Assembly (NCBI RefSeq): GCF_900155545.1
Contig: NZ_LT732525.1
Location: forward strand, 731,260-795,259
DNA: 64,000 bases
Direction of reading: 5' to 3'
Source: Clostridium sp. Marseille-P2415
GTDB taxonomy: Bacteria > Bacillota > Clostridia > Lachnospirales > Lachnospiraceae
Notes under the pieces: generated by a model
The model's database searches: none
What the model was told of the DNA's origin: nothing
The model's input: the letters and a program-made list of their open reading frames with translations, nothing else
Position numbers and translations under genes: made by a program
Part shown: positions 1 through 64,000 of the stretch, one piece after another
How positions within the stretch are numbered: the first letter of the stretch is position 1
Layout: each line of letters begins with the position of its first letter

Positions 1-44
1 ACCAACCGTTTCGACCCGAAATCATTGAACAGGAGGATAACCTT

Positions 45-1454
45 ATGAATTATGAGAATAACAAAGTAAGTGATATTAACATCGCCTACATCGGAGGCGG
101 CTCCAGAGGCTGGGCCTGGACCTTTATGACCGACCTCTCCATGGACGATTCCTTAAGCGGGACCATCCGCTTATACGACATCGATGAATCTGCCGCAAAA
201 AACAATGAAATCATCGGCAGCAAACTGACAGACAGAGGGGATACCAAAGGAAAGTGGAATTATGTGACCTCCCCTTCCTTAAAGGATGCCCTGACAGGCT
301 GTGACTTCGTAGTCATCTCCATCCTGCCGGGAACCTTTGATGAGATGAATTCCGACGTCCATCTGCCGGAAAGGCTTGGCATCTACCAGTCCGTAGGCGA
401 TACTGCCGGCCCGGGAGGAATGATCCGTGCCCTCCGCACCATCCCCATGTTTGTGACCATCGCGGAAGCGGTCAGAGAATACTCGCCGCAAGCCTGGGTC
501 ATTAACTACACAAACCCAATGTCCTTATGCGTAAAGACCCTTTACCATGTATTCCCGCAGATCAAAGCCTTCGGTTGCTGCCACGAAGTATTCGGCACCC
601 AGAAGGTCTTAAAAGGGATCTGCCAACAAACCTTTGGCTTTGAAAACGTTGACCGCCGTGATATCCATGTAAATGTTCTCGGAATCAACCATTTTACCTG
701 GTTTGACCAGGCTTCCTACAAGGGAATCGACTTATTCCCGGTTTACCGCAATTATATCGATGCCCATTACGAAGAAGGCTACAGCGAGCCCGACAAGAAC
801 TGGGCAAACAACACCTTTGAATGTGCTCACAGAGTTAAATTTGACCTTTTCCGCCGCTATGGACTTATCGCTGCCGCCGGTGACCGCCACCTTGCCGAAT
901 TCATGCCGGGAAGCGATTACTTAAAAGACCCGGAAACCGTAAAAGGCTGGAAATTCGGCCTTACGACCGTAGACTGGAGAAAACAGGATTTAAAAAACCG
1001 TCTGGCTAAAAGTCATCGCCTGGTAAGCGGGGAAGAAGAAATCGAGCTCAAGCCATCCGGCGAAGAGGGAATCCTTTTAATCAAGTCCTTATGCGGCCTT
1101 GAAAGAACCATCAGCAACGTCAACATTCCAAACTCCTGCTTACAGATTCCAAACCTGCCGGCAGAAGCCGTAGTCGAGACTAACGCAGTATTCAGCCGGG
1201 ACAGCATCAAACCGGCCGTTGCCGGTGCCATACCGGAAAATGTCCTCGAATTAATCAAGCCACACGTTGCCAACCACGAGCGGATCCTGGAAGCCGCTCT
1301 TACCTTCGACCGTTCCCTGGTATACGAGGCATTTTTAAACGATCCTCTGGTAACAGGCCGCGGTACCGAAGAAGAGATTAAAAAACTGGCAGACGACATG
1401 ATTGGTAATACAGCCGCTTATCTTCCTGACGCCTGGAAGGTTGTGACGAAATAA
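45..1454 (+). CDS. GH4 family NAD/Mn-dependent glycosidase, CHEV type (alpha-galacturonidase-like)
   Basis: 469 aa. Glycoside hydrolase family 4 enzymes cleave alpha-glycosides by an NAD-assisted redox/elimination route with a Mn ion. Visible: Rossmann motif GGGSRG (residues 17-22), NYTNP (154-158), CHEV (179-182, metal-ligand Cys) and INHFTWF around His216. From family knowledge, CHEV in place of the CHSV of alpha-galactosidases points to the LplD-like alpha-galacturonidase group, so the substrate is probably a uronic-acid oligosaccharide; this is inference. Start ATG has AGGAGG about 8 nt upstream. Upstream neighbours lie outside the window. A strong hairpin follows the stop. Intracellular: no signal peptide. 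Confidence 0.85.
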   Translation: MNYENNKVSDINIAYIGGGSRGWAWTFMTDLSMDDSLSGTIRLYDIDESAAKNNEIIGSKLTDRGDTKGKWNYVTSPSLKDALTGCDFVVISILPGTFDEMNSDVHLPERLGIYQSVGDTAGPGGMIRALRTIPMFVTIAEAVREYSPQAWVINYTNPMSLCVKTLYHVFPQIKAFGCCHEVFGTQKVLKGICQQTFGFENVDRRDIHVNVLGINHFTWFDQASYKGIDLFPVYRNYIDAHYEEGYSEPDKNWANNTFECAHRVKFDLFRRYGLIAAAGDRHLAEFMPGSDYLKDPETVKGWKFGLTTVDWRKQDLKNRLAKSHRLVSGEEEIELKPSGEEGILLIKSLCGLERTISNVNIPNSCLQIPNLPAEAVVETNAVFSRDSIKPAVAGAIPENVLELIKPHVANHERILEAALTFDRSLVYEAFLNDPLVTGRGTEEEIKKLADDMIGNTAAYLPDAWKVVTK

Positions 1455-1473
1455 AAAGCTGCTCTAATAGATT

Positions 1474-1516
1474 CTGGCTGGAAAATGAGGGGAGCATTCC
1501 CTCATTTTCCAGCCAG
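1474..1516 (+). terminator. Hairpin terminator after the GH4 gene
   Basis: Perfect 18-bp stem (1474-1491 with 1499-1516) and a 7-nt loop, 20 nt after the stop codon. The T-tract after it is weak (gattcttcattctattt), so termination may be partial. Confidence 0.7.
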
Positions 1517-1580
1517 GATTCTTCATTCTATTTAAAAAATTTTAGTAATATCTTGAAACCTGTTCACTACCCTATAAATT

Positions 1581-1814
1581 TCAAGAAAATTCATCTAAGG
1601 TCAACCAACTATCCCCGTCATTTACAGCTTCTTCCGCTTCCTGCAGCTTCATCAGTAATTTTTTCTCTACTTTCTCACGTTCATAATCCTCAATATCCAT
1701 AACTACAAAACGACCCCTGCCGTTCTTAGTCAAGAAAACAGGCTCTCCTATCTGACAGTTTTTCAATACTTCGTTATAATTTCTCAAATCTGAAACTGGT
1801 AATATATTTGGCAT
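1581..1814 (-). CDS. Phd/YefM-family antitoxin, apparently orphan
   Basis: 77 aa. The N-terminal part (MPNILPVSDLRNY) and the stretch with FLTKNGRGRFVVMDIEDYE fit the Phd/YefM antitoxin fold, a DNA-binding antitoxin that autorepresses a type II toxin-antitoxin operon. Start chosen at ATG 1814 because AAGGAAG lies about 8 nt upstream; a longer frame begins nine codons earlier without a good ribosome site. No RelE/YoeB or Doc toxin follows: the next gene downstream on this strand is none (GH4 is on the other strand), and the upstream neighbour is a phosphoesterase. It is either solitary or its partner is elsewhere. Confidence 0.8.
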   Translation of the reverse strand: MPNILPVSDLRNYNEVLKNCQIGEPVFLTKNGRGRFVVMDIEDYEREKVEKKLLMKLQEAEEAVNDGDSWLTLDEFS

Positions 1815-1917
1815 AAAATCACGCTTCCTTTCATAATGCACCTCTTTATTTTATATTTATCAAAATGGTGCTGTAAAATTCAACGTAATATTTTACACAT
1901 CAAAAGTCCACGTAACT

Positions 1918-2403
1918 TTAAAGAAAATTCAAAGTAAAATGTGCCTCCCCCTCCTCATCAATCTCCATAAGCATATAAGAAGGCCTCCTTCCTTCCTGAC
2001 GGGGATAGGAAAGGCTGCCCGGATTCAGGATAATCATTCCGTTATGTACCTCATAAAAGGGCCTGTGTGTATGCCCGTACATAGCGATATCAATATTTCT
2101 TTCCCTTGCCTCCTGCTCCAGGCGCTCAACACCAAGGGATACATTATAATAATGTCCATGGGTCAAAAGGACCCGGTATTGCCCGATCTTCAATTCCTTC
2201 TCCCGGTCCAGGTCCGAAAAGAAATCATTATTTCCCAGAACCATATGAAGTTCACAGTCTTCCCCCGCCCAGCCGGCAATTTTTCCTTCGCTGCCTTCGG
2301 AATCTCCCAGATGGATCAGCATATCAAGGGGGGCATTTTCTGCAATGACTCTCTGTAAGTTTTCATCCTTACGGTGCGTATCACTGACAATCAGTATCTT
2401 CAT
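1918..2403 (-). CDS. YfcE/MJ0936-type metallophosphoesterase
   Basis: 161 aa calcineurin-like phosphoesterase. All metal-ligand motifs are present: D8-x-H10, GD (33-34), GNND (57-60), THGH (81-84) and GHTH (110-113). Members are small Mn/Ni-dependent phosphodiesterases of uncertain physiological substrate. It is the last gene of a minus-strand operon and overlaps rdgB by 23 nt, so translation is probably coupled. A second, distinct paralogue sits at the head of the same operon (5534-6082). Confidence 0.87.
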   Translation of the reverse strand: MKILIVSDTHRKDENLQRVIAENAPLDMLIHLGDSEGSEGKIAGWAGEDCELHMVLGNNDFFSDLDREKELKIGQYRVLLTHGHYYNVSLGVERLEQEARERNIDIAMYGHTHRPFYEVHNGMIILNPGSLSYPRQEGRRPSYMLMEIDEEGEAHFTLNFL

Positions 2404-3013
2404 CCTTCTCCCCCCTGTAAATTTCTTTAAGCTTCCGCTTCATGGCCTCCAGGGCCTTTCCCCGGTGGCTGATCTTATTCTTCTGTTCCATGGTAAGCTC
2501 AGCGCAGGTCTTACCAAATTCCGGGATATAGAGGATCGGATCATAGCCAAATCCGCCGTCTCCGGACGGACGGTCTGGCAGAATCCCCTCCATGGCTTCC
2601 TCTGTATGAAGGACCTGTCCATCCGGCAGTACTGCCGCAATATTGCAAATGAAACGGGCGCTTCTTTCCCTCCCCTTTGCATTTGCGGCCCGGTCGAGGA
2701 TATTCTGGTTTTTGATTTCATAGGACGTATCCTCTCCCATGTATCTGGCGGACAGGATCCCCGGTTCTCCGTTTATGCAGTCCACCACAAGGCCGGAATC
2801 GTCCGCAAGCACGATTCCGCCGGTCTCTTTCCACACTGCCCTGGCCTTGATTTCAGCGTTTTCCCCAAATGTATTTTCATCCTCCACAATAACAGGATCT
2901 GCACCAGCCTCTTTCATGGACAGGATCTCCATTCCAAGATCCTTTAAGATCTCCCTGATCTCCCGCATCTTTCCTTCATTGCCTGTGGCAAATACAATTC
3001 TTTTATCATTCAT
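2381..3013 (-). CDS. rdgB: Non-canonical purine NTP pyrophosphatase (RdgB/HAM1)
   Basis: 210 aa; hydrolyses XTP, ITP and dITP to the monophosphates, keeping deaminated purines out of nucleic acids. The NTP-binding FATGNEGK (8-15), ADDSG (70-74) and a C-terminal SHRGKAL signature are visible; length is normal for the family (about 195-210). ATG 3013 follows AAGGAGA. Overlaps the protease gene upstream by 8 nt and the phosphoesterase downstream by 23 nt, indicating one transcript. Confidence 0.95.
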   Translation of the reverse strand: MNDKRIVFATGNEGKMREIREILKDLGMEILSMKEAGADPVIVEDENTFGENAEIKARAVWKETGGIVLADDSGLVVDCINGEPGILSARYMGEDTSYEIKNQNILDRAANAKGRERSARFICNIAAVLPDGQVLHTEEAMEGILPDRPSGDGGFGYDPILYIPEFGKTCAELTMEQKNKISHRGKALEAMKRKLKEIYRGEKDEDTDCQ

Positions 3014-4367
3014 CTGTTCTCTCCTTTTTAACCTTCTCTGCCGGACCTTTCGTGTACGCCTTCAGACACAAATTACAGTTCTGTTTTTTCTCAACCCGTT
3101 CCCAGGCCGAACCGTCGGCACTGATATAGCCTTCTCCATCCGTAATATCCACGAAAGTGCGCCCATCTCCGGCATCGTATTCAATGGCTGCCGGATGAAT
3201 GGCATCCGGTGTCGTGATTTTCACAATTACCGCAAAACGCTCCCCCTGCGAAAGTTCCAGGTTTTCCGGCTGGTTCTCTAAAAGAGGAACGGTATAAAAT
3301 CCCCCATAGTCAAAACTGCCCTGTGCCGCCAGGACCTTTCGATCAAAGTCTCCGCCCTTCACGATGTCCGGTTCTTCTCCCACCTGGCGTACCACATAAA
3401 CCTCATAGGAGGTATGAGAACCTGTGGCATAGAAACCAACTGCCCGAAGCCGCTCGAAATCCCCGGACTCATACACATTGGAAAACCAGGCCGTTTCTTC
3501 CCCATATCCCAGCTGTCCGGCCCAGCCCCGGAGATCCGTCTGGTAGATATGGTCATAATTGTCCGTATCTTCCACGGCTGTATAAACAATGTTGTTAAGT
3601 CCAATATTGGAATCATAATAGGATACATAAAAATATCCCTGTTCCCCAAATCCGCTTCCCCAGCTGTTCATGCAGATAAACGCCCCGTCTCCATTGACCC
3701 CGGCATTGAAATTCTCTTTCGGATAATGATCATCCCAGCCAATGATTACGGAATCGTGGTTCGGCGGTTCGGAACCTATGTAACAATAGGCAAAAGCCTC
3801 TTCATTATAGGAAACAGACCGGCTGTCCTCATTGGTCATGGAGGTATAGAGGGAACTCTGAACCCCGCCGTACAAAAGGACAGCCCGTTTGATTTTCTCA
3901 TAATCCTTACCAGGTATCATCTGGATTTCCTGGACGTGTTTTACTGCTTTTACTCCATCCGGCGAAATGCCATCGCCATAAGGGTCTTCCGTTTCCGTTA
4001 CCGGCCCTCTCCACGACAGCAAATAAGCCATGGACATGGTATATTCCCCGCCCTCTTCCTGAGGAATGCAAAAGCCGTTGTTAAGGGACATGTGGTCCTC
4101 TGAGAAATCATAGGATTCTTTTGGAAGAAGCCTGGCTTCCAGGGCCTGCAGCGAAGCGAATGCCCAACAGGTGCCAAGGTTTCCCTGGTTCTTCACGTCA
4201 GGAACGCGGCCTTCCTTCCTCCCATCATAGGAGGCGGGAAGCTCTCCGTCTTCCGCCTCATTTGGCTGCCACTCTCCGTTAACCGGAACGGTCTTCAATC
4301 CGAAATACCAGAATCCTGCCGCGAAACAAAATGCCGCTAAGAACAGGAACAGAAACTTTTTATTCAT
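3006..4367 (-). CDS. Exported C1A (papain-like) cysteine protease with C-terminal lectin-like domain
   Basis: 453 aa. A hydrophobic N-terminal segment (about residues 4-24) works as signal peptide or anchor. The C1A catalytic set is seen: Gln in NQGNLGTCW, nucleophile Cys67, His204 (NHDSVIIGWDD) and Asn234 (NSWGSGFGEQGYF). The last about 170 residues are beta-rich and match the lectin-like domain that follows C1 peptidases in many Firmicutes surface proteins (family assignment from memory). The ATG overlaps the end of the methyltransferase gene. Location outside the membrane contrasts with the cytosolic housekeeping partners in the operon; substrate unknown. Confidence 0.85.
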   Translation of the reverse strand: MNKKFLFLFLAAFCFAAGFWYFGLKTVPVNGEWQPNEAEDGELPASYDGRKEGRVPDVKNQGNLGTCWAFASLQALEARLLPKESYDFSEDHMSLNNGFCIPQEEGGEYTMSMAYLLSWRGPVTETEDPYGDGISPDGVKAVKHVQEIQMIPGKDYEKIKRAVLLYGGVQSSLYTSMTNEDSRSVSYNEEAFAYCYIGSEPPNHDSVIIGWDDHYPKENFNAGVNGDGAFICMNSWGSGFGEQGYFYVSYYDSNIGLNNIVYTAVEDTDNYDHIYQTDLRGWAGQLGYGEETAWFSNVYESGDFERLRAVGFYATGSHTSYEVYVVRQVGEEPDIVKGGDFDRKVLAAQGSFDYGGFYTVPLLENQPENLELSQGERFAVIVKITTPDAIHPAAIEYDAGDGRTFVDITDGEGYISADGSAWERVEKKQNCNLCLKAYTKGPAEKVKKERTDE

Positions 4368-5532
4368 CTTCAACCGAATCGCCCGCTTTTCTTCTGGGAG
4401 GCTTTGGCCCCATAAACTGATAGAAATAGGTTTTCATCATTCCATTATAGATCTTCCGGTTCTTATCCGCTTTCCTGCCGATATATTTCTCCGCGTCTTC
4501 AAAGGCGGTTATCATATACAGGGACCAGGCATCCAGGGCTTTGTACCGTTCTCCGATCCGGCGGTACAGCTCCGGTAAATCCTTTTTATCCTCAAGCCGC
4601 TCCCCATAAGGGGGATTTGTAATGATAAAACCATATTTTTTCGGATGGCTTAAGGCGCTCAACGGTCTTTGCTGAAAATGGATCATATGATCCACTCCGG
4701 CTGACTCCGCATTGGCTCTGGCCGCTTTCACAATATCGCCGTCAATGTCATACCCCTGTATATCCGCCTTCACATGGCTGTCCACAAGGTCACCTGCCTC
4801 ATCCATGGTCTCATACCAGCACTTCCTCGGAATCAGGTTTTTCCAATCCTCAGCCAGAAAAGAACGGTTCATGCCGGGAGCCATATTCGCCGCCATCATG
4901 GCAGCTTCAATGAGAAAGGTTCCGCTTCCGCAGAATGGATCCACAAGAATCCGTTCTTTGTTCCATGGAGTCAGCAAAATAAGTGCCGCAGCAAGAGTTT
5001 CCGTAATCGGAGCCTTGCTGGTTAAAGTACGGTAACCTCTCTTATGAAGGGAATCTCCGGTCGTATCAATGCCCACGGTCACTTCATCTTTATAAAGGAA
5101 AACGCGCAGAGGATAGCTGCTTCCGTTCTCCTGGAACCATTCCACACCATAGGCCCCTTTCAGACGCTCGACCATGGCTTTCTTCATGATGGACTGGATA
5201 TCAGAAGGGCTGAACAGCCTGCTTTTGATGGAAGATGCCTTTGCCACCCAGAATTTACCGTCCTGTGGAACGTAATCCTCCCAATGAATGGACCTGGTAC
5301 CTTGAAAAAGTTCTTCAAAGGATTCCGCATGGAAGCTTCCCACCTTTAAAAGAACCCTCTCTGCCGTACGAAGAAAAACATTGGCACGGCAGACCGCTTC
5401 ATCATCACCGATGAATGTCACCCTTCCATCTTCTACCATGGCAATATCGTAGCCCAAATCAATAATTTCTCTTTTCAATACCGCTTCCATGCCGAAATGG
5501 CAGGGAGCAATGAGTTCGAATGTCTTTTTCAC
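4360..5532 (-). CDS. THUMP-domain class I SAM-dependent RNA methyltransferase (RlmL N-half / YpsC-like)
   Basis: 390 aa. N-terminal ferredoxin-like plus THUMP region (about 1-155), then a Rossmann methyltransferase with DPFCGSG (198-204) for SAM and NPPYGERL (306-313), the N6/N2-methylation catalytic motif of the RlmL/TrmN family. Probable target is 23S rRNA guanine (as for the N-terminal half of E. coli RlmL), cytosolic. GTG start at 5532 preceded by TTAGGAG. One nucleotide separates it from the upstream phosphoesterase gene. Confidence 0.88.
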   Translation of the reverse strand: MKKTFELIAPCHFGMEAVLKREIIDLGYDIAMVEDGRVTFIGDDEAVCRANVFLRTAERVLLKVGSFHAESFEELFQGTRSIHWEDYVPQDGKFWVAKASSIKSRLFSPSDIQSIMKKAMVERLKGAYGVEWFQENGSSYPLRVFLYKDEVTVGIDTTGDSLHKRGYRTLTSKAPITETLAAALILLTPWNKERILVDPFCGSGTFLIEAAMMAANMAPGMNRSFLAEDWKNLIPRKCWYETMDEAGDLVDSHVKADIQGYDIDGDIVKAARANAESAGVDHMIHFQQRPLSALSHPKKYGFIITNPPYGERLEDKKDLPELYRRIGERYKALDAWSLYMITAFEDAEKYIGRKADKNRKIYNGMMKTYFYQFMGPKPPRRKAGDSVEDE

Positions 5533-5533
5533 C

Positions 5534-6082
5534 TTATTCTCCTAAGTTTATTTCTTTTACTGCATTCCCGTCAAAATCCAGAACCCGGAACACCTTTTCC
5601 TCAAGTACCGCATAGGTAGGCGGATTGCCGCCCTTTGGAATGGATACGGAACCTGGGTTTAAAATGGTGACATCCCCAAAATGCTCCGCAGTCAGGATAT
5701 GAGTATGTCCATGAAGCAGGATATCTCCCTTCTGAAGCGGGGGCAGATGATCCTTATTGTAAATGTGCCCATGGGTAGCATAAATCATCAAACCATCGAT
5801 GGCAAGCAGGGCATAATCCGCAAGGACGGGAAATTCCAGCACCATCTGATCTACTTCTGTGTCACAGTTTCCCCGCACACTGTAAATCCGGTCCTTATAG
5901 CCGTTTAACATGGAAATTACTTCCTTTGGAGCATATTCCTTTGGAAGATCATTTCTGGGACCATGGTAAAGAATATCGCCTAACAGGATCAGCCTGCCTG
6001 CCCCGGAACTTTTATATGCGTTTAACAGCTCCCTGCAATAATAGGCAGAACCATGGATGTCGGAAGCAATCATATATTTCAT
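5534..6082 (-). CDS. yfcE: YfcE-family metallophosphoesterase
   Basis: 182 aa; closer to E. coli YfcE than the paralogue at 1918-2403. Metal ligands: SDIHG near the N-terminus, GDILYHGPRN, GNCD, THGH and HGHTH. Known members hydrolyse phosphodiesters in vitro; cellular role unsettled. Start ATG follows AAGGAG. First gene of the operon that continues through the methyltransferase, protease, rdgB and second phosphoesterase. Confidence 0.88.
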   Translation of the reverse strand: MKYMIASDIHGSAYYCRELLNAYKSSGAGRLILLGDILYHGPRNDLPKEYAPKEVISMLNGYKDRIYSVRGNCDTEVDQMVLEFPVLADYALLAIDGLMIYATHGHIYNKDHLPPLQKGDILLHGHTHILTAEHFGDVTILNPGSVSIPKGGNPPTYAVLEEKVFRVLDFDGNAVKEINLGE

Positions 6083-6164
6083 AAGTTATTTTCTCCTTCT
6101 GCAGTTAATAGGTATATTTTAAAGCCAGCGGGGTATTTCTGTCAATGACATGCCTTGATTTTCC

Positions 6165-6473
6165 CTACCCGCGGACCATATATTTTCCTCTGTAATACGA
6201 GATTCCATTGGCTATATTCACCACATTATATCCCTGTGGCTCTAAATTTCTGCAGACCAACATGCTTTGTCCGCCCCTTGAGCAGTAAAATATATAAAAT
6301 TTATCCTTTGGTAAGCTGTTTATCCAGCTGTCCATTTCTTCATATGGCAGATTCACCGCCCCCTTAATATGACTCTTCCTGTAAGAGGCGGGGCTGCGAA
6401 GATCTATGAGCATCACATCACTGTAATTATCTATATAATAGTCGACTTCCCAAATTGGTATGGTCCTGAACAT
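6165..6473 (-). CDS. Single-domain rhodanese
   Basis: 102 aa. One rhodanese homology domain with the active-site loop CSRGGQS (Cys64) after the typical VMLIDLRSPASYRKSHIKGAVNLPY-like framework (split here as VMLIDLR, residues 20-26, and HIKGAVNLPY, 35-44). Such proteins carry sulfane sulfur as a Cys persulfide. No signal or membrane segment. Stands alone with AGGTG before the ATG; 80 nt separate its end from the next operon. Confidence 0.88.
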   Translation of the reverse strand: MFRTIPIWEVDYYIDNYSDVMLIDLRSPASYRKSHIKGAVNLPYEEMDSWINSLPKDKFYIFYCSRGGQSMLVCRNLEPQGYNVVNIANGISYYRGKYMVRG

Positions 6474-6555
6474 ACTATCACCTGTCCTTTCTAGTAATAA
6501 TATATTCCATATTTTGAGGAATGCGAAAATCTAATAAGTCCATAGCAATTTCGGC

Positions 6556-6600
6556 AAAAAAAAACGCAGGAAAGGACCCCTTTGTCTCTTTCCCACGCCT
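6556..6600 (-). terminator. Terminator of the tetrapeptide-repeat protein gene
   Basis: On the minus strand a 10-bp stem with two G-U pairs (6588-6597 with 6565-6574) runs directly into nine T residues (6556-6564 as A on the plus strand). It lies 31 nt past the stop of the repeat gene. Confidence 0.85.
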
Positions 6601-6630
6601 TTTTCTAATTTGTTTTTTCAGATCTGCTGA

Positions 6631-6915
6631 TTAGTTGAATCTGTTCTGGTTGTTGTTACGGCTGCTGTCACGGCTGGAATCACGGCTGCTGTCGCGGCTG
6701 GAATCACGGCTGCTGTCACGGCTGGTATTGCGACTGGTACTCTGAGTTTTGTTCTGAGTGTCGTTCTGAGTTCTGTTCTGAGTGTCGTTCTGAGTCCTGT
6801 TCTGAGTGTCGTTCTGAGTTCTGTTTTGAGTTCTGTTCTGAGTGTCATTCTGAGTTGTGCTATGGAAATTTCTGGTAGAATTGTCCATATCATTATAGCT
6901 ATCGTTCTTAGACAT
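6631..6915 (-). CDS. Small tetrapeptide-repeat protein, probable forespore product
   Basis: 94 aa, no recognised family. After a 20-residue N-terminal part the protein is a run of tetrapeptides: nine TQN(D/R/K), then TQST, SRNT and five SRDS, ending in NNNQNRFN. It is hydrophilic, lacks hydrophobic core residues and Cys, and should be disordered. Frame chosen over the overlapping one (which reads LRTELRTT repeats) because CAGGAGGT lies 7 nt before this ATG. A sigma-G-type promoter upstream suggests expression in the developing spore, so it may be a small spore core or coat protein; function is inference. Confidence 0.8.
   Translation of the reverse strand: MSKNDSYNDMDNSTRNFHSTTQNDTQNRTQNRTQNDTQNRTQNDTQNRTQNDTQNKTQSTSRNTSRDSSRDSSRDSSRDSSRDSSRNNNQNRFN
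6652..6855 (-). repeat. 12-nt tandem coding repeats
   Basis: About 17 consecutive 12-nt units encoding TQNx and SRDS tetrapeptides inside the small protein gene. Two homogenised blocks are visible: gttctgagtgtc-like units (about 6730-6850) and ctgctgtcacgg-like units (about 6660-6725). Copy number is likely to vary between strains by slippage. Confidence 0.85.
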
Positions 6916-6952
6916 TTCAATACCTCCTGTCGGTGTTTTTTGTTACATGGTC

Positions 6953-6981
6953 TAGTATGGCGAGATTCCGACAGAATATAC
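6953..6981 (-). promoter_or_regulatory. Putative sigma-G (forespore) promoter
   Basis: Minus strand: GTATA (6977-6981), 17-nt spacer, CATACTA (6953-6959). This fits the B. subtilis sigma-G consensus GHATR / CATnHTA at every defined position and with allowed spacing. It places the transcript start about 30 nt before the ATG at 6915. The rest of the 390-nt gap to 7307 is AT-rich and holds only the terminator at 7237-7266. Confidence 0.6.
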
Positions 6982-7236
6982 TATCATTTTTTTATTTTAT
7001 TTTTTAACAAAAAAATTAAGAACCCTTCAGCCAGGCCGTCCATCTGCCTTTTACTAAATGAAAACTATGCCAGGCATTTATAAAAAATAACTTTGCATTT
7101 TTACCAAGGCTATATTATAATTAGAATGAGGAATCTCTATTCCTCATCCTTATTAATTATTTATACTCCCCTCAGAAACGGCCGGATAGCTCCCCTATCA
7201 CGGCTGTTTCTCTTTGGCAGAAACATCCCAAAATTC

Positions 7237-7266
7237 AAAAGACCTTCGGCAATCCCATGCCGAAGG
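7237..7266 (-). terminator. Terminator of NlpC/P60 gene 1
   Basis: 9-bp perfect stem (7258-7266 with 7243-7251, CCTTCGGCA) and TTTT on the minus strand, 40 nt after the stop codon. Confidence 0.7.
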
Positions 7267-7306
7267 CCCTATATCCCTTTCCGAAATCCGGTTGTCCGCT
7301 ATGTTA

Positions 7307-8038
7307 TTAATCGCCAAGAACATTGACAATTTTTACAGGTGTCCGATAAGTCCACGGAGATGTCTTAATACCTGTTCTGTAAGTTGAAGAATGTACCACC
7401 TGGCCATTGCCGATGTACATTGCAACATGGTTTATGGATCTGCCGCTTCCATAAAAAATCAAATCTCCCGGGCGCATCTGATCCGCGCTTACTGCTTTCC
7501 CCTGGGAAGCCTGTCCACCTGAGGAACGGCTTATGTTAATACCGGCCGCATGCTGCATCACATATCTGGTAAATCCGGAGCAATCTACTCCTGTATGAGG
7601 ATCACTGCCGCCATAAGCATAACGTCCGCCTACAAACTGCAGTGCATAATTAACAATGCTTTGTCTGAAATCGACAGCTGCATCAGCCTGGGTTTTCACT
7701 TCCAGTGCAGCCAGAGTGGCCTCATCGGTTGAGGATACGGTTGCATTACCGTCTACCGGAAGATAACCGTATGTATCATTTATCTTAACCTTAAAATATC
7801 CGCCACCCATATCTTCCACAACTTCAAAGGAAGATCCTTTGGAAGCAGTCATCAATGCTTCCTGACCTGCTTCATCTTTACTGATCGTAACACTATCTGC
7901 ATTAACGGTCACCATATAGTTCCCATAACTGAGACCTGGACCTGATATTTCATCTGCTCTTACATCTGAAGGACCTGCAAGTACAATTGCGCCGCAAAAA
8001 GCCATAAGGCCTAACGTTTTCCATGTATTATTTATCAT
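7307..8038 (-). CDS. Secreted SH3b-NlpC/P60 peptidoglycan hydrolase (paralogue 1)
   Basis: 243 aa. Signal peptide (about 1-30, ending near VRADE), a bacterial SH3-like region (about 40-105), then an NlpC/P60 domain with catalytic Cys in GVDCSGF, His in INHVAMYIG and a third polar site in VVHSS. These enzymes cut the gamma-D-Glu-diamino acid bond of the wall stem peptide. Start set at ATG 8038, which begins a clean signal peptide and has AGGAG 11 nt upstream; a longer reading frame extends into the promoter region. Adjacent paralogue 8171-8863 shares the same architecture. Confidence 0.9.
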   Translation of the reverse strand: MINNTWKTLGLMAFCGAIVLAGPSDVRADEISGPGLSYGNYMVTVNADSVTISKDEAGQEALMTASKGSSFEVVEDMGGGYFKVKINDTYGYLPVDGNATVSSTDEATLAALEVKTQADAAVDFRQSIVNYALQFVGGRYAYGGSDPHTGVDCSGFTRYVMQHAAGINISRSSGGQASQGKAVSADQMRPGDLIFYGSGRSINHVAMYIGNGQVVHSSTYRTGIKTSPWTYRTPVKIVNVLGD

Positions 8039-8170
8039 CGGGAAATCTGCTCCTATTTTTACTTTTTGATTTTCAAATGTTACGTAAATATTAAATTCAT
8101 TACGGTTATTATACATTTATTTTATCTTTTCGTCAAGTATTATTTAAATCTGCACGAATTATAAAATATT

Positions 8171-8863
8171 TCATTCTAAAACATTGACAAATTTCACAGG
8201 CTTGCGATACATGACATTTGTTACAATTATTCCTGTCTTTTCTGTGGAGGCGTGGACGACACGGCCGTCTCCCATATACAGGGCAACATGGTTAATGGAA
8301 CCATTTTTCCCATAAAATACCAGATCACCGGGACGGGCCTCTTCATAGCTTACAGTGCGTCCTTCCCCTGCCTGTGACTTCGAGCTGTGGCTTAAGTTTA
8401 CGCCTGCCGCATATTTTAGCACATATCTGGTAAATCCGGAACAGTCTACTCCGGTGCTTGGATTTACCCCGCCATATACATAACGTCCGCCCACAAACTG
8501 CAGGGCATAGTCCACAACCTGCCGGCGCTGTATGACAGACTCATCCACCTTTTCCTGTGTCTTTTCGATCAGAGTCGCGGAACCGCTCTGTATGTATCCT
8601 TCTCCCTCCGGAGTCTTTATCTTTATCCAGCCATCCTTTGAGGACTCTACCACCTCATAAGTCTGACCCGCTGCGGCCTGGGACATATCCGCCCCCGCCG
8701 TCCGGGCAGTTTCCTTTACAGACACAGGTACATCCATCTTAGCATAAAGTGTCGTGCTGGTTTCTACTGCAATTTCCGCCGCTTCTGCTTCTGCCGGCAT
8801 CCCCCAGCTTAAAGCTGTACAAAGCCCCAAAAGCCCCATCGCCTTCCACATTTTATTTTTCAT
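8171..8863 (-). CDS. Secreted SH3b-NlpC/P60 peptidoglycan hydrolase (paralogue 2)
   Basis: 230 aa, same plan as its neighbour: signal peptide (about 1-30), SH3b region, NlpC/P60 domain with GVDCSGF and INHVALYMG motifs. ATG 8863 follows AGGAG by 8 nt. The two genes are separated by 132 nt and each has its own upstream region, so they are a tandem duplication rather than a tight operon. A direct-repeat TGTTAC element 56 nt upstream suggests WalRK control of wall turnover. Confidence 0.9.
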   Translation of the reverse strand: MKNKMWKAMGLLGLCTALSWGMPAEAEAAEIAVETSTTLYAKMDVPVSVKETARTAGADMSQAAAGQTYEVVESSKDGWIKIKTPEGEGYIQSGSATLIEKTQEKVDESVIQRRQVVDYALQFVGGRYVYGGVNPSTGVDCSGFTRYVLKYAAGVNLSHSSKSQAGEGRTVSYEEARPGDLVFYGKNGSINHVALYMGDGRVVHASTEKTGIIVTNVMYRKPVKFVNVLE

Positions 8864-8918
8864 ATACGAATCTCCTGTTTTACGGTTTTCGGTCAATCCC
8901 GCAAAGATTTGACTTAAA

Positions 8919-8935
8919 TGTTACATAATTGTTAC
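8919..8935 (+). promoter_or_regulatory. WalR-like direct-repeat box
   Basis: TGTTAC-N5-TGTTAC on the plus strand, 56 nt upstream of the minus-strand NlpC/P60 gene at 8863. The WalR (YycF) consensus TGTWAH-N5-TGTWAH is met fully. A half-matching copy (TGTTAC-N5-TATTAA, 8078-8094) precedes the other NlpC/P60 gene. Function inferred from consensus. Confidence 0.55.
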
Positions 8936-8973
8936 ATTTCAGAGTATACACTTTTTCCCTGTTTTTGTCAAGC

Positions 8974-9011
8974 AAAAAGGCAGCTACGGCGCTTCGCGCG
9001 CCATAACTGCC
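8974..9011 (-). terminator. Terminator of the HAAS/DUF1700 gene
   Basis: Minus strand GC-rich hairpin (GGCAG...CTGCC with inner GGCGC/GCGCC and a four-base loop) followed by TTTTT at 8974-8978. Confidence 0.75.
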
Positions 9012-9058
9012 GTTACACTTTTGTAATATTTGTATTATATTGTTAAATATTCCAGACG

Positions 9059-9532
9059 TTATCGCTTCATTCCCCTTACAAACCAGATAATGAGAAATAC
9101 CAGAAGCAAAGGTCCCATGAGAGGCATCAGCAGGCTGAATATCCCTGTCAGAATACTGGCTGCCAGGAAGAAAAACAGGATCAGCACCCCGATTCCCAAC
9201 AGCTTCCAGTACCATTTATTCAAGTCAATATAATGCATATGGCGTCCGGAATCCCCTGACTGCTCATACACGTTCTGGCCCTGGCCGGAATGGGATTCAT
9301 AATAAGTCCTTCCCGTTCCCCCGTCCTTCGCATTCTCGCTGGCCTCCATGATCGTCTTGGCGATCAGCCTTGGATCACCGATGGATGCGATCACCTCATC
9401 TTCCGCCGCGCCATTTCTCACTTCCGTGCTGATATATTCATCATAATACCTGATATTTTCCTCAATCACGTTACCGGGTACCTCACCCGACAAAGCCTCC
9501 CTTAAACGCTGTAAAAATTCCTGTCTGCTCAT
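9059..9532 (-). CDS. HAAS/DUF1700 membrane protein
   Basis: 157 aa. N-terminal cytosolic HAAS (DUF1700) domain (MSRQEFLQRLREAL, EYISTEVRNGAAEDEVIASIGDP), a polar linker rich in Gly, Ser and Gln, and two C-terminal transmembrane helices (about 113-155) ending in KR. Related proteins often pair with PadR regulators and influence envelope or sensory processes, but no PadR gene is next to it here. Start at ATG 9532 with AAGGAGG 5 nt upstream; an earlier ATG lies inside that ribosome site. Confidence 0.8.
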   Translation of the reverse strand: MSRQEFLQRLREALSGEVPGNVIEENIRYYDEYISTEVRNGAAEDEVIASIGDPRLIAKTIMEASENAKDGGTGRTYYESHSGQGQNVYEQSGDSGRHMHYIDLNKWYWKLLGIGVLILFFFLAASILTGIFSLLMPLMGPLLLVFLIIWFVRGMKR

Positions 9533-9641
9533 CTGAGCCTCCTTCAACTAAGTAAATAACTTTGATTATTGTACCATCTGACAGGGACGTCGTAAAGAAA
9601 TCTTCTCTGAAAAATTTCTTAAAATTTCATAATATGACAGA

Positions 9642-11579
9642 CTACTCTACCTTTTCCTTAATAGCGCCTTCCCGGTAAGCGGCTACCAGCTCCTTTAAGT
9701 CGCCAATCCGTTCTGCCAGTTCCACACCCTTATCCGTATCGGCCACCATGACGCGGTGCTTCATATTCTCAACAACGGAAACCCGGGGCGTGTTCTCCTT
9801 ATTGGGATCAAAGGGCTTATGCTCCGCAAGGATCAGGTGATTGGAATTATAAATCAAAGTATAGCCTGCGATCCCTGTCTTGGACTGGTAAGCCTTTGAT
9901 AAGCCTCCGTCTATCAGAAACAGCTTGCCTCCCGCCTTCACCGGAGATTCCCCCTCTTTGATTTTCACCGGAACATGGCCGTTAATGATATGGGACCCTT
10001 TTTTCGGAAGGCCGAACTCTTCTAAAATCTTATCGCAGTATTCTTCTTTTACACTGAGTCTGTAATAGGGATTCATGGGCTCCCTGTGGGTTTCATGATC
10101 TGCTATGAAATAATGCTCAAACGTCGTCATTTTCCCCTTTCCATAGACCGGAGACTTGGCTCCGCACCATAGATACCACATGAAATCCCTGGAATCCTCG
10201 TTCTCTTGTGAATCTTCCGGCATAAAATATGCATTTTGGACCTTCCGGTCCACATAATCCATCAGAGCCCGCCCGGAATAAGCATGATGGTCCACTACGA
10301 TTTCCTCAAAGGTCCCGTCTTCCTTCATGGGAATGCAGCCATGGTAAAGCAGGTTGGAATTATAGCATTTATACATGCTGCCATGAGAATACAGAAAACG
10401 GACATGTTTATGAAGAAGCTCGTTATGCTTAAAGGAAAGCTGCAATGTATGAAGCAGCTCTTCCTCCTCTTTGCTGAGCTTAAGGGGATCTTTCGGATCA
10501 ACCGTTGGGAAGGACATATCAAGCATGGGATACTCCCTGCCTTCCACAGCCACAACACCACGTTTAAAATCAATGGCTTCCAAAAGAATCCGGTGACTCA
10601 TCTCATATTCCGGGTGGCGCTTTATAATCTGCCCCTCTACCTTAAACTGAATCATGGCAATGGCCTTATGCATCTTGGCCGCCAAACCAGGATCTACCGC
10701 ATCATAAATATTCTCATCAAGAATCTGCGGAGTAAACCGCTCACAGGGATCCTCCCGGTAAACCCTGGCCGCGAACATGGACAAAGGCCGTAAGTTAATG
10801 CCATATCCGTCCTCCAGTACATCAAAGCTGTTATAGCTGATGGCTATCCGCAATACGTTGCAGATGCACGCCAGATTCCCGGTGGCTGCCCCCATCCAGG
10901 AAATGTCATGATTGCCCCACTGGATATCCACATCATGGAACTGAAGAAGTTCGTTCATAATAATATCCGCCCTGGGGCCACGGTCAAAAATATCACCGAT
11001 AATATGCAGGCTGTCAATGGTTAAATTCTGGATCAGTTCACATAAAGCTATGACAAACTTATCTCCGACCCGGATATCAATAATGGACCTGATTATCTCA
11101 CTATAGTATACACGTTTATTGTCATCATTATAATCCACATGAAGGAGCTCATCAATGATATAGGCAAACTCCGGCGGCATTTTCTTCCTCACCTTAGACC
11201 GGGTGTACTTGGAAGATACCACCTTGCATATCTGCACCAGACGGTAAATGGTCACTCTCTGCCAGTCATCGTCCGCCTTTCCGCTTATTTCCAGCTGGTT
11301 CACGACCCGCTCCGGATAGTAAATTAAGTTAGCTAATTCCACTTCCTCTTTCTCCGGTATGATGTGGCTGAATGTTTCGGTGATTTTTTCCCGGATAATA
11401 CCGGAGGCACTTTTTAAAAGATGTATAAATGCCTCGTATTCGCCATGCAGGTCACTGAAAAAATACTCCGTTCCCTTTGGAAGCCCCTGAATGGCAGTCA
11501 GATTGATTATTTCACTGGAAGCAGCCTTAATCGTCGGATACTCCCTCGCTATCAGTTTCAGATAAGCCAAATCTCTCAT
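9642..11579 (-). CDS. fbp: Fructose-1,6-bisphosphatase, class III
   Basis: 645 aa, the length of Firmicutes class III FBPases. It dephosphorylates fructose 1,6-bisphosphate in gluconeogenesis. Metallophosphoesterase motifs: FSDLHGEYEAF (about 42-52), GDIFDRGPRAD, WGNHDISWMGA and INGHVPVK near the C-terminus. Cytosolic; monocistronic, with GGGAGAG upstream of ATG 11579. No homology to class I or II enzymes. Confidence 0.96.
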   Translation of the reverse strand: MRDLAYLKLIAREYPTIKAASSEIINLTAIQGLPKGTEYFFSDLHGEYEAFIHLLKSASGIIREKITETFSHIIPEKEEVELANLIYYPERVVNQLEISGKADDDWQRVTIYRLVQICKVVSSKYTRSKVRKKMPPEFAYIIDELLHVDYNDDNKRVYYSEIIRSIIDIRVGDKFVIALCELIQNLTIDSLHIIGDIFDRGPRADIIMNELLQFHDVDIQWGNHDISWMGAATGNLACICNVLRIAISYNSFDVLEDGYGINLRPLSMFAARVYREDPCERFTPQILDENIYDAVDPGLAAKMHKAIAMIQFKVEGQIIKRHPEYEMSHRILLEAIDFKRGVVAVEGREYPMLDMSFPTVDPKDPLKLSKEEEELLHTLQLSFKHNELLHKHVRFLYSHGSMYKCYNSNLLYHGCIPMKEDGTFEEIVVDHHAYSGRALMDYVDRKVQNAYFMPEDSQENEDSRDFMWYLWCGAKSPVYGKGKMTTFEHYFIADHETHREPMNPYYRLSVKEEYCDKILEEFGLPKKGSHIINGHVPVKIKEGESPVKAGGKLFLIDGGLSKAYQSKTGIAGYTLIYNSNHLILAEHKPFDPNKENTPRVSVVENMKHRVMVADTDKGVELAERIGDLKELVAAYREGAIKEKVE

Positions 11580-11772
11580 AATACTCTCTCTCCCTCTCCA
11601 TGAAGCGCAGTTGCATTTCTGTTTTAAGTTATAGTAACATAAAAAGCTGCAATTTAAAACCCTTTTTAGATAGGCGTTTTCCTTATAGGTTCGATGTTTT
11701 ATGGGATTGGGTGCCCCGTCCTGATCCGGTGTAAGCGTTACCGGCTGCGCAGCTATCTCAATTTACTTTCTA

Positions 11773-11801
11773 TTGTAATCTCCTCGCCTCTAATATATAA
11801 T
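11773..11801 (+). promoter_or_regulatory. Promoter of the short peptide genes
   Basis: TTGTAA (11773-11778), 17-nt spacer, TATAAT (11796-11801). Transcription would start near 11808, 27 nt before the 33-codon gene. The stretch 11580-11772 shows no other feature. Confidence 0.55.
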
Positions 11802-11834
11802 TAATTACAAAATGTCTACAATAGGAGGTTTCCC

Positions 11835-11936
11835 ATGGTTACTTATTTTGCGCTGTTTTTACAGATATGTGAAATTTTTAAATTTATCGTTTATATCATG
11901 GTGTTCTTATGCTGCATCAAATATTTAAAGAAATGA
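11835..11936 (+). CDS. 33-aa hydrophobic membrane peptide
   Basis: A short gene with AGGAGGT 6 nt before ATG 11835. The product has one transmembrane span (about residues 3-28, rich in Phe, Ile, Val, Leu, with three Cys) and a basic tail KYLKK. No family recognised. It sits behind a good promoter and is followed 62 nt later by a second short gene. Size and shape recall type I toxins and small membrane regulators, but no antisense RNA was identified. Confidence 0.6.
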   Translation: MVTYFALFLQICEIFKFIVYIMVFLCCIKYLKK

Positions 11937-11998
11937 TATAATTCCTAATAATCTGACCTTACTATCTAACAACGTATAAGATATTATGGAGGAAAAAA

Positions 11999-12085
11999 AT
12001 GTATAGCTTACTTGATTTAATTGCAGATTTAGTTGATTTTTTCCTTGATCTTCGGATCATAAAAAGTTTCCGGAAAAAGAAATAG
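11999..12085 (+). CDS. 28-aa amphipathic peptide
   Basis: ATG 11999 is preceded by GGAGGA (6 nt). The peptide begins MYSLLDLIADLVDFFLDL and ends in a basic tail (RKKK). Asp residues at 6, 10, 13 and 17 fall on one face of a helix whose other face is Leu/Ile/Phe/Val, so a strongly amphipathic helix is expected, as in phenol-soluble-modulin-like or type I toxin peptides. No homologue recognised. The 270 nt from here to the MBL gene contain no further gene that I can support. Confidence 0.55.
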   Translation: MYSLLDLIADLVDFFLDLRIIKSFRKKK

Positions 12086-12358
12086 CATCATTACTTTTCC
12101 AGATTGATCTGCTCCGCCGGCTCAAAATTCATCCACAACGTTTCTACCCGCAGAAGGCTATTCTGCGCCCTAACCGGAATCCGCAATCTACGTCAGTCCC
12201 TTAAATACCGCTCATACAATTCGCAGCCATTACTGTTCCATGTTTTGTTAAATTAGTAACAAATGCCCCCATAACCCCAGATAAAATAAAGGGTTGCGGG
12301 GATTTTAAATTTATAGTAACATAATTTCAGAAAACCCCGCATAAAAAAGGAGACTCAA

Positions 12359-13162
12359 ATGGATCAATTATATGTTTTCGGAACCGGAAATGCTGCTGTT
12401 ACCCGGTGCTATAATACCTGCTTTGCCATAAAAAAAGACGATGAATACTTTATGACCGATGCCGGCGGCGGCAATGGAATCCTGCGGATCCTGGACGATA
12501 TGAATGTGGACATGTCCCATATCCACCACATCTTCGCAACACACGAACATACCGACCACATACTTGGAATTGTATGGATGGTCCGTTTCATTGGAACAAA
12601 AATCAAATCCGGCAAGTATGAAGGCGATCTTTTTATCTACAGCCATGCCAACCTGGTTCCTGTCATTGACACCCTCTGCCGGCTGACTCTCCAGAGCAAA
12701 TTTTATGAACTCATTGGGAAACGCATTCACTTAACTGCGGTTGCCGACGGGGAAACCAGAAGCATTCTTGGAAATGACGTGACATTTTTTGATATTCATT
12801 CCACCAAAGCCGAGCAGTACGGATTTACCGCCACCCTGGAAAGCGGAAAACGCTTGACCTTCTGCGGGGACGAGCCCTTTCATCCCGCCTGCTCCCAATA
12901 CGCAATGGGCAGCAGCTGGCTGCTTCATGAAGCCTTCTGCCTCTTTCAGGAACAGGAACGCTTCCGGCCATACGAAAAGCATCACAGCACCGTAAAGGAT
13001 GCCTGTGAGCTGGCACGGCATATGATGGCGGAAAATCTGGTCCTGTGGCATACAGAGGACAGCAACCTGGCCGAACGGAAGGAACTCTACAAAAAAGAAG
13101 GGCGTCCCTATTTTTCCGGAAATCTGTATGTGCCGGACGATGGGGAAATTATCAACCTCTGA
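12359..13162 (+). CDS. MBL-fold metallo-hydrolase (RNase Z-like)
   Basis: 267 aa. The beta-lactamase-fold zinc motif HEHTDH is seen at about 61-66 (THEHTDHILG), with further ligands in FCGDEPFH, KHHSTVKDA and LWHTED. The arrangement resembles RNase Z/ElaC-like hydrolases, but the flexible exosite arm is not evident, so the substrate is unknown. AAGGAG precedes ATG 12359. Cytosolic. Monocistronic or cotranscribed with the small gene 87 nt downstream. Confidence 0.8.
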   Translation: MDQLYVFGTGNAAVTRCYNTCFAIKKDDEYFMTDAGGGNGILRILDDMNVDMSHIHHIFATHEHTDHILGIVWMVRFIGTKIKSGKYEGDLFIYSHANLVPVIDTLCRLTLQSKFYELIGKRIHLTAVADGETRSILGNDVTFFDIHSTKAEQYGFTATLESGKRLTFCGDEPFHPACSQYAMGSSWLLHEAFCLFQEQERFRPYEKHHSTVKDACELARHMMAENLVLWHTEDSNLAERKELYKKEGRPYFSGNLYVPDDGEIINL

Positions 13163-13248
13163 TTATATCGTACATAACGAAAGGATATCACGCTCGTCCC
13201 CGGAGCCGCATATGATATAACAATAGAAAAAGCAAAGGAGTTTCTCGT

Positions 13249-13545
13249 ATGCACTGCCCAGGCAGATTTACCCCCTTTCGCGATGTGAACTGTAAAGATC
13301 TGGTCATTTTCCATGAGGCCACCAGGGATTTACGCGGCGCTACCTATAAGCCCTATCTGGTAGCCATCCAAGAAACCAGGGGAATTAATTTCCGCTTTGT
13401 TTGTAATTCAACGATCATGACCCGTCCTCCCCAGAACGCTATTACCATGGTATCCATTTATAAACCCTTTTGCAAAGATATTGAAAAAGAAAAATTCAAG
13501 GCGTTTGTAACCGATATATGCAAAATGGGCTGCTATAGGGATTGA
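13249..13545 (+). CDS. Hypothetical 98-aa protein
   Basis: No family recognised. Starts MHCPGRFTPFRDVNCKDL and has four Cys (C3, C15, C51, C74 region and C85-C95 pair near the end), mixed alpha/beta composition, no membrane segment. AAGGAG lies 8 nt before ATG 13249 and codon use resembles its neighbours, so it is likely a real gene. Confidence 0.6.
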   Translation: MHCPGRFTPFRDVNCKDLVIFHEATRDLRGATYKPYLVAIQETRGINFRFVCNSTIMTRPPQNAITMVSIYKPFCKDIEKEKFKAFVTDICKMGCYRD

Positions 13546-13629
13546 GAGAAAAACGCAGAAAAATTGAATGAGACATCGAAAAGCATATATAAAAAATTAC
13601 AAATCAAAACGTGATATGATAAATAAGCA

Positions 13630-13663
13630 GATGTATCCTCTTAAAACTGCATGAGGATACATC
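13630..13663. terminator. Hairpin between convergent genes
   Basis: 11-bp perfect stem GATGTATCCTC / GAGGATACATC with a 12-nt loop between the stop codons of the convergent 98-aa gene and the alcohol dehydrogenase. T-tracts on both sides are weak, so bidirectional termination is only probable. Confidence 0.5.
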
Positions 13664-13679
13664 CGCTTAAATCAGAGGT

Positions 13680-14867
13680 TTAAAACGCCATCCGATAAAT
13701 ATCAACCATTTCCGCCTTCCCCAACACCCGGATTCCGGACAATGTTCTGGTACCTTTCGCGGAACATTTATCAGCCATTTCTTCCAGATCCTCTTCTTTT
13801 ATACCGGCATTTAATTCCCTTAAGCTGACCGGCATACCAAGGCTTCTAAAGAATTCTTCCAATCTCCCAATCCCACCTAAGGCCGTTTTTACCGGTTCTT
13901 CAAAATTCATCTCCTGATTCAGCACCCGGACAGCCAGCTGGGCAAATCTCATAGGATCGGCTTTACACACATATCTGGCCCAGGAACAGAACAGTGCGGA
14001 CAGTCCTGCTCCATGGGCAACGGACGGATACATACCGGACAGCTCATGCTCAAGCTGATGGACCTGCATCAGGTATTCCCTTCCCAGACCGGTAAGATCA
14101 TTGTGGGAAAGGCTCCCCGCCCACATAAGCGTTGCACGGGCTTCATAATCTTCCGGAGCCTTGTCCGCAGCGGCTCCTGCTTCCATGACAGAGGTTAAGA
14201 GGCCCTCTGCAATTCGGTCTGTCAAAGGCGTATTCCTGGTCTTTCCGCCCAGATACCGTTCCAATGTGTGCATCATAATGTCCACGGTTCCGCATCCGGT
14301 CTGAAAATGATTCACCGTAAAGGTCAGCTCCGGATTGCAGATGGCAAACAGGGGGCGGTGGGTAGGGCTGTTAAATCCCCGCTTAAAGCCTCCGTCTTCA
14401 TTGGTAATGACACAGGATAAGCTCGTTTCACTTCCGGAAGCAGACAAGGTAAGAATATTCCCATGAGGCAGGGCCTTCGCAGGAACTGCTTTCTTTAAAA
14501 AGAATTTCCATGGATCAATTTCCGGGTTCAGGGTTCCGTCAGCAATGCACTTGGCTGAATCGATGACACTTCCTCCGCCCACGGCCAGGATAAACTCCAC
14601 CTTTTCCTTCCTGCAAAGCTCCATGCCTTCCTTAGCTAAGGACAGGGTGGGGTTTGGCTGCACTCCGCCAAAGAGCACGTATTCCACTCCATGCTCCTTT
14701 AAGGAATTTGTGACCAGATCAAGCAGTCCGCTTTTCTTTACGCTGCCGCCTCCATAATGAATCATGATCTTATGAAATCCATACTCTTTCACGACCGCTC
14801 CCACCTTTTTGTGGGTATCACGTCCGAACATCACCCTTGTGGGTACACAATACTCAAAATTATTCAT
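13680..14867 (-). CDS. Iron-containing alcohol dehydrogenase (NADH-dependent butanol dehydrogenase type)
   Basis: 395 aa group III Fe-ADH. NAD(P)-binding GGGSVIDSAK (about 97-106) and the metal-binding His residues (HTLERYLGGK, HQLEHELSGMYPSVAHGAGLS) are present. Such enzymes reduce aldehydes to ethanol or butanol in fermentation, or act on other aldehydes. Start ATG 14867 follows GAGGT; four codons earlier is an ATG within the ribosome site. Monocistronic. Confidence 0.9.
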   Translation of the reverse strand: MNNFEYCVPTRVMFGRDTHKKVGAVVKEYGFHKIMIHYGGGSVKKSGLLDLVTNSLKEHGVEYVLFGGVQPNPTLSLAKEGMELCRKEKVEFILAVGGGSVIDSAKCIADGTLNPEIDPWKFFLKKAVPAKALPHGNILTLSASGSETSLSCVITNEDGGFKRGFNSPTHRPLFAICNPELTFTVNHFQTGCGTVDIMMHTLERYLGGKTRNTPLTDRIAEGLLTSVMEAGAAADKAPEDYEARATLMWAGSLSHNDLTGLGREYLMQVHQLEHELSGMYPSVAHGAGLSALFCSWARYVCKADPMRFAQLAVRVLNQEMNFEEPVKTALGGIGRLEEFFRSLGMPVSLRELNAGIKEEDLEEMADKCSAKGTRTLSGIRVLGKAEMVDIYRMAF

Positions 14868-15085
14868 TCTTAACCTCACTTTCCGCTGCGGGCTTCTTCA
14901 TTTTCCGCACTATTTTTGTTCCTAATCAGGATTATACCACGAACGCTTCCTATTTCCAATACGGACTCTCTCCGCCTGTTTGCGTCATATTCTTAACTCT
15001 TTTTGCATATCTTATATGGGAAAGCCATTAAAGCCTGCTTTCCTTTTTCACATGTATTTCTCATGGAATGACAAGGAGAACGCTT

Positions 15086-16252
15086 ATGAACCGATTCAAA
15101 AAAGTTATCAAACTTTCTCAGGTACCCAGACATCAACTCATCATTTACATAGAAGTTTTCATTTTAACCTTTCTGCTGGTTTCCCTCTTTTTCATATCCC
15201 CAGGCGGGAAGTTCTCCTTTCCGGTTGTAAATCAGGACGAAAATGCCAGTCCCTCAGAAGCAAAAAAATTTATTAAATGGGTGGATTTTGACGTGACTTC
15301 CAAGGCTATGCAGGAAGCATTCCGTTACGACGTAAACACCTGCCAGTCAGAAATCCATTTAAACTGGGTGGATTTGCTCGCCTATCTTGGAGCCAGGTAC
15401 GGCGGAGATTTCTCTAGGTATTCCACCAAAGATTTAGATGGACTGGCAGAACAGCTGCTTTCCGGTAAGACCATGGCTGAGCTGACAGCTAAGATGAAAT
15501 ATTATTCTTATTACAGAGAAGCCTATGGTGCTGTGTTAGATGGCCTTGTGGGCCAGTATGAGATTGAAATTCCTTCTGATAATGCTCCCCTCTACGCCAC
15601 TCCTGCCCTCCTTCCTGACGGTTCCGTGGACCCGGATAAGGTCTGGGTTAAAAAATATGGCCTAAAAGGCTTTTCTCCCATTGCAAAGGGCTTCCCTTAT
15701 AATGACTTTGATGATTTTGGAGTTGCACGGTCTTATGGTTACAAACGGCAGCATCTGGGGCATGATATGATGGGGCAGACCGGAACTCCCATTATTGCAG
15801 TAGAAAGCGGTTATGTGGAAGCCATAGGCTGGAACCAGTACGGAGGATGGCGTCTGGGAATCCGCAGCTTTGACGGGAGACGGTATTATTATTACGCTCA
15901 TTTAAGGCAAAATTACCCTTATCATAAATCTTTAAAACAAGGCAGTATCGTCACTGCCGGAGATGTGATCGGCTATCTGGGTCATACCGGATACAGCCGG
16001 AAAGAAAATACCAATAACATCAATCAGCCCCATCTCCATTTTGGGCTTCAGCTCATTTTTGATGAGTCCCAAAAGGAAGGGAACAATGAGATCTGGGTGA
16101 GCTGCTACGAACTTACCAAATTCCTTTCCCTGAACCGGTCCGAGACCCTTAAAAATCAGGAGACAAAGGAGTATAACCGGGTTTATGATATGAAGGATCC
16201 CGGAATTCCTGAAAACTTTGTGGCTCCGGAACCTCCTGAGAAAGAAAATTAA
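15086..16252 (+). CDS. Membrane-anchored M23 family metallopeptidase
   Basis: 388 aa. N-terminal membrane anchor (about 18-42), a 130-residue alpha-helical region (about 60-165), then a LytM/M23 domain with zinc ligands in HLGHDMM and HLHFGLQ and the intervening YYYYAHL strand. M23 enzymes cut peptide cross-bridges of peptidoglycan; all ligands seem conserved, so it should be active rather than a SpoIIQ-like degenerate form. Start ATG 15086 with AAGGAG 7 nt upstream. Monocistronic, with a strong terminator. Confidence 0.87.
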   Translation: MNRFKKVIKLSQVPRHQLIIYIEVFILTFLLVSLFFISPGGKFSFPVVNQDENASPSEAKKFIKWVDFDVTSKAMQEAFRYDVNTCQSEIHLNWVDLLAYLGARYGGDFSRYSTKDLDGLAEQLLSGKTMAELTAKMKYYSYYREAYGAVLDGLVGQYEIEIPSDNAPLYATPALLPDGSVDPDKVWVKKYGLKGFSPIAKGFPYNDFDDFGVARSYGYKRQHLGHDMMGQTGTPIIAVESGYVEAIGWNQYGGWRLGIRSFDGRRYYYYAHLRQNYPYHKSLKQGSIVTAGDVIGYLGHTGYSRKENTNNINQPHLHFGLQLIFDESQKEGNNEIWVSCYELTKFLSLNRSETLKNQETKEYNRVYDMKDPGIPENFVAPEPPEKEN

Positions 16253-16267
16253 TGCTTTTATTTAAAA

Positions 16268-16316
16268 ACGGCATCTCCTTAATCCGCTTCGGATTATTGG
16301 GATGCCGTCTTTTTAT
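16268..16316 (+). terminator. Terminator of the M23 peptidase gene
   Basis: Imperfect 19-bp stem (ACGGCATC...GATGCCGT, three mismatches) with a short loop, then CTTTTTA. It marks the border between the GC-richer flank and the AT-rich island. Confidence 0.85.
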
Positions 16317-16382
16317 GCGCTAGTCCTTTTCTCTTCCCCAAAAGCGGGAATGCGAAACCAAGTCTGGCTAACTATTGTTGCC

Positions 16383-16560
16383 TCAGAGATAATAGCCTAA
16401 CGTGATAAAGCAACAACAATAAGTATTTATAAGGGTACCAATTGCTAATGCGGCTCCTCCTGATAGTCCCAAAGCTTTAATTATAAAACCAGCAGCAGTA
16501 CTAGTACCACTAACACTAACAGTATTTTTTGTTCTGCAGCCTCTTTTATAGTTAGTTGGT
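16383..16560 (-). pseudogene. Frameshifted Thr/Ser/Cys-rich peptide gene (bacteriocin-precursor-like)
   Basis: No intact frame, but two frames join at an A6 tract (16525-16530 as T on the plus strand). The upstream frame reads DQLTIKEAAEQK, leader-like; the downstream frame reads NTVSVSGTSTAAGF, then IIKALGLSGGAALAIG, then TLINTYCCCFITLGYYL and a stop at 16383. One added A would fuse them into about 60 residues with a charged leader and a Gly, Ser, Thr and triple-Cys core, the look of a class II bacteriocin or lanthipeptide precursor. An ATG (MTN then stop) lies just upstream in the third frame. No lanthipeptide synthetase is nearby. It directly follows the 111-aa gene of the island. Confidence 0.4.
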
Positions 16561-16578
16561 CATTTTAACCTATATGCA

Positions 16579-16914
16579 CTAATCTTCAATGGCTGTGGGG
16601 ATACATGTATCAGGACGATTGTTTTTACATTCTTCTACTAGTGTATCTATAAGAACGTCAGTAGGCGAGCCTTCCATTTCCTTTTTTACTAGTAGAAAAT
16701 CTTTTGGTAGGTCATGAACTAGATTACATACATTTGTTAAATAATCTGCATCATCCAATCTATCGGTATTATCCGAAAGTAGATAAAGTAAATTGCGATT
16801 TTCTTCAAAAATGATAATTACTATATCAATATTAAAACAATCCTTAGTTTTACTATAAACCGTCCAGCCTTCAACATTGCCTTCAAATAAGATTCTCCGT
16901 AGTGTAACCTCCAT
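16579..16914 (-). CDS. Hypothetical 111-aa cytosolic protein of the island
   Basis: No family recognised. Acidic, no signal or membrane segment; Cys residues near 23, 63 and, at the C-terminus, ECKNNRPDTC. Predicted alpha/beta from the strand NIDIVIIIFEE and helices around it. Start at ATG 16914 with AAAGGAG 9 nt upstream. Last intact gene of the minus-strand island cluster, 70 nt after the rhodanese gene. By position it could be an immunity or accessory factor; this is inference only. Confidence 0.65.
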   Translation of the reverse strand: MEVTLRRILFEGNVEGWTVYSKTKDCFNIDIVIIIFEENRNLLYLLSDNTDRLDDADYLTNVCNLVHDLPKDFLLVKKEMEGSPTDVLIDTLVEECKNNRPDTCIPTAIED

Positions 16915-16984
16915 AATAAACATCTCCTTTTAAAAGAATTATATCATCGTAATCTAGCTATGTAAATAATTTATAGTAAAAAAA

Positions 16985-17458
16985 CTACTCATTTAAGCAT
17001 TGACAAGGTCCAGTTGCTGGAACAAATGAATCTTGAGTATGTTCCAAAAAATCCTCATAACCGAAATTCACATATACCAAACTTTTATATCCGTTTTCGC
17101 TTAAATAATTAAAGACTTGCGACGAACGATTCCCTGAATAGCAGAGTAAGTATATGGTCTTATTTTTCGAGTTGTGTTTAGATAAATAGGCATCAATTTC
17201 ACTTGCATCTACAAAAGGCAGATTTATAGTATTTTTGATATGTGAGGCTTCATAATCCTCACGGTCCCGTAAATCAATAATAAGTTTATTCACTGCACCT
17301 TCTTCAGCTATGTTTAGTAATTCCATGGGATCAACTAATATTCTGTAATCCCTTTTAAAAACATTGCTTATTGTAATGATAAAAAATACAAATATAGTGA
17401 GAACTATAAGCAAAATGAAAATATTTTTATGGTTAAATTTTCTTCTCCATTTATCCAT
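16985..17458 (-). CDS. Membrane-anchored extracytoplasmic rhodanese
   Basis: 157 aa. Basic N-terminus, one transmembrane helix (about 12-32), then a rhodanese domain with LIIDLRDREDYEASHIKNT-type framework (residues 58-76) and active-site loop CYSGNRS (about 109-115). The orientation (Lys/Arg before the helix) puts the domain outside the membrane. A C-terminal GPCQCLNE tail adds a CxC pair. It could act on thiols of the secreted island protein (two Cys) or supply sulfane sulfur. 42 nt downstream of the permease gene; AT-rich codon use like the rest of the island. Confidence 0.82.
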   Translation of the reverse strand: MDKWRRKFNHKNIFILLIVLTIFVFFIITISNVFKRDYRILVDPMELLNIAEEGAVNKLIIDLRDREDYEASHIKNTINLPFVDASEIDAYLSKHNSKNKTIYLLCYSGNRSSQVFNYLSENGYKSLVYVNFGYEDFLEHTQDSFVPATGPCQCLNE

Positions 17459-17500
17459 GTTCCTTTATCCTTTCAAATTTGAGAAATAATTAGAATTTCA

Positions 17501-18277
17501 TTATGCCTTGTACGTTTTTTTGTGAAATAAAATATTTGTAAAGTACGAAATCATAATCACAAGTAAAACAGATACTAAAAATATAATTGTCCAATACCAA
17601 AGTGCAGATATAGTGGAATGTACACCAAGTTCATAGAACACTATATCACTCATTAAAATTCCGGAAATTTTGTTGCGGATAATACCGAAAGGTAAAAAAT
17701 AGTTATCTTCGCCATGTGACGATATAAAAATGCCGATGAAAATTGCCTGTATTATAGCAATAAGTTCTCGTTTAGTATTTAAAAATAATAGTACTGAAGA
17801 AATCAAATAACCGATGCAGGCAATGAAAATAGTGCCAATAAACACAGGAATCATTAAAGCCAAATAGTTTTTAATATCTGCAATTAGCCCGCCCGCTGAT
17901 AGTATTATGATAAATGATAAAATATTCACCAGGAATGCTTTGATAATTTTAAGGAAAATCCTTGTTGAAAGCAACCACTCTATATTAAAGCCAATTATAG
18001 GTTGTTTGAGAAGCAGGTCATTTGTTGTGAACTCGGTATTCAAAACTTCATATGGAATACTTATCCCACTCAAAACAATCCTTGCAATAATATATAGCAG
18101 CATATAGTTACATATTACTATATTTTCAACATTAGAACGATTTAAAAGTTGACTTTTTTGAAATGCAAAAAAAATATATATGCCAACAAACATTAGAAAA
18201 GATATGATTTGCATAATATACCTATTTCTACATTCAAACTTTAAATACCTAATCTGTGATAAAAGGACTTTGTGCAA
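17501..18277 (-). CDS. ABC-2-type transporter permease
   Basis: 258 aa with about six hydrophobic helices (roughly 25-43, 52-73, 105-130, 140-165, 172-195, 228-250), the layout of a half-size ABC-2 permease. No other domain. The frame opens with TTG at 18277 preceded by AGAGGTGG; an ATG 21 codons later is the alternative. It overlaps the ATPase gene by 29 nt, so both form one transporter. In gene clusters of this shape the pair exports a peptide or confers self-immunity (as LanFEG or SkfEF), which is inferred here. Confidence 0.8.
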   Translation of the reverse strand: MHKVLLSQIRYLKFECRNRYIMQIISFLMFVGIYIFFAFQKSQLLNRSNVENIVICNYMLLYIIARIVLSGISIPYEVLNTEFTTNDLLLKQPIIGFNIEWLLSTRIFLKIIKAFLVNILSFIIILSAGGLIADIKNYLALMIPVFIGTIFIACIGYLISSVLLFLNTKRELIAIIQAIFIGIFISSHGEDNYFLPFGIIRNKISGILMSDIVFYELGVHSTISALWYWTIIFLVSVLLVIMISYFTNILFHKKTYKA

Positions 18278-18917
18278 TGTTATTCACCACCTCTGTTATA
18301 TTTTCCTCGCTACAATCGTATCTTGAGTCAAATAGAGAAAAAAACTCCTTTTCATGAGTTGAAATTATTATGGTTTTGTTACTTTTAAGAATTTTTTGTA
18401 TAAATTTATGACTGACATCATCATCCATTCCTAATGTAGGTTCATCTAGAATAATAAACTCTTTAGTTGATAATAGAGCAAGTACTGCTACTATTTTTTG
18501 CTTTGTACCAAGGGAAAGTTTGCTTATAGGCTTCTCGAGAGGTTCAGTTATTTCTAGCAATTCAAGTGTATTCTCTATTTCTGATGTGTTATACTCGTCT
18601 AAACCAATATAATACGTTAAATTTTGAACGATTGAGAAATTTTCATATAATAGCGAATGTCCTTCAGCGTAAAAGATATTTTTTTGAACGATTCTAAATA
18701 AATGCCCATATAATAATAGTTTGAGCGGAAATTTGAAAGAATCGTTACCATAAATCATTATTCCAGAATCAGGAATACAAATTCCGGCAAGCATCCTAAT
18801 AAAGGTGGTCTTTCCAGTTCCGTTCTTTCCAGTAATTACAATATGTTGTCCATCATTTATTTTCATCGATGTTGGTTTAATGATTTTGTTTTTTTTCACA
18901 TTTTCTAAAATAATCAT
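18249..18917 (-). CDS. ABC transporter ATP-binding protein
   Basis: 222 aa. Walker A GKNGTGKTT (about 33-41), signature LSLGTKQK, Walker B EFIILDEPT followed by LGMDD, and H-loop STHEKE. Start ATG 18917 has AGGAGGT 7-8 nt upstream. Partner of the permease encoded next. It is separated from the secreted-protein gene by a 33-nt perfect hairpin, so its expression is probably lower than that of the precursor. Confidence 0.92.
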   Translation of the reverse strand: MIILENVKKNKIIKPTSMKINDGQHIVITGKNGTGKTTFIRMLAGICIPDSGIMIYGNDSFKFPLKLLLYGHLFRIVQKNIFYAEGHSLLYENFSIVQNLTYYIGLDEYNTSEIENTLELLEITEPLEKPISKLSLGTKQKIVAVLALLSTKEFIILDEPTLGMDDDVSHKFIQKILKSNKTIIISTHEKEFFSLFDSRYDCSEENITEVVNNIAQSPFITD

Positions 18918-18948
18918 AAAAACCACCTCCTAAAAAATATTTAAGTTA

Positions 18949-18981
18949 TATCGGTGTTAGATTTGAAATCTAACACCGATA
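18949..18981 (-). terminator. Perfect hairpin between precursor and transporter genes
   Basis: Arms 18949-18964 and 18966-18981 are exact inverse complements (TATCGGTGTTAGATTT), giving a 14-15 bp stem with a tiny loop. No U-tract follows on the minus strand (ataacttaaat), so it may be a partial terminator or an RNA-stabilising 3' end for the 163-aa gene. Confidence 0.6.
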
Positions 18982-18991
18982 CTATTCAGCT

Positions 18992-19483
18992 TTAACCTGC
19001 GATAGCTTTGAGGAACAAGGTCCAAGCAGCTAAATCATCTGCTGGGCCAGCAAAGATATTAAGTGCTGCCAAAATTACAAGTATTCCAGTTCCTGCTATC
19101 AATAACCCATGAATGAAACCGCTATTATTTTGTACAGAAGGATTATATTGACTAATTCGCTCCTGCACTTTTGAATTATCCATAGCTTCTTTCATTAGCC
19201 ACTCAGGAACCTTGCTTCTGTCTGAGTTCTTCTTGTCGCATACTTGGAGGTTGTCTAGACGCATACAATAGATATGCGTACTTTTCTTGTAGAAATGAAC
19301 GTGGTATACGTCACCGTTAAAATGCGGTGAATCAAGGCGGATACTATATGCAGTATTTTTTCCATCGCCATAGATCCATTGATTGCTGGCAGCAGACGCA
19401 GGGATTTCTAATATGAAAACGAGCGTCAGAATAAGTAAAAGACTTGTAACTAGATTTTGGATTTTTGTACTTGTTTTTATCAT
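18992..19483 (-). CDS. Secreted 163-aa protein with hydrophobic C-terminal segment (bacteriocin-precursor-like)
   Basis: No family recognised. Signal peptide (about 1-31, ending ASAA), a polar middle (about 32-118) with two Cys (IYCMRL and LQVCDKK) that could form a disulfide, and a C-terminal stretch of about 45 residues starting NNSGFIHGLLIAG, hydrophobic and Gly/Ala-rich and ending TLFLKAIAG. The plan resembles SdpC of B. subtilis, whose toxin is cut from the C-terminal part of a secreted pro-protein; no sequence similarity is claimed. AAGGAGG precedes the ATG by 7 nt, a strong ribosome site. First gene of the island cluster. Confidence 0.75.
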   Translation of the reverse strand: MIKTSTKIQNLVTSLLLILTLVFILEIPASAASNQWIYGDGKNTAYSIRLDSPHFNGDVYHVHFYKKSTHIYCMRLDNLQVCDKKNSDRSKVPEWLMKEAMDNSKVQERISQYNPSVQNNSGFIHGLLIAGTGILVILAALNIFAGPADDLAAWTLFLKAIAG

Positions 19484-19970
19484 ATGATTACCTCCTTTAC
19501 ATATCGGTAGTGTTAAGGTTTCTACTACTTAAATCGGCTTACCCCAGTAAAACAATGGTTCCGGATTTCATTTACCCCGATTAGACTGTAACTTCCCTAT
19601 TTCTTCCTCTGAGTGACTAGGTATTTTTGTATTTTGCTTTTCAATCCATGTCAAACCAGGATTGAAGGCTCGTTTATTTTATGTTTTAAAGGGACAGGGA
19701 TTAATAAAGCATAAATATAATGGCACAAGAGGATAGAATGGGGTCACTTTTTATACACTACCTACATATTACATACTACTTTTTCCATTCATTATATGCC
19801 TACGTACTTTTTTGAACCATATAATCACCTCCTTGAATGAGGTCAGCAGCCATGAGAAAAACTCAAAAGGCGCAGTAGTAATGAATTTTACGAAAGCTGA
19901 TGACTTCTCACTCCAAAATTTATAGAGACAACCAGCTAAAAAGGGTATAATTTGCCGAGAAAATACGCCA
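19484..19970. other. AT-rich gene-free stretch upstream of the island cluster
   Basis: No supportable gene. It holds the promoter region of the 163-aa gene, with an inverted pair AATCGG...CCGATT about 50 nt apart (near 19532-19583), and on the minus strand an abortive start: AAGGAGGTGATTAT then ATG (near 19821) with only MVQKST before a stop, likely the remnant of a lost gene. Confidence 0.5.
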
Positions 19971-19974
19971 AAAG

Positions 19975-20360
19975 GAGCTGGTCATATCCACCAAAAGGAA
20001 CTTTTACAAGACATCAGTCTGCTCACATCATAATCCAAAGCAAAGTTTTACGATAAATTATTTTTGCATTTGTATCTAATGGTGCCTGAGATCAATGCAT
20101 ACCAAAACCGGAAGAATGCAAAAAGGGAATTTACCAGTTATCACAGACCACCTTAGATAATGCACTTGATACATATTTAGGCGGCTTGCAATCAGATATC
20201 GAAGCTGTAAAAAATGGCATTGATTAGAAATACAATAATGGCCTCACTTCAGGAAGCGTCAATAAGATCAAGTTTACCAAGCGTAACATGTATGGTCGGA
20301 ACAACTTTCAATTGCTACGAGCCAAGCCTCTTTTGAATGATTGTTTTAAAGATGTTAGGG
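19975..20360 (+). pseudogene. ISL3-type transposase remnant
   Basis: Plus-strand translation recalls the two ends of a DDE transposase of the ISL3 (IS204/IS1001/IS1096) type: KELLQDISLL near 20000 (start codon lost), and from about 20150 LDTYLGGLQSDIEAVKNGID, an in-frame TAG (20225-20227), then KYNNGLTSGSVNKIKFTKRN and MYGRNNFQLLRAKPLLN. The middle, including most of the catalytic part, is deleted. Not functional. Marks past mobile-element activity at the edge of the AT-rich island. Confidence 0.7.
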
Positions 20361-20720
20361 TATTTTATTATTGGAAACATGCCTTTTGTTTAATCACCTT
20401 TTCATAATATCTCATAAATAACAAGCAACATGTTGAGCCTAAAGTAAATACTGTCTCACTTTTTATTTTATAGTCTCTCAATATTCCATCATCTCCTCCA
20501 ATTAATATAGGCTGCAAACTTCATATTTAACTCATGCTTATTTAACGTTTTTTATCTCTCCCTTAATCTGATATGCAATATGTAAATATTCTGTTTTAAA
20601 GAGATCGTTCGCCTTTAATGTATACCAATATTACGCTCATTGCAATCCATGTTCCAAAATTATACACGTTAAGTGCCAAAATTTGCACATTTCCAACTAA
20701 ATAAGTATTAACCTGATAAA
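20361..20720. other. AT-rich intergenic stretch
   Basis: No open frame with a ribosome site and no repeat could be supported between the transposase remnant and the agmatine operon terminators. Confidence 0.5.
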
Positions 20721-20721
20721 A

Positions 20722-20799
20722 AAAAAATAGCGTTAGGCCATTCAGCCTAAAAAGAGCCGCTGCTCTATAGGTAAAAATTCACCTATAGAGCAGCGGCTC
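20722..20799 (-). terminator. Tandem terminators of the agmatine operon
   Basis: Minus strand: a perfect 19-bp stem (20781-20799 with 20754-20772, 8-nt loop) followed by TTTTT, then a second hairpin TTAGGC/GCCTAA followed by CGCTA and ten T residues. They close the operon that ends with aguA at 20898 and shield the island from read-through. Confidence 0.9.
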
Positions 20800-20897
20800 C
20801 CATTACTCAATATGACGACAGATGCAGGCTATAAAAGCGAGGAGACACACTGGCTCCCCCCTTCTTATACATTTGAAGAGATAACGTGTTTATCTCA

Positions 20898-21998
20898 TTA
20901 TTTCACTTTTGGCTGCTGCTGAGTGATACAGTGGATATTTCCACCTCCAAATGCAATTTCTTCGGTACGGACACCAACCACTTTACGTTCCGGGTACATT
21001 TCCTGAACCTGCCTCAGAGCCAAAGCATCGTTTTCATCCCCATATTGCGGAACGATCACGCCGCCGTTCACTACAAGGAAATTCATATAAGAGGCAATGG
21101 ATATTTCCCCGTTTTCCCGCGGAAGCGTTCCCTCTACCATATCAATGGCATCTGCCCCCTGTAACAATACCGGTTTTTTCGTAAGGCAGAGCTTATGTAC
21201 TTTTAATCTGCGCCCCTTTGCATCCACTGCTTCGGATAATGCCTTATAAGCAGCCTGTGCCTCTTTATAAAAAGGATTCCCTTCATCCTCCGTCCAGATA
21301 CATGCAACCTCTCCAGGTCTCACATACTGGACAACATCATCAATGTGCCCATTTGTTTCATTGGGATCAATGCCCTCCTTAATCCAGATCACTTTCCGGC
21401 AATTCAGATATTCATCCAGCATATTTTCGATTTCTTCTTTTGTTAAATGAGGATTCCTTCCTTCACTTAACAGGCACATCTCCGTTGTAATGACAGTTCC
21501 CTCTCCATCAACATGGAAGGATCCGCCTTCCAGCACAAAGCCTTCCGTACGATAGGAATCGATTTCTTCCATATCACATACTTTTTGTGCTACAAGGTCA
21601 TCCTGATCCCAGGGGAAGTACAGTCCGTCTACCAGACCGCCCCATGCATTAAAGGTCCAGTCACAGCCCCGGATGCCGCCTTTATCATTGATTACAAAGG
21701 TCGGTCCGCAATCCCGGATCCAGGAATCATTGCTTGTCATTTCAACTACCCGTATATCAGAAGGAAGATGCGCACGGCAGTTTTGAAACTGCACAGGAGA
21801 TGCGCATACCGTGACCGGTTCAAACCGGCGAATGGCTTTTGCCACTTCGGTAAATACAACCTGAGCAGGCTTTGCACCATTTCTCCAGTTGTCCGGCCTT
21901 TCCGGCCATAACATCCATATCCGTTCCTGTTCTTCGAATTCAGCAGGCATACGGTATCCGTCCTGCTTTGGAGTTGTATTTTCAATTCTCTTTGCCAT
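20898..21998 (-). CDS. aguA: Agmatine deiminase
   Basis: 366 aa; converts agmatine to N-carbamoylputrescine and ammonia. Features of the guanidine-modifying fold: WPERPDNWR near the N-terminus, NDSWIRDCGPTFV, EGGSFHVDGEGT, NGHIDDVVQ and the nucleophile Cys in FGGGNIHCITQQQP near residue 357. Normal length. Last gene of the agu operon, 19 nt after the antiporter gene. Cytosolic. Confidence 0.96.
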   Translation of the reverse strand: MAKRIENTTPKQDGYRMPAEFEEQERIWMLWPERPDNWRNGAKPAQVVFTEVAKAIRRFEPVTVCASPVQFQNCRAHLPSDIRVVEMTSNDSWIRDCGPTFVINDKGGIRGCDWTFNAWGGLVDGLYFPWDQDDLVAQKVCDMEEIDSYRTEGFVLEGGSFHVDGEGTVITTEMCLLSEGRNPHLTKEEIENMLDEYLNCRKVIWIKEGIDPNETNGHIDDVVQYVRPGEVACIWTEDEGNPFYKEAQAAYKALSEAVDAKGRRLKVHKLCLTKKPVLLQGADAIDMVEGTLPRENGEISIASYMNFLVVNGGVIVPQYGDENDALALRQVQEMYPERKVVGVRTEEIAFGGGNIHCITQQQPKVK

Positions 21999-22017
21999 GA
22001 TTCATACCTTCTCTTTC

Positions 22018-23379
22018 TTATTTATCTCGTTTCCTGTTAACAATTGCCTCGCCTAATATGATGAATATCACCGCACCGATCGTAATCGGAAGAACTCCTT
22101 CCAGGGTTTCTGGATCAAAGCTTAAGGGAACAGCCGTAAAAATCAGGGCAACAACGATCAGCATCATTGGAATACCTGCTAAAACCTTTAAGAAAAACGA
22201 GCTTCCGGGGACTCGAAACGGCCGCTCTGTATCCGGGTCCAGCCTTCTAAGCTTTAGAAATGCCGGAAAAACCGGCAGGTAAGAAAGCAAAAACATAACC
22301 AGGTTCAATGCGAAGAAGCACCAGAATAAGTCCTGATTGGGGATAAACGGGGCAATGATCAAAACCAGGCTGGCGACCAGTCCGTTCATGATTGCTGCAC
22401 CGACAGGCATATCATTCTTTTTACTTCTTATCTTAAATATCTTTGGCATATCTCCGTTATCCGCCGCATAGGCTGCCACGTTATTGACGCCCAGGGACCA
22501 GGAAATCATATTTCCAAAAAGTGTAAGCAGAAAACCAATGGCAACAACCGTTACGATGATCCCTCTCGTACTGCCTGTCAAAAGCTGGACACTTGCGATC
22601 AGACCGGTGCTGGTGCTGATCTGGTCAGAAGGAATCGCAACACCGATTCCGAATGCCATAAAAATATAAATGGCTGCTATGACCAGGCCGCCTGCGATGA
22701 TCGACTGGGGGATCTGCTTTTTGGGATTTTCCATATCACCTGCAAAGGTACAGACCACTTCAAACCCAAGGCAGTTAAACAAAATAACTGATATGTAGGA
22801 TAAGCTGTTTAAATCAAAGCTCGGAAGCAATGAGGATAATGTGTATTCGTTGGCAACTCCATGAGTGACCGCCCCATAAATGCCAAGGCCTCCCAGTGTC
22901 AGCGCTATTAAAATCTTGATAACGGCCGCTCCGTTTAAGATCCAGGCACTGTCACAAACCGAATAAAAGCTGATAAAAACAATAATCCATACAAAAGTAA
23001 GCTCGATCAACAAAGACGGTAGAAATCCCATCGGACTGCCGGTCAGCAGGTTTATGACCTCGGGGAACATCAGCGCCAAAGAAGCCATCCAAAGCGGAAA
23101 ATTGATCCAGTAATACCAGGACACCCTTCCTCCCCATTTTTTCCCAAAGGCTTTTGACACCCAGTCATACAATCCACCATCCCCCTCATAGGTTGTCCCC
23201 AATTCTGATGAGATCAAGCCATATGGCAGTAAAAATGTTATTAAGAGGAAAATCCACCAGAAATACTGTGAATTACCGATCGCTGCCACCGGACCTGCTG
23301 CTTCTGCCACGAATACAACGCATATTACTGTCATAATGGCATCAATTAAACGAAACTTTTTCTTTGGCGCTTCCGACAT
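22018..23379 (-). CDS. aguD: APC-family agmatine/putrescine antiporter
   Basis: 453 aa, about 12 transmembrane helices; amino acid-polyamine-organocation permease with the GPVAAIG and GLISSELGTTYEGDGGLYDW region typical of helices 1-2 in this family (given in two parts). By its place between putrescine carbamoyltransferase and agmatine deiminase it should exchange external agmatine for putrescine, as AguD does in lactic acid bacteria; substrate is inferred from context. Confidence 0.88.
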   Translation of the reverse strand: MSEAPKKKFRLIDAIMTVICVVFVAEAAGPVAAIGNSQYFWWIFLLITFLLPYGLISSELGTTYEGDGGLYDWVSKAFGKKWGGRVSWYYWINFPLWMASLALMFPEVINLLTGSPMGFLPSLLIELTFVWIIVFISFYSVCDSAWILNGAAVIKILIALTLGGLGIYGAVTHGVANEYTLSSLLPSFDLNSLSYISVILFNCLGFEVVCTFAGDMENPKKQIPQSIIAGGLVIAAIYIFMAFGIGVAIPSDQISTSTGLIASVQLLTGSTRGIIVTVVAIGFLLTLFGNMISWSLGVNNVAAYAADNGDMPKIFKIRSKKNDMPVGAAIMNGLVASLVLIIAPFIPNQDLFWCFFALNLVMFLLSYLPVFPAFLKLRRLDPDTERPFRVPGSSFFLKVLAGIPMMLIVVALIFTAVPLSFDPETLEGVLPITIGAVIFIILGEAIVNRKRDK

Positions 23380-23390
23380 AAGTACTCCCC

Positions 23391-24419
23391 CTATCTGATA
23401 TGTCTTTCATTCATGAATGTCTCTAACTGTTCCTTTGCCGCTGCCATCTGCAGCTCACTGGGTGCCTGTTCTCTCTGATACTGGGTAAAATAAACCAGCA
23501 GGCCTCTCATTGCGGTCAGACGGTTTCCTGCTTCCAGAAATGCGATGGAGCTTTCACTGTCAAGCACTTCATCGGTTACATCTTCCCCTCTTGTCGCCGG
23601 CAGGCAGTGCATGAATTTGCAGCCGATATTTCCAAGAGACATCAAATCCCTGTTTACCTGATAATCCTTAAATGTAGCGACCCGCTCTTCCTTAGGAGTC
23701 TCGTTTTCATACAGTCCATACCACACATCCGTATAAATGAAGTCTGCGCCCCTCACGCTTTCACGGTTATCGGTTACTTCCCAGGTACCGCCGGAAATCC
23801 TGCAGTTCTCTTCCATGATCTTTTTGTGTTCTTCTAATAACTGGTTATTCTTAGGTCCGTAATGAACGAAATGCATTCCAAGCTTTGTGGTGATAAATCC
23901 AAGAGAAGCACATACCTGGGTTCCGTCACCGACAAAAACGACCTTGCATTCTTCCAGTTTCCTGCCTCTTGGCAGATGTTCTACTATGGTACAAAGATCA
24001 CCGATTTCCTGGGTCGGGTGATTGTAGTCGCTCATGCCGTTTAATACAGGTATGGTGCATGATTTGGCTAATTCCACCACTGTCTTGTGCTCAATGACCC
24101 GGGTCATGACCACATCAATCATCTGGGACAGCACTCTTCCGGTATCTCCGATGGTCTCATGACCTCCAAGCTGAATCATGCCAGGTCCTAAGTACTGGGC
24201 ATGTCCGCCAAGCTGTTCCATTGCGGTTTCAAAGGAAACCCGGGTTCTTGTAGAAGATTGCTGGAAAATCATCCCCAGTGTTTTGCCTTTCATCAAAGGC
24301 GGATTATAACCTGCTCTGATGCTTTTTTTAATTGCTAAAGACAGATCGATGATGTCCAGTAACTCCTCCTTTGTAAAATCATTGGTGTCAATAAAATGTG
24401 TTATTCCGTTTGCTTTCAT
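23391..24419 (-). CDS. ptcA: Putrescine carbamoyltransferase
   Basis: 342 aa; phosphorolyses N-carbamoylputrescine to putrescine and carbamoyl phosphate. Carbamoyl-phosphate loop [10 protein letters not shown] and the [15 protein letters not shown] motif, which fits PTCase rather than the HCLPAFHD of ornithine carbamoyltransferases. ATG 24419 with AAGGAGG 7 nt upstream was chosen over a longer frame that overlaps the carbamate kinase gene. Between kinase and antiporter genes. Confidence 0.92.
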
Positions 24420-24450
24420 GGCAAATCCTCCTTGAATAATTTTTAATGAA

Positions 24451-25395
24451 TCAGTTAAATGTAAATGCCGTGCCTGTTTTTCCATCCAGGGCATCGATCG
24501 CCTTATCCAGGGATGTGATGATCGCCCGTTTTGATGGATTGGATCTTACAAATTTCATAGCTGCCTGAACCTTGGGCAGCATGCTTCCCGGGGCAAACTG
24601 GCCTTCCTCACAATACCTGTGTGCTTCATTAAGACTAAGATGATCCAGGTTCTTCTGATCCGGTTTATTGTAATTTACCGCCACCTTTTCAACTTCCGTT
24701 AAAATCATGAGTATGTCCGCATTCACCTGTTCTGCCAAAAGCTCCGCCGCAAAATCCTTATCAATGACAGCCGCTGTTCCATGTAAGGAACCCGTGGGAT
24801 TTTCAATGACAGGAACTCCTCCTCCTCCGCATGTGATCACAATGGCCTTGGGCCACAACTCCTTAACCGCTTCCATTTCTACAATCTTTTTTGGTATGGG
24901 GGACGCAACCACCCTGCGGTATCCGCGGCCGGCATCCTCTTTCATGACGTATCCTTTTTCCGCTGTCAGAACGTCGGCTTCTTCTTTTGTATAGAAAGGC
25001 CCGATTGGTTTCGTTGGATTCTGAAAGGCCGGATCATTTTCCTCTACAACCACCTGGGTTGTGATGGTGACAACCGGAAAATTCTGATTCCGCTTATTGA
25101 GTGCATACTTCAGCCCCTGCTGCAAATGATATCCGATGTACCCCTGGGACATTGCTCCGCATACATCAAACGGCATGGGGGGTGTTACATTTTTTGCAGT
25201 TTCAGATGCCAGCAGGATTCTGCCGACCTGTGGTCCGTTTCCATGTACAATGGCCATTTCATACCCGCGCTCATTCAGTTCTGCTATATACCCGCAAGTC
25301 TTATGAACGACTGCAAGCTGCGCTTCGGCGGTTGCTTCTCCTTTTCCTGACTGGAGCGCATTTCCGCCTAAAGCAAGAACTATTTTTTCTGCCAC
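24451..25395 (-). CDS. arcC: Carbamate kinase
   Basis: 314 aa amino-acid-kinase fold. [11 protein letters not shown] at the N-terminus, VHGNGPQVG and [11 protein letters not shown] are visible. It transfers the phosphate of carbamoyl phosphate to ADP, giving the one ATP of the agmatine pathway. GTG start at 25395 after GGAGGTTTTACAG. First gene of the operon here, whereas agu operons of lactic acid bacteria place it last, so gene order is permuted. Confidence 0.95.
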
Positions 25396-25554
25396 CTGTA
25401 AAACCTCCTTTTTCTTTGTTTTGCTGTGATTTGCAGATCCACTGCGTTCTCACAAGACGAAAATAGCAGTTCACAAGCCGGTTGAGAATGCAACTGAGAG
25501 TTAGATATTTATAACACTTTACACCTTAATTCACATAAACTCTTCTAAACTTTT

Positions 25555-25567
25555 GTGCATTATGCAC
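25555..25567. promoter_or_regulatory. Palindrome between aguR and agu operon, candidate operator
   Basis: Perfect 13-nt inverted repeat GTGCAT-T-ATGCAC. It lies 32 nt before the aguR -35 box and about 50 nt upstream of a TATAAA (-10-like, 25508-25513 on the minus strand) for the operon, which lacks a good -35 box. That is the usual place for a LuxR-type activator site. The operator role is inferred. Confidence 0.5.
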
Positions 25568-25598
25568 TAAAAAATGAGCTTTTTCTGAAATTTAACAG

Positions 25599-25626
25599 TT
25601 GAAAAAACTTTTTTATTTGCTATACT
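25599..25626 (+). promoter_or_regulatory. aguR promoter
   Basis: TTGAAA (25599-25604), 16-nt spacer, TATACT (25621-25626), 44 nt before the ATG. Confidence 0.65.
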
Positions 25627-25669
25627 GTTAATAAATTACAACCGGGTTGACAAAAGACAGGAGGCATAT

Positions 25670-26686
25670 ATGACAAAGGGCATAACATTCATTTACAATC
25701 TGATTTTAATCATGGTTTATTCCGGCATCCTTTGGATGTCGTTCTCACTTTTTTTAAATGGGAAAGAAAAAATCCTGCTGTGGACAGGCATTTTATTCGG
25801 GGCAGCTTTGACGGATGATATTGTGATTTTCATGTCAGAAATGTTTGAGAATTTTGCGGAGTATTATAATAAGATTTTTATGATCGTTCCAACCCATAAA
25901 ACATTGCTTTATCTAATCATGTCCCTGGGCTATCTGACCATTTTCAAGCGATTAGTAAATAAAAAAATCACCTGGTATGATTATGGAATCTTAGCAGTTT
26001 ACGTGATTTTCATGCTTTTTGTACCTGCTATGAATAACAGTGCGTGGAAGATATGGCTTTATTTCCTGCCCAGCCAGCTTTATAATGCTTATATAGGTGC
26101 GGAAGTCTTAAGGATAATAAAAAAGAACCCTGAGGAATATCAGGATCCTTTCTATAAATGGTGTAAAAGACTTTTTTATATTACAGTTATCATGAATATC
26201 TGCATTATTGCGGAAGATACCATTGTAATTTTTCATTTTGATACTTATTCAAAATATTACATCAATATGAATAACAGAAGCTTTACCTCTGATATCTTAT
26301 ACCTTATCCACGCAGCGTTTTCTGCCGGTTACATTATGTACTACTTAAAAATATCATTCAGGAATAACACCATAGTGTCGAACGTAACCAGCCATACCCG
26401 GGAAAGCCTGCCCTCCGATATCGAAGAAAGCATATTGTATCATTTCAGTGATGAATACCATCTGACAGCCCGGGAACGTGAGATTTTAAAAGTGCTTCTC
26501 ATGGATAAGACCAATCAGGAAATAAGCGATGATTTCTATATCTCACTTGGAACCGCGAAAACCCATGTTCATAACATTTTCCAAAAGATAGGGGTTGTAA
26601 AACGTCCTCAGCTCCTTGATATCTATGAAATATACCGCAAAGAACAATTAAAAAAAGAACCGGAAAATGAAACACCGGCCCCATAA
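25670..26686 (+). CDS. aguR: Membrane-bound LuxR-family regulator of the agmatine operon (AguR-like)
   Basis: 338 aa. About seven hydrophobic helices in the N-terminal two thirds (residues 6-240), no recognised soluble sensor, then a C-terminal LuxR helix-turn-helix (about 265-325: LTAREREILKVLL, NQEISDDFYISLGTAKTHVHN). Divergent from the agmatine genes. In Lactococcus and Enterococcus the agmatine deiminase operon is activated by AguR, a transmembrane LuxR protein sensing agmatine, so the same role is very likely. CAGGAGG precedes the ATG. Confidence 0.85.
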   Translation: MTKGITFIYNLILIMVYSGILWMSFSLFLNGKEKILLWTGILFGAALTDDIVIFMSEMFENFAEYYNKIFMIVPTHKTLLYLIMSLGYLTIFKRLVNKKITWYDYGILAVYVIFMLFVPAMNNSAWKIWLYFLPSQLYNAYIGAEVLRIIKKNPEEYQDPFYKWCKRLFYITVIMNICIIAEDTIVIFHFDTYSKYYINMNNRSFTSDILYLIHAAFSAGYIMYYLKISFRNNTIVSNVTSHTRESLPSDIEESILYHFSDEYHLTAREREILKVLLMDKTNQEISDDFYISLGTAKTHVHNIFQKIGVVKRPQLLDIYEIYRKEQLKKEPENETPAP

Positions 26687-26717
26687 GCCTTACCCGGCCT
26701 GGGAACGGTGTGTTTTT
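26671..26717 (+). terminator. Terminator after aguR
   Basis: ACACCG...CGGTGT arms with a partly paired CCGGCC/GGCCTGG interior, then GTTTTTATTT. It overlaps the last codons of aguR and meets the convergent DUF1015 gene. Confidence 0.6.
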
Positions 26718-27954
26718 ATTTCAGCATATGAATAAATAGCCCGCTGCGCAGCTTTGGTTCGAACCAGGTGGATTTCGGAGGCATCAGCCGTCCTGCATCC
26801 GCCACGTCAAACAGTTCTTCAATGGATGTGGGATACATGGAAAATGCCACCGTCATATCCTCGGCACAACGCTTTTCCAACTCCTTAAGTCCCCGGATCC
26901 CACCGATAAAATCAATTCTCTTATCCGTTCTTGGATCTCCAATCCCCAGAACAGGGCCTAAGAGATTGTCCTGAAGAATGGATACGTCAAGGCCTTTTAC
27001 CGGATCCGGTGATTTCAATGAATCCCTGGCCTTTAAACAGTACCACGTCTGATTCAGATACAATCCAAACATTCCTTTTTCCGAAGGCGCATAAGGCTCC
27101 GCTCCGACGCAGGCCACTTCAAAGAACTCCTGTATGTTATGAAGAAAATCCGTTTCCGAAAGTCCGTTTAAATCCTTTACCACACGGTTATAAGGCATAA
27201 TCATCAGCTGATCATCGGGAAACAGCACGGAAAGAAAATAATTAAACGGTTCCTCTCCCGTAAATCCCTGATTTTCCCGGCGTCTTTTTAAACCTACCTT
27301 AACAGCGGAAGCAGCCCTGTGATGGCCATCCGCTATATAAGTGGCCGGAATTCCATGAAAAGCCTCTTCAATCATATGGATCATATCTGCATTATCAATC
27401 CGCCATACCTTGTGGCTGATCCCATCTTCTAAGACGAAATCATAGAGCGGCTTTGTGCCTGTTTTTAAATCCACAATTTTATTAATCGCTTCATTGGAAC
27501 GGTAAGCCAGGAAAATGGGACCGGTCTGGGCGTCTGTGGTATCCACATGGCGGATCCGGTCCACTTCCTTTTCCTCCCTGGTGTTTTCGTGTTTTTTGAT
27601 CACGCCGTTTATGTAATCATCAATGGAGGAGCAGGCCACAATTCCGGTCTGGCTCCGCCCGTCCATGATCAGCTTATAAATATAATAGGCTTCCAGACGG
27701 TCTTCCTCGAAAATTCCGTCCTTGATCCAGCTATTCAGCATTTCGCCGGCCTTTTCATAGACACGGTCATCATAGATGTCCACATCATCGGAAAACTGGG
27801 TTTCCGGCCTGTCTATGTTTAAAAATGACTTAGGATTGGCTGCCGTCACCTGACAGGCCTCCCTACGGTTATATACATCATAAGGAAGGGCTGCCACCAG
27901 ATGGGCATACCGTTCATCCGGCCGGACGCATTGAAATGGTTTTACAATCGCCAT
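26716..27954 (-). CDS. DUF1015 family protein
   Basis: 412 aa, the usual length of DUF1015. N-terminal MAIVKPFQCVRP and the central YIADGHHRAASAVK signature are present. Biochemical function is not established; linkage to serA and serC, seen here (10 nt downstream of serA), recurs in Clostridia and suggests a role tied to serine metabolism. Cytosolic. Confidence 0.88.
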   Translation of the reverse strand: MAIVKPFQCVRPDERYAHLVAALPYDVYNRREACQVTAANPKSFLNIDRPETQFSDDVDIYDDRVYEKAGEMLNSWIKDGIFEEDRLEAYYIYKLIMDGRSQTGIVACSSIDDYINGVIKKHENTREEKEVDRIRHVDTTDAQTGPIFLAYRSNEAINKIVDLKTGTKPLYDFVLEDGISHKVWRIDNADMIHMIEEAFHGIPATYIADGHHRAASAVKVGLKRRRENQGFTGEEPFNYFLSVLFPDDQLMIMPYNRVVKDLNGLSETDFLHNIQEFFEVACVGAEPYAPSEKGMFGLYLNQTWYCLKARDSLKSPDPVKGLDVSILQDNLLGPVLGIGDPRTDKRIDFIGGIRGLKELEKRCAEDMTVAFSMYPTSIEELFDVADAGRLMPPKSTWFEPKLRSGLFIHMLK

Positions 27955-27964
27955 AGTATCTCCT

Positions 27965-29128
27965 TTATTTAATGACTCTCACCCGGAGTACGCCTTTGAT
28001 GGCGTTTAACTTCTGTATGCTCACGGCATCTGCGGCACTCTCTAAATCAAGCAGGGTATAAGCGTACTTTTCGCGGCTCTTATTGGTCATATCGGAGATG
28101 TTTACGTCTCCTGCTGCCAGCGTTCCCGTGATCTGTCCGATCATGTTCGGAATATTTAAGTGAAGCACCGCGATACGGCTGGCCGCCTTGCATATTCCCA
28201 TGTCACAGGCAGGGAAGTTTACGGAGTTGCGGATGTTGCCGTTATCAATGTAATCCATGATTTCCTCTACTGCCATCCTGGCGCAGTTATCCTCGGATTC
28301 TTCCGTGGAGGCACCTAAATGGGGAATCACAATGGCTCCTTCCATATGAATGGACTTGGGATTCGGAAAATCCGTCACATATTTCTTTACCTTGCCGGAT
28401 TTTAAGGCAGCCGCCATATCGTCCTCATTGACCAGGACATCTCTTGCAAAGTTCAGGACTACAACACCATCCTTCATGTTATCCAGAGCGGCTTTGTCAA
28501 TCATGCCCTTTGTGGCATCCAATAACGGAACATGAAGGGTTATGTAATCGCACTCCTTGTAAATGGTATCCACAGAGGTGATATGCTTGATGTTTCTGGA
28601 AAGTCTCCATGCCGCGTTTACGGAAATAAACGGGTCATATCCATAGACCTCCATCCCAAGAGAGGAGCAGGCATTGGCCACTTCTGCTCCAATGGCGCCA
28701 AGGCCGATGACTCCCAGCTTCTTGCCCTTAATCTCACAGCCTGCAAATGCTTTCTTGGCTTTTTCCGCGGATTTTGCAATGTTTTCGTCGCCCTTGTTGG
28801 CCTTGCACCAGTCAATGCCTCCATCAATATCGCGGGAAGCCAGCATGAGTCCTGCAATGACCAGTTCCTTCACTCCATTGGCATTGGCTCCCGGCGTATT
28901 AAACACCACGATCCCCTCTCCGGCACATGCATCCAGAGGGATGTTATTGACTCCGGCACCGGCTCTTGCAATTGCTAAAAGCCCCTCCGGCAGTTCCATT
29001 TCATGCATGGAAGCGCTTCGGACCAGAACGCCTTCTGCTTCCTTTATCTCATCCGTTAGCGTGTAATCTTCTGTAAACAATGCGGTGCCATAACCGGAAA
29101 TCGCATTGAGGCAATGAATCTTTTTCAT
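27965..29128 (-). CDS. serA: D-3-phosphoglycerate dehydrogenase
   Basis: 387 aa; oxidises 3-phosphoglycerate to phosphohydroxypyruvate, first step of serine synthesis. Rossmann motif GLGAIGAEVA, catalytic Arg/Glu/His region ending HLGASTEESEDN, and a short C-terminal ACT domain (about 315-387) for possible serine feedback. Start ATG 29128 chosen: it begins MKKIHCLNAISGYG, with AAGGGGA upstream; the longer frame overlaps serC. Confidence 0.95.
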   Translation of the reverse strand: MKKIHCLNAISGYGTALFTEDYTLTDEIKEAEGVLVRSASMHEMELPEGLLAIARAGAGVNNIPLDACAGEGIVVFNTPGANANGVKELVIAGLMLASRDIDGGIDWCKANKGDENIAKSAEKAKKAFAGCEIKGKKLGVIGLGAIGAEVANACSSLGMEVYGYDPFISVNAAWRLSRNIKHITSVDTIYKECDYITLHVPLLDATKGMIDKAALDNMKDGVVVLNFARDVLVNEDDMAAALKSGKVKKYVTDFPNPKSIHMEGAIVIPHLGASTEESEDNCARMAVEEIMDYIDNGNIRNSVNFPACDMGICKAASRIAVLHLNIPNMIGQITGTLAAGDVNISDMTNKSREKYAYTLLDLESAADAVSIQKLNAIKGVLRVRVIK

Positions 29129-29153
29129 GGTTTCTAATCCCCTTCCTGTATGC

Positions 29154-30239
29154 TTATTTCGTGTACTTCGCTTCAAAATCCTTCATAAAGGATACCAGCG
29201 CCTCCACGCCTTCGGTTGGCATGGCATTATAAATGCTGGCACGCATACCGCCTACGGTCCTGTGGCCTTTTAAGTTTTCGAATCCTGCTGCCTTGGACTC
29301 TTTTACAAACAACGCATCCAGTTCTTCCTTTCCGGTTACAAATGGAACGTTCATAAGAGAACGGTCCTTCTTTACTACCGTACCGGTAAACATCCGGCTC
29401 TGATCCAGATAATCGTAAAGGAGGGCTGCTTTCTTTTCATTGGTTTCTTTCATGGCAGAAAGGCCGCCCCGGTTCTTTAACCATTTAAACACCTTTCCGC
29501 ATATGTAAATGCCATAAGCAGGCGGTGTGTTATAAAGTGAATCCGCATCGGCATGGGTCTTATAACGGAGCATGGTAGGCGTTTCCGGAAGTACGTCCTC
29601 CCGGATTAAATCTTCCCGGATGATGGTGATGACCACTCCTGCAGGCCCCACATTTTTCTGGGCGCCGGCAAAAATCAGGCCGTATTTTGAAACGTCAACA
29701 GGTTCAGATAAGAAACAGGAGGAGAGGTCAGCTACCAGTGTTTTTCCTTTTGTATTCGGCAATGTTTTGTACTTTGTGCCGTAAATCGTATTGTTTTCAC
29801 AGATGTAGACATAATCCGCATTCCCGGAAATCGGTAAATCCGAAACATCCGGGATATAACTGAAGGTCTTATCAGCGCTTGATGCGACCGCATTGGCCGT
29901 ACCGTAAAGCTTCGCTTCCTGATATGCCTTTTTCGCCCACTGTCCTGTGATGATGTAATCTCCCACACGGTTCTTAAATAAGTTCATCGGAACCATGGCA
30001 AACTGCTGGGAGGCACCGCCCTGCAAAAACAATACCTTATAATTGTCCGGAATACCCATTAAGTCCCGTAAATCCGCTTCTGCTTCGCCTATGATGGTCT
30101 CGAACATTTTTGACCTGTGGCTCATCTCCATTACGGACATTCCACAGCCCCTGTAATCCATCATTTCTTCCGCGGCTTCTCTTAAGACTTCTTCCGGCAG
30201 TACGGCTGGTCCTGCGGAAAAATTGTACACTCTGCTCAT
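29154..30239 (-). CDS. serC: Phosphoserine aminotransferase
   Basis: 361 aa class V PLP aminotransferase; makes phosphoserine from phosphohydroxypyruvate and glutamate. N-terminal YNFSAGPAVLPEEVL, PLP lysine in FAGAQKNVGPAG, and C-terminal GGMRASIYNAMP are all typical. 25 nt upstream of serA. No serB gene in the window. Confidence 0.96.
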   Translation of the reverse strand: MSRVYNFSAGPAVLPEEVLREAAEEMMDYRGCGMSVMEMSHRSKMFETIIGEAEADLRDLMGIPDNYKVLFLQGGASQQFAMVPMNLFKNRVGDYIITGQWAKKAYQEAKLYGTANAVASSADKTFSYIPDVSDLPISGNADYVYICENNTIYGTKYKTLPNTKGKTLVADLSSCFLSEPVDVSKYGLIFAGAQKNVGPAGVVITIIREDLIREDVLPETPTMLRYKTHADADSLYNTPPAYGIYICGKVFKWLKNRGGLSAMKETNEKKAALLYDYLDQSRMFTGTVVKKDRSLMNVPFVTGKEELDALFVKESKAAGFENLKGHRTVGGMRASIYNAMPTEGVEALVSFMKDFEAKYTK

Positions 30240-30288
30240 ATCTCTTCCTCCTCATATTTGGGGATTTTCTCCCCTGAATTACTGATTG

Positions 30289-31968
30289 TTAAATCTTTAA
30301 ATCTTCTGCGTCAAAAACATCCTGAATCGGCGCTCCCGGAGATACCATAGGAAACACCTTGTCATCACAATGGATCTGACAATCTATAACAACAGGAACG
30401 TTTCGCTCCATGGCCTCCTTAAGAACCGGCTCAAATTCTTCCTTGCTGGTTACCCGGTAAGCCTTAGCTCCCATTCCTTCTGCTACCTTTACAAAATCTA
30501 CCTGGTCATTAAGTACTGTATGTGAATAACGCTTTCCATAGAACAGGGTCTGCCACTGGCGGACCATGCCCAGCACATGGTTGTTTAAAACCACCTGGAT
30601 AATGGGAACGTTATAACGGACTGCCGTGGCGATCTCATTCATATTCATACGGAAACACCCGTCTCCGGCTATATTTATGACCACCTTATCCTTACAGCCA
30701 AGCTTTGCTCCGATGGACGCTCCCAGTCCGTAGCCCATGGTTCCAAGGCCTCCGGAAGTAATAAAGCTTCTTGGATATTTATACTGATAAAACTGGGCCG
30801 CCCACATCTGATGCTGCCCTACTTCCGTAGTAATGACAGCATCGCCCTGGGTCATCTCATAAATCTTTTCTATGATATAAGGTCCGGTCAGAATGCTCTT
30901 ATCGTAGCGCATGGGGTACATATCCTTCATGCGGTCAATGTGTGCCCGCCATTCCTCATGGTTTATGGGATCCAGGCGGGCATTTAACTTCTTTAAGATC
31001 ACCTTTACATCACCGATCACACTGGCATAGGCTTTTACATTCTTATTGATTTCTGCCGGGTCTACATCAAACTGAAGGATCTTTGCTTTCCGCGCGAACC
31101 TGGATGCATTGCCGGTCACCCGGTCGCTGAACCGGGCTCCCACTACGATCAGAAGGTCGCACTCGGTTATTCCGAAATTTGAGGTTTTGGTCCCGTGCAT
31201 ACCAACCATTCCGGTATACAGTTCATCGGTCCCGTTAAATGCCCCTTTTCCCATAAGGCTGTCTGCCACCGGGGCCTGGATCTTGTGAGCGAAGCAATGG
31301 AGTTCTTCCGACGCATTGGCCGTAACCGCACCGCCGCCTACAAAAATATACGGTTTTTCCGATTTCCGGATCAGCTGCAATGCTGTTTCCAAGTCCTCTG
31401 ACCGGATCGTATCCTCCTGCCGTACGATTGGCTCCGGAGCCTGATATTCATACTCATAGGTGCTGGCTGTTACATCCTTTGTAATGTCTACCAGCACAGG
31501 ACCCGGTCTGCCGGTCTGTGCGATTTCAAAGGCCCGGCGTATGGTGTCCGCCAGCTTTGTGATATCCTTCACAATGAAGTTGTATTTGGTAATGGGCATG
31601 GTTACACCGGTAATATCGATTTCCTGAAAGCTGTCACGTCCCAGCATGCCAACAGCCACGTTACACGTAATTGCCACCATTGGGATGGAGTCCATAAACG
31701 CGGTAGCAATACCGGTTACCAGATTAGTGGCCCCAGGCCCTGAGGTTGCCATGCAAACCCCAACTTTCCCGGTAGCCCTTGCATATCCGTCAGCCGCATG
31801 GGCCGCTCCCTGTTCGTGGGCGGGCAGGATATGATTTATCTCATCCTGATATTTATAAAGGGCATCGTATATATTCAGGATCGTGCCGCCAGGATATCCG
31901 AAAACAGTATCCACTCCCTGTTCCTTCAGGCATTCTATTACAATCTCTGCTCCTTTTAATGTCTTCAT
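30289..31968 (-). CDS. ilvB: Acetolactate synthase, large (catalytic) subunit
   Basis: 559 aa TPP enzyme. Catalytic Glu in PAHEQGAAHAADGYARATG, FAD/TPP regions and the thiamine motif GDGCFRMNMNEIATA. It condenses two pyruvates, or pyruvate and 2-oxobutyrate, for branched-chain amino acids. ATG 31968 follows AAGGAGAGCAGCCT. No ilvN regulatory-subunit gene is adjacent. 19 nt after ilvD. Confidence 0.95.
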   Translation of the reverse strand: MKTLKGAEIVIECLKEQGVDTVFGYPGGTILNIYDALYKYQDEINHILPAHEQGAAHAADGYARATGKVGVCMATSGPGATNLVTGIATAFMDSIPMVAITCNVAVGMLGRDSFQEIDITGVTMPITKYNFIVKDITKLADTIRRAFEIAQTGRPGPVLVDITKDVTASTYEYEYQAPEPIVRQEDTIRSEDLETALQLIRKSEKPYIFVGGGAVTANASEELHCFAHKIQAPVADSLMGKGAFNGTDELYTGMVGMHGTKTSNFGITECDLLIVVGARFSDRVTGNASRFARKAKILQFDVDPAEINKNVKAYASVIGDVKVILKKLNARLDPINHEEWRAHIDRMKDMYPMRYDKSILTGPYIIEKIYEMTQGDAVITTEVGQHQMWAAQFYQYKYPRSFITSGGLGTMGYGLGASIGAKLGCKDKVVINIAGDGCFRMNMNEIATAVRYNVPIIQVVLNNHVLGMVRQWQTLFYGKRYSHTVLNDQVDFVKVAEGMGAKAYRVTSKEEFEPVLKEAMERNVPVVIDCQIHCDDKVFPMVSPGAPIQDVFDAEDLKI

Positions 31969-31987
31969 AGGCTGCTCTCCTTTATCT

Positions 31988-33649
31988 TTATATTTCCAGA
32001 ATGGCTCCCCGGCTTGCAGGGGCTGCCATAGCCGCATAGCGGGCCAGATATCCTGAGGTCACCTGTGGCTTTCTTGGCTGCCACTTTGCCTTTCTTGCAG
32101 TCATTTCTTCGTCCGATACGTTTACGTCCAGCCGGTGGTTATCAATATCGATGGAAATGATGTCTCCCTCTTCTACCAGGGCAATGGGACCTCCCACTGC
32201 CGCCTCCGGACATGCATGCCCGATGGAAGCGCCTCTGGAAGCGCCGCTGAAACGGCCGTCTGTAATGAGCGCCACTGAAGAACCAAGCCCCATGCCTGCA
32301 ATGGCGGAGGTCGGATTTAACATTTCTCTCATGCCGGGGCCTCCCTTTGGACCTTCGTAGCGGATAACGACCACATCCCCGGCCACGATCCTGCCGCCCT
32401 TGATGGCTGCAATGGCATCCTCTTCACAGTCAAATACTCTTGCCGGGCCTTCATGCTTTAACATCTCAGGTGCCACAGCAGAGCGTTTTACCACTGCAGA
32501 ATCGGGAGCCAGGTTTCCTTTTAAAATGGCAATGCCGCCGGTCTGGCTGTAAGGATTTTCCACCGGCCGGATCACATCCGGATCTTTATTTACACAGTCC
32601 CTTATATTCTTTCCGACCGTTTTCCCTGTCACGGTCATACAGTCTAATTCCAGAAGCCCCAGCTTGCTGATCTCATTCATGACTGCGTAAATGCCGCCCG
32701 CTTCATTCAGATCTTCTATATAAGTAGGACCTGCCGGAGCCAGGTGGCAAAGGTTGGGAGTTTTTGCGCTGATTTCATTTGCAATCTCCAAATTTAGATC
32801 CACACCCGCCTCATGAGCGATAGCCGGAAGGTGAAGCATGCTGTTGGTACTGCATCCAAGCGCCATATCCATGGTCAGGGCATTGCGGAATGCTTTTTCT
32901 GTCATGATATCGCGGGGGCAGATATTTTCCCGGAACATTTCCATAACCGCCATTCCCGCGTGCTTTGCTAATTTAAGCCGTTCGGAATACACTGCCGGTA
33001 TGGTTCCATTTCCGCGTAATCCCATACCGAGAACTTCGGTCAGACAGTTCATGCTGTTGGCCGTATACATACCGGAGCAGGAGCCGCAGGTCGGACATGC
33101 CTTTTGCTCAAATTCCTTTACATCCTCTTCCGTCATATTCCCTGCAGCATAAGCGCCGACCGCTTCAAACATGCTGGATAAGCTGGTTTTATGCCCATGC
33201 ACACGTCCTGCCAACATTGGTCCGCCGCTGACGAACACTGTAGGTATATTAATACGGGCTGCTGCCATTAAAAGTCCAGGTACATTCTTATCACAGTTGG
33301 GAACCATAACCAATGCATCAAAGGCGTGGGCTCTAGCAAGACATTCAGTAGAATCCGCAACCAGGTCCCTGGTAACCAGTGAGTACTTCATGCCGATATG
33401 TCCCATGGCAATTCCATCGCAGACCGCAATGGCGGGGACCATCACCGGTGTGCCGCCTGCCATGGCGACTCCCATTTTGACGGCATCGACTATTTTGTCC
33501 AGGTTCATATGGCCCGGTACGATTTCATTATAAGAACTGACAATACCGACCAGAGGCTTCTCCATCTCTTCCTCAGTCATTCCCAGCGCGTTAAACAGGG
33601 AACGGTGAGGTGCCTGCTGCATTCCTTTTTTTACTGAATCACTCTTCAT
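31988..33649 (-). CDS. ilvD: Dihydroxy-acid dehydratase
   Basis: 553 aa Fe-S dehydratase making 2-oxoisovalerate and 2-oxo-3-methylvalerate. Cluster cysteines in PNCDKNVPG and [17 protein letters not shown], and the C-terminal GRFSGASRG motif, are present. ATG 33649 with AAGGAG 10 nt upstream. Transcribed after leuB. Confidence 0.96.
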
Positions 33650-33743
33650 CTGCTGCACACTCCTTTTCTTTTTTCATAACTTTCTGATTATATGGAAATC
33701 CGGGAGCGGTCAAAAACGATACGTTTTCTTCCGCTTCCGGCAA

Positions 33744-34832
33744 TTATCTTCCTATCCGCTCTGCGATAAGATCGCCCATCTCAGCCGTGGAAGCTTTTTT
33801 ACAACTCTCAGACATAATATCAGCCGTCCGGTACCCTTCCGCTAACACCTTCTGCACCGCAGCTTCCACTGCATCCGCTTCCCTGTCTAAATCAAAGGAA
33901 TAACGAAGCATCATGGCCCCCGAAAGAATGGTGGCTATGGGATTTGCAATATTCCTGCCCGCAATATCCGGTGCTGAACCATGGCTTGGTTCGTACATGC
34001 CAAATTTGCTTTCATTCATGCTGGCCGAAGAGAGCATTCCGATGGACCCGGTAATCATGCTGGCTTCATCGGATAAAATATCACCGAACATGTTCTCCGT
34101 CAGAATTACATCGAACTGTCCCGGATTCATGACAAGCTGCATCGCACAGTTATCAACCAGCATATGGGACAGTGCAACTTCCGGATAATCCTTTGCCACT
34201 TCTTCCACCACGCTTCTCCAAAGTCTGGAAGAATCCAGCACATTTGCTTTATCCACGCTGACCACCCGTTTCTTCCGTTTCATGGCAATATCAAAAGCTT
34301 TAACGGCAATTCTTCTGATCTCATTCTCATTATAGGTAAGAGTATCCACAGCAGTCATCACGCCATCCACTTCTTTGGTATACCGGTCCCCGAAATACAG
34401 GCCGCCCGTCAGTTCTCTCATAATGACCATATCAAAGCCTTCCCCGATGATCTCTTTCTTTAAGGGACAGGCCCCAGCCAGTTCTTTATAGAGATAAGCA
34501 GGACGGATATTGGCAAATAAATTAAGACCCTTGCGGATTGCCAGCAGCCCCGCTTCAGGTCTCAGATCCGGTGCCACATCGTACCATCTTGAATTTCCCA
34601 CATTTCCGCCAACTGCTCCAAGAAGGACGGAATCACTGTTTTTTGCTGTTTCCAATGCTTCCTTCGTTAAGGGAACACCATACGTATCAATGGAAATACC
34701 GCCCATTAAAACTTCCGTATACTGAAATTCATGGCCGTATACAATTCCCACTTTATCAAGAACCTTTCTCGCTTCGCCAATGATTTCAGGCCCAATCCCG
34801 TCACCAGGGATCACTGCAATGTTGTAATTCAT
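33744..34832 (-). CDS. leuB: 3-Isopropylmalate dehydrogenase
   Basis: 362 aa; oxidative decarboxylation of 3-isopropylmalate in leucine synthesis. [11 protein letters not shown] at the N-terminus, [10 protein letters not shown], and [21 protein letters not shown] (in two adjoining motifs, about 248-268). First gene of the leuB-ilvD-ilvB-serC-serA-DUF1015 run. leuA, leuC and leuD are not in the window. Confidence 0.96.
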
Positions 34833-34881
34833 CTCTACTTCTCCCTCTATGTCACTGTACTATGCTAATGTATTTCTTCTC

Positions 34882-34910
34882 ATAATAGAACATTTATCGG
34901 GATTTTTCAA
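34882..34910 (-). promoter_or_regulatory. Promoter of the leuB-ilvDB-serCA run
   Basis: Minus strand TTGAAA (34905-34910), 17-nt spacer, TATTAT (34882-34887). The leader would be only about 42 nt, too short for a T-box or attenuator. Confidence 0.7.
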
Positions 34911-34974
34911 CTAAAATAAAATAATTTTACTGGAAAAGAATATATGAGATTGGAATTGAAACCATAAATGTAAG

Positions 34975-35745
34975 TTATGGAAGAGCTAAACAAGGCTTTT
35001 TCGCTAAATACAAAGCAATCGTATCGTTAAGTATTATTTTATTTCCCGCATTTATAATAGCTTCACGAACTCCGTTATAGAAGTTTGATTTATATGGTTC
35101 TTGTAATGTAATATGTTCTACCTGGGTACTGGCTAAGTATTCAATATACTCCTCCGCGGTATACACTCTTGTCCTTTTCCAATCACGGTAATTGTAATCA
35201 ACAAAACCGTAATTGACAACATTATCGTAATTCAGACTGCATGTATATTTTGTTTCAACATGGAAATGTTCATCATATACTTTTTGTATTGCATCATACA
35301 ATGCTCTATTCGATGTTTTTTCATCTGTAAGCGTCATAAACATCGCTAATGTTCCTCCGCTATTAAGAAGATTATACACCTTCGGAAAACAGATTTTTTC
35401 CGGTATCCACTGTATCGTTGCCGCTGAGAAAACCAAGTCGAATTTTTGATTGCCAAAGTCATGGATTTCAAAGTCGTCGTTTACTATATTGAAATTAATA
35501 TAAGAACCGAATTTCTTCTTTGTAAAATCCACAAAATGTTCACCGAGTTCAATTGCTGAATAATTGCAGCCGGTTTTTAGAAAAGGCTCGGTGGCCTGCC
35601 CCGTTCCAGGGCCAATCTCAAGTACTGATTTACTTGCATCAATTTCTGCATAATTAATCACATCAGCAAAAAGTTCATCACAATAGCGTGATCTCCATTT
35701 ATCAAACTTCTCTGGAATTGTATCAAATGTTTTTCGAAAATCCAT
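34975..35745 (-). CDS. Class I SAM-dependent methyltransferase
   Basis: 256 aa. SAM motif VLEIGPGTGQATEPF (about 41-55), then NIVNDDFE and FDLVFSAATIQWIPEK, as in the trans-aconitate/ubiquinone-type small-molecule methyltransferases. Substrate unknown. ATG 35745 follows GGAGGT by 7 nt. AT-rich compared with the amino-acid genes upstream; first of four accessory genes in a row. Confidence 0.88.
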   Translation of the reverse strand: MDFRKTFDTIPEKFDKWRSRYCDELFADVINYAEIDASKSVLEIGPGTGQATEPFLKTGCNYSAIELGEHFVDFTKKKFGSYINFNIVNDDFEIHDFGNQKFDLVFSAATIQWIPEKICFPKVYNLLNSGGTLAMFMTLTDEKTSNRALYDAIQKVYDEHFHVETKYTCSLNYDNVVNYGFVDYNYRDWKRTRVYTAEEYIEYLASTQVEHITLQEPYKSNFYNGVREAIINAGNKIILNDTIALYLAKKPCLALP

Positions 35746-35794
35746 ACCATTCACCTCCACATAATATAAAAAATCTTATCTAAAATAGAATTTA

Positions 35795-36235
35795 TCAGGA
35801 TAACCTCATGTATAAGATCAGATAGGGATTTCCTTGTTCATCTGTATCAGACCGTTTATAAACATGAAATCCCATATGTTCGTAAAACCCTATTGCTTGT
35901 GGGTTTTGTTCATTTACACCTAATTCATTTACATTATATTTTTCTATTCCGTATTGAAGAAGTTCCTTTCCGACTCCTCTGCCCTGCTCATCTGGGGAAA
36001 CAAAAAGCATTTCTAGCTTTTGTTCCTCAATTCCCATAAATGCGATGGGTTCGTCATTATTTGTTGCAATTATCAAGTGTGCAACACCATTTAAAGCATT
36101 TGGAACATATTCTGCAATCTTCTCAATTTCATCATCTGTTAAAAACATATGAGTAGCTTTTACTGACTTTTTCCAGACCTTAAACAACTTATCTATTAGT
36201 ATTTTGTCTCTATTTTCTGCATTAACAATATTCAT
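35795..36235 (-). CDS. GNAT family N-acetyltransferase
   Basis: 146 aa. Acetyl-CoA pyrophosphate loop QGRGVGKELLQYG (about 103-115) and C-terminal GFYEHMGFHVYKRSDTDEQG typical of YjaB/PhnO-like GNATs. Substrate unknown. Weak ribosome site (AAAGGCGGT). Lies 49 nt before the methyltransferase gene. Confidence 0.88.
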   Translation of the reverse strand: MNIVNAENRDKILIDKLFKVWKKSVKATHMFLTDDEIEKIAEYVPNALNGVAHLIIATNNDEPIAFMGIEEQKLEMLFVSPDEQGRGVGKELLQYGIEKYNVNELGVNEQNPQAIGFYEHMGFHVYKRSDTDEQGNPYLILYMRLS

Positions 36236-36274
36236 GATATACCGCCTTTGATTTTTCGATGTCTAATTTATTTT

Positions 36275-36739
36275 CTACTGCAAACCAAACTCAGATTTCA
36301 GATTTTCAAATCTAACTTTTTCATGCTCTGCCACATCTAATAGAGGGTTATATAAACAGTGTTGCATAACATCCGCATCGATTAATACCTCATCAAAAGA
36401 AGAATGTCTTACACCTTTCCTGCTATGGTTATAAATTGCACTGCAAATCATATCAATTTCCTTACTGTCAAAAATACATAGAGAGTTTAAAATTTCCCTT
36501 GCCATGAGAGAACCTTTATGGGCATGATCTTTTGTATCCAAGGTTGAATAGGAATAAATATCATGAAGCATACCCGCTATTGTTGCTAACTCCACATTTT
36601 CACTTCTTTTTATGGCTATCATTGCACAAGCTTGTGAAACACCATACAAATGCAAATAACCACATCTTCTTTCTGCAGGATCTGACATATTCAAAAGTAC
36701 GATGTCCACATATTCTCTCACTTTTTCAATTCTATTCAT
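36275..36739 (-). CDS. HD-domain protein
   Basis: 154 aa. Metal-dependent phosphohydrolase HD motif LHDIYSY (about 58-64) with upstream His and downstream NHSRKG and DADVMQ, as in uncharacterised small HD proteins acting on nucleotides or phosphorylated metabolites. AAGGAG precedes the ATG. Accessory, AT-rich. Confidence 0.82.
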   Translation of the reverse strand: MNRIEKVREYVDIVLLNMSDPAERRCGYLHLYGVSQACAMIAIKRSENVELATIAGMLHDIYSYSTLDTKDHAHKGSLMAREILNSLCIFDSKEIDMICSAIYNHSRKGVRHSSFDEVLIDADVMQHCLYNPLLDVAEHEKVRFENLKSEFGLQ

Positions 36740-36836
36740 GTTCAGCGCTCCTTAGCCTAATACAAATAATCTTAATAAATAGAATACTACTGATCTTACT
36801 AACTAACAATAAAAATTTTTAATATTCAACAATGCG

Positions 36837-36898
36837 TTAAATTATACATAAAAAACTACTAACTATATAGCTAGTAGTTTTTTATGTATAATTTAACT
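36837..36898. terminator. Long perfect inverted repeat, bidirectional terminator
   Basis: 26-nt arms (36837-36862 and 36873-36898) complement each other exactly with a 10-nt loop; A- and T-runs inside the stem serve either direction. It separates the acetyltransferase gene from the HD gene. Confidence 0.75.
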
Positions 36899-36935
36899 TT
36901 ATAGGCTTCGTATTACGCTCAAAATGGGAAAATTT

Positions 36936-37568
36936 TTAAATATATAGCTTATTAACTTCTCCATTCATAATATAGGGTAAAAATTGCTGTATCTTATTAA
37001 AAGGCCAATTCCACCATTGTATCTGCTGTAATTTATTAATTGTTTCTTCATTAAAACGCCTTTTGACTTCTTTTGCAGGAATACCGCCAACAACTGTATA
37101 TGGAGGGACATCCTTTGTTACGACTGCTCTCGTCCCTATGATTGCACCGTCACCAATATGAACGCCAGATAATATAACTGCTTCATATCCTATCCAAACA
37201 TCATTACCAATTACAATATCACCTTTATTATCCCATGCTGATTTAACATGTATTTTATCTAAATCCCATTCTTCAAAGAATATTGGAAACGGATAGGTTG
37301 AAAGTGATTTAAGGGTGTGATTGGCACTGGTAAACAGGAACTTTGCACCACAGGCTATGGAACAAAACTTGCCAATAATCAATTTGTCATTATTAACAGG
37401 ATAGTGATATAGTACATTATTCTTCTCAAAATGCGCAGGGTCCGAAACAAAATCATTATACATAGTATAATCGCCAACTATAATATTGGGATTTGTAATT
37501 ATATCTTTTAAATATACTGTTTCAAAGTCATTGGTCCGCGGATATACTTTTTTATCTGGAATAGTCAT
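36936..37568 (-). CDS. Xenobiotic O-acetyltransferase, Vat/CatB-like (hexapeptide repeat)
   Basis: 210 aa left-handed beta-helix acetyltransferase. Hallmarks of the XAT group: LYHYPVNNDKLIIGKFCSI, catalytic His in TSANHTLKSLSTYPF, GDIVIGNDVWIGYEAVILSG, VGGIPAKEVKRRF and WWNWP. This pattern is very close to streptogramin A acetyltransferases (Vat) and CatB chloramphenicol acetyltransferases. The drug substrate, if any, cannot be read from sequence. ATG follows AGGAGGATTTT. Sits in the accessory run, so acquired resistance is plausible. Confidence 0.85.
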   Translation of the reverse strand: MTIPDKKVYPRTNDFETVYLKDIITNPNIIVGDYTMYNDFVSDPAHFEKNNVLYHYPVNNDKLIIGKFCSIACGAKFLFTSANHTLKSLSTYPFPIFFEEWDLDKIHVKSAWDNKGDIVIGNDVWIGYEAVILSGVHIGDGAIIGTRAVVTKDVPPYTVVGGIPAKEVKRRFNEETINKLQQIQWWNWPFNKIQQFLPYIMNGEVNKLYI

Positions 37569-37654
37569 AAAATCCTCCTGATTTTTATTCTTTACTCAAC
37601 TATTCCAGTCATTACAATGCACATTTTCACTTTATCACCAGCCTTAAATTATAT

Positions 37655-37730
37655 AAATAAGCTTCATGAATAGAGTACCACACAGCTTACTAACTATCAA
37701 TATTGATTTTTCAATGCCTAACAACTTATT
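37655..37730. repeat. Imperfect intergenic repeat (related to about 36768-36813 and 36252-36266)
   Basis: The 46 nt from AATAAGCTTC to ACTATCAAT match the stretch upstream of the HD gene (AATAATCTTA to ACTAACAAT) at 37 of 46 positions with no gap. The following GATTTTTCAATGCCTAA recurs as GATTTTTCGATGTCTAA upstream of the GNAT gene. Each copy is just 5' of one accessory gene on the minus strand. Confidence 0.55.
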
Positions 37731-37793
37731 TAAATCCTGATTGAATCATTAATCTATTTCCCAATTATTGCTTTGCATTCCATTTTTTATATA

Positions 37794-37822
37794 TTACATA
37801 TCTATTACATTTATGTTACAAT
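37794..37822 (+). promoter_or_regulatory. Promoter of the 22-aa mini-gene
   Basis: TTACAT (37794-37799), 17-nt spacer, TACAAT (37817-37822). Confidence 0.5.
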
Positions 37823-37867
37823 AAAATCACTTCAAAGAAAGCAAAAAAATAAGGGAGGTTATGTATC

Positions 37868-37936
37868 ATGACTTTTGACTTTAGCTCATGTAACTTTAGT
37901 GATTTACTAGAATTGATTTCCCAGTTTTGCAAATAG
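37868..37936 (+). CDS. 22-aa peptide gene
   Basis: ATG 37868 preceded by GGGAGGT (about 8 nt). Product starts MTFDFSSCNFSDLLELI and ends SQFCK: acidic, two Cys, no membrane span, no known family. It fills a complete short transcription unit: promoter at 37794, stop at 37936, terminator at 37945. The same RNA, about 150 nt, could instead act as a small regulatory RNA or a leader of unknown type. Confidence 0.5.
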   Translation: MTFDFSSCNFSDLLELISQFCK

Positions 37937-37944
37937 TTTTTCAC

Positions 37945-37985
37945 AACAGGTTCAGCCATAAAGGCTGAACCTGTTTTAATTTTAT
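37945..37985 (+). terminator. Terminator of the 22-aa mini-gene
   Basis: Perfect 13-bp stem AACAGGTTCAGCC / GGCTGAACCTGTT with a 5-nt loop, followed by TTAATTTTAT. The remaining 290 nt up to 38278 contain no supportable feature. Confidence 0.85.
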
Positions 37986-38278
37986 ACCTCTGTAAATATC
38001 TCTTTTCCATCATTGTTATTATAAAATGTAAATTGTAAAATGAACTATAACTTTATCGCTTTTATTATAAAAGATAATGGAAAATACTGTAATGCTGTCA
38101 CACCAAACCAACTGTCAGCCATTTTATCCCACCCAGCCTTATTATTGCTTAATATTACTGACCCCATTTGAAAAAGGCAGAAAAGGGAAAGTCATCCCTT
38201 TCGGTTCCGGTCTTAATAACTCTCCTGCCGAAACGGATAACTTACCCTTCTCTATCTTTTTTCCTTTATGTATCCCAC

Positions 38279-39256
38279 CTAAATTCCTTTTTCCACAGTA
38301 AGGCACTTATCAATGGAAGCCTTTTCAATTTCATTAATATTGGAAGAATCTTCTGTGCGTGTGTAATAGCAGCTTGAATCGTCATTTAATGAGCCTACGA
38401 ACAGGGTAAATGTCTCATCCTTGCCATTTTTCTCATAGGTATAGGAGATAACGGCAGTAGGATTATCCAGCCCGTAGCCGGCCAGCTCGCTGTCCTGTAC
38501 CTTATAATTGGGACAGCTTTTCACCGTCAGGCTGCATAGGGAATCTGCCAGGACATTTAAACCGGAGTTGTCGGAGAGCTTATTGTCCGGTTTATCTGCT
38601 GAATCCCGGTACCATTCAATGGTCCCTTTCTCATCATCAAGCTTTTTTTTCACGTAATATTCCCTGTTCCCGGCTTTTGTTATGGTTATACTCTGTATAT
38701 CGGTTCCTGCAATGGAAGGAAATTCTTCCAGGGCCATTAAATCGTCAAGTCCGCTGTCTGTCTCACTGTAAAGGGAAGAACTGATCAGATAAGGCATATC
38801 TTCTCCTTCAATGATAGCATAATAATTGCCGTCCTGGGTGGAATTGCCCAGCAAGATTACTGATTTCTTTCCGTCACCGGAGGTGACAGTTACCTTCCGC
38901 ACCGGTTTATCCAGGCCATAAGCGCTTAAACTGTCGCCTCCATCAAGTTTCCGCAAAGCCTCCAGCTTTGATGCCGTCGATGCCAGAGAATCGATTTTCA
39001 TCTGCTTTACCGGGAATATCTCATCCCCATCATATTTCCATGTACCGTCTTTTTTCGTGAAGGACAGCTCCTGGCCGTTAAAATCATAGGAAACAGCGGA
39101 AACCGATGAGAGGTCCGTCATATAAACTTTGGACTCCTCCTCTTGTTTTTTCGTTTTTTCCTGGGAGCGGTCCATATACTGTCCCACTCCCACATAAACC
39201 ACACAAAGAACTGCCAGGGCTGCCACTCCGTATAAAAGGCCGTTTTTCTTTTTCAT
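38279..39256 (-). CDS. DUF4340 membrane-anchored protein
   Basis: 325 aa. One N-terminal transmembrane helix (about 6-26), then beta-rich DUF4340 repeats (VSYDFNGQELSFTKKDGTW near the start and SYTYEKNGKDETFTLFVG near the end). ATG 39256 follows GGAGGAG. Last gene of a four-gene exporter operon in which DUF4340 proteins commonly accompany GldG-like proteins. Outside face of the membrane. Confidence 0.85.
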   Translation of the reverse strand: MKKKNGLLYGVAALAVLCVVYVGVGQYMDRSQEKTKKQEEESKVYMTDLSSVSAVSYDFNGQELSFTKKDGTWKYDGDEIFPVKQMKIDSLASTASKLEALRKLDGGDSLSAYGLDKPVRKVTVTSGDGKKSVILLGNSTQDGNYYAIIEGEDMPYLISSSLYSETDSGLDDLMALEEFPSIAGTDIQSITITKAGNREYYVKKKLDDEKGTIEWYRDSADKPDNKLSDNSGLNVLADSLCSLTVKSCPNYKVQDSELAGYGLDNPTAVISYTYEKNGKDETFTLFVGSLNDDSSCYYTRTEDSSNINEIEKASIDKCLTVEKGI

Positions 39257-39270
39257 TTCTGCTCCTCCTT

Positions 39271-40641
39271 CTACAAACGCCGGCGTTTCAGCCAGATGAC
39301 CAGCCCGGCCGCCAGTGTCACGACTGGAATAACAAAGATGAACAGGATTCCCCACATACCGCCGTGAGTCACGGTATTATACGTTACCTCCAGACTCTTT
39401 GACGGAATTGACACATTGGAAACGTCATCGAAATTGGCTGTTACCGCGTTCATGAAAAGGCGCAGGTTTGTCAAATTGGAAAAGCTGGTGTTCAGCCCCT
39501 CATCGATAAGAGAAGGTGTGCTGAGCACGGTTAAACGGGCGGATCCGGAATCCAGGGTCTTCACGGATACCGCGCCCAGGATATAGGTCCCCTTTGTCTG
39601 CTTGTCAGCCGTTACTAACATGCCGCCGTCGCTTGTCTGCATAAAGGCCGTTACTTCCACGCCTTCCGGTAAGTCTTTTTTCTGGGTCAACGCCGCGGAC
39701 TGAAGCACCAGGGCCGCGCTTTTCGTATCAATACCGTTTGTTATTTCACTTCCTGCCTGGATGGACGGGAAGATGTAATATGGGTTGTTCTGGTAAAAGC
39801 TCTTAGTGTCTGCCGCCAGGCCATTTTCCAGATTCAGGCCGTAATCATTGATCAGAGCATTGAGATTGGGCCGGTCCTTATCCGAGTATCCGGCAAGTAT
39901 CATCACATTACCGCCGCTGTTTAAGTACTTAGAAATCATTTCCTTTTCATCCTTTGCCAGGTCGGCAGACGGAGCATTGAGAAGCAAAAGCTCGCAGTCT
40001 TCCGGAATACCGCCCCCGGTAAGAAGATTTAAGGAAGTTACCGTTAAGCTGGATTTTTTAAGCATATCGGAAACCGTTGCTCCGAGAGCGGTTTCTCCAT
40101 GCCCCTCTGTCACATAAACCGTTTTCTGTACATCACTGGTTATGTGGGAAATGGCTCCGGTAAGCTGGCCTTCTCCGTCAAATTCCGTTTCCTTGGCCTG
40201 CCCATAGTAATAGTACGACATTTCATCCATTTTGATGATATCCGCCAAAGCAATGGTTTCTGTCTTGTTTGTGGAATCACAGCTTACCAAAAGTGTGTTG
40301 TCCTCTGCCTTTAATTTCTTCACCTGATCCGGATGAAGGACGGAATCCACGGTTACTACTTTAATGTGTCCGGATAAATCCTCATACCGTTTTAAAAAGC
40401 TTGTGATCCGTTTGTCTACGGATTCCGGATTGGCCACCACATAAATCGTAACGTCTTTATCAAGCGCTGCAAGCAGATCCCGGGTGGTTCCGCCCAGTGT
40501 ATAAATCTGGGTGCTGCTCATATCCCATTGCCGTACCTTTTCCGGAAGACGGCCTACTATCATGTTTAATATCACCACGGCAGCTATGACAATCACGGAA
40601 AGTATCGCCGTATAGCCGCCTTTTTTTAATTTTCTGGTCAT
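39271..40641 (-). CDS. GldG-like ABC-type accessory protein
   Basis: 456 aa. Two terminal transmembrane helices (about 10-30 and 425-450) frame an extracytoplasmic domain with the GldG/DUF7088 features DVTIYVVANPESVDKRITSF and LLLNAPSADLAKDEKEMISKY. In Bacteroidetes GldAFG supports gliding; in Firmicutes the role is unknown. 14 nt before the DUF4340 gene and 10 nt after the permease. Confidence 0.85.
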   Translation of the reverse strand: MTRKLKKGGYTAILSVIVIAAVVILNMIVGRLPEKVRQWDMSSTQIYTLGGTTRDLLAALDKDVTIYVVANPESVDKRITSFLKRYEDLSGHIKVVTVDSVLHPDQVKKLKAEDNTLLVSCDSTNKTETIALADIIKMDEMSYYYYGQAKETEFDGEGQLTGAISHITSDVQKTVYVTEGHGETALGATVSDMLKKSSLTVTSLNLLTGGGIPEDCELLLLNAPSADLAKDEKEMISKYLNSGGNVMILAGYSDKDRPNLNALINDYGLNLENGLAADTKSFYQNNPYYIFPSIQAGSEITNGIDTKSAALVLQSAALTQKKDLPEGVEVTAFMQTSDGGMLVTADKQTKGTYILGAVSVKTLDSGSARLTVLSTPSLIDEGLNTSFSNLTNLRLFMNAVTANFDDVSNVSIPSKSLEVTYNTVTHGGMWGILFIFVIPVVTLAAGLVIWLKRRRL

Positions 40642-40651
40642 TTCCATCCTC

Positions 40652-41518
40652 CTAACTCCATCTGCGTTTCTCTACGGACTGTACGGTCAAGAATATCAGC
40701 AGGAATATAATGCTGATATAATAGACCAGCCCGCCCGCGTCAAAGATGTAATGATCGGCAAAATTCTGGAATACATCCGTTACCGCGATCTTTCCCATAA
40801 CGTTTGTCAGGGCGCGGTCAAAAAGGTCTTTTTTCACAAGATAGAACCCCACAATGCAAAGGATACCAGCCACCTCCAGAATGGCTGCGAGCAGATTGTG
40901 GTTTGTCACCCGGTAAATGATAAAGACAGCCAGAGTCCACAGGATCAGAAAGCCTGCCGCAGAGCCTGAGGCTGTCGTAGGAAGAAATCCTGTCAGGCTG
41001 GGCCATAAAAGCAGCAGTAAAATGATTCCAAAGGTTCCTACCGCGGCAATGATCTGGCTTTCAGTCAGGGATGAGAGGAACATCCCGATTGCAATGTAAA
41101 CACATCCCAGCAGGAAAAAAGCCAGGATAGCGGCATAATCCGCTTTTAAATGAGCCGTTCCGTTCATCTTAATGATGAGAGGACAGATGCCGGAAAGCAA
41201 TACCGGAACCGCAAATACGGTTATCATGGAAAAATATTTTCCCAGCACCATTTTGGTAACCGATACGGGAGAAGTAAGCAGGAGCTGGTCCGTCTTCGTC
41301 TTTCTGTCATCTGCAAAGCTTCTCATAGTCAGTACCGGAATGCCGATCATAATGATGGTCACCATGCCGGAAAGAGTATAGGAAAAGTACGGATATCCGC
41401 TCATCATGTTATAAGCCATAAAATAAATTCCTACGAACAATACCATAAAGGCAATAAATACGTATCCGGTCATGGACTGGAAGTAGGATTTTAATTCTCT
41501 TTTATAGATTGCAGCCAT
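40652..41518 (-). CDS. ABC-2 permease (GldF-like)
   Basis: 288 aa with about six to seven membrane helices. N-terminal IYKRELKSYFQSMTGYVFIA and RSFADDRKTKTDQLLLTSP are typical of GldF/NosY-type permeases. Its start codon overlaps the stop of the ATPase gene by 1 nt. Confidence 0.88.
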   Translation of the reverse strand: MAAIYKRELKSYFQSMTGYVFIAFMVLFVGIYFMAYNMMSGYPYFSYTLSGMVTIIMIGIPVLTMRSFADDRKTKTDQLLLTSPVSVTKMVLGKYFSMITVFAVPVLLSGICPLIIKMNGTAHLKADYAAILAFFLLGCVYIAIGMFLSSLTESQIIAAVGTFGIILLLLLWPSLTGFLPTTASGSAAGFLILWTLAVFIIYRVTNHNLLAAILEVAGILCIVGFYLVKKDLFDRALTNVMGKIAVTDVFQNFADHYIFDAGGLVYYISIIFLLIFLTVQSVEKRRWS

Positions 41519-42624
41519 TATTCTTCATCCCCCTCTCCGCTTTCTTCCTCTTCCGGCAGGTCTTCGCCGGTAAGACCTGTGTCTTCATCGTTCTCTGCCC
41601 GGTCCGCGTTCTCTGTCTCTTCTTCCGCTTCTGTACCGGCTGCTTCCGCGTCGGCGGTCAGTTCAAGGAATACTTCCTCCAGCGATGCCTTTGTGGACTG
41701 CATGGAAAGAATGGGAAGCCTCTGGCCGGCAAATGCAAAGAAAATGGCTTCACGGATATCGTCTCCGTTCCCTTTCTCCTCCGTGCTGATGCGGAAAGCC
41801 ACCTTTCTGATTCCTTCCTCGCCGCTCTCCCGGACCGTTACATCCACTGCCTGCACAATGGCCTCCAGGGTCTCATGTATCTGCTCCTCTGTCGCTTTCA
41901 CCAAAAGCTCCATGCCGGCCGTACCGGCCATCTGCCGTTCCAGATTCTCCGGAGTATCGCTGGCTATCAGCCTGCCACGGTCAATGATCATGATGTGGTC
42001 GCATACCGCGCTGACCTCTGAAAGAATATGAGAGCTTAAAATAACCGTATGCTCCCGCCCAAGCTTTCGGATCGTATCCCGGATCTCAATGATCTGCTTC
42101 GGATCCAGGCCTACGGTCGGCTCATCCAGTATGATCACCGGAGGCAGCCCGAGGACCGCCTGTGCCAGGCCCACACGCTGTTTGTAGCCCTTGGACAGAT
42201 TCCGGATCAGACGTCCTTTTACATCGGTAAGCTTTGCAAGTTCCATTGCCTCTGCAACGGACTCACTTCGTTCCTTTTTGGGGATCTTTTTTAATTCCGC
42301 TGCAAACATCAGCTGCTCTTCTACGGTCATGTCCATATAAAGCGGGGGCTGCTCCGGCAGATAGCCGATGCATTTCTTTGCTTCCTCCGCATCTTCCAGA
42401 ATGTTGTGGCCGTTGATCAGTACATCGCCCTCCGTAGCACCGATGTATCCGGTCATAATGTTCATAGTGGTGGATTTCCCGGCTCCATTTGGTCCCAAAA
42501 AACCATAAATCTGGCCATCATGGATGGTAAAGCTCAAATGATCCACAGCCAGATGTCCGCCATAATCCTTTACCAGGTTCCTGACTTCAATCAACTCTTT
42601 CTCCTCCTGTTCTTCTTTTCGCAT
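41518..42624 (-). CDS. ABC transporter ATP-binding protein (GldA-like)
   Basis: 368 aa. Walker A GPNGAGKST, signature NLSKGYKQRVG, Walker B PVIILDEPTVGLDP. The C-terminal about 60 residues are strongly acidic (runs of Glu/Asp) beyond the usual DrrA/GldA core of about 310. Start taken as ATG 42624 (AAGGA upstream). A TTG nine codons later has a stronger AGGAGG and would give MIEVRNL, so the true start is open. Confidence 0.88.
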   Translation of the reverse strand: MRKEEQEEKELIEVRNLVKDYGGHLAVDHLSFTIHDGQIYGFLGPNGAGKSTTMNIMTGYIGATEGDVLINGHNILEDAEEAKKCIGYLPEQPPLYMDMTVEEQLMFAAELKKIPKKERSESVAEAMELAKLTDVKGRLIRNLSKGYKQRVGLAQAVLGLPPVIILDEPTVGLDPKQIIEIRDTIRKLGREHTVILSSHILSEVSAVCDHIMIIDRGRLIASDTPENLERQMAGTAGMELLVKATEEQIHETLEAIVQAVDVTVRESGEEGIRKVAFRISTEEKGNGDDIREAIFFAFAGQRLPILSMQSTKASLEEVFLELTADAEAAGTEAEEETENADRAENDEDTGLTGEDLPEEEESGEGDEE

Positions 42625-42726
42625 TTTTGCGTCCTTACATAGGTTAAAAGGGAATTGTGAAAATTGTGTGATATATTTTTGATTATTGTGTGATAAAAGT
42701 ATGAAATATTTCGACATAAAACGCAC

Positions 42727-42757
42727 AAAAAGCCTGGGCGGCGGCCGCTGCCCAGGC
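42727..42757 (-). terminator. Terminator of the 8-oxoguanine glycosylase gene
   Basis: Minus strand 11-bp GC-rich stem (GCCTGGGCAGC / GCCGCCCAGGC, one wobble) with a GGCC loop, then TTTTT. Confidence 0.85.
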
Positions 42758-42777
42758 AATCCGGATCATTTAAATGA

Positions 42778-43644
42778 TCACTTTACTGCTAACTTATTTA
42801 CCTTATAGTAAAACATATACTGCTGAAGGATCCCGGCATAGCCCTGATACCGTTTAAGCGGAAATCCCTGCGGATAGTGGAGCTCTAATATCTGTTTTAC
42901 ATGAGTATCCACCGGAAACGCTCCAATATGGTGAAGGCCGAACAGGCAGACGCAGTCCGCTACCTTCCGCCCGATCCCGTACTGTTCCATTAACATGCTG
43001 TGGGCCCCTTCATATTCCGCCTTTTTTAAGTCCTCAAGCCACGCCTTTCCCTCCGGCCCGCTGCATTTTTCGGCAATGGCCAGAATGTATTTGTCCCGGT
43101 AACCGAGGCCCAGACCGGAAAGTCCCTCCATACCGGCCCCGGCGATCACCTCCGGCTCCGGAAACGCATGATAGCCTCTTTCCTCTTCTTTCCAGTCCCC
43201 ATCGGAAGACAGAAAGAAACCGGTCGCCTTCTTTTTGACGCCGAACCGGTTACATAGTTCTTCCACGCTTCCTGTAATCCGGGTGATGTTATTGTTCTGG
43301 GAGATTAAAAAGGTCACAATCATTTCCCATAAGTCCTGATTTAAGATCCGTACGCCCCAGCCCCATTTCACGGCTTCCTTAAGGTAAGTATCTTCCGGAG
43401 ATACATGCTTTTTATAGTTGCCGTAATCGGTCTGCAGGTCAAAATAACCGGCCCACCTTTCGTTAAATTCTGTTTCCTCACAGGAAAACAGAAAACCATC
43501 CGTTTCCTTGACTGCTTCCACATAATCCCCTGCTGCCGCAACCGCCCAGACTTTGTTTTTCTCATCCCTTCTCCGAATGCGGAAGCACTGGCCGGATCTG
43601 GCAATCTGCTCTAAATCCATATCATTTATCTGAATCCGGTACAT
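42778..43644 (-). CDS. ogg: 8-oxoguanine DNA glycosylase (OGG1 family)
   Basis: 288 aa helix-hairpin-helix glycosylase-lyase of base excision repair. OGG_N-like N-terminal domain (1-95), then HhH-GPD: SQNNNITRI, HhH with catalytic Lys in GIGRKVADCVCLFGL, and Asp in FPVDTHVKQIL. ATG 43644 chosen because GGAGAG is 9 nt upstream; an ATG three codons earlier touches that site. Confidence 0.92.
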   Translation of the reverse strand: MYRIQINDMDLEQIARSGQCFRIRRRDEKNKVWAVAAAGDYVEAVKETDGFLFSCEETEFNERWAGYFDLQTDYGNYKKHVSPEDTYLKEAVKWGWGVRILNQDLWEMIVTFLISQNNNITRITGSVEELCNRFGVKKKATGFFLSSDGDWKEEERGYHAFPEPEVIAGAGMEGLSGLGLGYRDKYILAIAEKCSGPEGKAWLEDLKKAEYEGAHSMLMEQYGIGRKVADCVCLFGLHHIGAFPVDTHVKQILELHYPQGFPLKRYQGYAGILQQYMFYYKVNKLAVK

Positions 43645-43697
43645 ATTAAGCATCTCTCCATTCTCTTATGCGCATCGTCACGATCAGTAGATTCACC

Positions 43698-44318
43698 TTA
43701 TGGCCGGTTTTCATTTAAATGAGACAGAAATTCCCTGAGCCTTCCAATATTCCCGTCGGCAAAACAGTATCCGTCCATGCCGCACGCTCTGGCGCCCTCG
43801 ATATTCATGGGAACGTCATCAATAAAAAAGCATTCCTCCGGCTTTAAATGAAACCGTTGGAATAAATGGCCGTACATTTCCTTCTGAGGTTTCATGCACT
43901 TTACCTCCGCGGAAAATAAAATCCCATCAAAATATTCAATTCCAGGAATGATCTTATAGCAATCCAAAAGACGGAGAGAGGCATTGGAGCATAAGTATAT
44001 TCCATATCCTTCCTTCTTGAGCTGTACCACCAGTTCTCCCATCTCCCCGACAGGCCACATGTTGTATTCATGCCAGTGCTTCAGACAATCGGCTGCCATT
44101 TCCCTCGCATGGCCGGTATCAAGGCGCGCCTGCATTCTCTTTAAAGCGTCTTCCTCTGAGATCAGCCCCATATCGAGAAGCAGCCATTCCTGGGAATCAA
44201 ACACAGCCGCACTTACTGCCTTCCGCTCTGCCTCATCCTCTATAAAATACCGGCATACCCTGTCTCCTTCATAATTTACCAGCACTCTTCCCATGTCAAA
44301 TACGATATTTTTAATCAT
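43698..44318 (-). CDS. HAD family phosphatase (YihX/epoxide-hydrolase-N-like)
   Basis: 206 aa HAD subfamily IA. Motif I FDMGRVLVNY with the nucleophile Asp replaced in position by DMGRV (D8 present, second Asp absent), motif II SNAS, motif III with Lys in AEVKCMKPQKEMY, motif IV FFIDDVPMNIEGA. E. coli YihX dephosphorylates glucose-1-phosphate; substrate here unknown. ATG 44318 follows AGGAG and overlaps the MATE gene by 8 nt. Confidence 0.88.
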   Translation of the reverse strand: MIKNIVFDMGRVLVNYEGDRVCRYFIEDEAERKAVSAAVFDSQEWLLLDMGLISEEDALKRMQARLDTGHAREMAADCLKHWHEYNMWPVGEMGELVVQLKKEGYGIYLCSNASLRLLDCYKIIPGIEYFDGILFSAEVKCMKPQKEMYGHLFQRFHLKPEECFFIDDVPMNIEGARACGMDGYCFADGNIGRLREFLSHLNENRP

Positions 44319-45660
44319 TGATTTTCTCCTGTAATAATTCATTCCTCTTTTTAAACCAGAAATAGTACGGAACCTCCGCAAGCAGCATACAGGCCCAGCC
44401 GGCGAGGCAGGCGAATGCAACGCCTTTCATTCCCATAACCGGAACCAGCAGATAGACGAATATGACCCGGACGGATATCTGGATCAGGGTCGAAATCAGG
44501 GTGATGGACATATTCCCCATCCCCCTGAAAAATCCCTGAATCCCATTGGTAAAGGCCGGCATCAGGTAGAAAAATGCCATGAGGCTTAAATATTCCACGC
44601 CGATCGCCACCATTCCCGTATCCCCTCCTGATACAAACAGCCTCATCACGGGCTCTTTCATGAGCAGAATAACGGCGCAGATGATCACCCAGTAGCCGGC
44701 CTCAACAAAAAGTCCGGTCCGGAAACCCTTCATTACCCGTTCCCTGTTTCCGGCTCCCCGGTTCTGGGCCACAAAGGTCATCATTCCGCTGGAAATGCTC
44801 TGTTCCGGAGTAAAGGCGAAGTCATCTACCCGGTTTACCGCGTTGAACGCTGCAATGGTGCTGACCCCTAAGGGATTGATCACCCCCTGGATCAAAAGCT
44901 TGCCAATGGGCTGACAGGATTGCTGCAGGGCCGTAATAGCCCCCTGCCTTAATGTAAGGCTCAAAAGCCCGCGGTCCATACGGACGTCTTTGGCCCCGAG
45001 CTTAAGAAGCGGAACCTTTTTATATATGTATATAACGCACAGAAAAGCGGAGACAGCCTCAGCAATGTCCGTAGCCAGCGCTGCTCCCAATACTCCCATA
45101 TCAAATCCTGCCACAAACACCACATCCAGGAAACCGTTTAACACCGATGCCAGAGCCAGAAACCGGACCGGAGTCCTGGAATCGCCTACACTCCTTAAAG
45201 CTGAGGCTACCGCATTATAAAAAAAGGTGAAAGGCATACCCAGAAATATAATTCTTAAATATAACGTCGCATCCCCCATGATCTGGTCCGGCACATGGAG
45301 AAGCCGCATGATTCCGCCGGAAAAAAGCACCCCAAAAACCACAACAGCAAGAGAAAAATAACAGCCGAACAAGAGAGTGGTGGCCACCTCCTGTTTTAGT
45401 TTCCCGTACTTTCCGGCACCGAAGAATTCGCTCATCAGCACCGATGCCCCGATGCAGATCCCGGTGATCCCCAGGATCACAATGCTCATAACCGGATTGG
45501 CCGTACCGACTGCAGCCAGAGCATCCTCCCCCGCAAACCGTCCCACTACAATGGAATCCACCGCATTATAGGTAAGCTGGAATAAGTTTCCCAAAACCAG
45601 TGGAATGGAAAACCGTATCAGCTGGGACGGGATGTTTCCCTTTGTCATGTCCTTCATCAT
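44311..45660 (-). CDS. MATE family efflux transporter
   Basis: 449 aa, 12 hydrophobic helices in two related halves, with GNIPSQLIRFSIPLVLGNLFQ at the start and NAVDSIVVGRFAGEDALAAVG (first-helix signature). Na+- or H+-driven export of organic cations or drugs. ATG 45660 has GGAGGA 10 nt upstream. 22 nt after the GreA-like gene. Confidence 0.92.
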   Translation of the reverse strand: MMKDMTKGNIPSQLIRFSIPLVLGNLFQLTYNAVDSIVVGRFAGEDALAAVGTANPVMSIVILGITGICIGASVLMSEFFGAGKYGKLKQEVATTLLFGCYFSLAVVVFGVLFSGGIMRLLHVPDQIMGDATLYLRIIFLGMPFTFFYNAVASALRSVGDSRTPVRFLALASVLNGFLDVVFVAGFDMGVLGAALATDIAEAVSAFLCVIYIYKKVPLLKLGAKDVRMDRGLLSLTLRQGAITALQQSCQPIGKLLIQGVINPLGVSTIAAFNAVNRVDDFAFTPEQSISSGMMTFVAQNRGAGNRERVMKGFRTGLFVEAGYWVIICAVILLMKEPVMRLFVSGGDTGMVAIGVEYLSLMAFFYLMPAFTNGIQGFFRGMGNMSITLISTLIQISVRVIFVYLLVPVMGMKGVAFACLAGWACMLLAEVPYYFWFKKRNELLQEKIND

Positions 45661-45682
45661 TTCAACCAATTCCTCCGGCAGA

Positions 45683-46186
45683 TTAATAGCTTCTCAGCTT
45701 ATCACTGCCATCATCTTTTGTATTTTCCAGGTGCTTTACTACCACATAATACCCGGTCTTATCATTGACTTTTACGTAAATCCGGTCTCCGACCTTATGC
45801 CCCATGATGGCGCTTCCAAGAGGAGACTCCGAACTGATAAGCCCCTTCATGGAGTTTCCCCTAACTGTCGTTACCAATTTGTAGGTTTCCAGTTCATCAT
45901 CCTCTTCAAAATACAAGTCCACCGTATTATAGAGCCCGATTTCGTCCTCACTGGATTCATCGGATATGATCTGGGCCGTCTTAATCATCTTTTCCAGATA
46001 CCGGATTCTGCTCTCGTTCTGGTTCTTGTCCTTTTTTGCAGCATGGTATTCAAAATTTTCGCTTAAATCCCCATGAGCCCTGGCCTCTTTTACCGCTTCC
46101 AGGGCCTCCTTTCGAACGACCAGTTTCCGGTGGTCGATTTCTTCCTGCATTTTTTTAATATCATTTTCCGTTAATTTATCAAACAC
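45683..46186 (-). CDS. greA: GreA/GreB-family transcription elongation factor
   Basis: 167 aa. N-terminal coiled coil with the acidic tip HGDLSENFEYHAAK, then the FKBP-like C-terminal domain (LGSAIMGHKVGDRIYV). Such factors enter the RNA polymerase channel and trigger cleavage of backtracked RNA. GTG 46186 (VFDKLTEND) with AAGGAAG 7 nt upstream gives the family length; a longer frame reaching the upstream gene would add a basic 20-residue tail. Confidence 0.9.
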   Translation of the reverse strand: MFDKLTENDIKKMQEEIDHRKLVVRKEALEAVKEARAHGDLSENFEYHAAKKDKNQNESRIRYLEKMIKTAQIISDESSEDEIGLYNTVDLYFEEDDELETYKLVTTVRGNSMKGLISSESPLGSAIMGHKVGDRIYVKVNDKTGYYVVVKHLENTKDDGSDKLRSY

Positions 46187-46220
46187 GTTACCGCTTCCTT
46201 TTTTCTTCTTTCTGATCCAC

Positions 46221-47537
46221 TTAACCGTTTTCCGCTCCCTGGACATTGCCTTCGGAAGTCTTCTTTTTATAAAGGGATATGAGCCGGTCCAAATAAATGG
46301 ATTTTAACTGTTTGCTGGCTAAAGCCTGTTTCACCGGCGGAAGCTTTAAGACCGTTTCAAAGAGCGCTGCCATGGCCCTGTGACTGGCAAAGGCCTGATT
46401 GTCAAAGACCAGGTTCTGCAGGGTCCCCTTTTCAATGGCCTGAAGCACGAACCTGTGGGTGCTGTTGACCGGTGTGATGATCTGCTTCGGCCTTCTTTTC
46501 AGCTCAATGGCCTTAACGGCGCAGTTTCTGGCACAGACACCGCAGCCTAAGCAGATTTCCTCGTCCACTTCCGCTTTTTTCTTCCCATCCGGCCCTTCCT
46601 TCATGGATATGGCAAGTATAGGGCAGACTTTGGCACACTTTCCGCATCCCACGCAGGCTTCTTCCGCAATATGGGGAATATAATTGGTGGTGGCAACAGG
46701 CTGCATTGGGCTGAATTTTCTGGCTGCCTGAAGTGCCTCGCAGCAGCATCCGCAGCAGTTGCAGATAAATGCCGGATGCTCCCGTACATTTTCTCCGATC
46801 TGCACCAGATTGCTGGCATAAGAGCGTTCCAGTGCATCAAGAGCTTCCTCCTTGGAAATGAGCCTTGCGTAATCCCCATGCTCCGCCAGGGAACGGGCCA
46901 CATTGTCAAAGGTCAGGCACACATCCCAGGGAGCATCGATCTCGCAGGGATGGCCGGCATGATACATCTTATGGCGGCAATAACACAGCCCCAGCCCAAT
47001 GTACTCTGCCTCCTCCACGATATGTGTGGCCCTCTCATAATCCAGGATGTGATTGGTCTTATCATTGGCCAGGACCGGCTCCTGGACATAGACCCGTCCC
47101 AGCTTTGTTTCCGTAGCAAAGAAAAGATCCTTGATAAAGTCCTCTTCCACGTTCATGTATTGATAGTAAAGCTCGCCTAAGTATTTCTGGTCGATATCTC
47201 CTCTGGTCCTCATCAGGGCAAATTCAATAAATCCTGCCATGGGAGGCGGCATCACGAACTTCCGGACTCCGTTGTGCAAGGAGTCCACCAACAGGGCCTT
47301 CTCACAGAGATGGTCCAAAAGCCTTTCTGCTTTGTATTCCGTTGTCCCCCAGATTTTAGCAGCCTTTTTTGCAGTAAATGGCCGCACCGGAAGCAGCGAA
47401 ACCCATTTGGCCTCTTTTTCCGTATACAAAACCTGCAGAATCTTATAAAGCGTCTCCGACGCAGGCGCGCCTTGTGTAAACCAGTTGATGCGGTCACTTA
47501 AATTTAAGTAAGCATCGCGTGTTGTCAGATGCCCCAT
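46221..47537 (-). CDS. 4Fe-4S ferredoxin-type protein with winged-helix-like N-terminus
   Basis: 438 aa. N-terminal about 100 residues read like a helical/winged domain; Cys in GLGLCYCRHKMYH and in CNCCGCCCEAL; then two 4Fe-4S motifs, CVGCGKCAKVCP (about 306-317) and CLGCGVCARNCA (about 338-349). Probably an electron-transfer or redox-sensing protein; partner unknown. ATG follows AAGGA. 15 nt after the zinc-ribbon protein gene. Confidence 0.85.
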   Translation of the reverse strand: MGHLTTRDAYLNLSDRINWFTQGAPASETLYKILQVLYTEKEAKWVSLLPVRPFTAKKAAKIWGTTEYKAERLLDHLCEKALLVDSLHNGVRKFVMPPPMAGFIEFALMRTRGDIDQKYLGELYYQYMNVEEDFIKDLFFATETKLGRVYVQEPVLANDKTNHILDYERATHIVEEAEYIGLGLCYCRHKMYHAGHPCEIDAPWDVCLTFDNVARSLAEHGDYARLISKEEALDALERSYASNLVQIGENVREHPAFICNCCGCCCEALQAARKFSPMQPVATTNYIPHIAEEACVGCGKCAKVCPILAISMKEGPDGKKKAEVDEEICLGCGVCARNCAVKAIELKRRPKQIITPVNSTHRFVLQAIEKGTLQNLVFDNQAFASHRAMAALFETVLKLPPVKQALASKQLKSIYLDRLISLYKKKTSEGNVQGAENG

Positions 47538-47552
47538 ATCTCATTCCTTCTT

Positions 47553-48536
47553 TCAGACTAATTTTTCTGCAATGACCTCAATGCGCCCCGAAGCTTTCCC
47601 AACATGGCGGTATGATTTTATGGAAAGTCCGCATTTTTCCGCCAGCGTTTCCATACCATCATCCGTTAAACATACCTCAGCCGCCTCTCCCTTCCACATG
47701 GAGGATCCCTTTTTCTCCAGATTGCGCATGGATTTTTCCAGATCTGGCCCGTCAAACCAGAGGATCCCGTCATCCGCCAGGTATTCTGCTGCCTGTGTCA
47801 GGATCATCTTCATATCCTGGGTCCGGGATATCCGGTCAATGAGCACGATCCGGTATGTTTCTTTTCCCATATCCGTCCCATGAACGGGTTCCTCTAAGGA
47901 TATGGCCTTGGGGAAGTATCCGGCCTTCAATGCTTCTTTATATAATTGACTCCTTTCTTCTCCGATAAACAGCATGGTGCCTTCCGGCACAAATTCACCA
48001 ATGTCAGCCAGAAGCCTTTCGCATCTTGTTTTCGTACGGCGCAGCCCCTTCTTCCCATCCAAGGGTCCGCCCTCCTCCTTTGCAAGATAATAATTTCCGC
48101 AATCCCTGCACTTCATGAAGACGCGGACCGGCTCCATCACATATCCGTCCTTCTCTCCGCCTTCCATATAGAATATTGCACTATAATGAGGAAGGCCTTT
48201 CCCCGCGCAAACCGGACACCTCTCTGTTTCTGCCGTCATCAGTTTCCGCAGTTCCTTTAAAGCAGAGCAATACCACCGGTGCAGCCGGCTCTCAAATTCC
48301 CGGTCATAAACAAACAGCCAGCTTTTTATGACTTCTGCAATCCATCTCGTTTCATGGATCACGGAACTATCCGCCTTAAGCCCCCTTAAATTCTCTTCCA
48401 GGGTGAGGAGCCCGTTTACAGCATCCTCCTTCAGCCGTTCATTCCCCTGATAGGCCATAAGGTGCTCGATTCCTTCCACAACGCTGCTGCATAAGCCTAC
48501 CATTACCACCAACTGATTCATTCTGCCTGTTGCCAT
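47553..48536 (-). CDS. Hypothetical protein with zinc ribbon and methyltransferase-like C-terminus
   Basis: 327 aa. Helical N-terminal region (1-110), a four-Cys zinc ribbon (CPVC about 118, CRDC about 153), then an alpha/beta part (EGTMLFIGEERSQLYKEAL, then a late strand with DDGILWFDGPD) resembling a degenerate Rossmann methyltransferase: no clear SAM glycine motif. Function unknown. ATG 48536 has AAAGGAA upstream. Operon with the ferredoxin-type gene. Confidence 0.7.
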   Translation of the reverse strand: MATGRMNQLVVMVGLCSSVVEGIEHLMAYQGNERLKEDAVNGLLTLEENLRGLKADSSVIHETRWIAEVIKSWLFVYDREFESRLHRWYCSALKELRKLMTAETERCPVCAGKGLPHYSAIFYMEGGEKDGYVMEPVRVFMKCRDCGNYYLAKEEGGPLDGKKGLRRTKTRCERLLADIGEFVPEGTMLFIGEERSQLYKEALKAGYFPKAISLEEPVHGTDMGKETYRIVLIDRISRTQDMKMILTQAAEYLADDGILWFDGPDLEKSMRNLEKKGSSMWKGEAAEVCLTDDGMETLAEKCGLSIKSYRHVGKASGRIEVIAEKLV

Positions 48537-48622
48537 AACCATTTCCTTTCTTTCCATTCCAGCACTCGTTCACGCATACCCTTTTATATTAGCATTTTTA
48601 AAGGGGGAAAAGCAAGATGCAA

Positions 48623-48742
48623 TCATTCGTAAATTTTAACCGCATCGGCTGGGAGGCCATAAACCGCTCTGGTACGTTCATCCCTTCTGGCCGTGCCGAT
48701 TATTAACTCATACATTTCCTGTTCCGTTCTCATCGCATTCAC
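48623..48742 (-). pseudogene. Remnant of an aminoglycoside 6-adenylyltransferase (ANT(6)/AadK-like) gene
   Basis: Good ribosome site GGAGGAGGG, then GTG 48742 or ATG 48733, coding MRTEQEMYELIIGTARRDER, TRAVYG, then LPADAVKIYE and a stop. The first 24 residues match the start of ANT(6) enzymes (MR-EQEM, -DERIRAV), which continue with a GSRTN nucleotidyltransferase motif that is missing here. Full-length family members are about 285 aa, so this is a broken fragment. Confidence 0.65.
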
Positions 48743-48788
48743 CTGCCCTCCTCCAATAACAATATTTCAGCAATTCCATAAAGCAAAC

Positions 48789-49493
48789 TCAACCTTGTTT
48801 AAAAAAGCCACTCTGCTCTTTTTTTATGCATTCCGTCAACTGGCTGAACCGGTCGATCCGGTAATCTGCATCCCTTAAAAGGAGGGTTCTCTTCTCCTGT
48901 GGTTTTTTCTCCAGAAATTCCGTAAAAACGGTTCTCATACCGGCCAGTTTTGCACCGTTTAACTCATTTGAGCCGCCGTCACCTACAAACATGCTGTCTG
49001 CCGGCATCACATTCATTTTCTCCATTGCATATTGATAGATTTTTATGTCTGGTTTCATCATTCCTACATTACATGAAAATACGGCCAAATCAAAAAATTT
49101 GCTTAAAGGAGAATCCTTCCAATATTTACAATCAATAATATCCGCATTACTGATAAGACCCATATAAATACCTTTATTTTTTATTTTATTTAAAGTTTCT
49201 AATATTTCTTCATCAATCTTCCTCATGGCATTCTTCATTCTATTTTCACGCCTGATCAAAATTTCCTGCTTCTGTACTTCCGTCAGGGAAAATGGTGTTT
49301 TTGCAGTAAGATTTTCAATGATCGCCTGCTCTGTTTTAATTATCCCCAATGCCCGTTCCTCATACAGGGAATCCTCTTCTGCATATTTCTCCCACTCAGA
49401 TTGGGTGATATTTAAAATATCGTATTCATTATCCGCGGAATACTCAGGATTGATTAATGTAAAAAACAAATCAAAGAATAATGCTTTTACCAT
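48789..49493 (-). CDS. HAD family hydrolase
   Basis: 234 aa HAD-IA hydrolase. Motif I FFDLFFTL (D8 present, the second Asp replaced by Phe at the +2 position), motif II SNADI, motif III Lys in GMMKPDIKIY, motif IV FVGDGGSNELNGAK. The altered motif I may reduce phosphatase activity. ATG 49493 follows ACAGGAGG. Phosphatase or dehalogenase-like; substrate unknown. Confidence 0.85.
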   Translation of the reverse strand: MVKALFFDLFFTLINPEYSADNEYDILNITQSEWEKYAEEDSLYEERALGIIKTEQAIIENLTAKTPFSLTEVQKQEILIRRENRMKNAMRKIDEEILETLNKIKNKGIYMGLISNADIIDCKYWKDSPLSKFFDLAVFSCNVGMMKPDIKIYQYAMEKMNVMPADSMFVGDGGSNELNGAKLAGMRTVFTEFLEKKPQEKRTLLLRDADYRIDRFSQLTECIKKEQSGFFKQG

Positions 49494-49630
49494 GCCGGCC
49501 TCCTGTACCTCATGACAATAATCTCCTTCCAAAATTATAACACGGACTGCTTTGTTTTGCATCCTTCAAGGCAAATCAAACGTAGGATTTCACTCATAGC
49601 TTCCCGGCTTCCATACGATGAAAATACCTC

Positions 49631-49684
49631 TTGACAATGGGATCTTGCAATAGTACCATATATCTAATGATATTATTTTATATC
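49631..49684 (+). promoter_or_regulatory. tetR promoter with GATAT-N6-ATATC inverted repeat
   Basis: TTGACA (49631-49636), 17-nt spacer, TACCAT (49654-49659). Just downstream, GATAT (49669-49673) and ATATC (49680-49684) form an inverted repeat over the expected start region, a likely autorepression site for the TetR protein. Confidence 0.5.
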
Positions 49685-49721
49685 GTTTCATAGAGATTTA
49701 TATCAATGAGAGGAATATGCA

Positions 49722-50276
49722 ATGCCAAACTACTCCAAGGAAAACAGACACAATGAAATTTTAGAATCAGCAACAGAGCTATTATCTTTAAAGCCCACGG
49801 CGACCCTTCAGGAAATTGCCGATTATGCGAATATCGGAATCGCAACATTGCATCGGCATTTTGCCTCGCGGGAAGCGCTTCTGGATGAGCTTGCCATCAA
49901 CGCAATCGAATTGGTAGAACATTCTCTTAAGGAAATAACATTCCCCGGGCATGATATAAAAAAATCGCTGGAAGAATTATTTAACAGGCTCATCCCCTTA
50001 GGGGATAAAATATATTTCCTGGCTTACGCTGCTTCTGTTGATGAAAACCAGGCAATCGCCGAAAGGGAAGACAGAATAAAACAGCCCCATACAAACGCCA
50101 TTGATATATGGAAGGAGCAGGGACTTCTGAACAATGCCATCTCCACCAAATGGATGGTCACTGTCATATACAACTTATTGTTTGTCACATGGCAGGAAAT
50201 ACATTCCGGAAACATTGCCAAAAATGATGCTGCTGATTTACTCGTGACAACTGTACTGAACGGTTTCTTAAAATGA
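49722..50276 (+). CDS. TetR/AcrR family transcriptional regulator
   Basis: 184 aa. N-terminal TetR helix-turn-helix (about 8-50: ILESATELLSL, LQEIADYANIGIATLHRHFASREALLDEL in two parts), helical ligand-binding C-terminal domain. Probably represses itself and the acetyltransferase gene 46 nt downstream in response to an unknown ligand. Confidence 0.92.
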   Translation: MPNYSKENRHNEILESATELLSLKPTATLQEIADYANIGIATLHRHFASREALLDELAINAIELVEHSLKEITFPGHDIKKSLEELFNRLIPLGDKIYFLAYAASVDENQAIAEREDRIKQPHTNAIDIWKEQGLLNNAISTKWMVTVIYNLLFVTWQEIHSGNIAKNDAADLLVTTVLNGFLK

Positions 50277-50322
50277 TCCGCAGTTGAAACAGCTTATTAT
50301 GCAAGATAGAAAGGAAGCAAGC

Positions 50323-50931
50323 ATGGATATGAAAAATCTAAGGATCACCAACACGCTCAATGAAAAACAAAAACGCGAAGTAGCCAGGCTGTACTATCAG
50401 GCATTTCCAAAGAAATTCAGTTCCCTATGGATATTTACCAAGAATGAATCACAGGCAGTCCGTGTCCTGGCAAAAAGCCTGCGATACAAAAGCGGACTTT
50501 ATGTCTTGAGTGAGGACACTGTTTTAGGTTTTATTGGACTTGAAAAAGGAAATGGTTTTTATGCTCCGTTGCGTTATTCTTCCTTTCGGGAGGCATTCAA
50601 TATTTTCAGCGCGGGATGGCGTTACGCGGCCTATTGCATTTACCGTTTATTCCATGGTGATATGGGAAGCAGAACCATGCACATCGATCCGATCGTTGTT
50701 GCCAGATATACCAGGGGAATGGGCATCGGATCAGGACTCCTTAAAACAACATTTGAGTATGCGAAAAAGCTTGGAAAAAGAAAAGTCGTGTTAGAAGTTG
50801 TTGATACCAATCCAATGGCCAGGAGACTCTATGAGAGGCATGGGTTCCGGGTCGTAAAAGCAGAGCATTTATCCTTGCTGACCCGCCGCGCCGGATTTGA
50901 CAAGTTATACCATATGGCTAAGGATTTATAA
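50323..50931 (+). CDS. GNAT family N-acetyltransferase
   Basis: 202 aa. Acetyl-CoA loop RYTRGMGIGSGLLKTTFEYA (about 127-146) and C-terminal MARRLYERHGFRVV. ATG 50323 has AAAGGAAG 5 nt upstream; a longer frame starts in the spacer without a ribosome site. Operon with tetR, so detoxification of the TetR ligand is a reasonable inference. Confidence 0.88.
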   Translation: MDMKNLRITNTLNEKQKREVARLYYQAFPKKFSSLWIFTKNESQAVRVLAKSLRYKSGLYVLSEDTVLGFIGLEKGNGFYAPLRYSSFREAFNIFSAGWRYAAYCIYRLFHGDMGSRTMHIDPIVVARYTRGMGIGSGLLKTTFEYAKKLGKRKVVLEVVDTNPMARRLYERHGFRVVKAEHLSLLTRRAGFDKLYHMAKDL

Positions 50932-50948
50932 AATTGAAATTAATTTTC

Positions 50949-50992
50949 CAGGAAGCAGCAAATGAACTCCAGAGTAAATTTGCTGCTTCCTG
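50949..50992. terminator. Hairpin between convergent genes
   Basis: Perfect 15-bp stem CAGGAAGCAGCAAAT / ATTTGCTGCTTCCTG with a 14-nt loop between the convergent GNAT and hydrogenase-like genes; no T-tract on either side. Confidence 0.5.
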
Positions 50993-51001
50993 TGTATGGA
51001 A

Positions 51002-52246
51002 TCACGTTATATTTCTGCTGAATAAGTCCGTTTCCTCTAACAAGCTTTCAATACTGTCCAGTTCAAGCCGGTGCAACAGTTCAATGACATATGGATTTTC
51101 AGCCGGATGCTGATAGGTCGCCTTTTCCCCGTAGTCATTAACCAGTTCCGTTCCCTGCTCTACTCCTAAAATAGCTCTTGGCCCTCCGACACAGCCGCCG
51201 ACGCAGCCCATACCTTCATAAAAGTTGGCTTCGATCTTTCCATCCATGATATCCTGAATCATCTTCTTGCATGCGGGCACTCCATCGGCCTGTTTGGTGC
51301 GGATCTCGGTCTTTTTCCTGGGGTTGATGGCCTTTACCGTATTCTCGACCGCTTCGCTGACTCCGCCCTTTCTGGCATAAATCCTTCCTGCTTTTGAAGA
51401 ATGGTCCTTTTCACTCTCCTCCATGGCAGCGGGATCAATTCCCAGCGCATCAAATATATTCTTTACTTCCTGAAATGTAAGTACAAAATCAACCGCACCG
51501 GCCAGATCCTTTTCACGGGCTTCCGCCTTTTTTGCAAGACACGGACCAATAAATACGGTCAGAGCATCGGGGTGCAGTGCTTTTACCACTCTGGCACAGG
51601 CAACCATAGGAGAAACCGAACCCGGCACATGGGGAATAAGCTGGTGATAAACCTTGCGGATCATGCCGATCCACATGGGACAGCAGCAGCTTGTCAGCTG
51701 AAAATCATTGATATCGTTAATATTCTTATCAAACTCAAGAGCTTCCTTTAGTGTCAGGATGTCTGCGAATAAGGCAACTTCCAGCATCCCATCAAACCCG
51801 ACCTCTTTTAACGCAGTCCTTAATTTACCAGGAGTAACGTCCTTTGAAAACTGGCCCAAAAACGCCGGTGCTATCATTGCATACACCAATCCCTTTGAAC
51901 TTCTGATTGCTTTCAATGCCGGAATAATGTCCGTACTGGCTGTGAGTTTTTCACTCGCACATCCATCGATACACTTTTCGCAGCCCAGGCATAAATCCGG
52001 ATCAACCGCTACCCCATCCTTTTCGATGCGCAATGCTCCGAAAGGACACCGCTCCAGGCATTCCTTCTCTTCCTCTTTTGAACAGTTGCATGTACCTGTG
52101 CGAATCACGATCGGATGCTTCTTTGGATTTAAAAGACAGTCCAGATGATAGGGATCATAGGAATTCGCCCCGTCTGCCGCCGAATCCGTATTGTTATCCA
52201 ATACGGCTCGAACCGTACTTTCATACAATTGCTTAAATGTCTGCAT
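51002..52246 (-). CDS. [FeFe]-hydrogenase-like protein
   Basis: 414 aa. Two ferredoxin-type 4Fe-4S motifs (CNCSKEEEKECLERCPFG about 49-65, CLGCEKCIDGCAS about 82-94), then a hydrogenase H-cluster domain. L1 reads TSCCCPMW, L2 GPCLAKKAEA, L3 EGMGCVGGCVGGP, so the four cluster Cys are kept but L3 lacks the GGGQP ending of catalytic group A enzymes. This fits group B/C-type or sensory hydrogenases; H2 activity is uncertain. ATG 52246 follows GGAGG. No maturation genes in the window. Confidence 0.85.
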   Translation of the reverse strand: MQTFKQLYESTVRAVLDNNTDSAADGANSYDPYHLDCLLNPKKHPIVIRTGTCNCSKEEEKECLERCPFGALRIEKDGVAVDPDLCLGCEKCIDGCASEKLTASTDIIPALKAIRSSKGLVYAMIAPAFLGQFSKDVTPGKLRTALKEVGFDGMLEVALFADILTLKEALEFDKNINDINDFQLTSCCCPMWIGMIRKVYHQLIPHVPGSVSPMVACARVVKALHPDALTVFIGPCLAKKAEAREKDLAGAVDFVLTFQEVKNIFDALGIDPAAMEESEKDHSSKAGRIYARKGGVSEAVENTVKAINPRKKTEIRTKQADGVPACKKMIQDIMDGKIEANFYEGMGCVGGCVGGPRAILGVEQGTELVNDYGEKATYQHPAENPYVIELLHRLELDSIESLLEETDLFSRNIT

Positions 52247-52450
52247 AAAATACCTCCCGCATGTATGCTTTGATTTTCTGTATAACCTTGTAGTTGATAT
52301 GATTTCAGCTGTTGTATTACGATTAACATTATAATACCTTTTCTGAATTCTTACTATACCATAAACGGCAAATATCATGTTTTTCCGTCTCCCATTCATT
52401 CCGTTCATTGTCGAGTTTTAACATTTGCCTTACCGCTTTGCATTTCATAT

Positions 52451-52489
52451 AAAAAAAGATGGCAGAATCATAAGCTTTTCTGCCATCTT
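52451..52489 (-). terminator. Terminator of the mccBA operon
   Basis: Minus strand 12-bp perfect stem AAGATGGCAGAA / TTCTGCCATCTT followed by TTTTT, 19 nt after the mccA stop. Confidence 0.88.
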
Positions 52490-52507
52490 ATTATAAAGTT
52501 TAAAATA

Positions 52508-53419
52508 TCAATCAAAAATGTGCTTGCTGAAATAACGGTCTCCCCTGTCCGGAAAGATAACAACGATGCTGCCGGAAGAAACCGTTTCCGCCAGTTTCTT
52601 AGCAACCGCCAGTGCTGCTCCGGATGATGACCCTGCAAAAATCCCTTCATATTTCGCAATGTTTTTTACCTCTTCATAAGCTTCCGGATCACTTATTTTA
52701 ATCACCTTATCAACGAGAGACATATCCATTGTATCAGCGATAAAATCATTGCCGATCCCTTCAATGTCGTAATTCGAGTGTTCGCCGCCTCCCATCGTGG
52801 AGCCGATGGGATCGGCCAGAATCCCTTTGATATCAGGATTCTGCTCTTTTAAGTATTTCACAATACCTGAAAATGTGCCTCCGCTTCCAGCACCTGCAAC
52901 CACATAATCAATGTTTCCCTTCAAGTCACAATATATTTCAGGGCCGGTGGTCTCATAGTGGGCAAGGGGATTTGCCATATTTTTAAACTGCTCAAGTGTT
53001 ACGGAATCCGGAATTTCAGCACGGAGCTCCTCCGCTTTTCTTGCTGCTCCAAGCATGCCTTCATCCAGCGGCGTATTTACAATTTCTGCTCCTAATGCTT
53101 TTAACAGGATCTGCTTCTCCTGAGAAAATTTTTCCGGAACAATGAAAATCAGCTTATATCCTTGATTGAGCGCCGCAAATGCAATTCCAAGCCCTGTGTT
53201 TCCTGCGGTGGCTTCAATGATCGTATATCCGGGCTTTAAGATTCCCTGTTTCCTGGCATCCTCGATCATATATTTTCCGATCCTGTCCTTTACACTTCCG
53301 GAAGGATTATAAAGCTCAAGCTTTGCATAAACCTGTAACCCGTCCGGGAAGCCTGAATGATTCAGTCTGACAATGGGGGTATTGCCAATCAGTTCTTTCA
53401 TTGAGTTATACAGGCTCAT
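52508..53419 (-). CDS. mccA: Cysteine synthase-family enzyme, O-acetylserine-dependent cystathionine beta-synthase type
   Basis: 303 aa PLP beta-family enzyme. PLP Lys in SGSVKDRIG, TAGNTGLGIA, GSGGTFSGI and C-terminal VVIFPDRGDRYFSK. Pairing with a gamma-lyase homologue (as yrhA-yrhB of B. subtilis) argues for cystathionine formation from homocysteine rather than primary cysteine synthesis. ATG overlaps the mccB stop (ATGA), so translation is coupled. Confidence 0.88.
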   Translation of the reverse strand: MSLYNSMKELIGNTPIVRLNHSGFPDGLQVYAKLELYNPSGSVKDRIGKYMIEDARKQGILKPGYTIIEATAGNTGLGIAFAALNQGYKLIFIVPEKFSQEKQILLKALGAEIVNTPLDEGMLGAARKAEELRAEIPDSVTLEQFKNMANPLAHYETTGPEIYCDLKGNIDYVVAGAGSGGTFSGIVKYLKEQNPDIKGILADPIGSTMGGGEHSNYDIEGIGNDFIADTMDMSLVDKVIKISDPEAYEEVKNIAKYEGIFAGSSSGAALAVAKKLAETVSSGSIVVIFPDRGDRYFSKHIFD

Positions 53420-54573
53420 AGCTTTGCCTCCCCGATTGCCGTCCGCAAATCTCTGGCAAGGTCTTTCTCATTTTCAATGCCCACGGAAAGACGGATAAGA
53501 CCATCCGTAATGCCGACTTTTTCACGAATCTCCTTCGGAATGGAAGCGTGCGTCATACTGGCCGGATGGCATACAAGAGACTCTACGCCCCCCAGACTTT
53601 CGGCCAGTGCAATGAGTCTGAGCCCTTCAAAAAACCGGTTGATGTCATATCCTTCTTTCAGTTCAAATGAAATCATTGCTCCGCCATTTTTTGCCTGCTT
53701 CCTGTTGATATCATATCCCTGCGAATCCGGAAGCCCGGGATAATACACGGTCTTGACCGCTTCGTGCTTTTGAAGCAGTTCTGCAAGCTCCAGAGCGTTT
53801 TCCACATGCCGGTCCATTCTGACCCCCAGAGTTTTTATGCTTCGGATCAGAAGAAAAGTATCGAATGGCTGAAGCACTCCCCCCGTTGCATTCTGTATAA
53901 AATGGAGCTTTTCTGCAAGCTCCTTTGTCTTCACCACAACAAGGCCGGCAATGATGTCGCTATGGCCTCCGAGATACTTTGTGGCCGAATGAATCACAAT
54001 GTCCGCACCAAGCTCCAATGGGCGTTGGATATAAGGTGTCATAAAGGTATTGTCCACAATAAGCAATACCCCTCTGCTTTTTGCAAGCTCAGCCACAGCC
54101 CGAATGTCCGTTATCGTCAAAAGCGGATTTGCCGGACTCTCAATCAGGACCGCTTTTACATCCGGTGTAAGAGCTTCTGAGAGTGCGGATAAGTCTGTCG
54201 TATCGGCGATCGTATACCGGAATCCGAATTTTTTGAATACCTTATCCAGGACCCGGAAGGTACCGCCGTAGACGTTGCTTGACAGAACGACCCTGTCACC
54301 GTTTTCAAAAAGGCTGAGTACCGCAGTGACCGCCGCCATACCGGAAGCAAAAGCAAAGCCTGAGACTCCGCCTTCCAATTCGGCGATCAGTGATTCCATC
54401 GCCTCTCTTGTCGGATTACCCGTTCGGGAATATTCATATCCTCTGTGTTTTCCCAATCCATCCTGCTTATAGGTTGATGTCTGGTACACCGGAGTATTCA
54501 CCGCACCTGTGCGTTCATCCCCATAAATGCCGCCATGAATCAAAGCGGATTCGATATACTCATAGTTTTTCAA
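53416..54573 (-). CDS. mccB: Cystathionine gamma-lyase/synthase-family PLP enzyme
   Basis: 385 aa Cys/Met-metabolism PLP enzyme; likely cleaves cystathionine to cysteine, completing reverse transsulfuration with mccA. VNTPVYQTSTYKQDG, substrate-site YEYSRTGNPTR, PLP Lys in HSATKYLGGHSD and C-terminal LIRLSVGIE are seen. The conserved N-terminus begins at TTG 54573, which has AAGGAGG 9 nt upstream; the longer frame from an ATG at 54645 has no support. Confidence 0.9.
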   Translation of the reverse strand: MKNYEYIESALIHGGIYGDERTGAVNTPVYQTSTYKQDGLGKHRGYEYSRTGNPTREAMESLIAELEGGVSGFAFASGMAAVTAVLSLFENGDRVVLSSNVYGGTFRVLDKVFKKFGFRYTIADTTDLSALSEALTPDVKAVLIESPANPLLTITDIRAVAELAKSRGVLLIVDNTFMTPYIQRPLELGADIVIHSATKYLGGHSDIIAGLVVVKTKELAEKLHFIQNATGGVLQPFDTFLLIRSIKTLGVRMDRHVENALELAELLQKHEAVKTVYYPGLPDSQGYDINRKQAKNGGAMISFELKEGYDINRFFEGLRLIALAESLGGVESLVCHPASMTHASIPKEIREKVGITDGLIRLSVGIENEKDLARDLRTAIGEAKL

Positions 54574-54711
54574 AATAATAAGCCTCCTTTTTGGAAATGA
54601 TAATCTAGACTGCCTTACTCTCCTTCCGGCATTTCGCCCGTTCATTACATAGTAAATTTATATGTATTATATGTATTAGTATTCCGCCTGTCAATTAATA
54701 ATAGAACAAAA

Positions 54712-54752
54712 ATTGCAGTTATGGAACAGCATTTCTGTTCTATAACTGCAAT
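54712..54752 (-). terminator. Terminator of the C39-like peptidase gene
   Basis: 18-bp stem with one wobble (54735-54752 with 54712-54729), 5-nt loop, then TTTTTGTTC on the minus strand. Confidence 0.8.
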
Positions 54753-54806
54753 TGGGGTAATTGGCGGTACTCTCTTTTTTTTAATAAATCTGCAGGCAAT
54801 CATGCA

Positions 54807-55427
54807 TCAGATAAAGTATTCGATTGTATCCGCCGGCTTTTTCTGTGTCTCTGTGTTATAAATTATGATCGCCTCTCTTGTTTCCCCGGGTCCAAGGGCA
54901 TAAGGGCCTTTTCCCGTGTTGTTAAGCATTTCCCAGGGTACGCACCGGTTCATGCTGTAAGGCATGTCTGTAATCAGCTCCAGTTCTTTTTGCTTAAAAG
55001 GCTTTTTTCTGAAATAAGGATCAAACATGTAAACGCGCTGATGACCGGCTCCTGTCAGCAGTACATAATGCCAGCAGCCATACATAACGCGAACCGCCAC
55101 AACCCCGTCCTGCTGCAATGCATACATAACCTTGCTGTTTTCCCCGATATACACCTCTTCCCCGGTCAGGTACTCACTATGGACAGGAAACTTTTTCATC
55201 TTGCCAAATTGGTTGAGCCAGTTGCTTAAAAACATCATAGCCATTCGTGAGGTCCCATTTTTTCCAAACTCCCCCTTCGCATTATAGGAGTCAAGACAAA
55301 AAAGCATAATATGTTTTATAATATCGGGCGGAATCTGCTCCCGTCGGAACAAATAACTCATTGCATTTAGCAATGTAGTCGGGCCGCAGTCATATTCCGT
55401 AATTTGATAATTCAGCGGGTTCTTCAT
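54807..55427 (-). CDS. C39-like cysteine peptidase (stand-alone)
   Basis: 206 aa. Papain-like C39 signatures: Cys in ITEYDCGPTTLLNAMSY (C14), His in GCWHYVLLTGAG, Asp in YMFDPYF. No signal peptide, ABC domain or membrane segment, unlike the C39-ABC bacteriocin exporters. Could process a peptide in the cytosol or be a transglutaminase-like enzyme; no precursor gene is adjacent. GGAAG before the ATG. Confidence 0.78.
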   Translation of the reverse strand: MKNPLNYQITEYDCGPTTLLNAMSYLFRREQIPPDIIKHIMLFCLDSYNAKGEFGKNGTSRMAMMFLSNWLNQFGKMKKFPVHSEYLTGEEVYIGENSKVMYALQQDGVVAVRVMYGCWHYVLLTGAGHQRVYMFDPYFRKKPFKQKELELITDMPYSMNRCVPWEMLNNTGKGPYALGPGETREAIIIYNTETQKKPADTIEYFI

Positions 55428-55577
55428 GTTGTATTCACTTCCTTATCCAATAGCATTTTTACCGGATTACTTACCTCCATGACTCCAATCCACATTAAGG
55501 CTCTTCATCACATTTTTCTTAACAGCTTACACCTGTATTATTTCTTATAAGCATTATTTATATCATTCCAATTACTA

Positions 55578-56570
55578 CTAATATCGTCTCATTCCGTTCA
55601 GTAATTCTGCAAATACAGACAAGCTTTTTATTCTTCTAAGCTTAATCCCACATAATTTACAAATCTGTTTAAGCGTTGCTTCAACGAGCACATTACTGAC
55701 TCGTATTTCCTTCGGTGCGCCATATGTAAAAATAAAACCAATAATTTCCTTTGCAAGATTCACATTTGCGTCATCATCTGGTTCTATCATATCAGCCTTC
55801 AATATCATGCCGTTTAATGAATCTCCCAGAAGGCATAACCGGGGGTTAGCTGGCCGGCCATATTTTTTATCATCAACGGATACTCCCAAGTAAGCAATAT
55901 CCGCTTCTAACACAAACTTGCTTTTCTTCACTTTACAAAGTTCCTGCATCAATTTTTCATCTGTCAGAACAAGATTCTGGTATTGGTACATTGTAAACGG
56001 AAGTTCTCGTTCGCAGCCAGCCCATCGCCTGGTATTCAGATCATAAGAAAAGAGATACATATTCCCATGTTCAAAATCAATTGTAAGATTATCATGAGAA
56101 TAATATTCCAATGCGTCTTTCAGATATGTCAGATATCGAATCATTCTTTGCACTTCTTCCTGGTCGAAGTTATATGGATAGTAACCCGATTGATAGGACA
56201 TAAAATATAACCACTGATTCTTCCCCCGATACCTATACCCCAGTTCTTTAATAATTGAACGTTGCTTTTCTGATAATTCTTCCCTGTTTCCCCAATAACA
56301 GGAAAGATTATTCTGACTGAACATAGCATATTCAACAGAAATGTTCAGCCTCTCCTGCATTGTCAACATTAAAAAATCATTCAAACCCTCATACCCTTCA
56401 TATATAGAAAGTCCATAACAGTCCCCGCCTCTGCCAAGTGTACTAATAAATACTGTATCTTCCTCTTCACCTTCCTGGATTCCAATAATATCCACATCCC
56501 AGAAATTCTCCCATGGCTCTAACTCTTTGATTCTTGTTGCCAGTTCATACAGTTTCTTCCATTCATTCAT
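55578..56570 (-). CDS. Hypothetical protein (possibly DUF6930/DUF7309 type)
   Basis: 330 aa, cytosolic, aromatic-rich (FISTLGRGGDCYGLSIYEGYEG, MSYQSGYYPYNFDQEEVQRM). The arrangement recalls the DUF6930/DUF7309 proteins of Firmicutes; this is from memory and weak. ATG 56570 follows AAGGA by 7 nt. Third gene of a small minus-strand run with the two short genes upstream. Confidence 0.65.
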   Translation of the reverse strand: MNEWKKLYELATRIKELEPWENFWDVDIIGIQEGEEEDTVFISTLGRGGDCYGLSIYEGYEGLNDFLMLTMQERLNISVEYAMFSQNNLSCYWGNREELSEKQRSIIKELGYRYRGKNQWLYFMSYQSGYYPYNFDQEEVQRMIRYLTYLKDALEYYSHDNLTIDFEHGNMYLFSYDLNTRRWAGCERELPFTMYQYQNLVLTDEKLMQELCKVKKSKFVLEADIAYLGVSVDDKKYGRPANPRLCLLGDSLNGMILKADMIEPDDDANVNLAKEIIGFIFTYGAPKEIRVSNVLVEATLKQICKLCGIKLRRIKSLSVFAELLNGMRRY

Positions 56571-56602
56571 TGTTGCGTCCTTCCTCATATTTCACTATCC
56601 TT

Positions 56603-56776
56603 TCATCTAAACGGCAGAATTTCTTCACGCTCTTCTGTTTCACTATTACCAAGTTCTTCCCATGTCAGTCCATATGGAAATCCTCCTTCTGTATATCCGG
56701 CGATAAACGCAAAAGTATTGTCTGATTCTATTGTTTTCTCCATCTCCCGTTTATCTTTTTTTCGTCTTAAATCCAT
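56603..56776 (-). CDS. Small hypothetical protein with FIAGYTEGGFPYGLTWEE motif
   Basis: About 57 aa. The core FIAGYTEGGFPYGLTWEELG resembles small conserved proteins of Firmicutes with the FIAGYT.GG.PYG.TWEE signature; function unknown. Start uncertain: ATG 56776 overlaps the upstream gene by 26 nt, ATG 56743 touches a GGGAG site. Codon pattern supports coding. Confidence 0.55.
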   Translation of the reverse strand: MDLRRKKDKREMEKTIESDNTFAFIAGYTEGGFPYGLTWEELGNSETEEREEILPFR

Positions 56777-57263
56777 ATTGTTTTTTGAGCCTTTCCCATA
56801 TCTCACATGAAACCGGGCAGATCCATAAAGCCTCCACCATTGATAACAAACTCCACAATCGTTCCGGCTTATTTGTATATGGATACTCTTTGCAATTTTC
56901 CGGCCTGTAATCCCCTAATAAACAGGAACCGTCTTCCTGTAAAAAATCACAAGGCTTATGCTTTGTGATGTACTGAATTTCTAAATCATCTAGTTTCAAG
57001 TATTTTTCTACGAATTCATCTTTTGATATATTCAGAATTTTCGCATCCCGGGCAATATCTGCCTCTGGAATAGAACCATGATACTCCTTACAGCATCTAC
57101 GGCACTGGGAACAGTCATATGACTCAAAAATCTCTTTATGTAATTCTGCAAATTGCTCATCCAGTTTTGTTTCATCTGCATGATTCTTTAAAAAAGCACG
57201 AAATCGTAGATTTTGATTTTCTTTCTTTTTTGCATATTCTTCTACTTCTTCTGGCTTTATCAT
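56751..57263 (-). CDS. YkgJ-family cysteine cluster protein
   Basis: 170 aa. Cys cluster CSQCRRCCKEY (about 56-66) with later Cys in HKPCDFLQEDGSCLLGDYRP, NCKEYPY and WICPVSCE, the Zn/Fe-chelating pattern of YkgJ (UPF0153). Cytosolic, role unknown. ATG preceded by AGGAGAAAAG-like sequence. Confidence 0.87.
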   Translation of the reverse strand: MIKPEEVEEYAKKKENQNLRFRAFLKNHADETKLDEQFAELHKEIFESYDCSQCRRCCKEYHGSIPEADIARDAKILNISKDEFVEKYLKLDDLEIQYITKHKPCDFLQEDGSCLLGDYRPENCKEYPYTNKPERLWSLLSMVEALWICPVSCEIWERLKKQYGFKTKKR

Positions 57264-57366
57264 TCTTTTCTCCTATATGTGCTCAACTACGTATTTTTAA
57301 ACACTTATATCGTAACACAATTTCTATACAATACTATTTTACCACAGCCAGCTGAAAAAATATACC

Positions 57367-57398
57367 AAAAAACCTCCCAGAACAAACGTCCTGAGAGG
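57367..57398 (-). terminator. Terminator of the rplM-rpsI operon
   Basis: Minus strand 11-bp stem with two wobbles (CCTCTCAGGAC / GTTCTGGGAGG), GTTT loop, then TTTTTT. Confidence 0.88.
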
Positions 57399-57437
57399 TC
57401 CTGAATCGATTTGAATTGTAATACGGTGTGCTGAGAA

Positions 57438-57830
57438 TTATCTCTTTGAGAACTGTGGAGCACGACGAGCTGACTTTAAGCCGTACTTCTTTCTTTCTTT
57501 CATTCTCGGATCTCTTGTTAAGAAACCAGCCTTCTTAAGAATCGGACGGTATTCCGCATCTGCCTGAAGCAAAGCTCTTGAGATACCGTGTCTGATCGCA
57601 CCGGCCTGTCCGGTGAATCCACCGCCATGAACGTTAACTAAAACGTCAAACTTATCAACAGTCTCCGTAGCAACCAGTGGCTGACGGACAACAACCTTTA
57701 ATGTCTCAAGACCTAAATACTGGTCAATATCTCTCTTATTGATGGTGATCTTACCTGTACCCGGTACTAAATATACTCTAGCGATAGATTTTTTTCTTCT
57801 ACCTGTTCCGTAAAATTTTGCATTAGCCAT
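57438..57830 (-). CDS. rpsI: 30S ribosomal protein S9
   Basis: 130 aa. [18 protein letters not shown] at the start and the basic C-terminus [16 protein letters not shown], which reaches the ribosomal P site, are diagnostic. 28 nt after rplM, same transcript. Confidence 0.98.
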
Positions 57831-57858
57831 GATAACTTCCTCCTTTCAGCGCCTCTGA

Positions 57859-58293
57859 TTAAAATTTGAACTCTAAAACTTCTGGTTTCTGAGCAGCATG
57901 GTCATGTTCCGCACCAGCATATACGTGAAGTTTCGTTATCATGCTTCTTCCTAAAGGTCCCTTTGGAAGCATACCCTTAACCGCTAATTCGATTACTTTC
58001 TCAGGCTTTTTCGCCATCATTTCTCTTAAAGTTGTTTCCTTCATACCGCCAACATATTCAGAATGGCTGTAGTAAATCTTCTGATCTAATTTTTTACCGG
58101 TTACGGAAACCTTATCTGCATTTACAACGATTACATAATCGCCGCAATCCATATGTGGTGTGTAAATCGGTTTGTTCTTACCTCTTAATACTTTAGCTAC
58201 TTCTGAAGCCAAGCGTCCTAATGTATATCCTGTAGCGTCAACTACGTACCATTTTCTTTCAATTGTTGCTGGACTAGCCATAAAAGTCTTCAT
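57859..58293 (-). CDS. rplM: 50S ribosomal protein L13
   Basis: 144 aa, usual length. [20 protein letters not shown] and [20 protein letters not shown] are typical. GGAGG 7 nt before the ATG. Preceded by a long leader from a consensus promoter, so autoregulation by L13 is plausible. Confidence 0.98.
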
Positions 58294-58483
58294 TGGACAA
58301 CCTCCTGTAAATTATGGTGTTATTAAGCATAACTATATTATGAAAACAAGTTTTCATAATCGGATGGACGATGCCAGAAAAAGCGGCACCTTTTATGAAA
58401 AGTCAAAAAACAGCTTCTCATAAGTTGTATTACAAAATGCTCACTCCGGGGCTTTGGCTGAACATTTTCGTCTAACGTCACAG
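58294..58483 (-). promoter_or_regulatory. Structured rplM leader, candidate L13-type autoregulatory RNA
   Basis: About 190 nt of untranslated leader. Two hairpins are readable on the minus strand: TATGAGAAG...CTTTTCATA and, nearer the gene, TATGAAAAC-TT-GTTTTCATA. Their arms are similar enough to pair alternatively. Rfam has an L13 leader family in Firmicutes; membership is not tested here. Confidence 0.45.
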
Positions 58484-58489
58484 TTATAC

Positions 58490-58518
58490 ATTATATTACA
58501 TTCTTCCGGGTGTGTCAA
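58490..58518 (-). promoter_or_regulatory. rplM-rpsI promoter, perfect consensus
   Basis: Minus strand TTGACA (58513-58518), 17-nt spacer, TATAAT (58490-58495), just 34 nt past the truA stop. Confidence 0.9.
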
Positions 58519-58551
58519 CCTCTTTTTCCCATAAAAGAAAGGTTTCCCAGC

Positions 58552-59577
58552 CTATTTTTGCACCGCATACCACCCCTGGCTCCCATCATCGGCCTGAAAG
58601 GTATAAAATCCATAAGACTTCCCGGGTATGATACGCCCGGTCTTTTCTTCATCCCTTACATAAACAATCTGAGCACCGTTGCGCACCGCCTGATGGACCA
58701 CCCGGATAAGCAGCCTTTCGAAATCTTCTTCCCGGCACCGGTGAATCTTGAGATACGCTTTTCCCTCAGAAACAATCTTATCCTGAAAGAGGGTATAGTT
58801 CCATTCCTTATTTTCCCCTTGAATCCGTTCCGGAAGCTCGGTTTCATAATCAAGGCTTATCAATGTAAGCCCCTTGGCCGCCGCCTTTGGCCCTGCTGCC
58901 TTCCGGTCCCTGGCATCCAGAATTTCTTCCACATGCGCCGGGGGGTACACCCCCATCCCCACCTTCATCAGGGTCCCTGCAATAATCCGCACCATGTTAT
59001 ATAAAAAACCGCTTCCTTTAATGCGGATTATAATCAAATCCCCGCTCTTTTCGATGTCCAGGCTATAAATGGTCCGCACCGTTTCTTCCGCCTGTCCACG
59101 GGCCGTACAGAAGCTTTTAAAGTCATGTTCCCCTACAAGATATGCCGCCCCCTCCCGCATCCTTTCCACATTCAAAGGAAAATAACAGAAATGGCTGTAA
59201 AGCCGCATGGTAGGCACTTCAATTTTCCGGTTCATAATTTTATATTCATAGGTTTTAACACAGTTTTGCTTTCTCGGATGATAATCCGGAGCCACTTCTC
59301 CGGATTGCAGAATCCGGATATCCTCCGGCAGTCTCTGATTCAGGGCAAAGCATATCTTATCAGCGGGCATCCGGTTCTCTGTATCAAAGACCGCCACATT
59401 TCCCTCAGAGTGAACCCCGGAATCGGTCCTGCTGGCCCCGGTTACTGTTATCGGCTCCCTCAATAAACCGGTCAGAGTTTTATTGAGAACCTCCTCGATG
59501 GTGATTCCGTTTTTCTGAATCTGCCATCCGCAGTAATTGGTACCGTCATAGGCCACAATCATTTTAACCCGTTTCAT
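58552..59577 (-). CDS. truA: tRNA pseudouridine(38-40) synthase TruA with C-terminal extension
   Basis: 341 aa; isomerises U38-U40 in tRNA anticodon stems. Catalytic Asp in ASRTDSGVHSEGNVAVF (about 50-66), AYDGTNYCGWQ at the N-terminus. The core ends near residue 250 (GLTLISLDYE); about 90 further residues with a basic/aromatic mix (FERLLIRVVHQAVRNGAQIV and GKSYGFYTFQADDGSQGWYA) have no counterpart in E. coli TruA. ATG follows GGAGG. Part of the ecf-truA block. Confidence 0.95.
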   Translation of the reverse strand: MKRVKMIVAYDGTNYCGWQIQKNGITIEEVLNKTLTGLLREPITVTGASRTDSGVHSEGNVAVFDTENRMPADKICFALNQRLPEDIRILQSGEVAPDYHPRKQNCVKTYEYKIMNRKIEVPTMRLYSHFCYFPLNVERMREGAAYLVGEHDFKSFCTARGQAEETVRTIYSLDIEKSGDLIIIRIKGSGFLYNMVRIIAGTLMKVGMGVYPPAHVEEILDARDRKAAGPKAAAKGLTLISLDYETELPERIQGENKEWNYTLFQDKIVSEGKAYLKIHRCREEDFERLLIRVVHQAVRNGAQIVYVRDEEKTGRIIPGKSYGFYTFQADDGSQGWYAVQK

Positions 59578-59602
59578 ATATCCTCCTTTTTCATGGGATA
59601 CG

Positions 59603-60403
59603 CTATCCCATCAGGCGAAGCCCTGCGATGGCAGTCAGATAACCCAGAAATACCAGATAGGTGAGCCGGTCCCGTCTTTCATACCGGAGAGGCTTCATTT
59701 TTGTTCTTCCTTCCCCGCCCCGGTAGCATCTGGCCTCCATAGCCATAGCCAGATCCGTGGCGCGGCGGAACGCGGAAATAAATAATGGAACCAGAAGGGG
59801 AATCATGTTCTTTGCCTTCCGGATCAGGTTTCCGGTTTCAAAATCAGCTCCCCTCGCCATCTGGGCCTTCATGATCTTATCGGTTTCCTCCACAAGAATC
59901 GGTATAAACCGCAGAGCAATGGACATCATCATGGATACCTCATGAACCGGTACTCCCACCTTGTTTAAAAAGCCAAGGCTCTTTTCCAGGCCATCGGTCA
60001 GCTGGTTCGGAGTCGTGGTGAGGGTCATAATAGAGGAACCAACGACCAGATAAATGAGCCTGACTCCCATAAATCCCGCCATTTTAACGCCCTCTTTCGT
60101 CATTTTCAAAAATCCAAGCCGGAAAACCGCTTCTCCCGGAGTCAGGAACAGATTAAAGCTGACGCTGATCAATAGCAGAAAAACGATGGCCTTCAACCCA
60201 CGAACCATGAACTTAAAAGGAACATGGCTTAGCCGGATCGCCAAACCTAAGAAAAGGGTAGCTATCAAATACGCCCATATATCGTTTGCAATAAAAAGGG
60301 ATATGATGAAAACCATAGTCCCAAACAGTTTCGTCCGCGGATCCAGCCTGTGTAAAATTGAGTCCACAGGATAGTACTGTCCCAAAGTAATATCTTTCAG
60401 CAT
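59603..60403 (-). CDS. ecfT: ECF transporter transmembrane subunit EcfT
   Basis: 266 aa, about six membrane helices and cytosolic coupling helices with the signature AMAMEARCYRGGEGR (Ala-Arg motif). Forms the shared energising module with EcfA1/EcfA2 for vitamin-binding S subunits encoded elsewhere. 13 nt after ecfA2. Confidence 0.95.
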   Translation of the reverse strand: MLKDITLGQYYPVDSILHRLDPRTKLFGTMVFIISLFIANDIWAYLIATLFLGLAIRLSHVPFKFMVRGLKAIVFLLLISVSFNLFLTPGEAVFRLGFLKMTKEGVKMAGFMGVRLIYLVVGSSIMTLTTTPNQLTDGLEKSLGFLNKVGVPVHEVSMMMSIALRFIPILVEETDKIMKAQMARGADFETGNLIRKAKNMIPLLVPLFISAFRRATDLAMAMEARCYRGGEGRTKMKPLRYERRDRLTYLVFLGYLTAIAGLRLMG

Positions 60404-60416
60404 AATTTCTCCCGAC

Positions 60417-61265
60417 CTATTTCCCCAGAAGCCGTAAAATCTCGTCTCTGGCTTCCTCTATTGTTGTAATATTATTATCAATGGGAACGCCATGCTCCCG
60501 CAGCGTATGGATAACATAAGTAATACGGGGCGCTGCCAGGCCGATGGCTTCCAATTCCTTATAATGCTTGAACACTTCCTTTGGCGTGTCATCAAACACC
60601 TTTTCCCCCTGTTTCATGACCAGGATCCGGTCCACATAACGGGCAATGTCTTCCATGCTGTGGGAAACCAGAATGATGGTCATGTTCCTTTCCCTGTGCA
60701 GCTGTTCGATCTGATCCAAAATCTCGTCCCGTCCCTTAGGGTCTAAGCCTGCAGTGGGTTCGTCCAGGATCAGGACATCCGGCTTCATAGCCAGAACGCC
60801 TGCAATGGCAACCCGGCGCTTCTGGCCCCCGGAGAGCTCAAACGGAGACTGCTTATAAAAACTCTCATCCAGCCCTACCATGGCAAGAGCCTCTTTGGCC
60901 CTGCTTTCAACCTCTTCCCTTGAAAGCCCCTGGTTCTTAGGTCCAAAGCATACATCCGTAAATACATCGATCTCAAAGAGCTGATGCTCCGGATACTGAA
61001 ATACAAGGCCCACATGGCTTCTTAATGCCCGCATATCGTATCCTTCCTCATAAATATTCTTTCCTTTGTAATAGATGGAGCCGCCAGTCGCCTTCAGCAA
61101 TCCGTTTAAATGCTGGATCAGTGTCGATTTTCCGGAACCTGTATGGCCGATAAGTCCCACAAATTCGCCGTCTTCAATTTCCAGGTTCACATCCTTTAAC
61201 GCATGCTGCTCAAAGGCTGTTCCCTGTCCGTAAATATAATTCAAATGCTCTACTTTAATTGCCAT
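60417..61265 (-). CDS. ecfA2: ECF transporter ATPase EcfA2
   Basis: 282 aa. Walker [10 protein letters not shown] (about 39-47), Q-loop [10 protein letters not shown], signature [13 protein letters not shown], Walker [14 protein letters not shown]. Start overlaps the ecfA1 stop; of two adjacent ATGs the second has better spacing from GGAG. Confidence 0.95.
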
Positions 61266-62160
61266 CATTTACTCCATCTCCCAGAGTCACTTTACCAGGA
61301 AAACGTTCTGCGAACTTTGGAAGCAGATTCTCCATCAACTCTTCCAATGTCAGTATCCCATCCGGCAAGTCTACACCGTTCTTTTGCAGTTCATAAGCCA
61401 GCTCAGTCACCTGGGGAACATCAAGGCGGTATGACTTAAGCTCTTCCACCTTCGAAAAGACTTCCTTCGGGGTGCCATCCATGACCACTTTACCGGCGTC
61501 CATAACAATGACCCGGTCCGCATCTATGACTTCTTCCATATAGTGAGTGATAAGAATCACGGTAATGCCTTCCTTCCGGTTTAATTCCCGCACGGTCTTC
61601 ACAACCTCTTTCCGCCCATTCGGGTCCAGCATGGCCGTAGGTTCATCTAAAACAATGCACTGAGGCCGCATCGCCATGACACCGGCAATGGCAACCCTCT
61701 GCTTCTGTCCCCCGGAAAGCTTATTGGGGGACTTTAGCCGGTACGCTGCCATGCCGACTCCTTCCAGACTCTCGTCCACCCTTTTCCATATCTCCTCCGT
61801 AGGAACTCCCAGATTTTCGGGACCGAATCCTACATCTTCTTCCACGATATTGCCGATGATCTGATTGTCCGGGTTCTGGAAGACCATCCCCGTCCTTTTA
61901 CGCACTTCCCATAAATTCTCTTCTCTGGAGGTATCCAGATCCTGTATCCATACCGTTCCCTCCGTTGGAAGCAGAATCGCATCCAGCTGTTTCGCGAAGG
62001 TAGACTTTCCGGAACCATTGTGCCCCAGGACGGCTACAAACTGCCCTGTCTCAATTTCCACACTAACCCCGTCAATGGCACGCCTTACTTCTTCAATCTT
62101 TTCTTCCTCATCTCTTCTGATATAATCAAATATCAGCTTTGACGTTTTTATTATTCCCAT
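61255..62160 (-). CDS. ecfA1: ECF transporter ATPase EcfA1
   Basis: 301 aa. Walker [11 protein letters not shown]-loop [20 protein letters not shown], signature [13 protein letters not shown], Walker [17 protein letters not shown] 62160 has AAAGGT upstream. In most Firmicutes this gene follows rplQ; here the upstream neighbour is a MATE gene. Confidence 0.95.
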
Positions 62161-62321
62161 AGCAGACCTTTCTCTGATTATCATACATTCATATGTCACA
62201 TAATTTTAGATGAATATTCCATAACAGTCAAGCATCGATACGAATCTTTTGAAATTTATCCAGCCTTCAAATGTACTTACATATTCAATTGTTTTATATT
62301 GATTAGCGTATCCATTCGGAA

Positions 62322-63710
62322 TTATTTTGGTAATCCTTCATTATTTAGCTTCTCCTTGTTCAAAATAATTTCGTGTTTATCTTTTACATTTTCACGAACA
62401 TAATAGAAAGCACAAGCCAGAAGTGTAAATGCGGCTGCTACTGCCGCAGACATTCCTATTTGAAACAAAGATGGATCCGGCTTCCTGCTTGCAAAATAAG
62501 CGTAAGGTATTCTGACAAGAAAGATAGCGCACAATCCCTGTGCCATAACAAAAGAGGTTTTTCCAAGTCCATTGTAATATCCAGTAAAGCAATATGCAAT
62601 AGACAGGATAAAGCATTCAATCGCGGTTGCCTTTAAAAACTCGGAAGAAGCCTTTATAACTACAGGCTCTTTTATAAAAATGGAGGATAGCATATCTCCA
62701 TGGTAAAATGATAGATATGACATGATACCTCCCAAAAGAACCGCTGTCAGCATTCCAAGCCACATAGATTTCTTTGCCCGTTCTTTCTGTCCGGCACCGG
62801 CATTCTGTGCCGCAAAAGCCGAAATTGAAGACATATAAGACATAGGTATCAGTAGGATAAACATGACGAGCCTTTCGGCAATCCCCACTCCAGCAGAAGT
62901 AATTACGCCTAAGGTATTTACAAGTCCAATTAAAATCAGATAGGACATTTCATTACACATATCTTGAAGCGCAATCGGTGAACCGAGCTTTACTAACCTT
63001 TTTGCAGTTCCTTTGTCAAAACGCATATTTTCTTTTGTAAAGGGAAACGGTAAGCCCTCTCTTTTTACCAGTACAAGAGAAAGTACCACGCTGACAGCCT
63101 GTGCTGAAACTGTGGCAAGGGCAACTCCGGCAGTTCCCATATCAAATATACGAATGAGTACAATATCTCCAATAACATTGACGATGCAGGCTATCGTAAC
63201 GAACAGCAGCGGAGCTTTAGAGTTCCCCATTCCACGGAAAATACTGCTCATTGCATTATAGCCTACGATAAAAAGAATTCCTGCACCACAAATTCTAATA
63301 TAATGGACCGTTTTATCCAAGGCCTCAGCTGGGGCGTGCATTAGAATAGTAATCATGGGTGCCGCAATCACCATTACAATCGTAAGGATAATACCCAGCC
63401 CAGCAAAAATCCATATGCTTGTTCCAATTACATTGGCTGCACTCTTATAATCCTTTTCTCCAAATCTCTGCCCAAGCAGGATTGTAGCTCCCATGGAAAG
63501 CCCTGTTATGGCACCTGTAACAATAAGCATGGTCTGACTGCCTGTTGCCACAGCCGAAACATCAGCGGAACCACAAAATCTGCCGACTGCCCATAAATCA
63601 ACCGCGCCATAGAGTGCCTGCAAAAATAAAGCCAATAAAACAGGCATTGCAAAGCGCAGCAATGAAGGTAAAATAGGACCTTCCAGAAATGTATTATTTG
63701 TTTTTTGCAT
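62322..63710 (-). CDS. MATE family efflux transporter (NorM/MepA-like)
   Basis: 462 aa, 12 membrane helices. ILPSLLRFAMPVLLALFLQA at the start, ALYGAVDLWAVGRFCGSADV next, LGQRFGEKDYKSA in helix 2-3. Exports cationic drugs using Na+ or H+. ATG 63710 lies 8 nt after the MarR gene stop, so MarR likely controls it (as MepR-MepA). Confidence 0.92.
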   Translation of the reverse strand: MQKTNNTFLEGPILPSLLRFAMPVLLALFLQALYGAVDLWAVGRFCGSADVSAVATGSQTMLIVTGAITGLSMGATILLGQRFGEKDYKSAANVIGTSIWIFAGLGIILTIVMVIAAPMITILMHAPAEALDKTVHYIRICGAGILFIVGYNAMSSIFRGMGNSKAPLLFVTIACIVNVIGDIVLIRIFDMGTAGVALATVSAQAVSVVLSLVLVKREGLPFPFTKENMRFDKGTAKRLVKLGSPIALQDMCNEMSYLILIGLVNTLGVITSAGVGIAERLVMFILLIPMSYMSSISAFAAQNAGAGQKERAKKSMWLGMLTAVLLGGIMSYLSFYHGDMLSSIFIKEPVVIKASSEFLKATAIECFILSIAYCFTGYYNGLGKTSFVMAQGLCAIFLVRIPYAYFASRKPDPSLFQIGMSAAVAAAFTLLACAFYYVRENVKDKHEIILNKEKLNNEGLPK

Positions 63711-63718
63711 ATTTCGCC

Positions 63719-64000
63719 TCAATTAATTTTCTCAAAATTAATGTCAGAAAGAATATTCAGCATTTCGCAGAACTTTTGAATATCCTGCCCGGAGTAACGA
63801 TCTGTTATCTTTCTAATTGCCAAATCGTCCTGCTGACGATAGACCTTATATTTAGGAATAGCATTCTCATTAACAGATAAAAGATTTTGCCTGTGATCGT
63901 TTGAGTCTACCGTTTTTGTGACAAGCCCCTGTTTAATCAGTTCATTGATTTTCAGCGTAACGGCAGGCTTCGAAATATAGAGTAATTCTGCAATTTTGGA
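63719..64000 (-). CDS. MarR family regulator, N-terminus cut by window end
   Basis: 94 codons up to the window edge. The recognition part of a winged helix is visible (SKIAELLYISKPAVTLKINE, LIKQGLVTKTVDSNDHRQNL, LLSVNENAI). It is directly upstream of the MATE gene and is likely its local repressor. Start codon lies outside the window. Confidence 0.85.
   Translation of the reverse strand, partial: SKIAELLYISKPAVTLKINELIKQGLVTKTVDSNDHRQNLLSVNENAIPKYKVYRQQDDLAIRKITDRYSGQDIQKFCEMLNILSDINFEKIN

Follow-up and report, generated by a model that had tools for sequence, protein, structure and literature searches.

An AT-rich stretch in the genome of Clostridium sp. Marseille-P2415 raises the question of what its five genes do together: an earlier reading, made from the sequence only, took them for an undescribed bacteriocin-like system. 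We analysed them within a DNA segment of 64,000 nucleotides (the window). Our best explanation, to which we give a probability of roughly 60%, is that sequence and a structure model point to a bacteriocin-like secreted toxin with a membrane-entering tail, against which an ABC pair and a 111-aa protein would confer immunity and on whose cysteine pair a rhodanese would act (Table 1).

A five-gene cassette in an AT-rich island

All five ORFs described in the sequence-only reading are present, and all lie on the minus strand. The AT-richness holds as well, with a GC content of 33.2% for 16253-20897 against 45.0% in the rest of the window. The proposed start at 16383 does not: roughly 200 bp at that end hold no intact gene, and the island is larger, spanning 16253-20897. 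The genes flanking the island are convergent, and 8 of the 25 genomes from the source genus have them less than 100 bp apart, representing the empty site. Direct repeats were looked for at the island ends, and none was convincing.

The same five genes recur, with order and strand preserved, in Lacrimispora amygdalina and in a Clostridiaceae MAG, in genomic settings that differ from that of the window. Only three cassettes of exactly this type were found, and the predicted co-occurrence is complete (3/3 loci with this toxin type); since the gene order recurs in two other genomes, the cassette is more than a product of chance. Judged from these sequences, the island is probably a horizontally acquired, mobile toxin-immunity cassette of bacteriocin-like type. 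Phage and plasmid homes were both rejected: the cassette toxins have no match in phages or in plasmids, and of three scans of viral contigs two gave no match and the third gave one, a tail-less relative (L024).

Table 1 Features of the island and its surroundings (window positions).
Feature	Position	Strand	Basis or remark
AT-rich inserted island, 4.6 kb	16253..20897	.	Between M23 peptidase gene and agmatine deiminase-like gene
Acidic, soluble 111-aa protein, candidate for immunity in the cytoplasm	16579..16914	-	Cassette comparison, prediction
Promoter-like site TTTACA-17-TATAAT, TG before -10	16938..16966	-	11/12 positions; just upstream of 111-aa gene
Membrane-anchored rhodanese, predicted outward-facing, 157 aa	16985..17458	-	Pfam Rhodanese (PF00581) 1.9e-15
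Membrane permease, ATPase partner, 258 aa	17501..18277	-	TTG start, overlaps ATPase gene
ABC transporter ATPase, candidate immunity pump, 222 aa from inner ATG	18249..18917 (or to 18926)	-	Pfam ABC_tran 7.7e-21
Perfect 16-bp inverted repeat, toxin-ATPase intergenic	18949..18981	-	-23.4 kcal/mol, z -6.07
Secreted toxin candidate, 163 aa	18992..19483	-	Sequence, cassette alignment, structure model

Two elements may concern expression. The inverted repeat is likely an attenuator or an mRNA stabiliser. The promoter-like site is suggestive only, the island containing 18 such sites versus 22.9 in shuffles.

A predicted secreted protein with a conserved domain and a divergent tail

The gene of the 163-aa protein has the ribosome site AAAGGAGG. 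Its product consists of a signal peptide (residues ~1-32), a domain at ~35-110 with H61-x-H63, C73 and C82, and a hydrophobic tail (115-162; hydropathy 2.43), which forms two helices in a weak structure model of the precursor (pLDDT 64.9). The earlier claim that no known family covers this precursor or the 111-aa protein agrees with our searches of Pfam and NCBIfam, in which neither has a match at E values up to 1. A search of solved structures gave no relatives of the precursor up to the same threshold.

By its signal peptide, its domain and its hydrophobic C-terminal tail, the protein is nonetheless, at the sequence level, a member of a family that we name HVH, for its secreted domain, which bears an H-x-H motif and precedes a divergent hydrophobic tail; the Pfam and NCBIfam models searched include none for it. 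Once signal peptides are removed, an HMM of the outer relatives detects both the window protein (E 5.1e-7) and the C-terminus of an RHS protein (1.1e-7). All 22 matches listed are family members, with no unrelated frame, among 732 frames that include the family's own. The condition that the sequence-only reading set for its own refutation therefore applies in part: homologues exist, although they suggest a toxin and not an enzyme or structural protein.

HVH relatives are encoded on the Bacillus pumilus plasmids pPL10 and pPL7065 and on further plasmids. In the records of these two, the HVH genes are annotated as hypothetical. We take both to be killing plasmids, with an activity reported since the 1970s; the literature searched gave no confirmation of this role. 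Plasmid pGR8 resembles pPL7065, according to an excerpt of PMC4437294. Like the window protein, the pPL10 and pPL7065 proteins have a signal peptide, an HVH domain and a hydrophobic tail; unlike it they have no cysteine, and neither a rhodanese nor an ABC ATPase frame is found in the plasmid. The reverse HMM, built on the cassettes, finds relative G899 at 1.4e-10 and scores the pPL10 protein at E 0.09 only. In this one direction the window protein is tied only weakly to the plasmid toxins; the chain that joins them runs through G899, L024 and the B. badius protein.

One relative (L027) is the C-terminal part of an RHS protein; it has a match, at 3.3e-17, to Tox-WTIP (PF15654), a predicted pore former according to PMC3482391. 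Its HVH domain lies just before Tox-WTIP and overlaps it, and its hydrophobic tail has a hydropathy of 0.96 by the measure that gives 2.43 for the window protein. The latter has no match to the Tox-WTIP model, which is characterised by RxxR and Wx[ST]IP motifs; it shows no W-TIP motif and carries a signal peptide in place of the RHS carrier. Plasmids searched by tblastn with the RHS C-terminus gave no match.

PHROGs, searched with 9 proteins, yielded nothing beyond weak matches (best E 0.0069), all to functionally uncharacterised families. Five weak matches from the family survey (E 3.2e-5 to 0.0063; 397 genomes) and three from the class survey (G848, G981 and G998; 391 genomes) were taken as chance: three of the five contain internal stops, and the others either sit within far longer frames or span less than half of the profile; L014 alone was inspected.

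The 163-aa protein would be exported by the general secretory route, for which it carries the signal peptide. Signal removal would leave a small β domain with the conserved H-x-H motif, followed by the two-helix tail. The tail could then insert into a competitor's membrane and cause depolarisation, while the HVH domain would aid solubility or target binding.

Resemblance to SDP and the fate of the tail

The likeness to SDP already drawn from the sequence is borne out. In the portion of PMC6818787 consulted, SdpC and YitM have a signal peptide, related soluble N-terminal parts, divergent hydrophobic tails and dedicated immunity; across the HVH family, too, the tails diverge. This common layout would suit an SDP-like process with the HVH part serving as pro-domain and the ~45 C-terminal residues being freed as the active peptide by a protease encoded elsewhere, much as the sequence-only reading proposed for the C-terminal part. 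We consider it unlikely. Pfam and NCBIfam reveal no protease among the five genes, and SdpB, searched with TIGR04033, is found in 0/4 genomes while the B. subtilis control is positive. With no SdpB-type processing gene found, nothing supports the idea that a 45-residue peptide is set free. Moreover, HVH domain and tail stay together, also where they close an RHS protein, which speaks against a mere pro-region. The window protein has the hydrophobic C-terminal segment of a secreted SdpC-like precursor, as judged from sequence and model, but matches no curated family, and its immunity seemingly consists of an ABC pair and a soluble protein.

Candidate immunity proteins

The ATPase is 36-37% identical to those of the other two cassettes, and the permease 26% identical to both of its counterparts. 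Of the proposed ABC-2 pair, the ATPase is secured by its Pfam match; the permease has no Pfam or NCBIfam family and no relatives among solved structures up to E=1, and owes its ABC-2 label to position and hydrophobicity only. ABC exporters serve many bacteriocins, and export of the 163-aa protein by this pair had been one suggestion. We find it quite improbable: each of the three cassette precursors shows a signal peptide, and no frame resembling the cassette ATPase occurs in five Bacillus and Priestia plasmid loci (L018, L019, L021, L022 and L023). Because the 163-aa protein has its own signal peptide, a role in immunity is likelier; the pair would bar the toxin from the membrane of the producing cell.

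The 111-aa protein, which an upstream ATG would extend to 114 aa, has a predicted β-β-β-β-α-β-α fold and could add immunity from the cytoplasm. On plasmids, HVH genes adjoin a small ORF of one family in 13/13 such loci (E 3e-12 or better; profile built from 7 of them); in pPL10 and pPL7065 it has 144-145 aa and ends in YLSQD. This YLSQD/E neighbour is common in the outer HVH group and is not required for family membership. Beside the window toxin the 111-aa protein takes its place, and the other two cassette loci (L003 and L010) have no match to it. When the 111-aa protein is compared with the plasmid profile, 4/150 column shuffles score equally well, which does not suffice to make it a divergent member of that family. 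Soluble immunity proteins, as these candidates seem to be, are unusual against a membrane toxin, and this counts against our best explanation.

Sensing modules, too, can include an ABC pair and a small secreted protein; the 163-aa protein might likewise be a signal or sensor ligand, with the ABC pair exporting or detoxifying something else. This is very unlikely. Inspection of the island by eye recognised no intact ORF for a regulator, a kinase or a receptor, one relative is the C-terminus of an RHS toxin, and relatives are paired with an ORF that outlasts toxin loss: of five loci in one genus, two have a broken toxin next to a candidate immunity ORF that is open.

A rhodanese predicted to face outward, and a cysteine pair

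The PF00581 match and the active-site loop CYSGNR, whose C106 is invariant in 3/3 cassettes, place the fourth protein among the rhodaneses. Its C-terminal tail is conserved, with C152-x-C154 in the window and a CxC motif in every cassette. Two cysteines in the mature domain accompany the rhodanese in 3/3 toxins and are seen in 0/11 tabulated relatives, while no rhodanese frame is present in 14 outer loci; these counts strengthen the previously suspected tie between rhodanese and thiols. With only three cassettes of the exact type, the tie may reflect one ancestry.

Single-domain rhodaneses are common and the loop, CYSG[NKR]R across cassettes, resembles an ordinary active site, as would suit a protein that answers sulfur or cyanide stress, or a general redox protein of the envelope that just travels along with the cassette. 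We doubt this, as the rhodanese recurs in 3/3 cassettes with its CxC tail conserved, and as matches extending into the tail (E 1e-12 or better) are seen in 1/140 family genomes, the window's own. In plasmids the rhodanese has one match, in a TusA-type protein. For the toxin cassette, we propose instead that the rhodanese forms, breaks or sulfurates the disulfide-capable pair C73/C82.

In SKF of B. subtilis, a thiol-related enzyme and an ABC pair likewise stand beside a peptide gene. None of the five window proteins, unlike those of SKF, matches a radical SAM maturase or CPBP family in Pfam or NCBIfam. Literature searches on rhodanese with bacteriocins, and on Lacrimispora with bacteriocin, gave nothing recognisable as this system.

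Implications

The toxin family appears to be without description in the protein catalogues searched (Pfam and NCBIfam). Tentatively, it may represent an unrecognised modular class of secreted toxins, in which a conserved HVH carrier bears swappable membrane-inserting tails. Such a class would range over Bacillus plasmids, RHS toxins and Clostridia; in its Clostridial branch a dedicated, outward-facing rhodanese with a CxC tail would mature the cysteine pair extracellularly (as disulfide, persulfide or polysulfide). If the rhodanese does act on the toxin, it would bring sulfurtransferase chemistry, not found in the literature searched, into toxin maturation or self-protection. The family also offers a candidate gene pair for the presumed killing activity of pPL10 and pPL7065, and one shared domain would join secreted bacteriocin-like proteins with an RHS-delivered predicted pore former.

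A conserved five-gene cassette

Five neighbouring genes, all read in one direction, had been taken for a possible secreted-peptide system by the sequence-only reading. They indeed co-occur, in the same order and on the same strand, in Lacrimispora amygdalina (G020, loci L003/L009) and in a Clostridiaceae MAG (G1044, L010), and we consider them a conserved cassette.

Genes of the cassette in the window, with the identity of each protein to its counterparts
Gene product	Position	Strand	L. amygdalina (%)	Clostridiaceae MAG (%)
163-aa secreted protein (candidate toxin)	18992-19483	minus	40	39
ABC ATPase	18249-18917	minus	37	36
Permease	17501-18277	minus	26	26
Rhodanese	16985-17458	minus	38	36
111-aa protein	16579-16914	minus	20	20

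The fifth protein of the window is not linked to its L. amygdalina counterpart by BLASTP alone (E 0.76). Against a profile of the other two, it scores 9.2 bits, above all 1000 of its own shuffles (best 7.3), and its global z-scores are 4.4 and 2.8; from these comparisons, it is probably homologous to both.

The cassette toxin is sparsely distributed. In overlapping samples of genomes, it is matched in 2 of 99 relatives (the window genome and G020); in the window genome alone among 295 of the order; in the window genome, G1044 and G899, with three weak matches, among 391 of the class; and only in G1044 itself among 32 of its family. Among 397 family genomes, the window genome is accompanied by five weak matches that we take as chance.

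The ribosome site of the toxin gene matches the consensus. Just past this gene lies a perfect 16-bp inverted repeat (-23.4 kcal/mol, z -6.07), by which toxin output could exceed that of the downstream genes. Of the promoter-like sites in the island, the best, with 11 of 12 positions and an extended -10, directly precedes the 111-aa gene; such sites are not enriched in the island (18, against 22.9 in shuffles). A strong, 20-pair terminator-like hairpin (20754-20799) lies in non-coding DNA upstream of the toxin gene. The 111-aa gene is followed directly by an open minus-strand frame (16386-16556) that does not begin with a start codon. Rich in Gly and Ala, with a C-C-C cluster close to its end, this frame seems to be what is left of a gene for a small hydrophobic peptide.

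Insertion at a variable site

The cassette lies in an insertion, 16253-20897, with a GC content of 33.2% against 45.0% in the remaining window. On one flank is an M23 peptidase gene, found in all 25 genomes of the genus, which we take to be Lacrimispora, as it includes G020; on the other, an agmatine deiminase-like gene whose orthologues are 88-92% identical. We compared the distance between the two across these genomes and read the intergenic sequence at five empty sites. The flanking genes are less than 100 bp apart in eight genomes (G001, G005, G006, G007, G008, G010, G013 and G014) and 4.65 kb apart in the window genome. Other genes fill 2.0 and 1.2 kb in G012 and G021. Eight genomes have about 9 kb there, with the deiminase gene in pieces in two (G015 and G023); the one inspected, G002, has an insert resembling, by eye, a sugar-transport operon. 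The flanks are on separate contigs in G004, and in five genomes only a paralogue of the deiminase-like gene (~48% identity) is seen. The site is thus a variable one, its cargo differing among species: by eye, the sugar-transport operon in G002 (L082), a MATE-like transporter with a regulator in G012 (L083) and a TetR-like regulator in G021 (L084). A second AT-rich stretch of the window, 34975-37568 (31-35% GC), contains ORFs that resemble, by eye, methyltransferase, acetyltransferase, HD and acyltransferase genes, and is possibly another insertion.

A wider family of HVH proteins

Among the class genomes, the three cassette toxins match a protein of G899 (E 3.3e-10). It has 159 residues and the same plan, ending, as the window protein does, in a tail that contains D-D-x-x-A-W. 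We call this family HVH, for a secreted domain with an H-x-H motif and a divergent hydrophobic tail. With the G899 protein as query, nine plasmid records are matched. Bacillus pumilus pPL10 and pPL7065 are among them, and so is a Sphingomonas record (E 0.07) that seems to be a chance match. We examined six plasmid loci.

With signal peptides removed, an HMM of the outer group, the relatives outside cassettes, recovers all three cassette toxins (the window protein at E 5.1e-7, the others at 8.9e-7 and 1.8e-6) and, at 1.1e-7, the C-terminus of an RHS protein. The 22 matches listed all belong to the family; the search covered 732 six-frame stretches, among them the proteins' own frames. The reverse, cassette HMM finds G899 at 1.4e-10, L024 at 1.1e-8 and the B. 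badius relative at 2.3e-6, and scores pPL10 at 0.09 only. Profile-profile comparison, signal peptides included, gives a probability of 97.9%. Four columns, P53, H61, H63 and P93, are invariant over ten proteins. No HVH protein has a Pfam match above the curated cut-off, except for Tox-WTIP on the RHS protein, and the three cassette toxins, the HVH proteins searched against NCBIfam, match no family there. L024 weakly matches DUF6367 (E 0.0012, short of the cut-off), which may be a lead.

The G899 locus (L017, 8418-11200) is flanked by genes looking like transposases. It carries the HVH gene, a 151-aa ORF of the YLSQD type, a gene for an ABC ATPase and disrupted permease frames, and may be intermediate between the pairs seen on plasmids and the five-gene cassette.

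Evidence for proposed toxin and immunity roles

In all 13 non-cassette, non-RHS loci examined, the HVH gene or its remnant adjoins a small ORF of one family, mostly ending in YLSQD or YLSQE. An HMM built from seven of these partners matches each of the 13 at E 3e-12 or better (seven by construction); neither the RHS locus nor either of the two other cassette loci gives a match. Toxin matches occur in 5 of 44 genomes of one genus. Pairs are intact in L028 and L029; L026 keeps a tail-only toxin frame with its partner; and the toxin is broken and the partner open in L030 and L031. Beyond these five genomes, L023 and L024 encode HVH proteins lacking the hydrophobic tail, beside open partners. Immunity genes tend to be retained in this way after toxin loss. 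In L031 (G1468, 1-989 and 1824-2228), the open partner is near a gene that resembles, by eye, an LXG polymorphic toxin.

The toxin reading is based on this constant partner and its survival, on the RHS relative and on pPL10 and pPL7065, which we take to determine killing activity; the literature searched gave no confirmation of the latter. In L027, an HVH domain and tail form the C-terminus of the RHS protein, shortly past the RHS core, and the second half of this C-terminus matches Pfam Tox-WTIP (3.3e-17). The 2012 survey by Zhang and colleagues predicts W-TIP as a membrane pore-former and describes it as restricted, so far, to proteobacteria (PMC3482391); the L027 match (G1360, 817-1275), unlike this, comes from the same phylum as the window.

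A rhodanese and a cysteine pair

The rhodanese has one N-terminal helix preceded by a basic stretch, so that, by the positive-inside rule, its domain should face outward. Its catalytic C106 and tail C152-x-C154 are invariant in the three cassette rhodaneses, and all three accompanying toxins have the pair C73 and C82 in their mature domain. Nine of 11 other tabulated relatives have no cysteine past the signal peptide; the B. badius relative has one, and the RHS C-terminus one, plus one in the RHS linker. No rhodanese frame occurs in the 14 outer loci examined (E 1e-3), and among 140 family genomes (E limit 1e-12) a match reaches the tail in the window genome only, the one other, in G040, ending short of it. 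This co-occurrence fits a dedicated partnership; it could also stem from a single inheritance. A second, stand-alone rhodanese-like ORF of the window (6165-6473, minus strand, 102 aa; identified by eye) has no membrane anchor.

Architecture and proposed mechanism

In combining a secreted carrier with a C-terminus that is hydrophobic and divergent, the 163-aa protein resembles SdpC and YitM (PMC6818787). Unlike in SdpC systems, SdpB went undetected in all four genomes tested, and the protein has no SdpC model match. The RHS protein links it to Tox-WTIP, of which its own tail is not a member. It is not SKF.

By inspection, the protein has a signal peptide; its tail is hydrophobic (hydropathy 2.43 at 127-145). 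The model (mean pLDDT 64.9, with block means of 81-86 for residues 61-100) has strands within residues 35-75 and two helices, 115-140 and 147-162. The protein would be exported via Sec, and its two-helix tail may enter the target membrane. We read the ABC pair as immunity, because the toxin has its own signal peptide and, among the 14 outer loci examined, several only ~3 kb long, a frame matching the cassette ATPase occurs in G899 only. Acidic (net charge -12) and with no strongly hydrophobic stretch, the 111-aa protein is predicted as beta-beta-beta-beta-alpha-beta-alpha (pLDDT 81.8 for the best of five models, 60-68 for the other four). Should it confer immunity to a toxin that attacks the membrane, this putatively soluble protein would have to act from inside.
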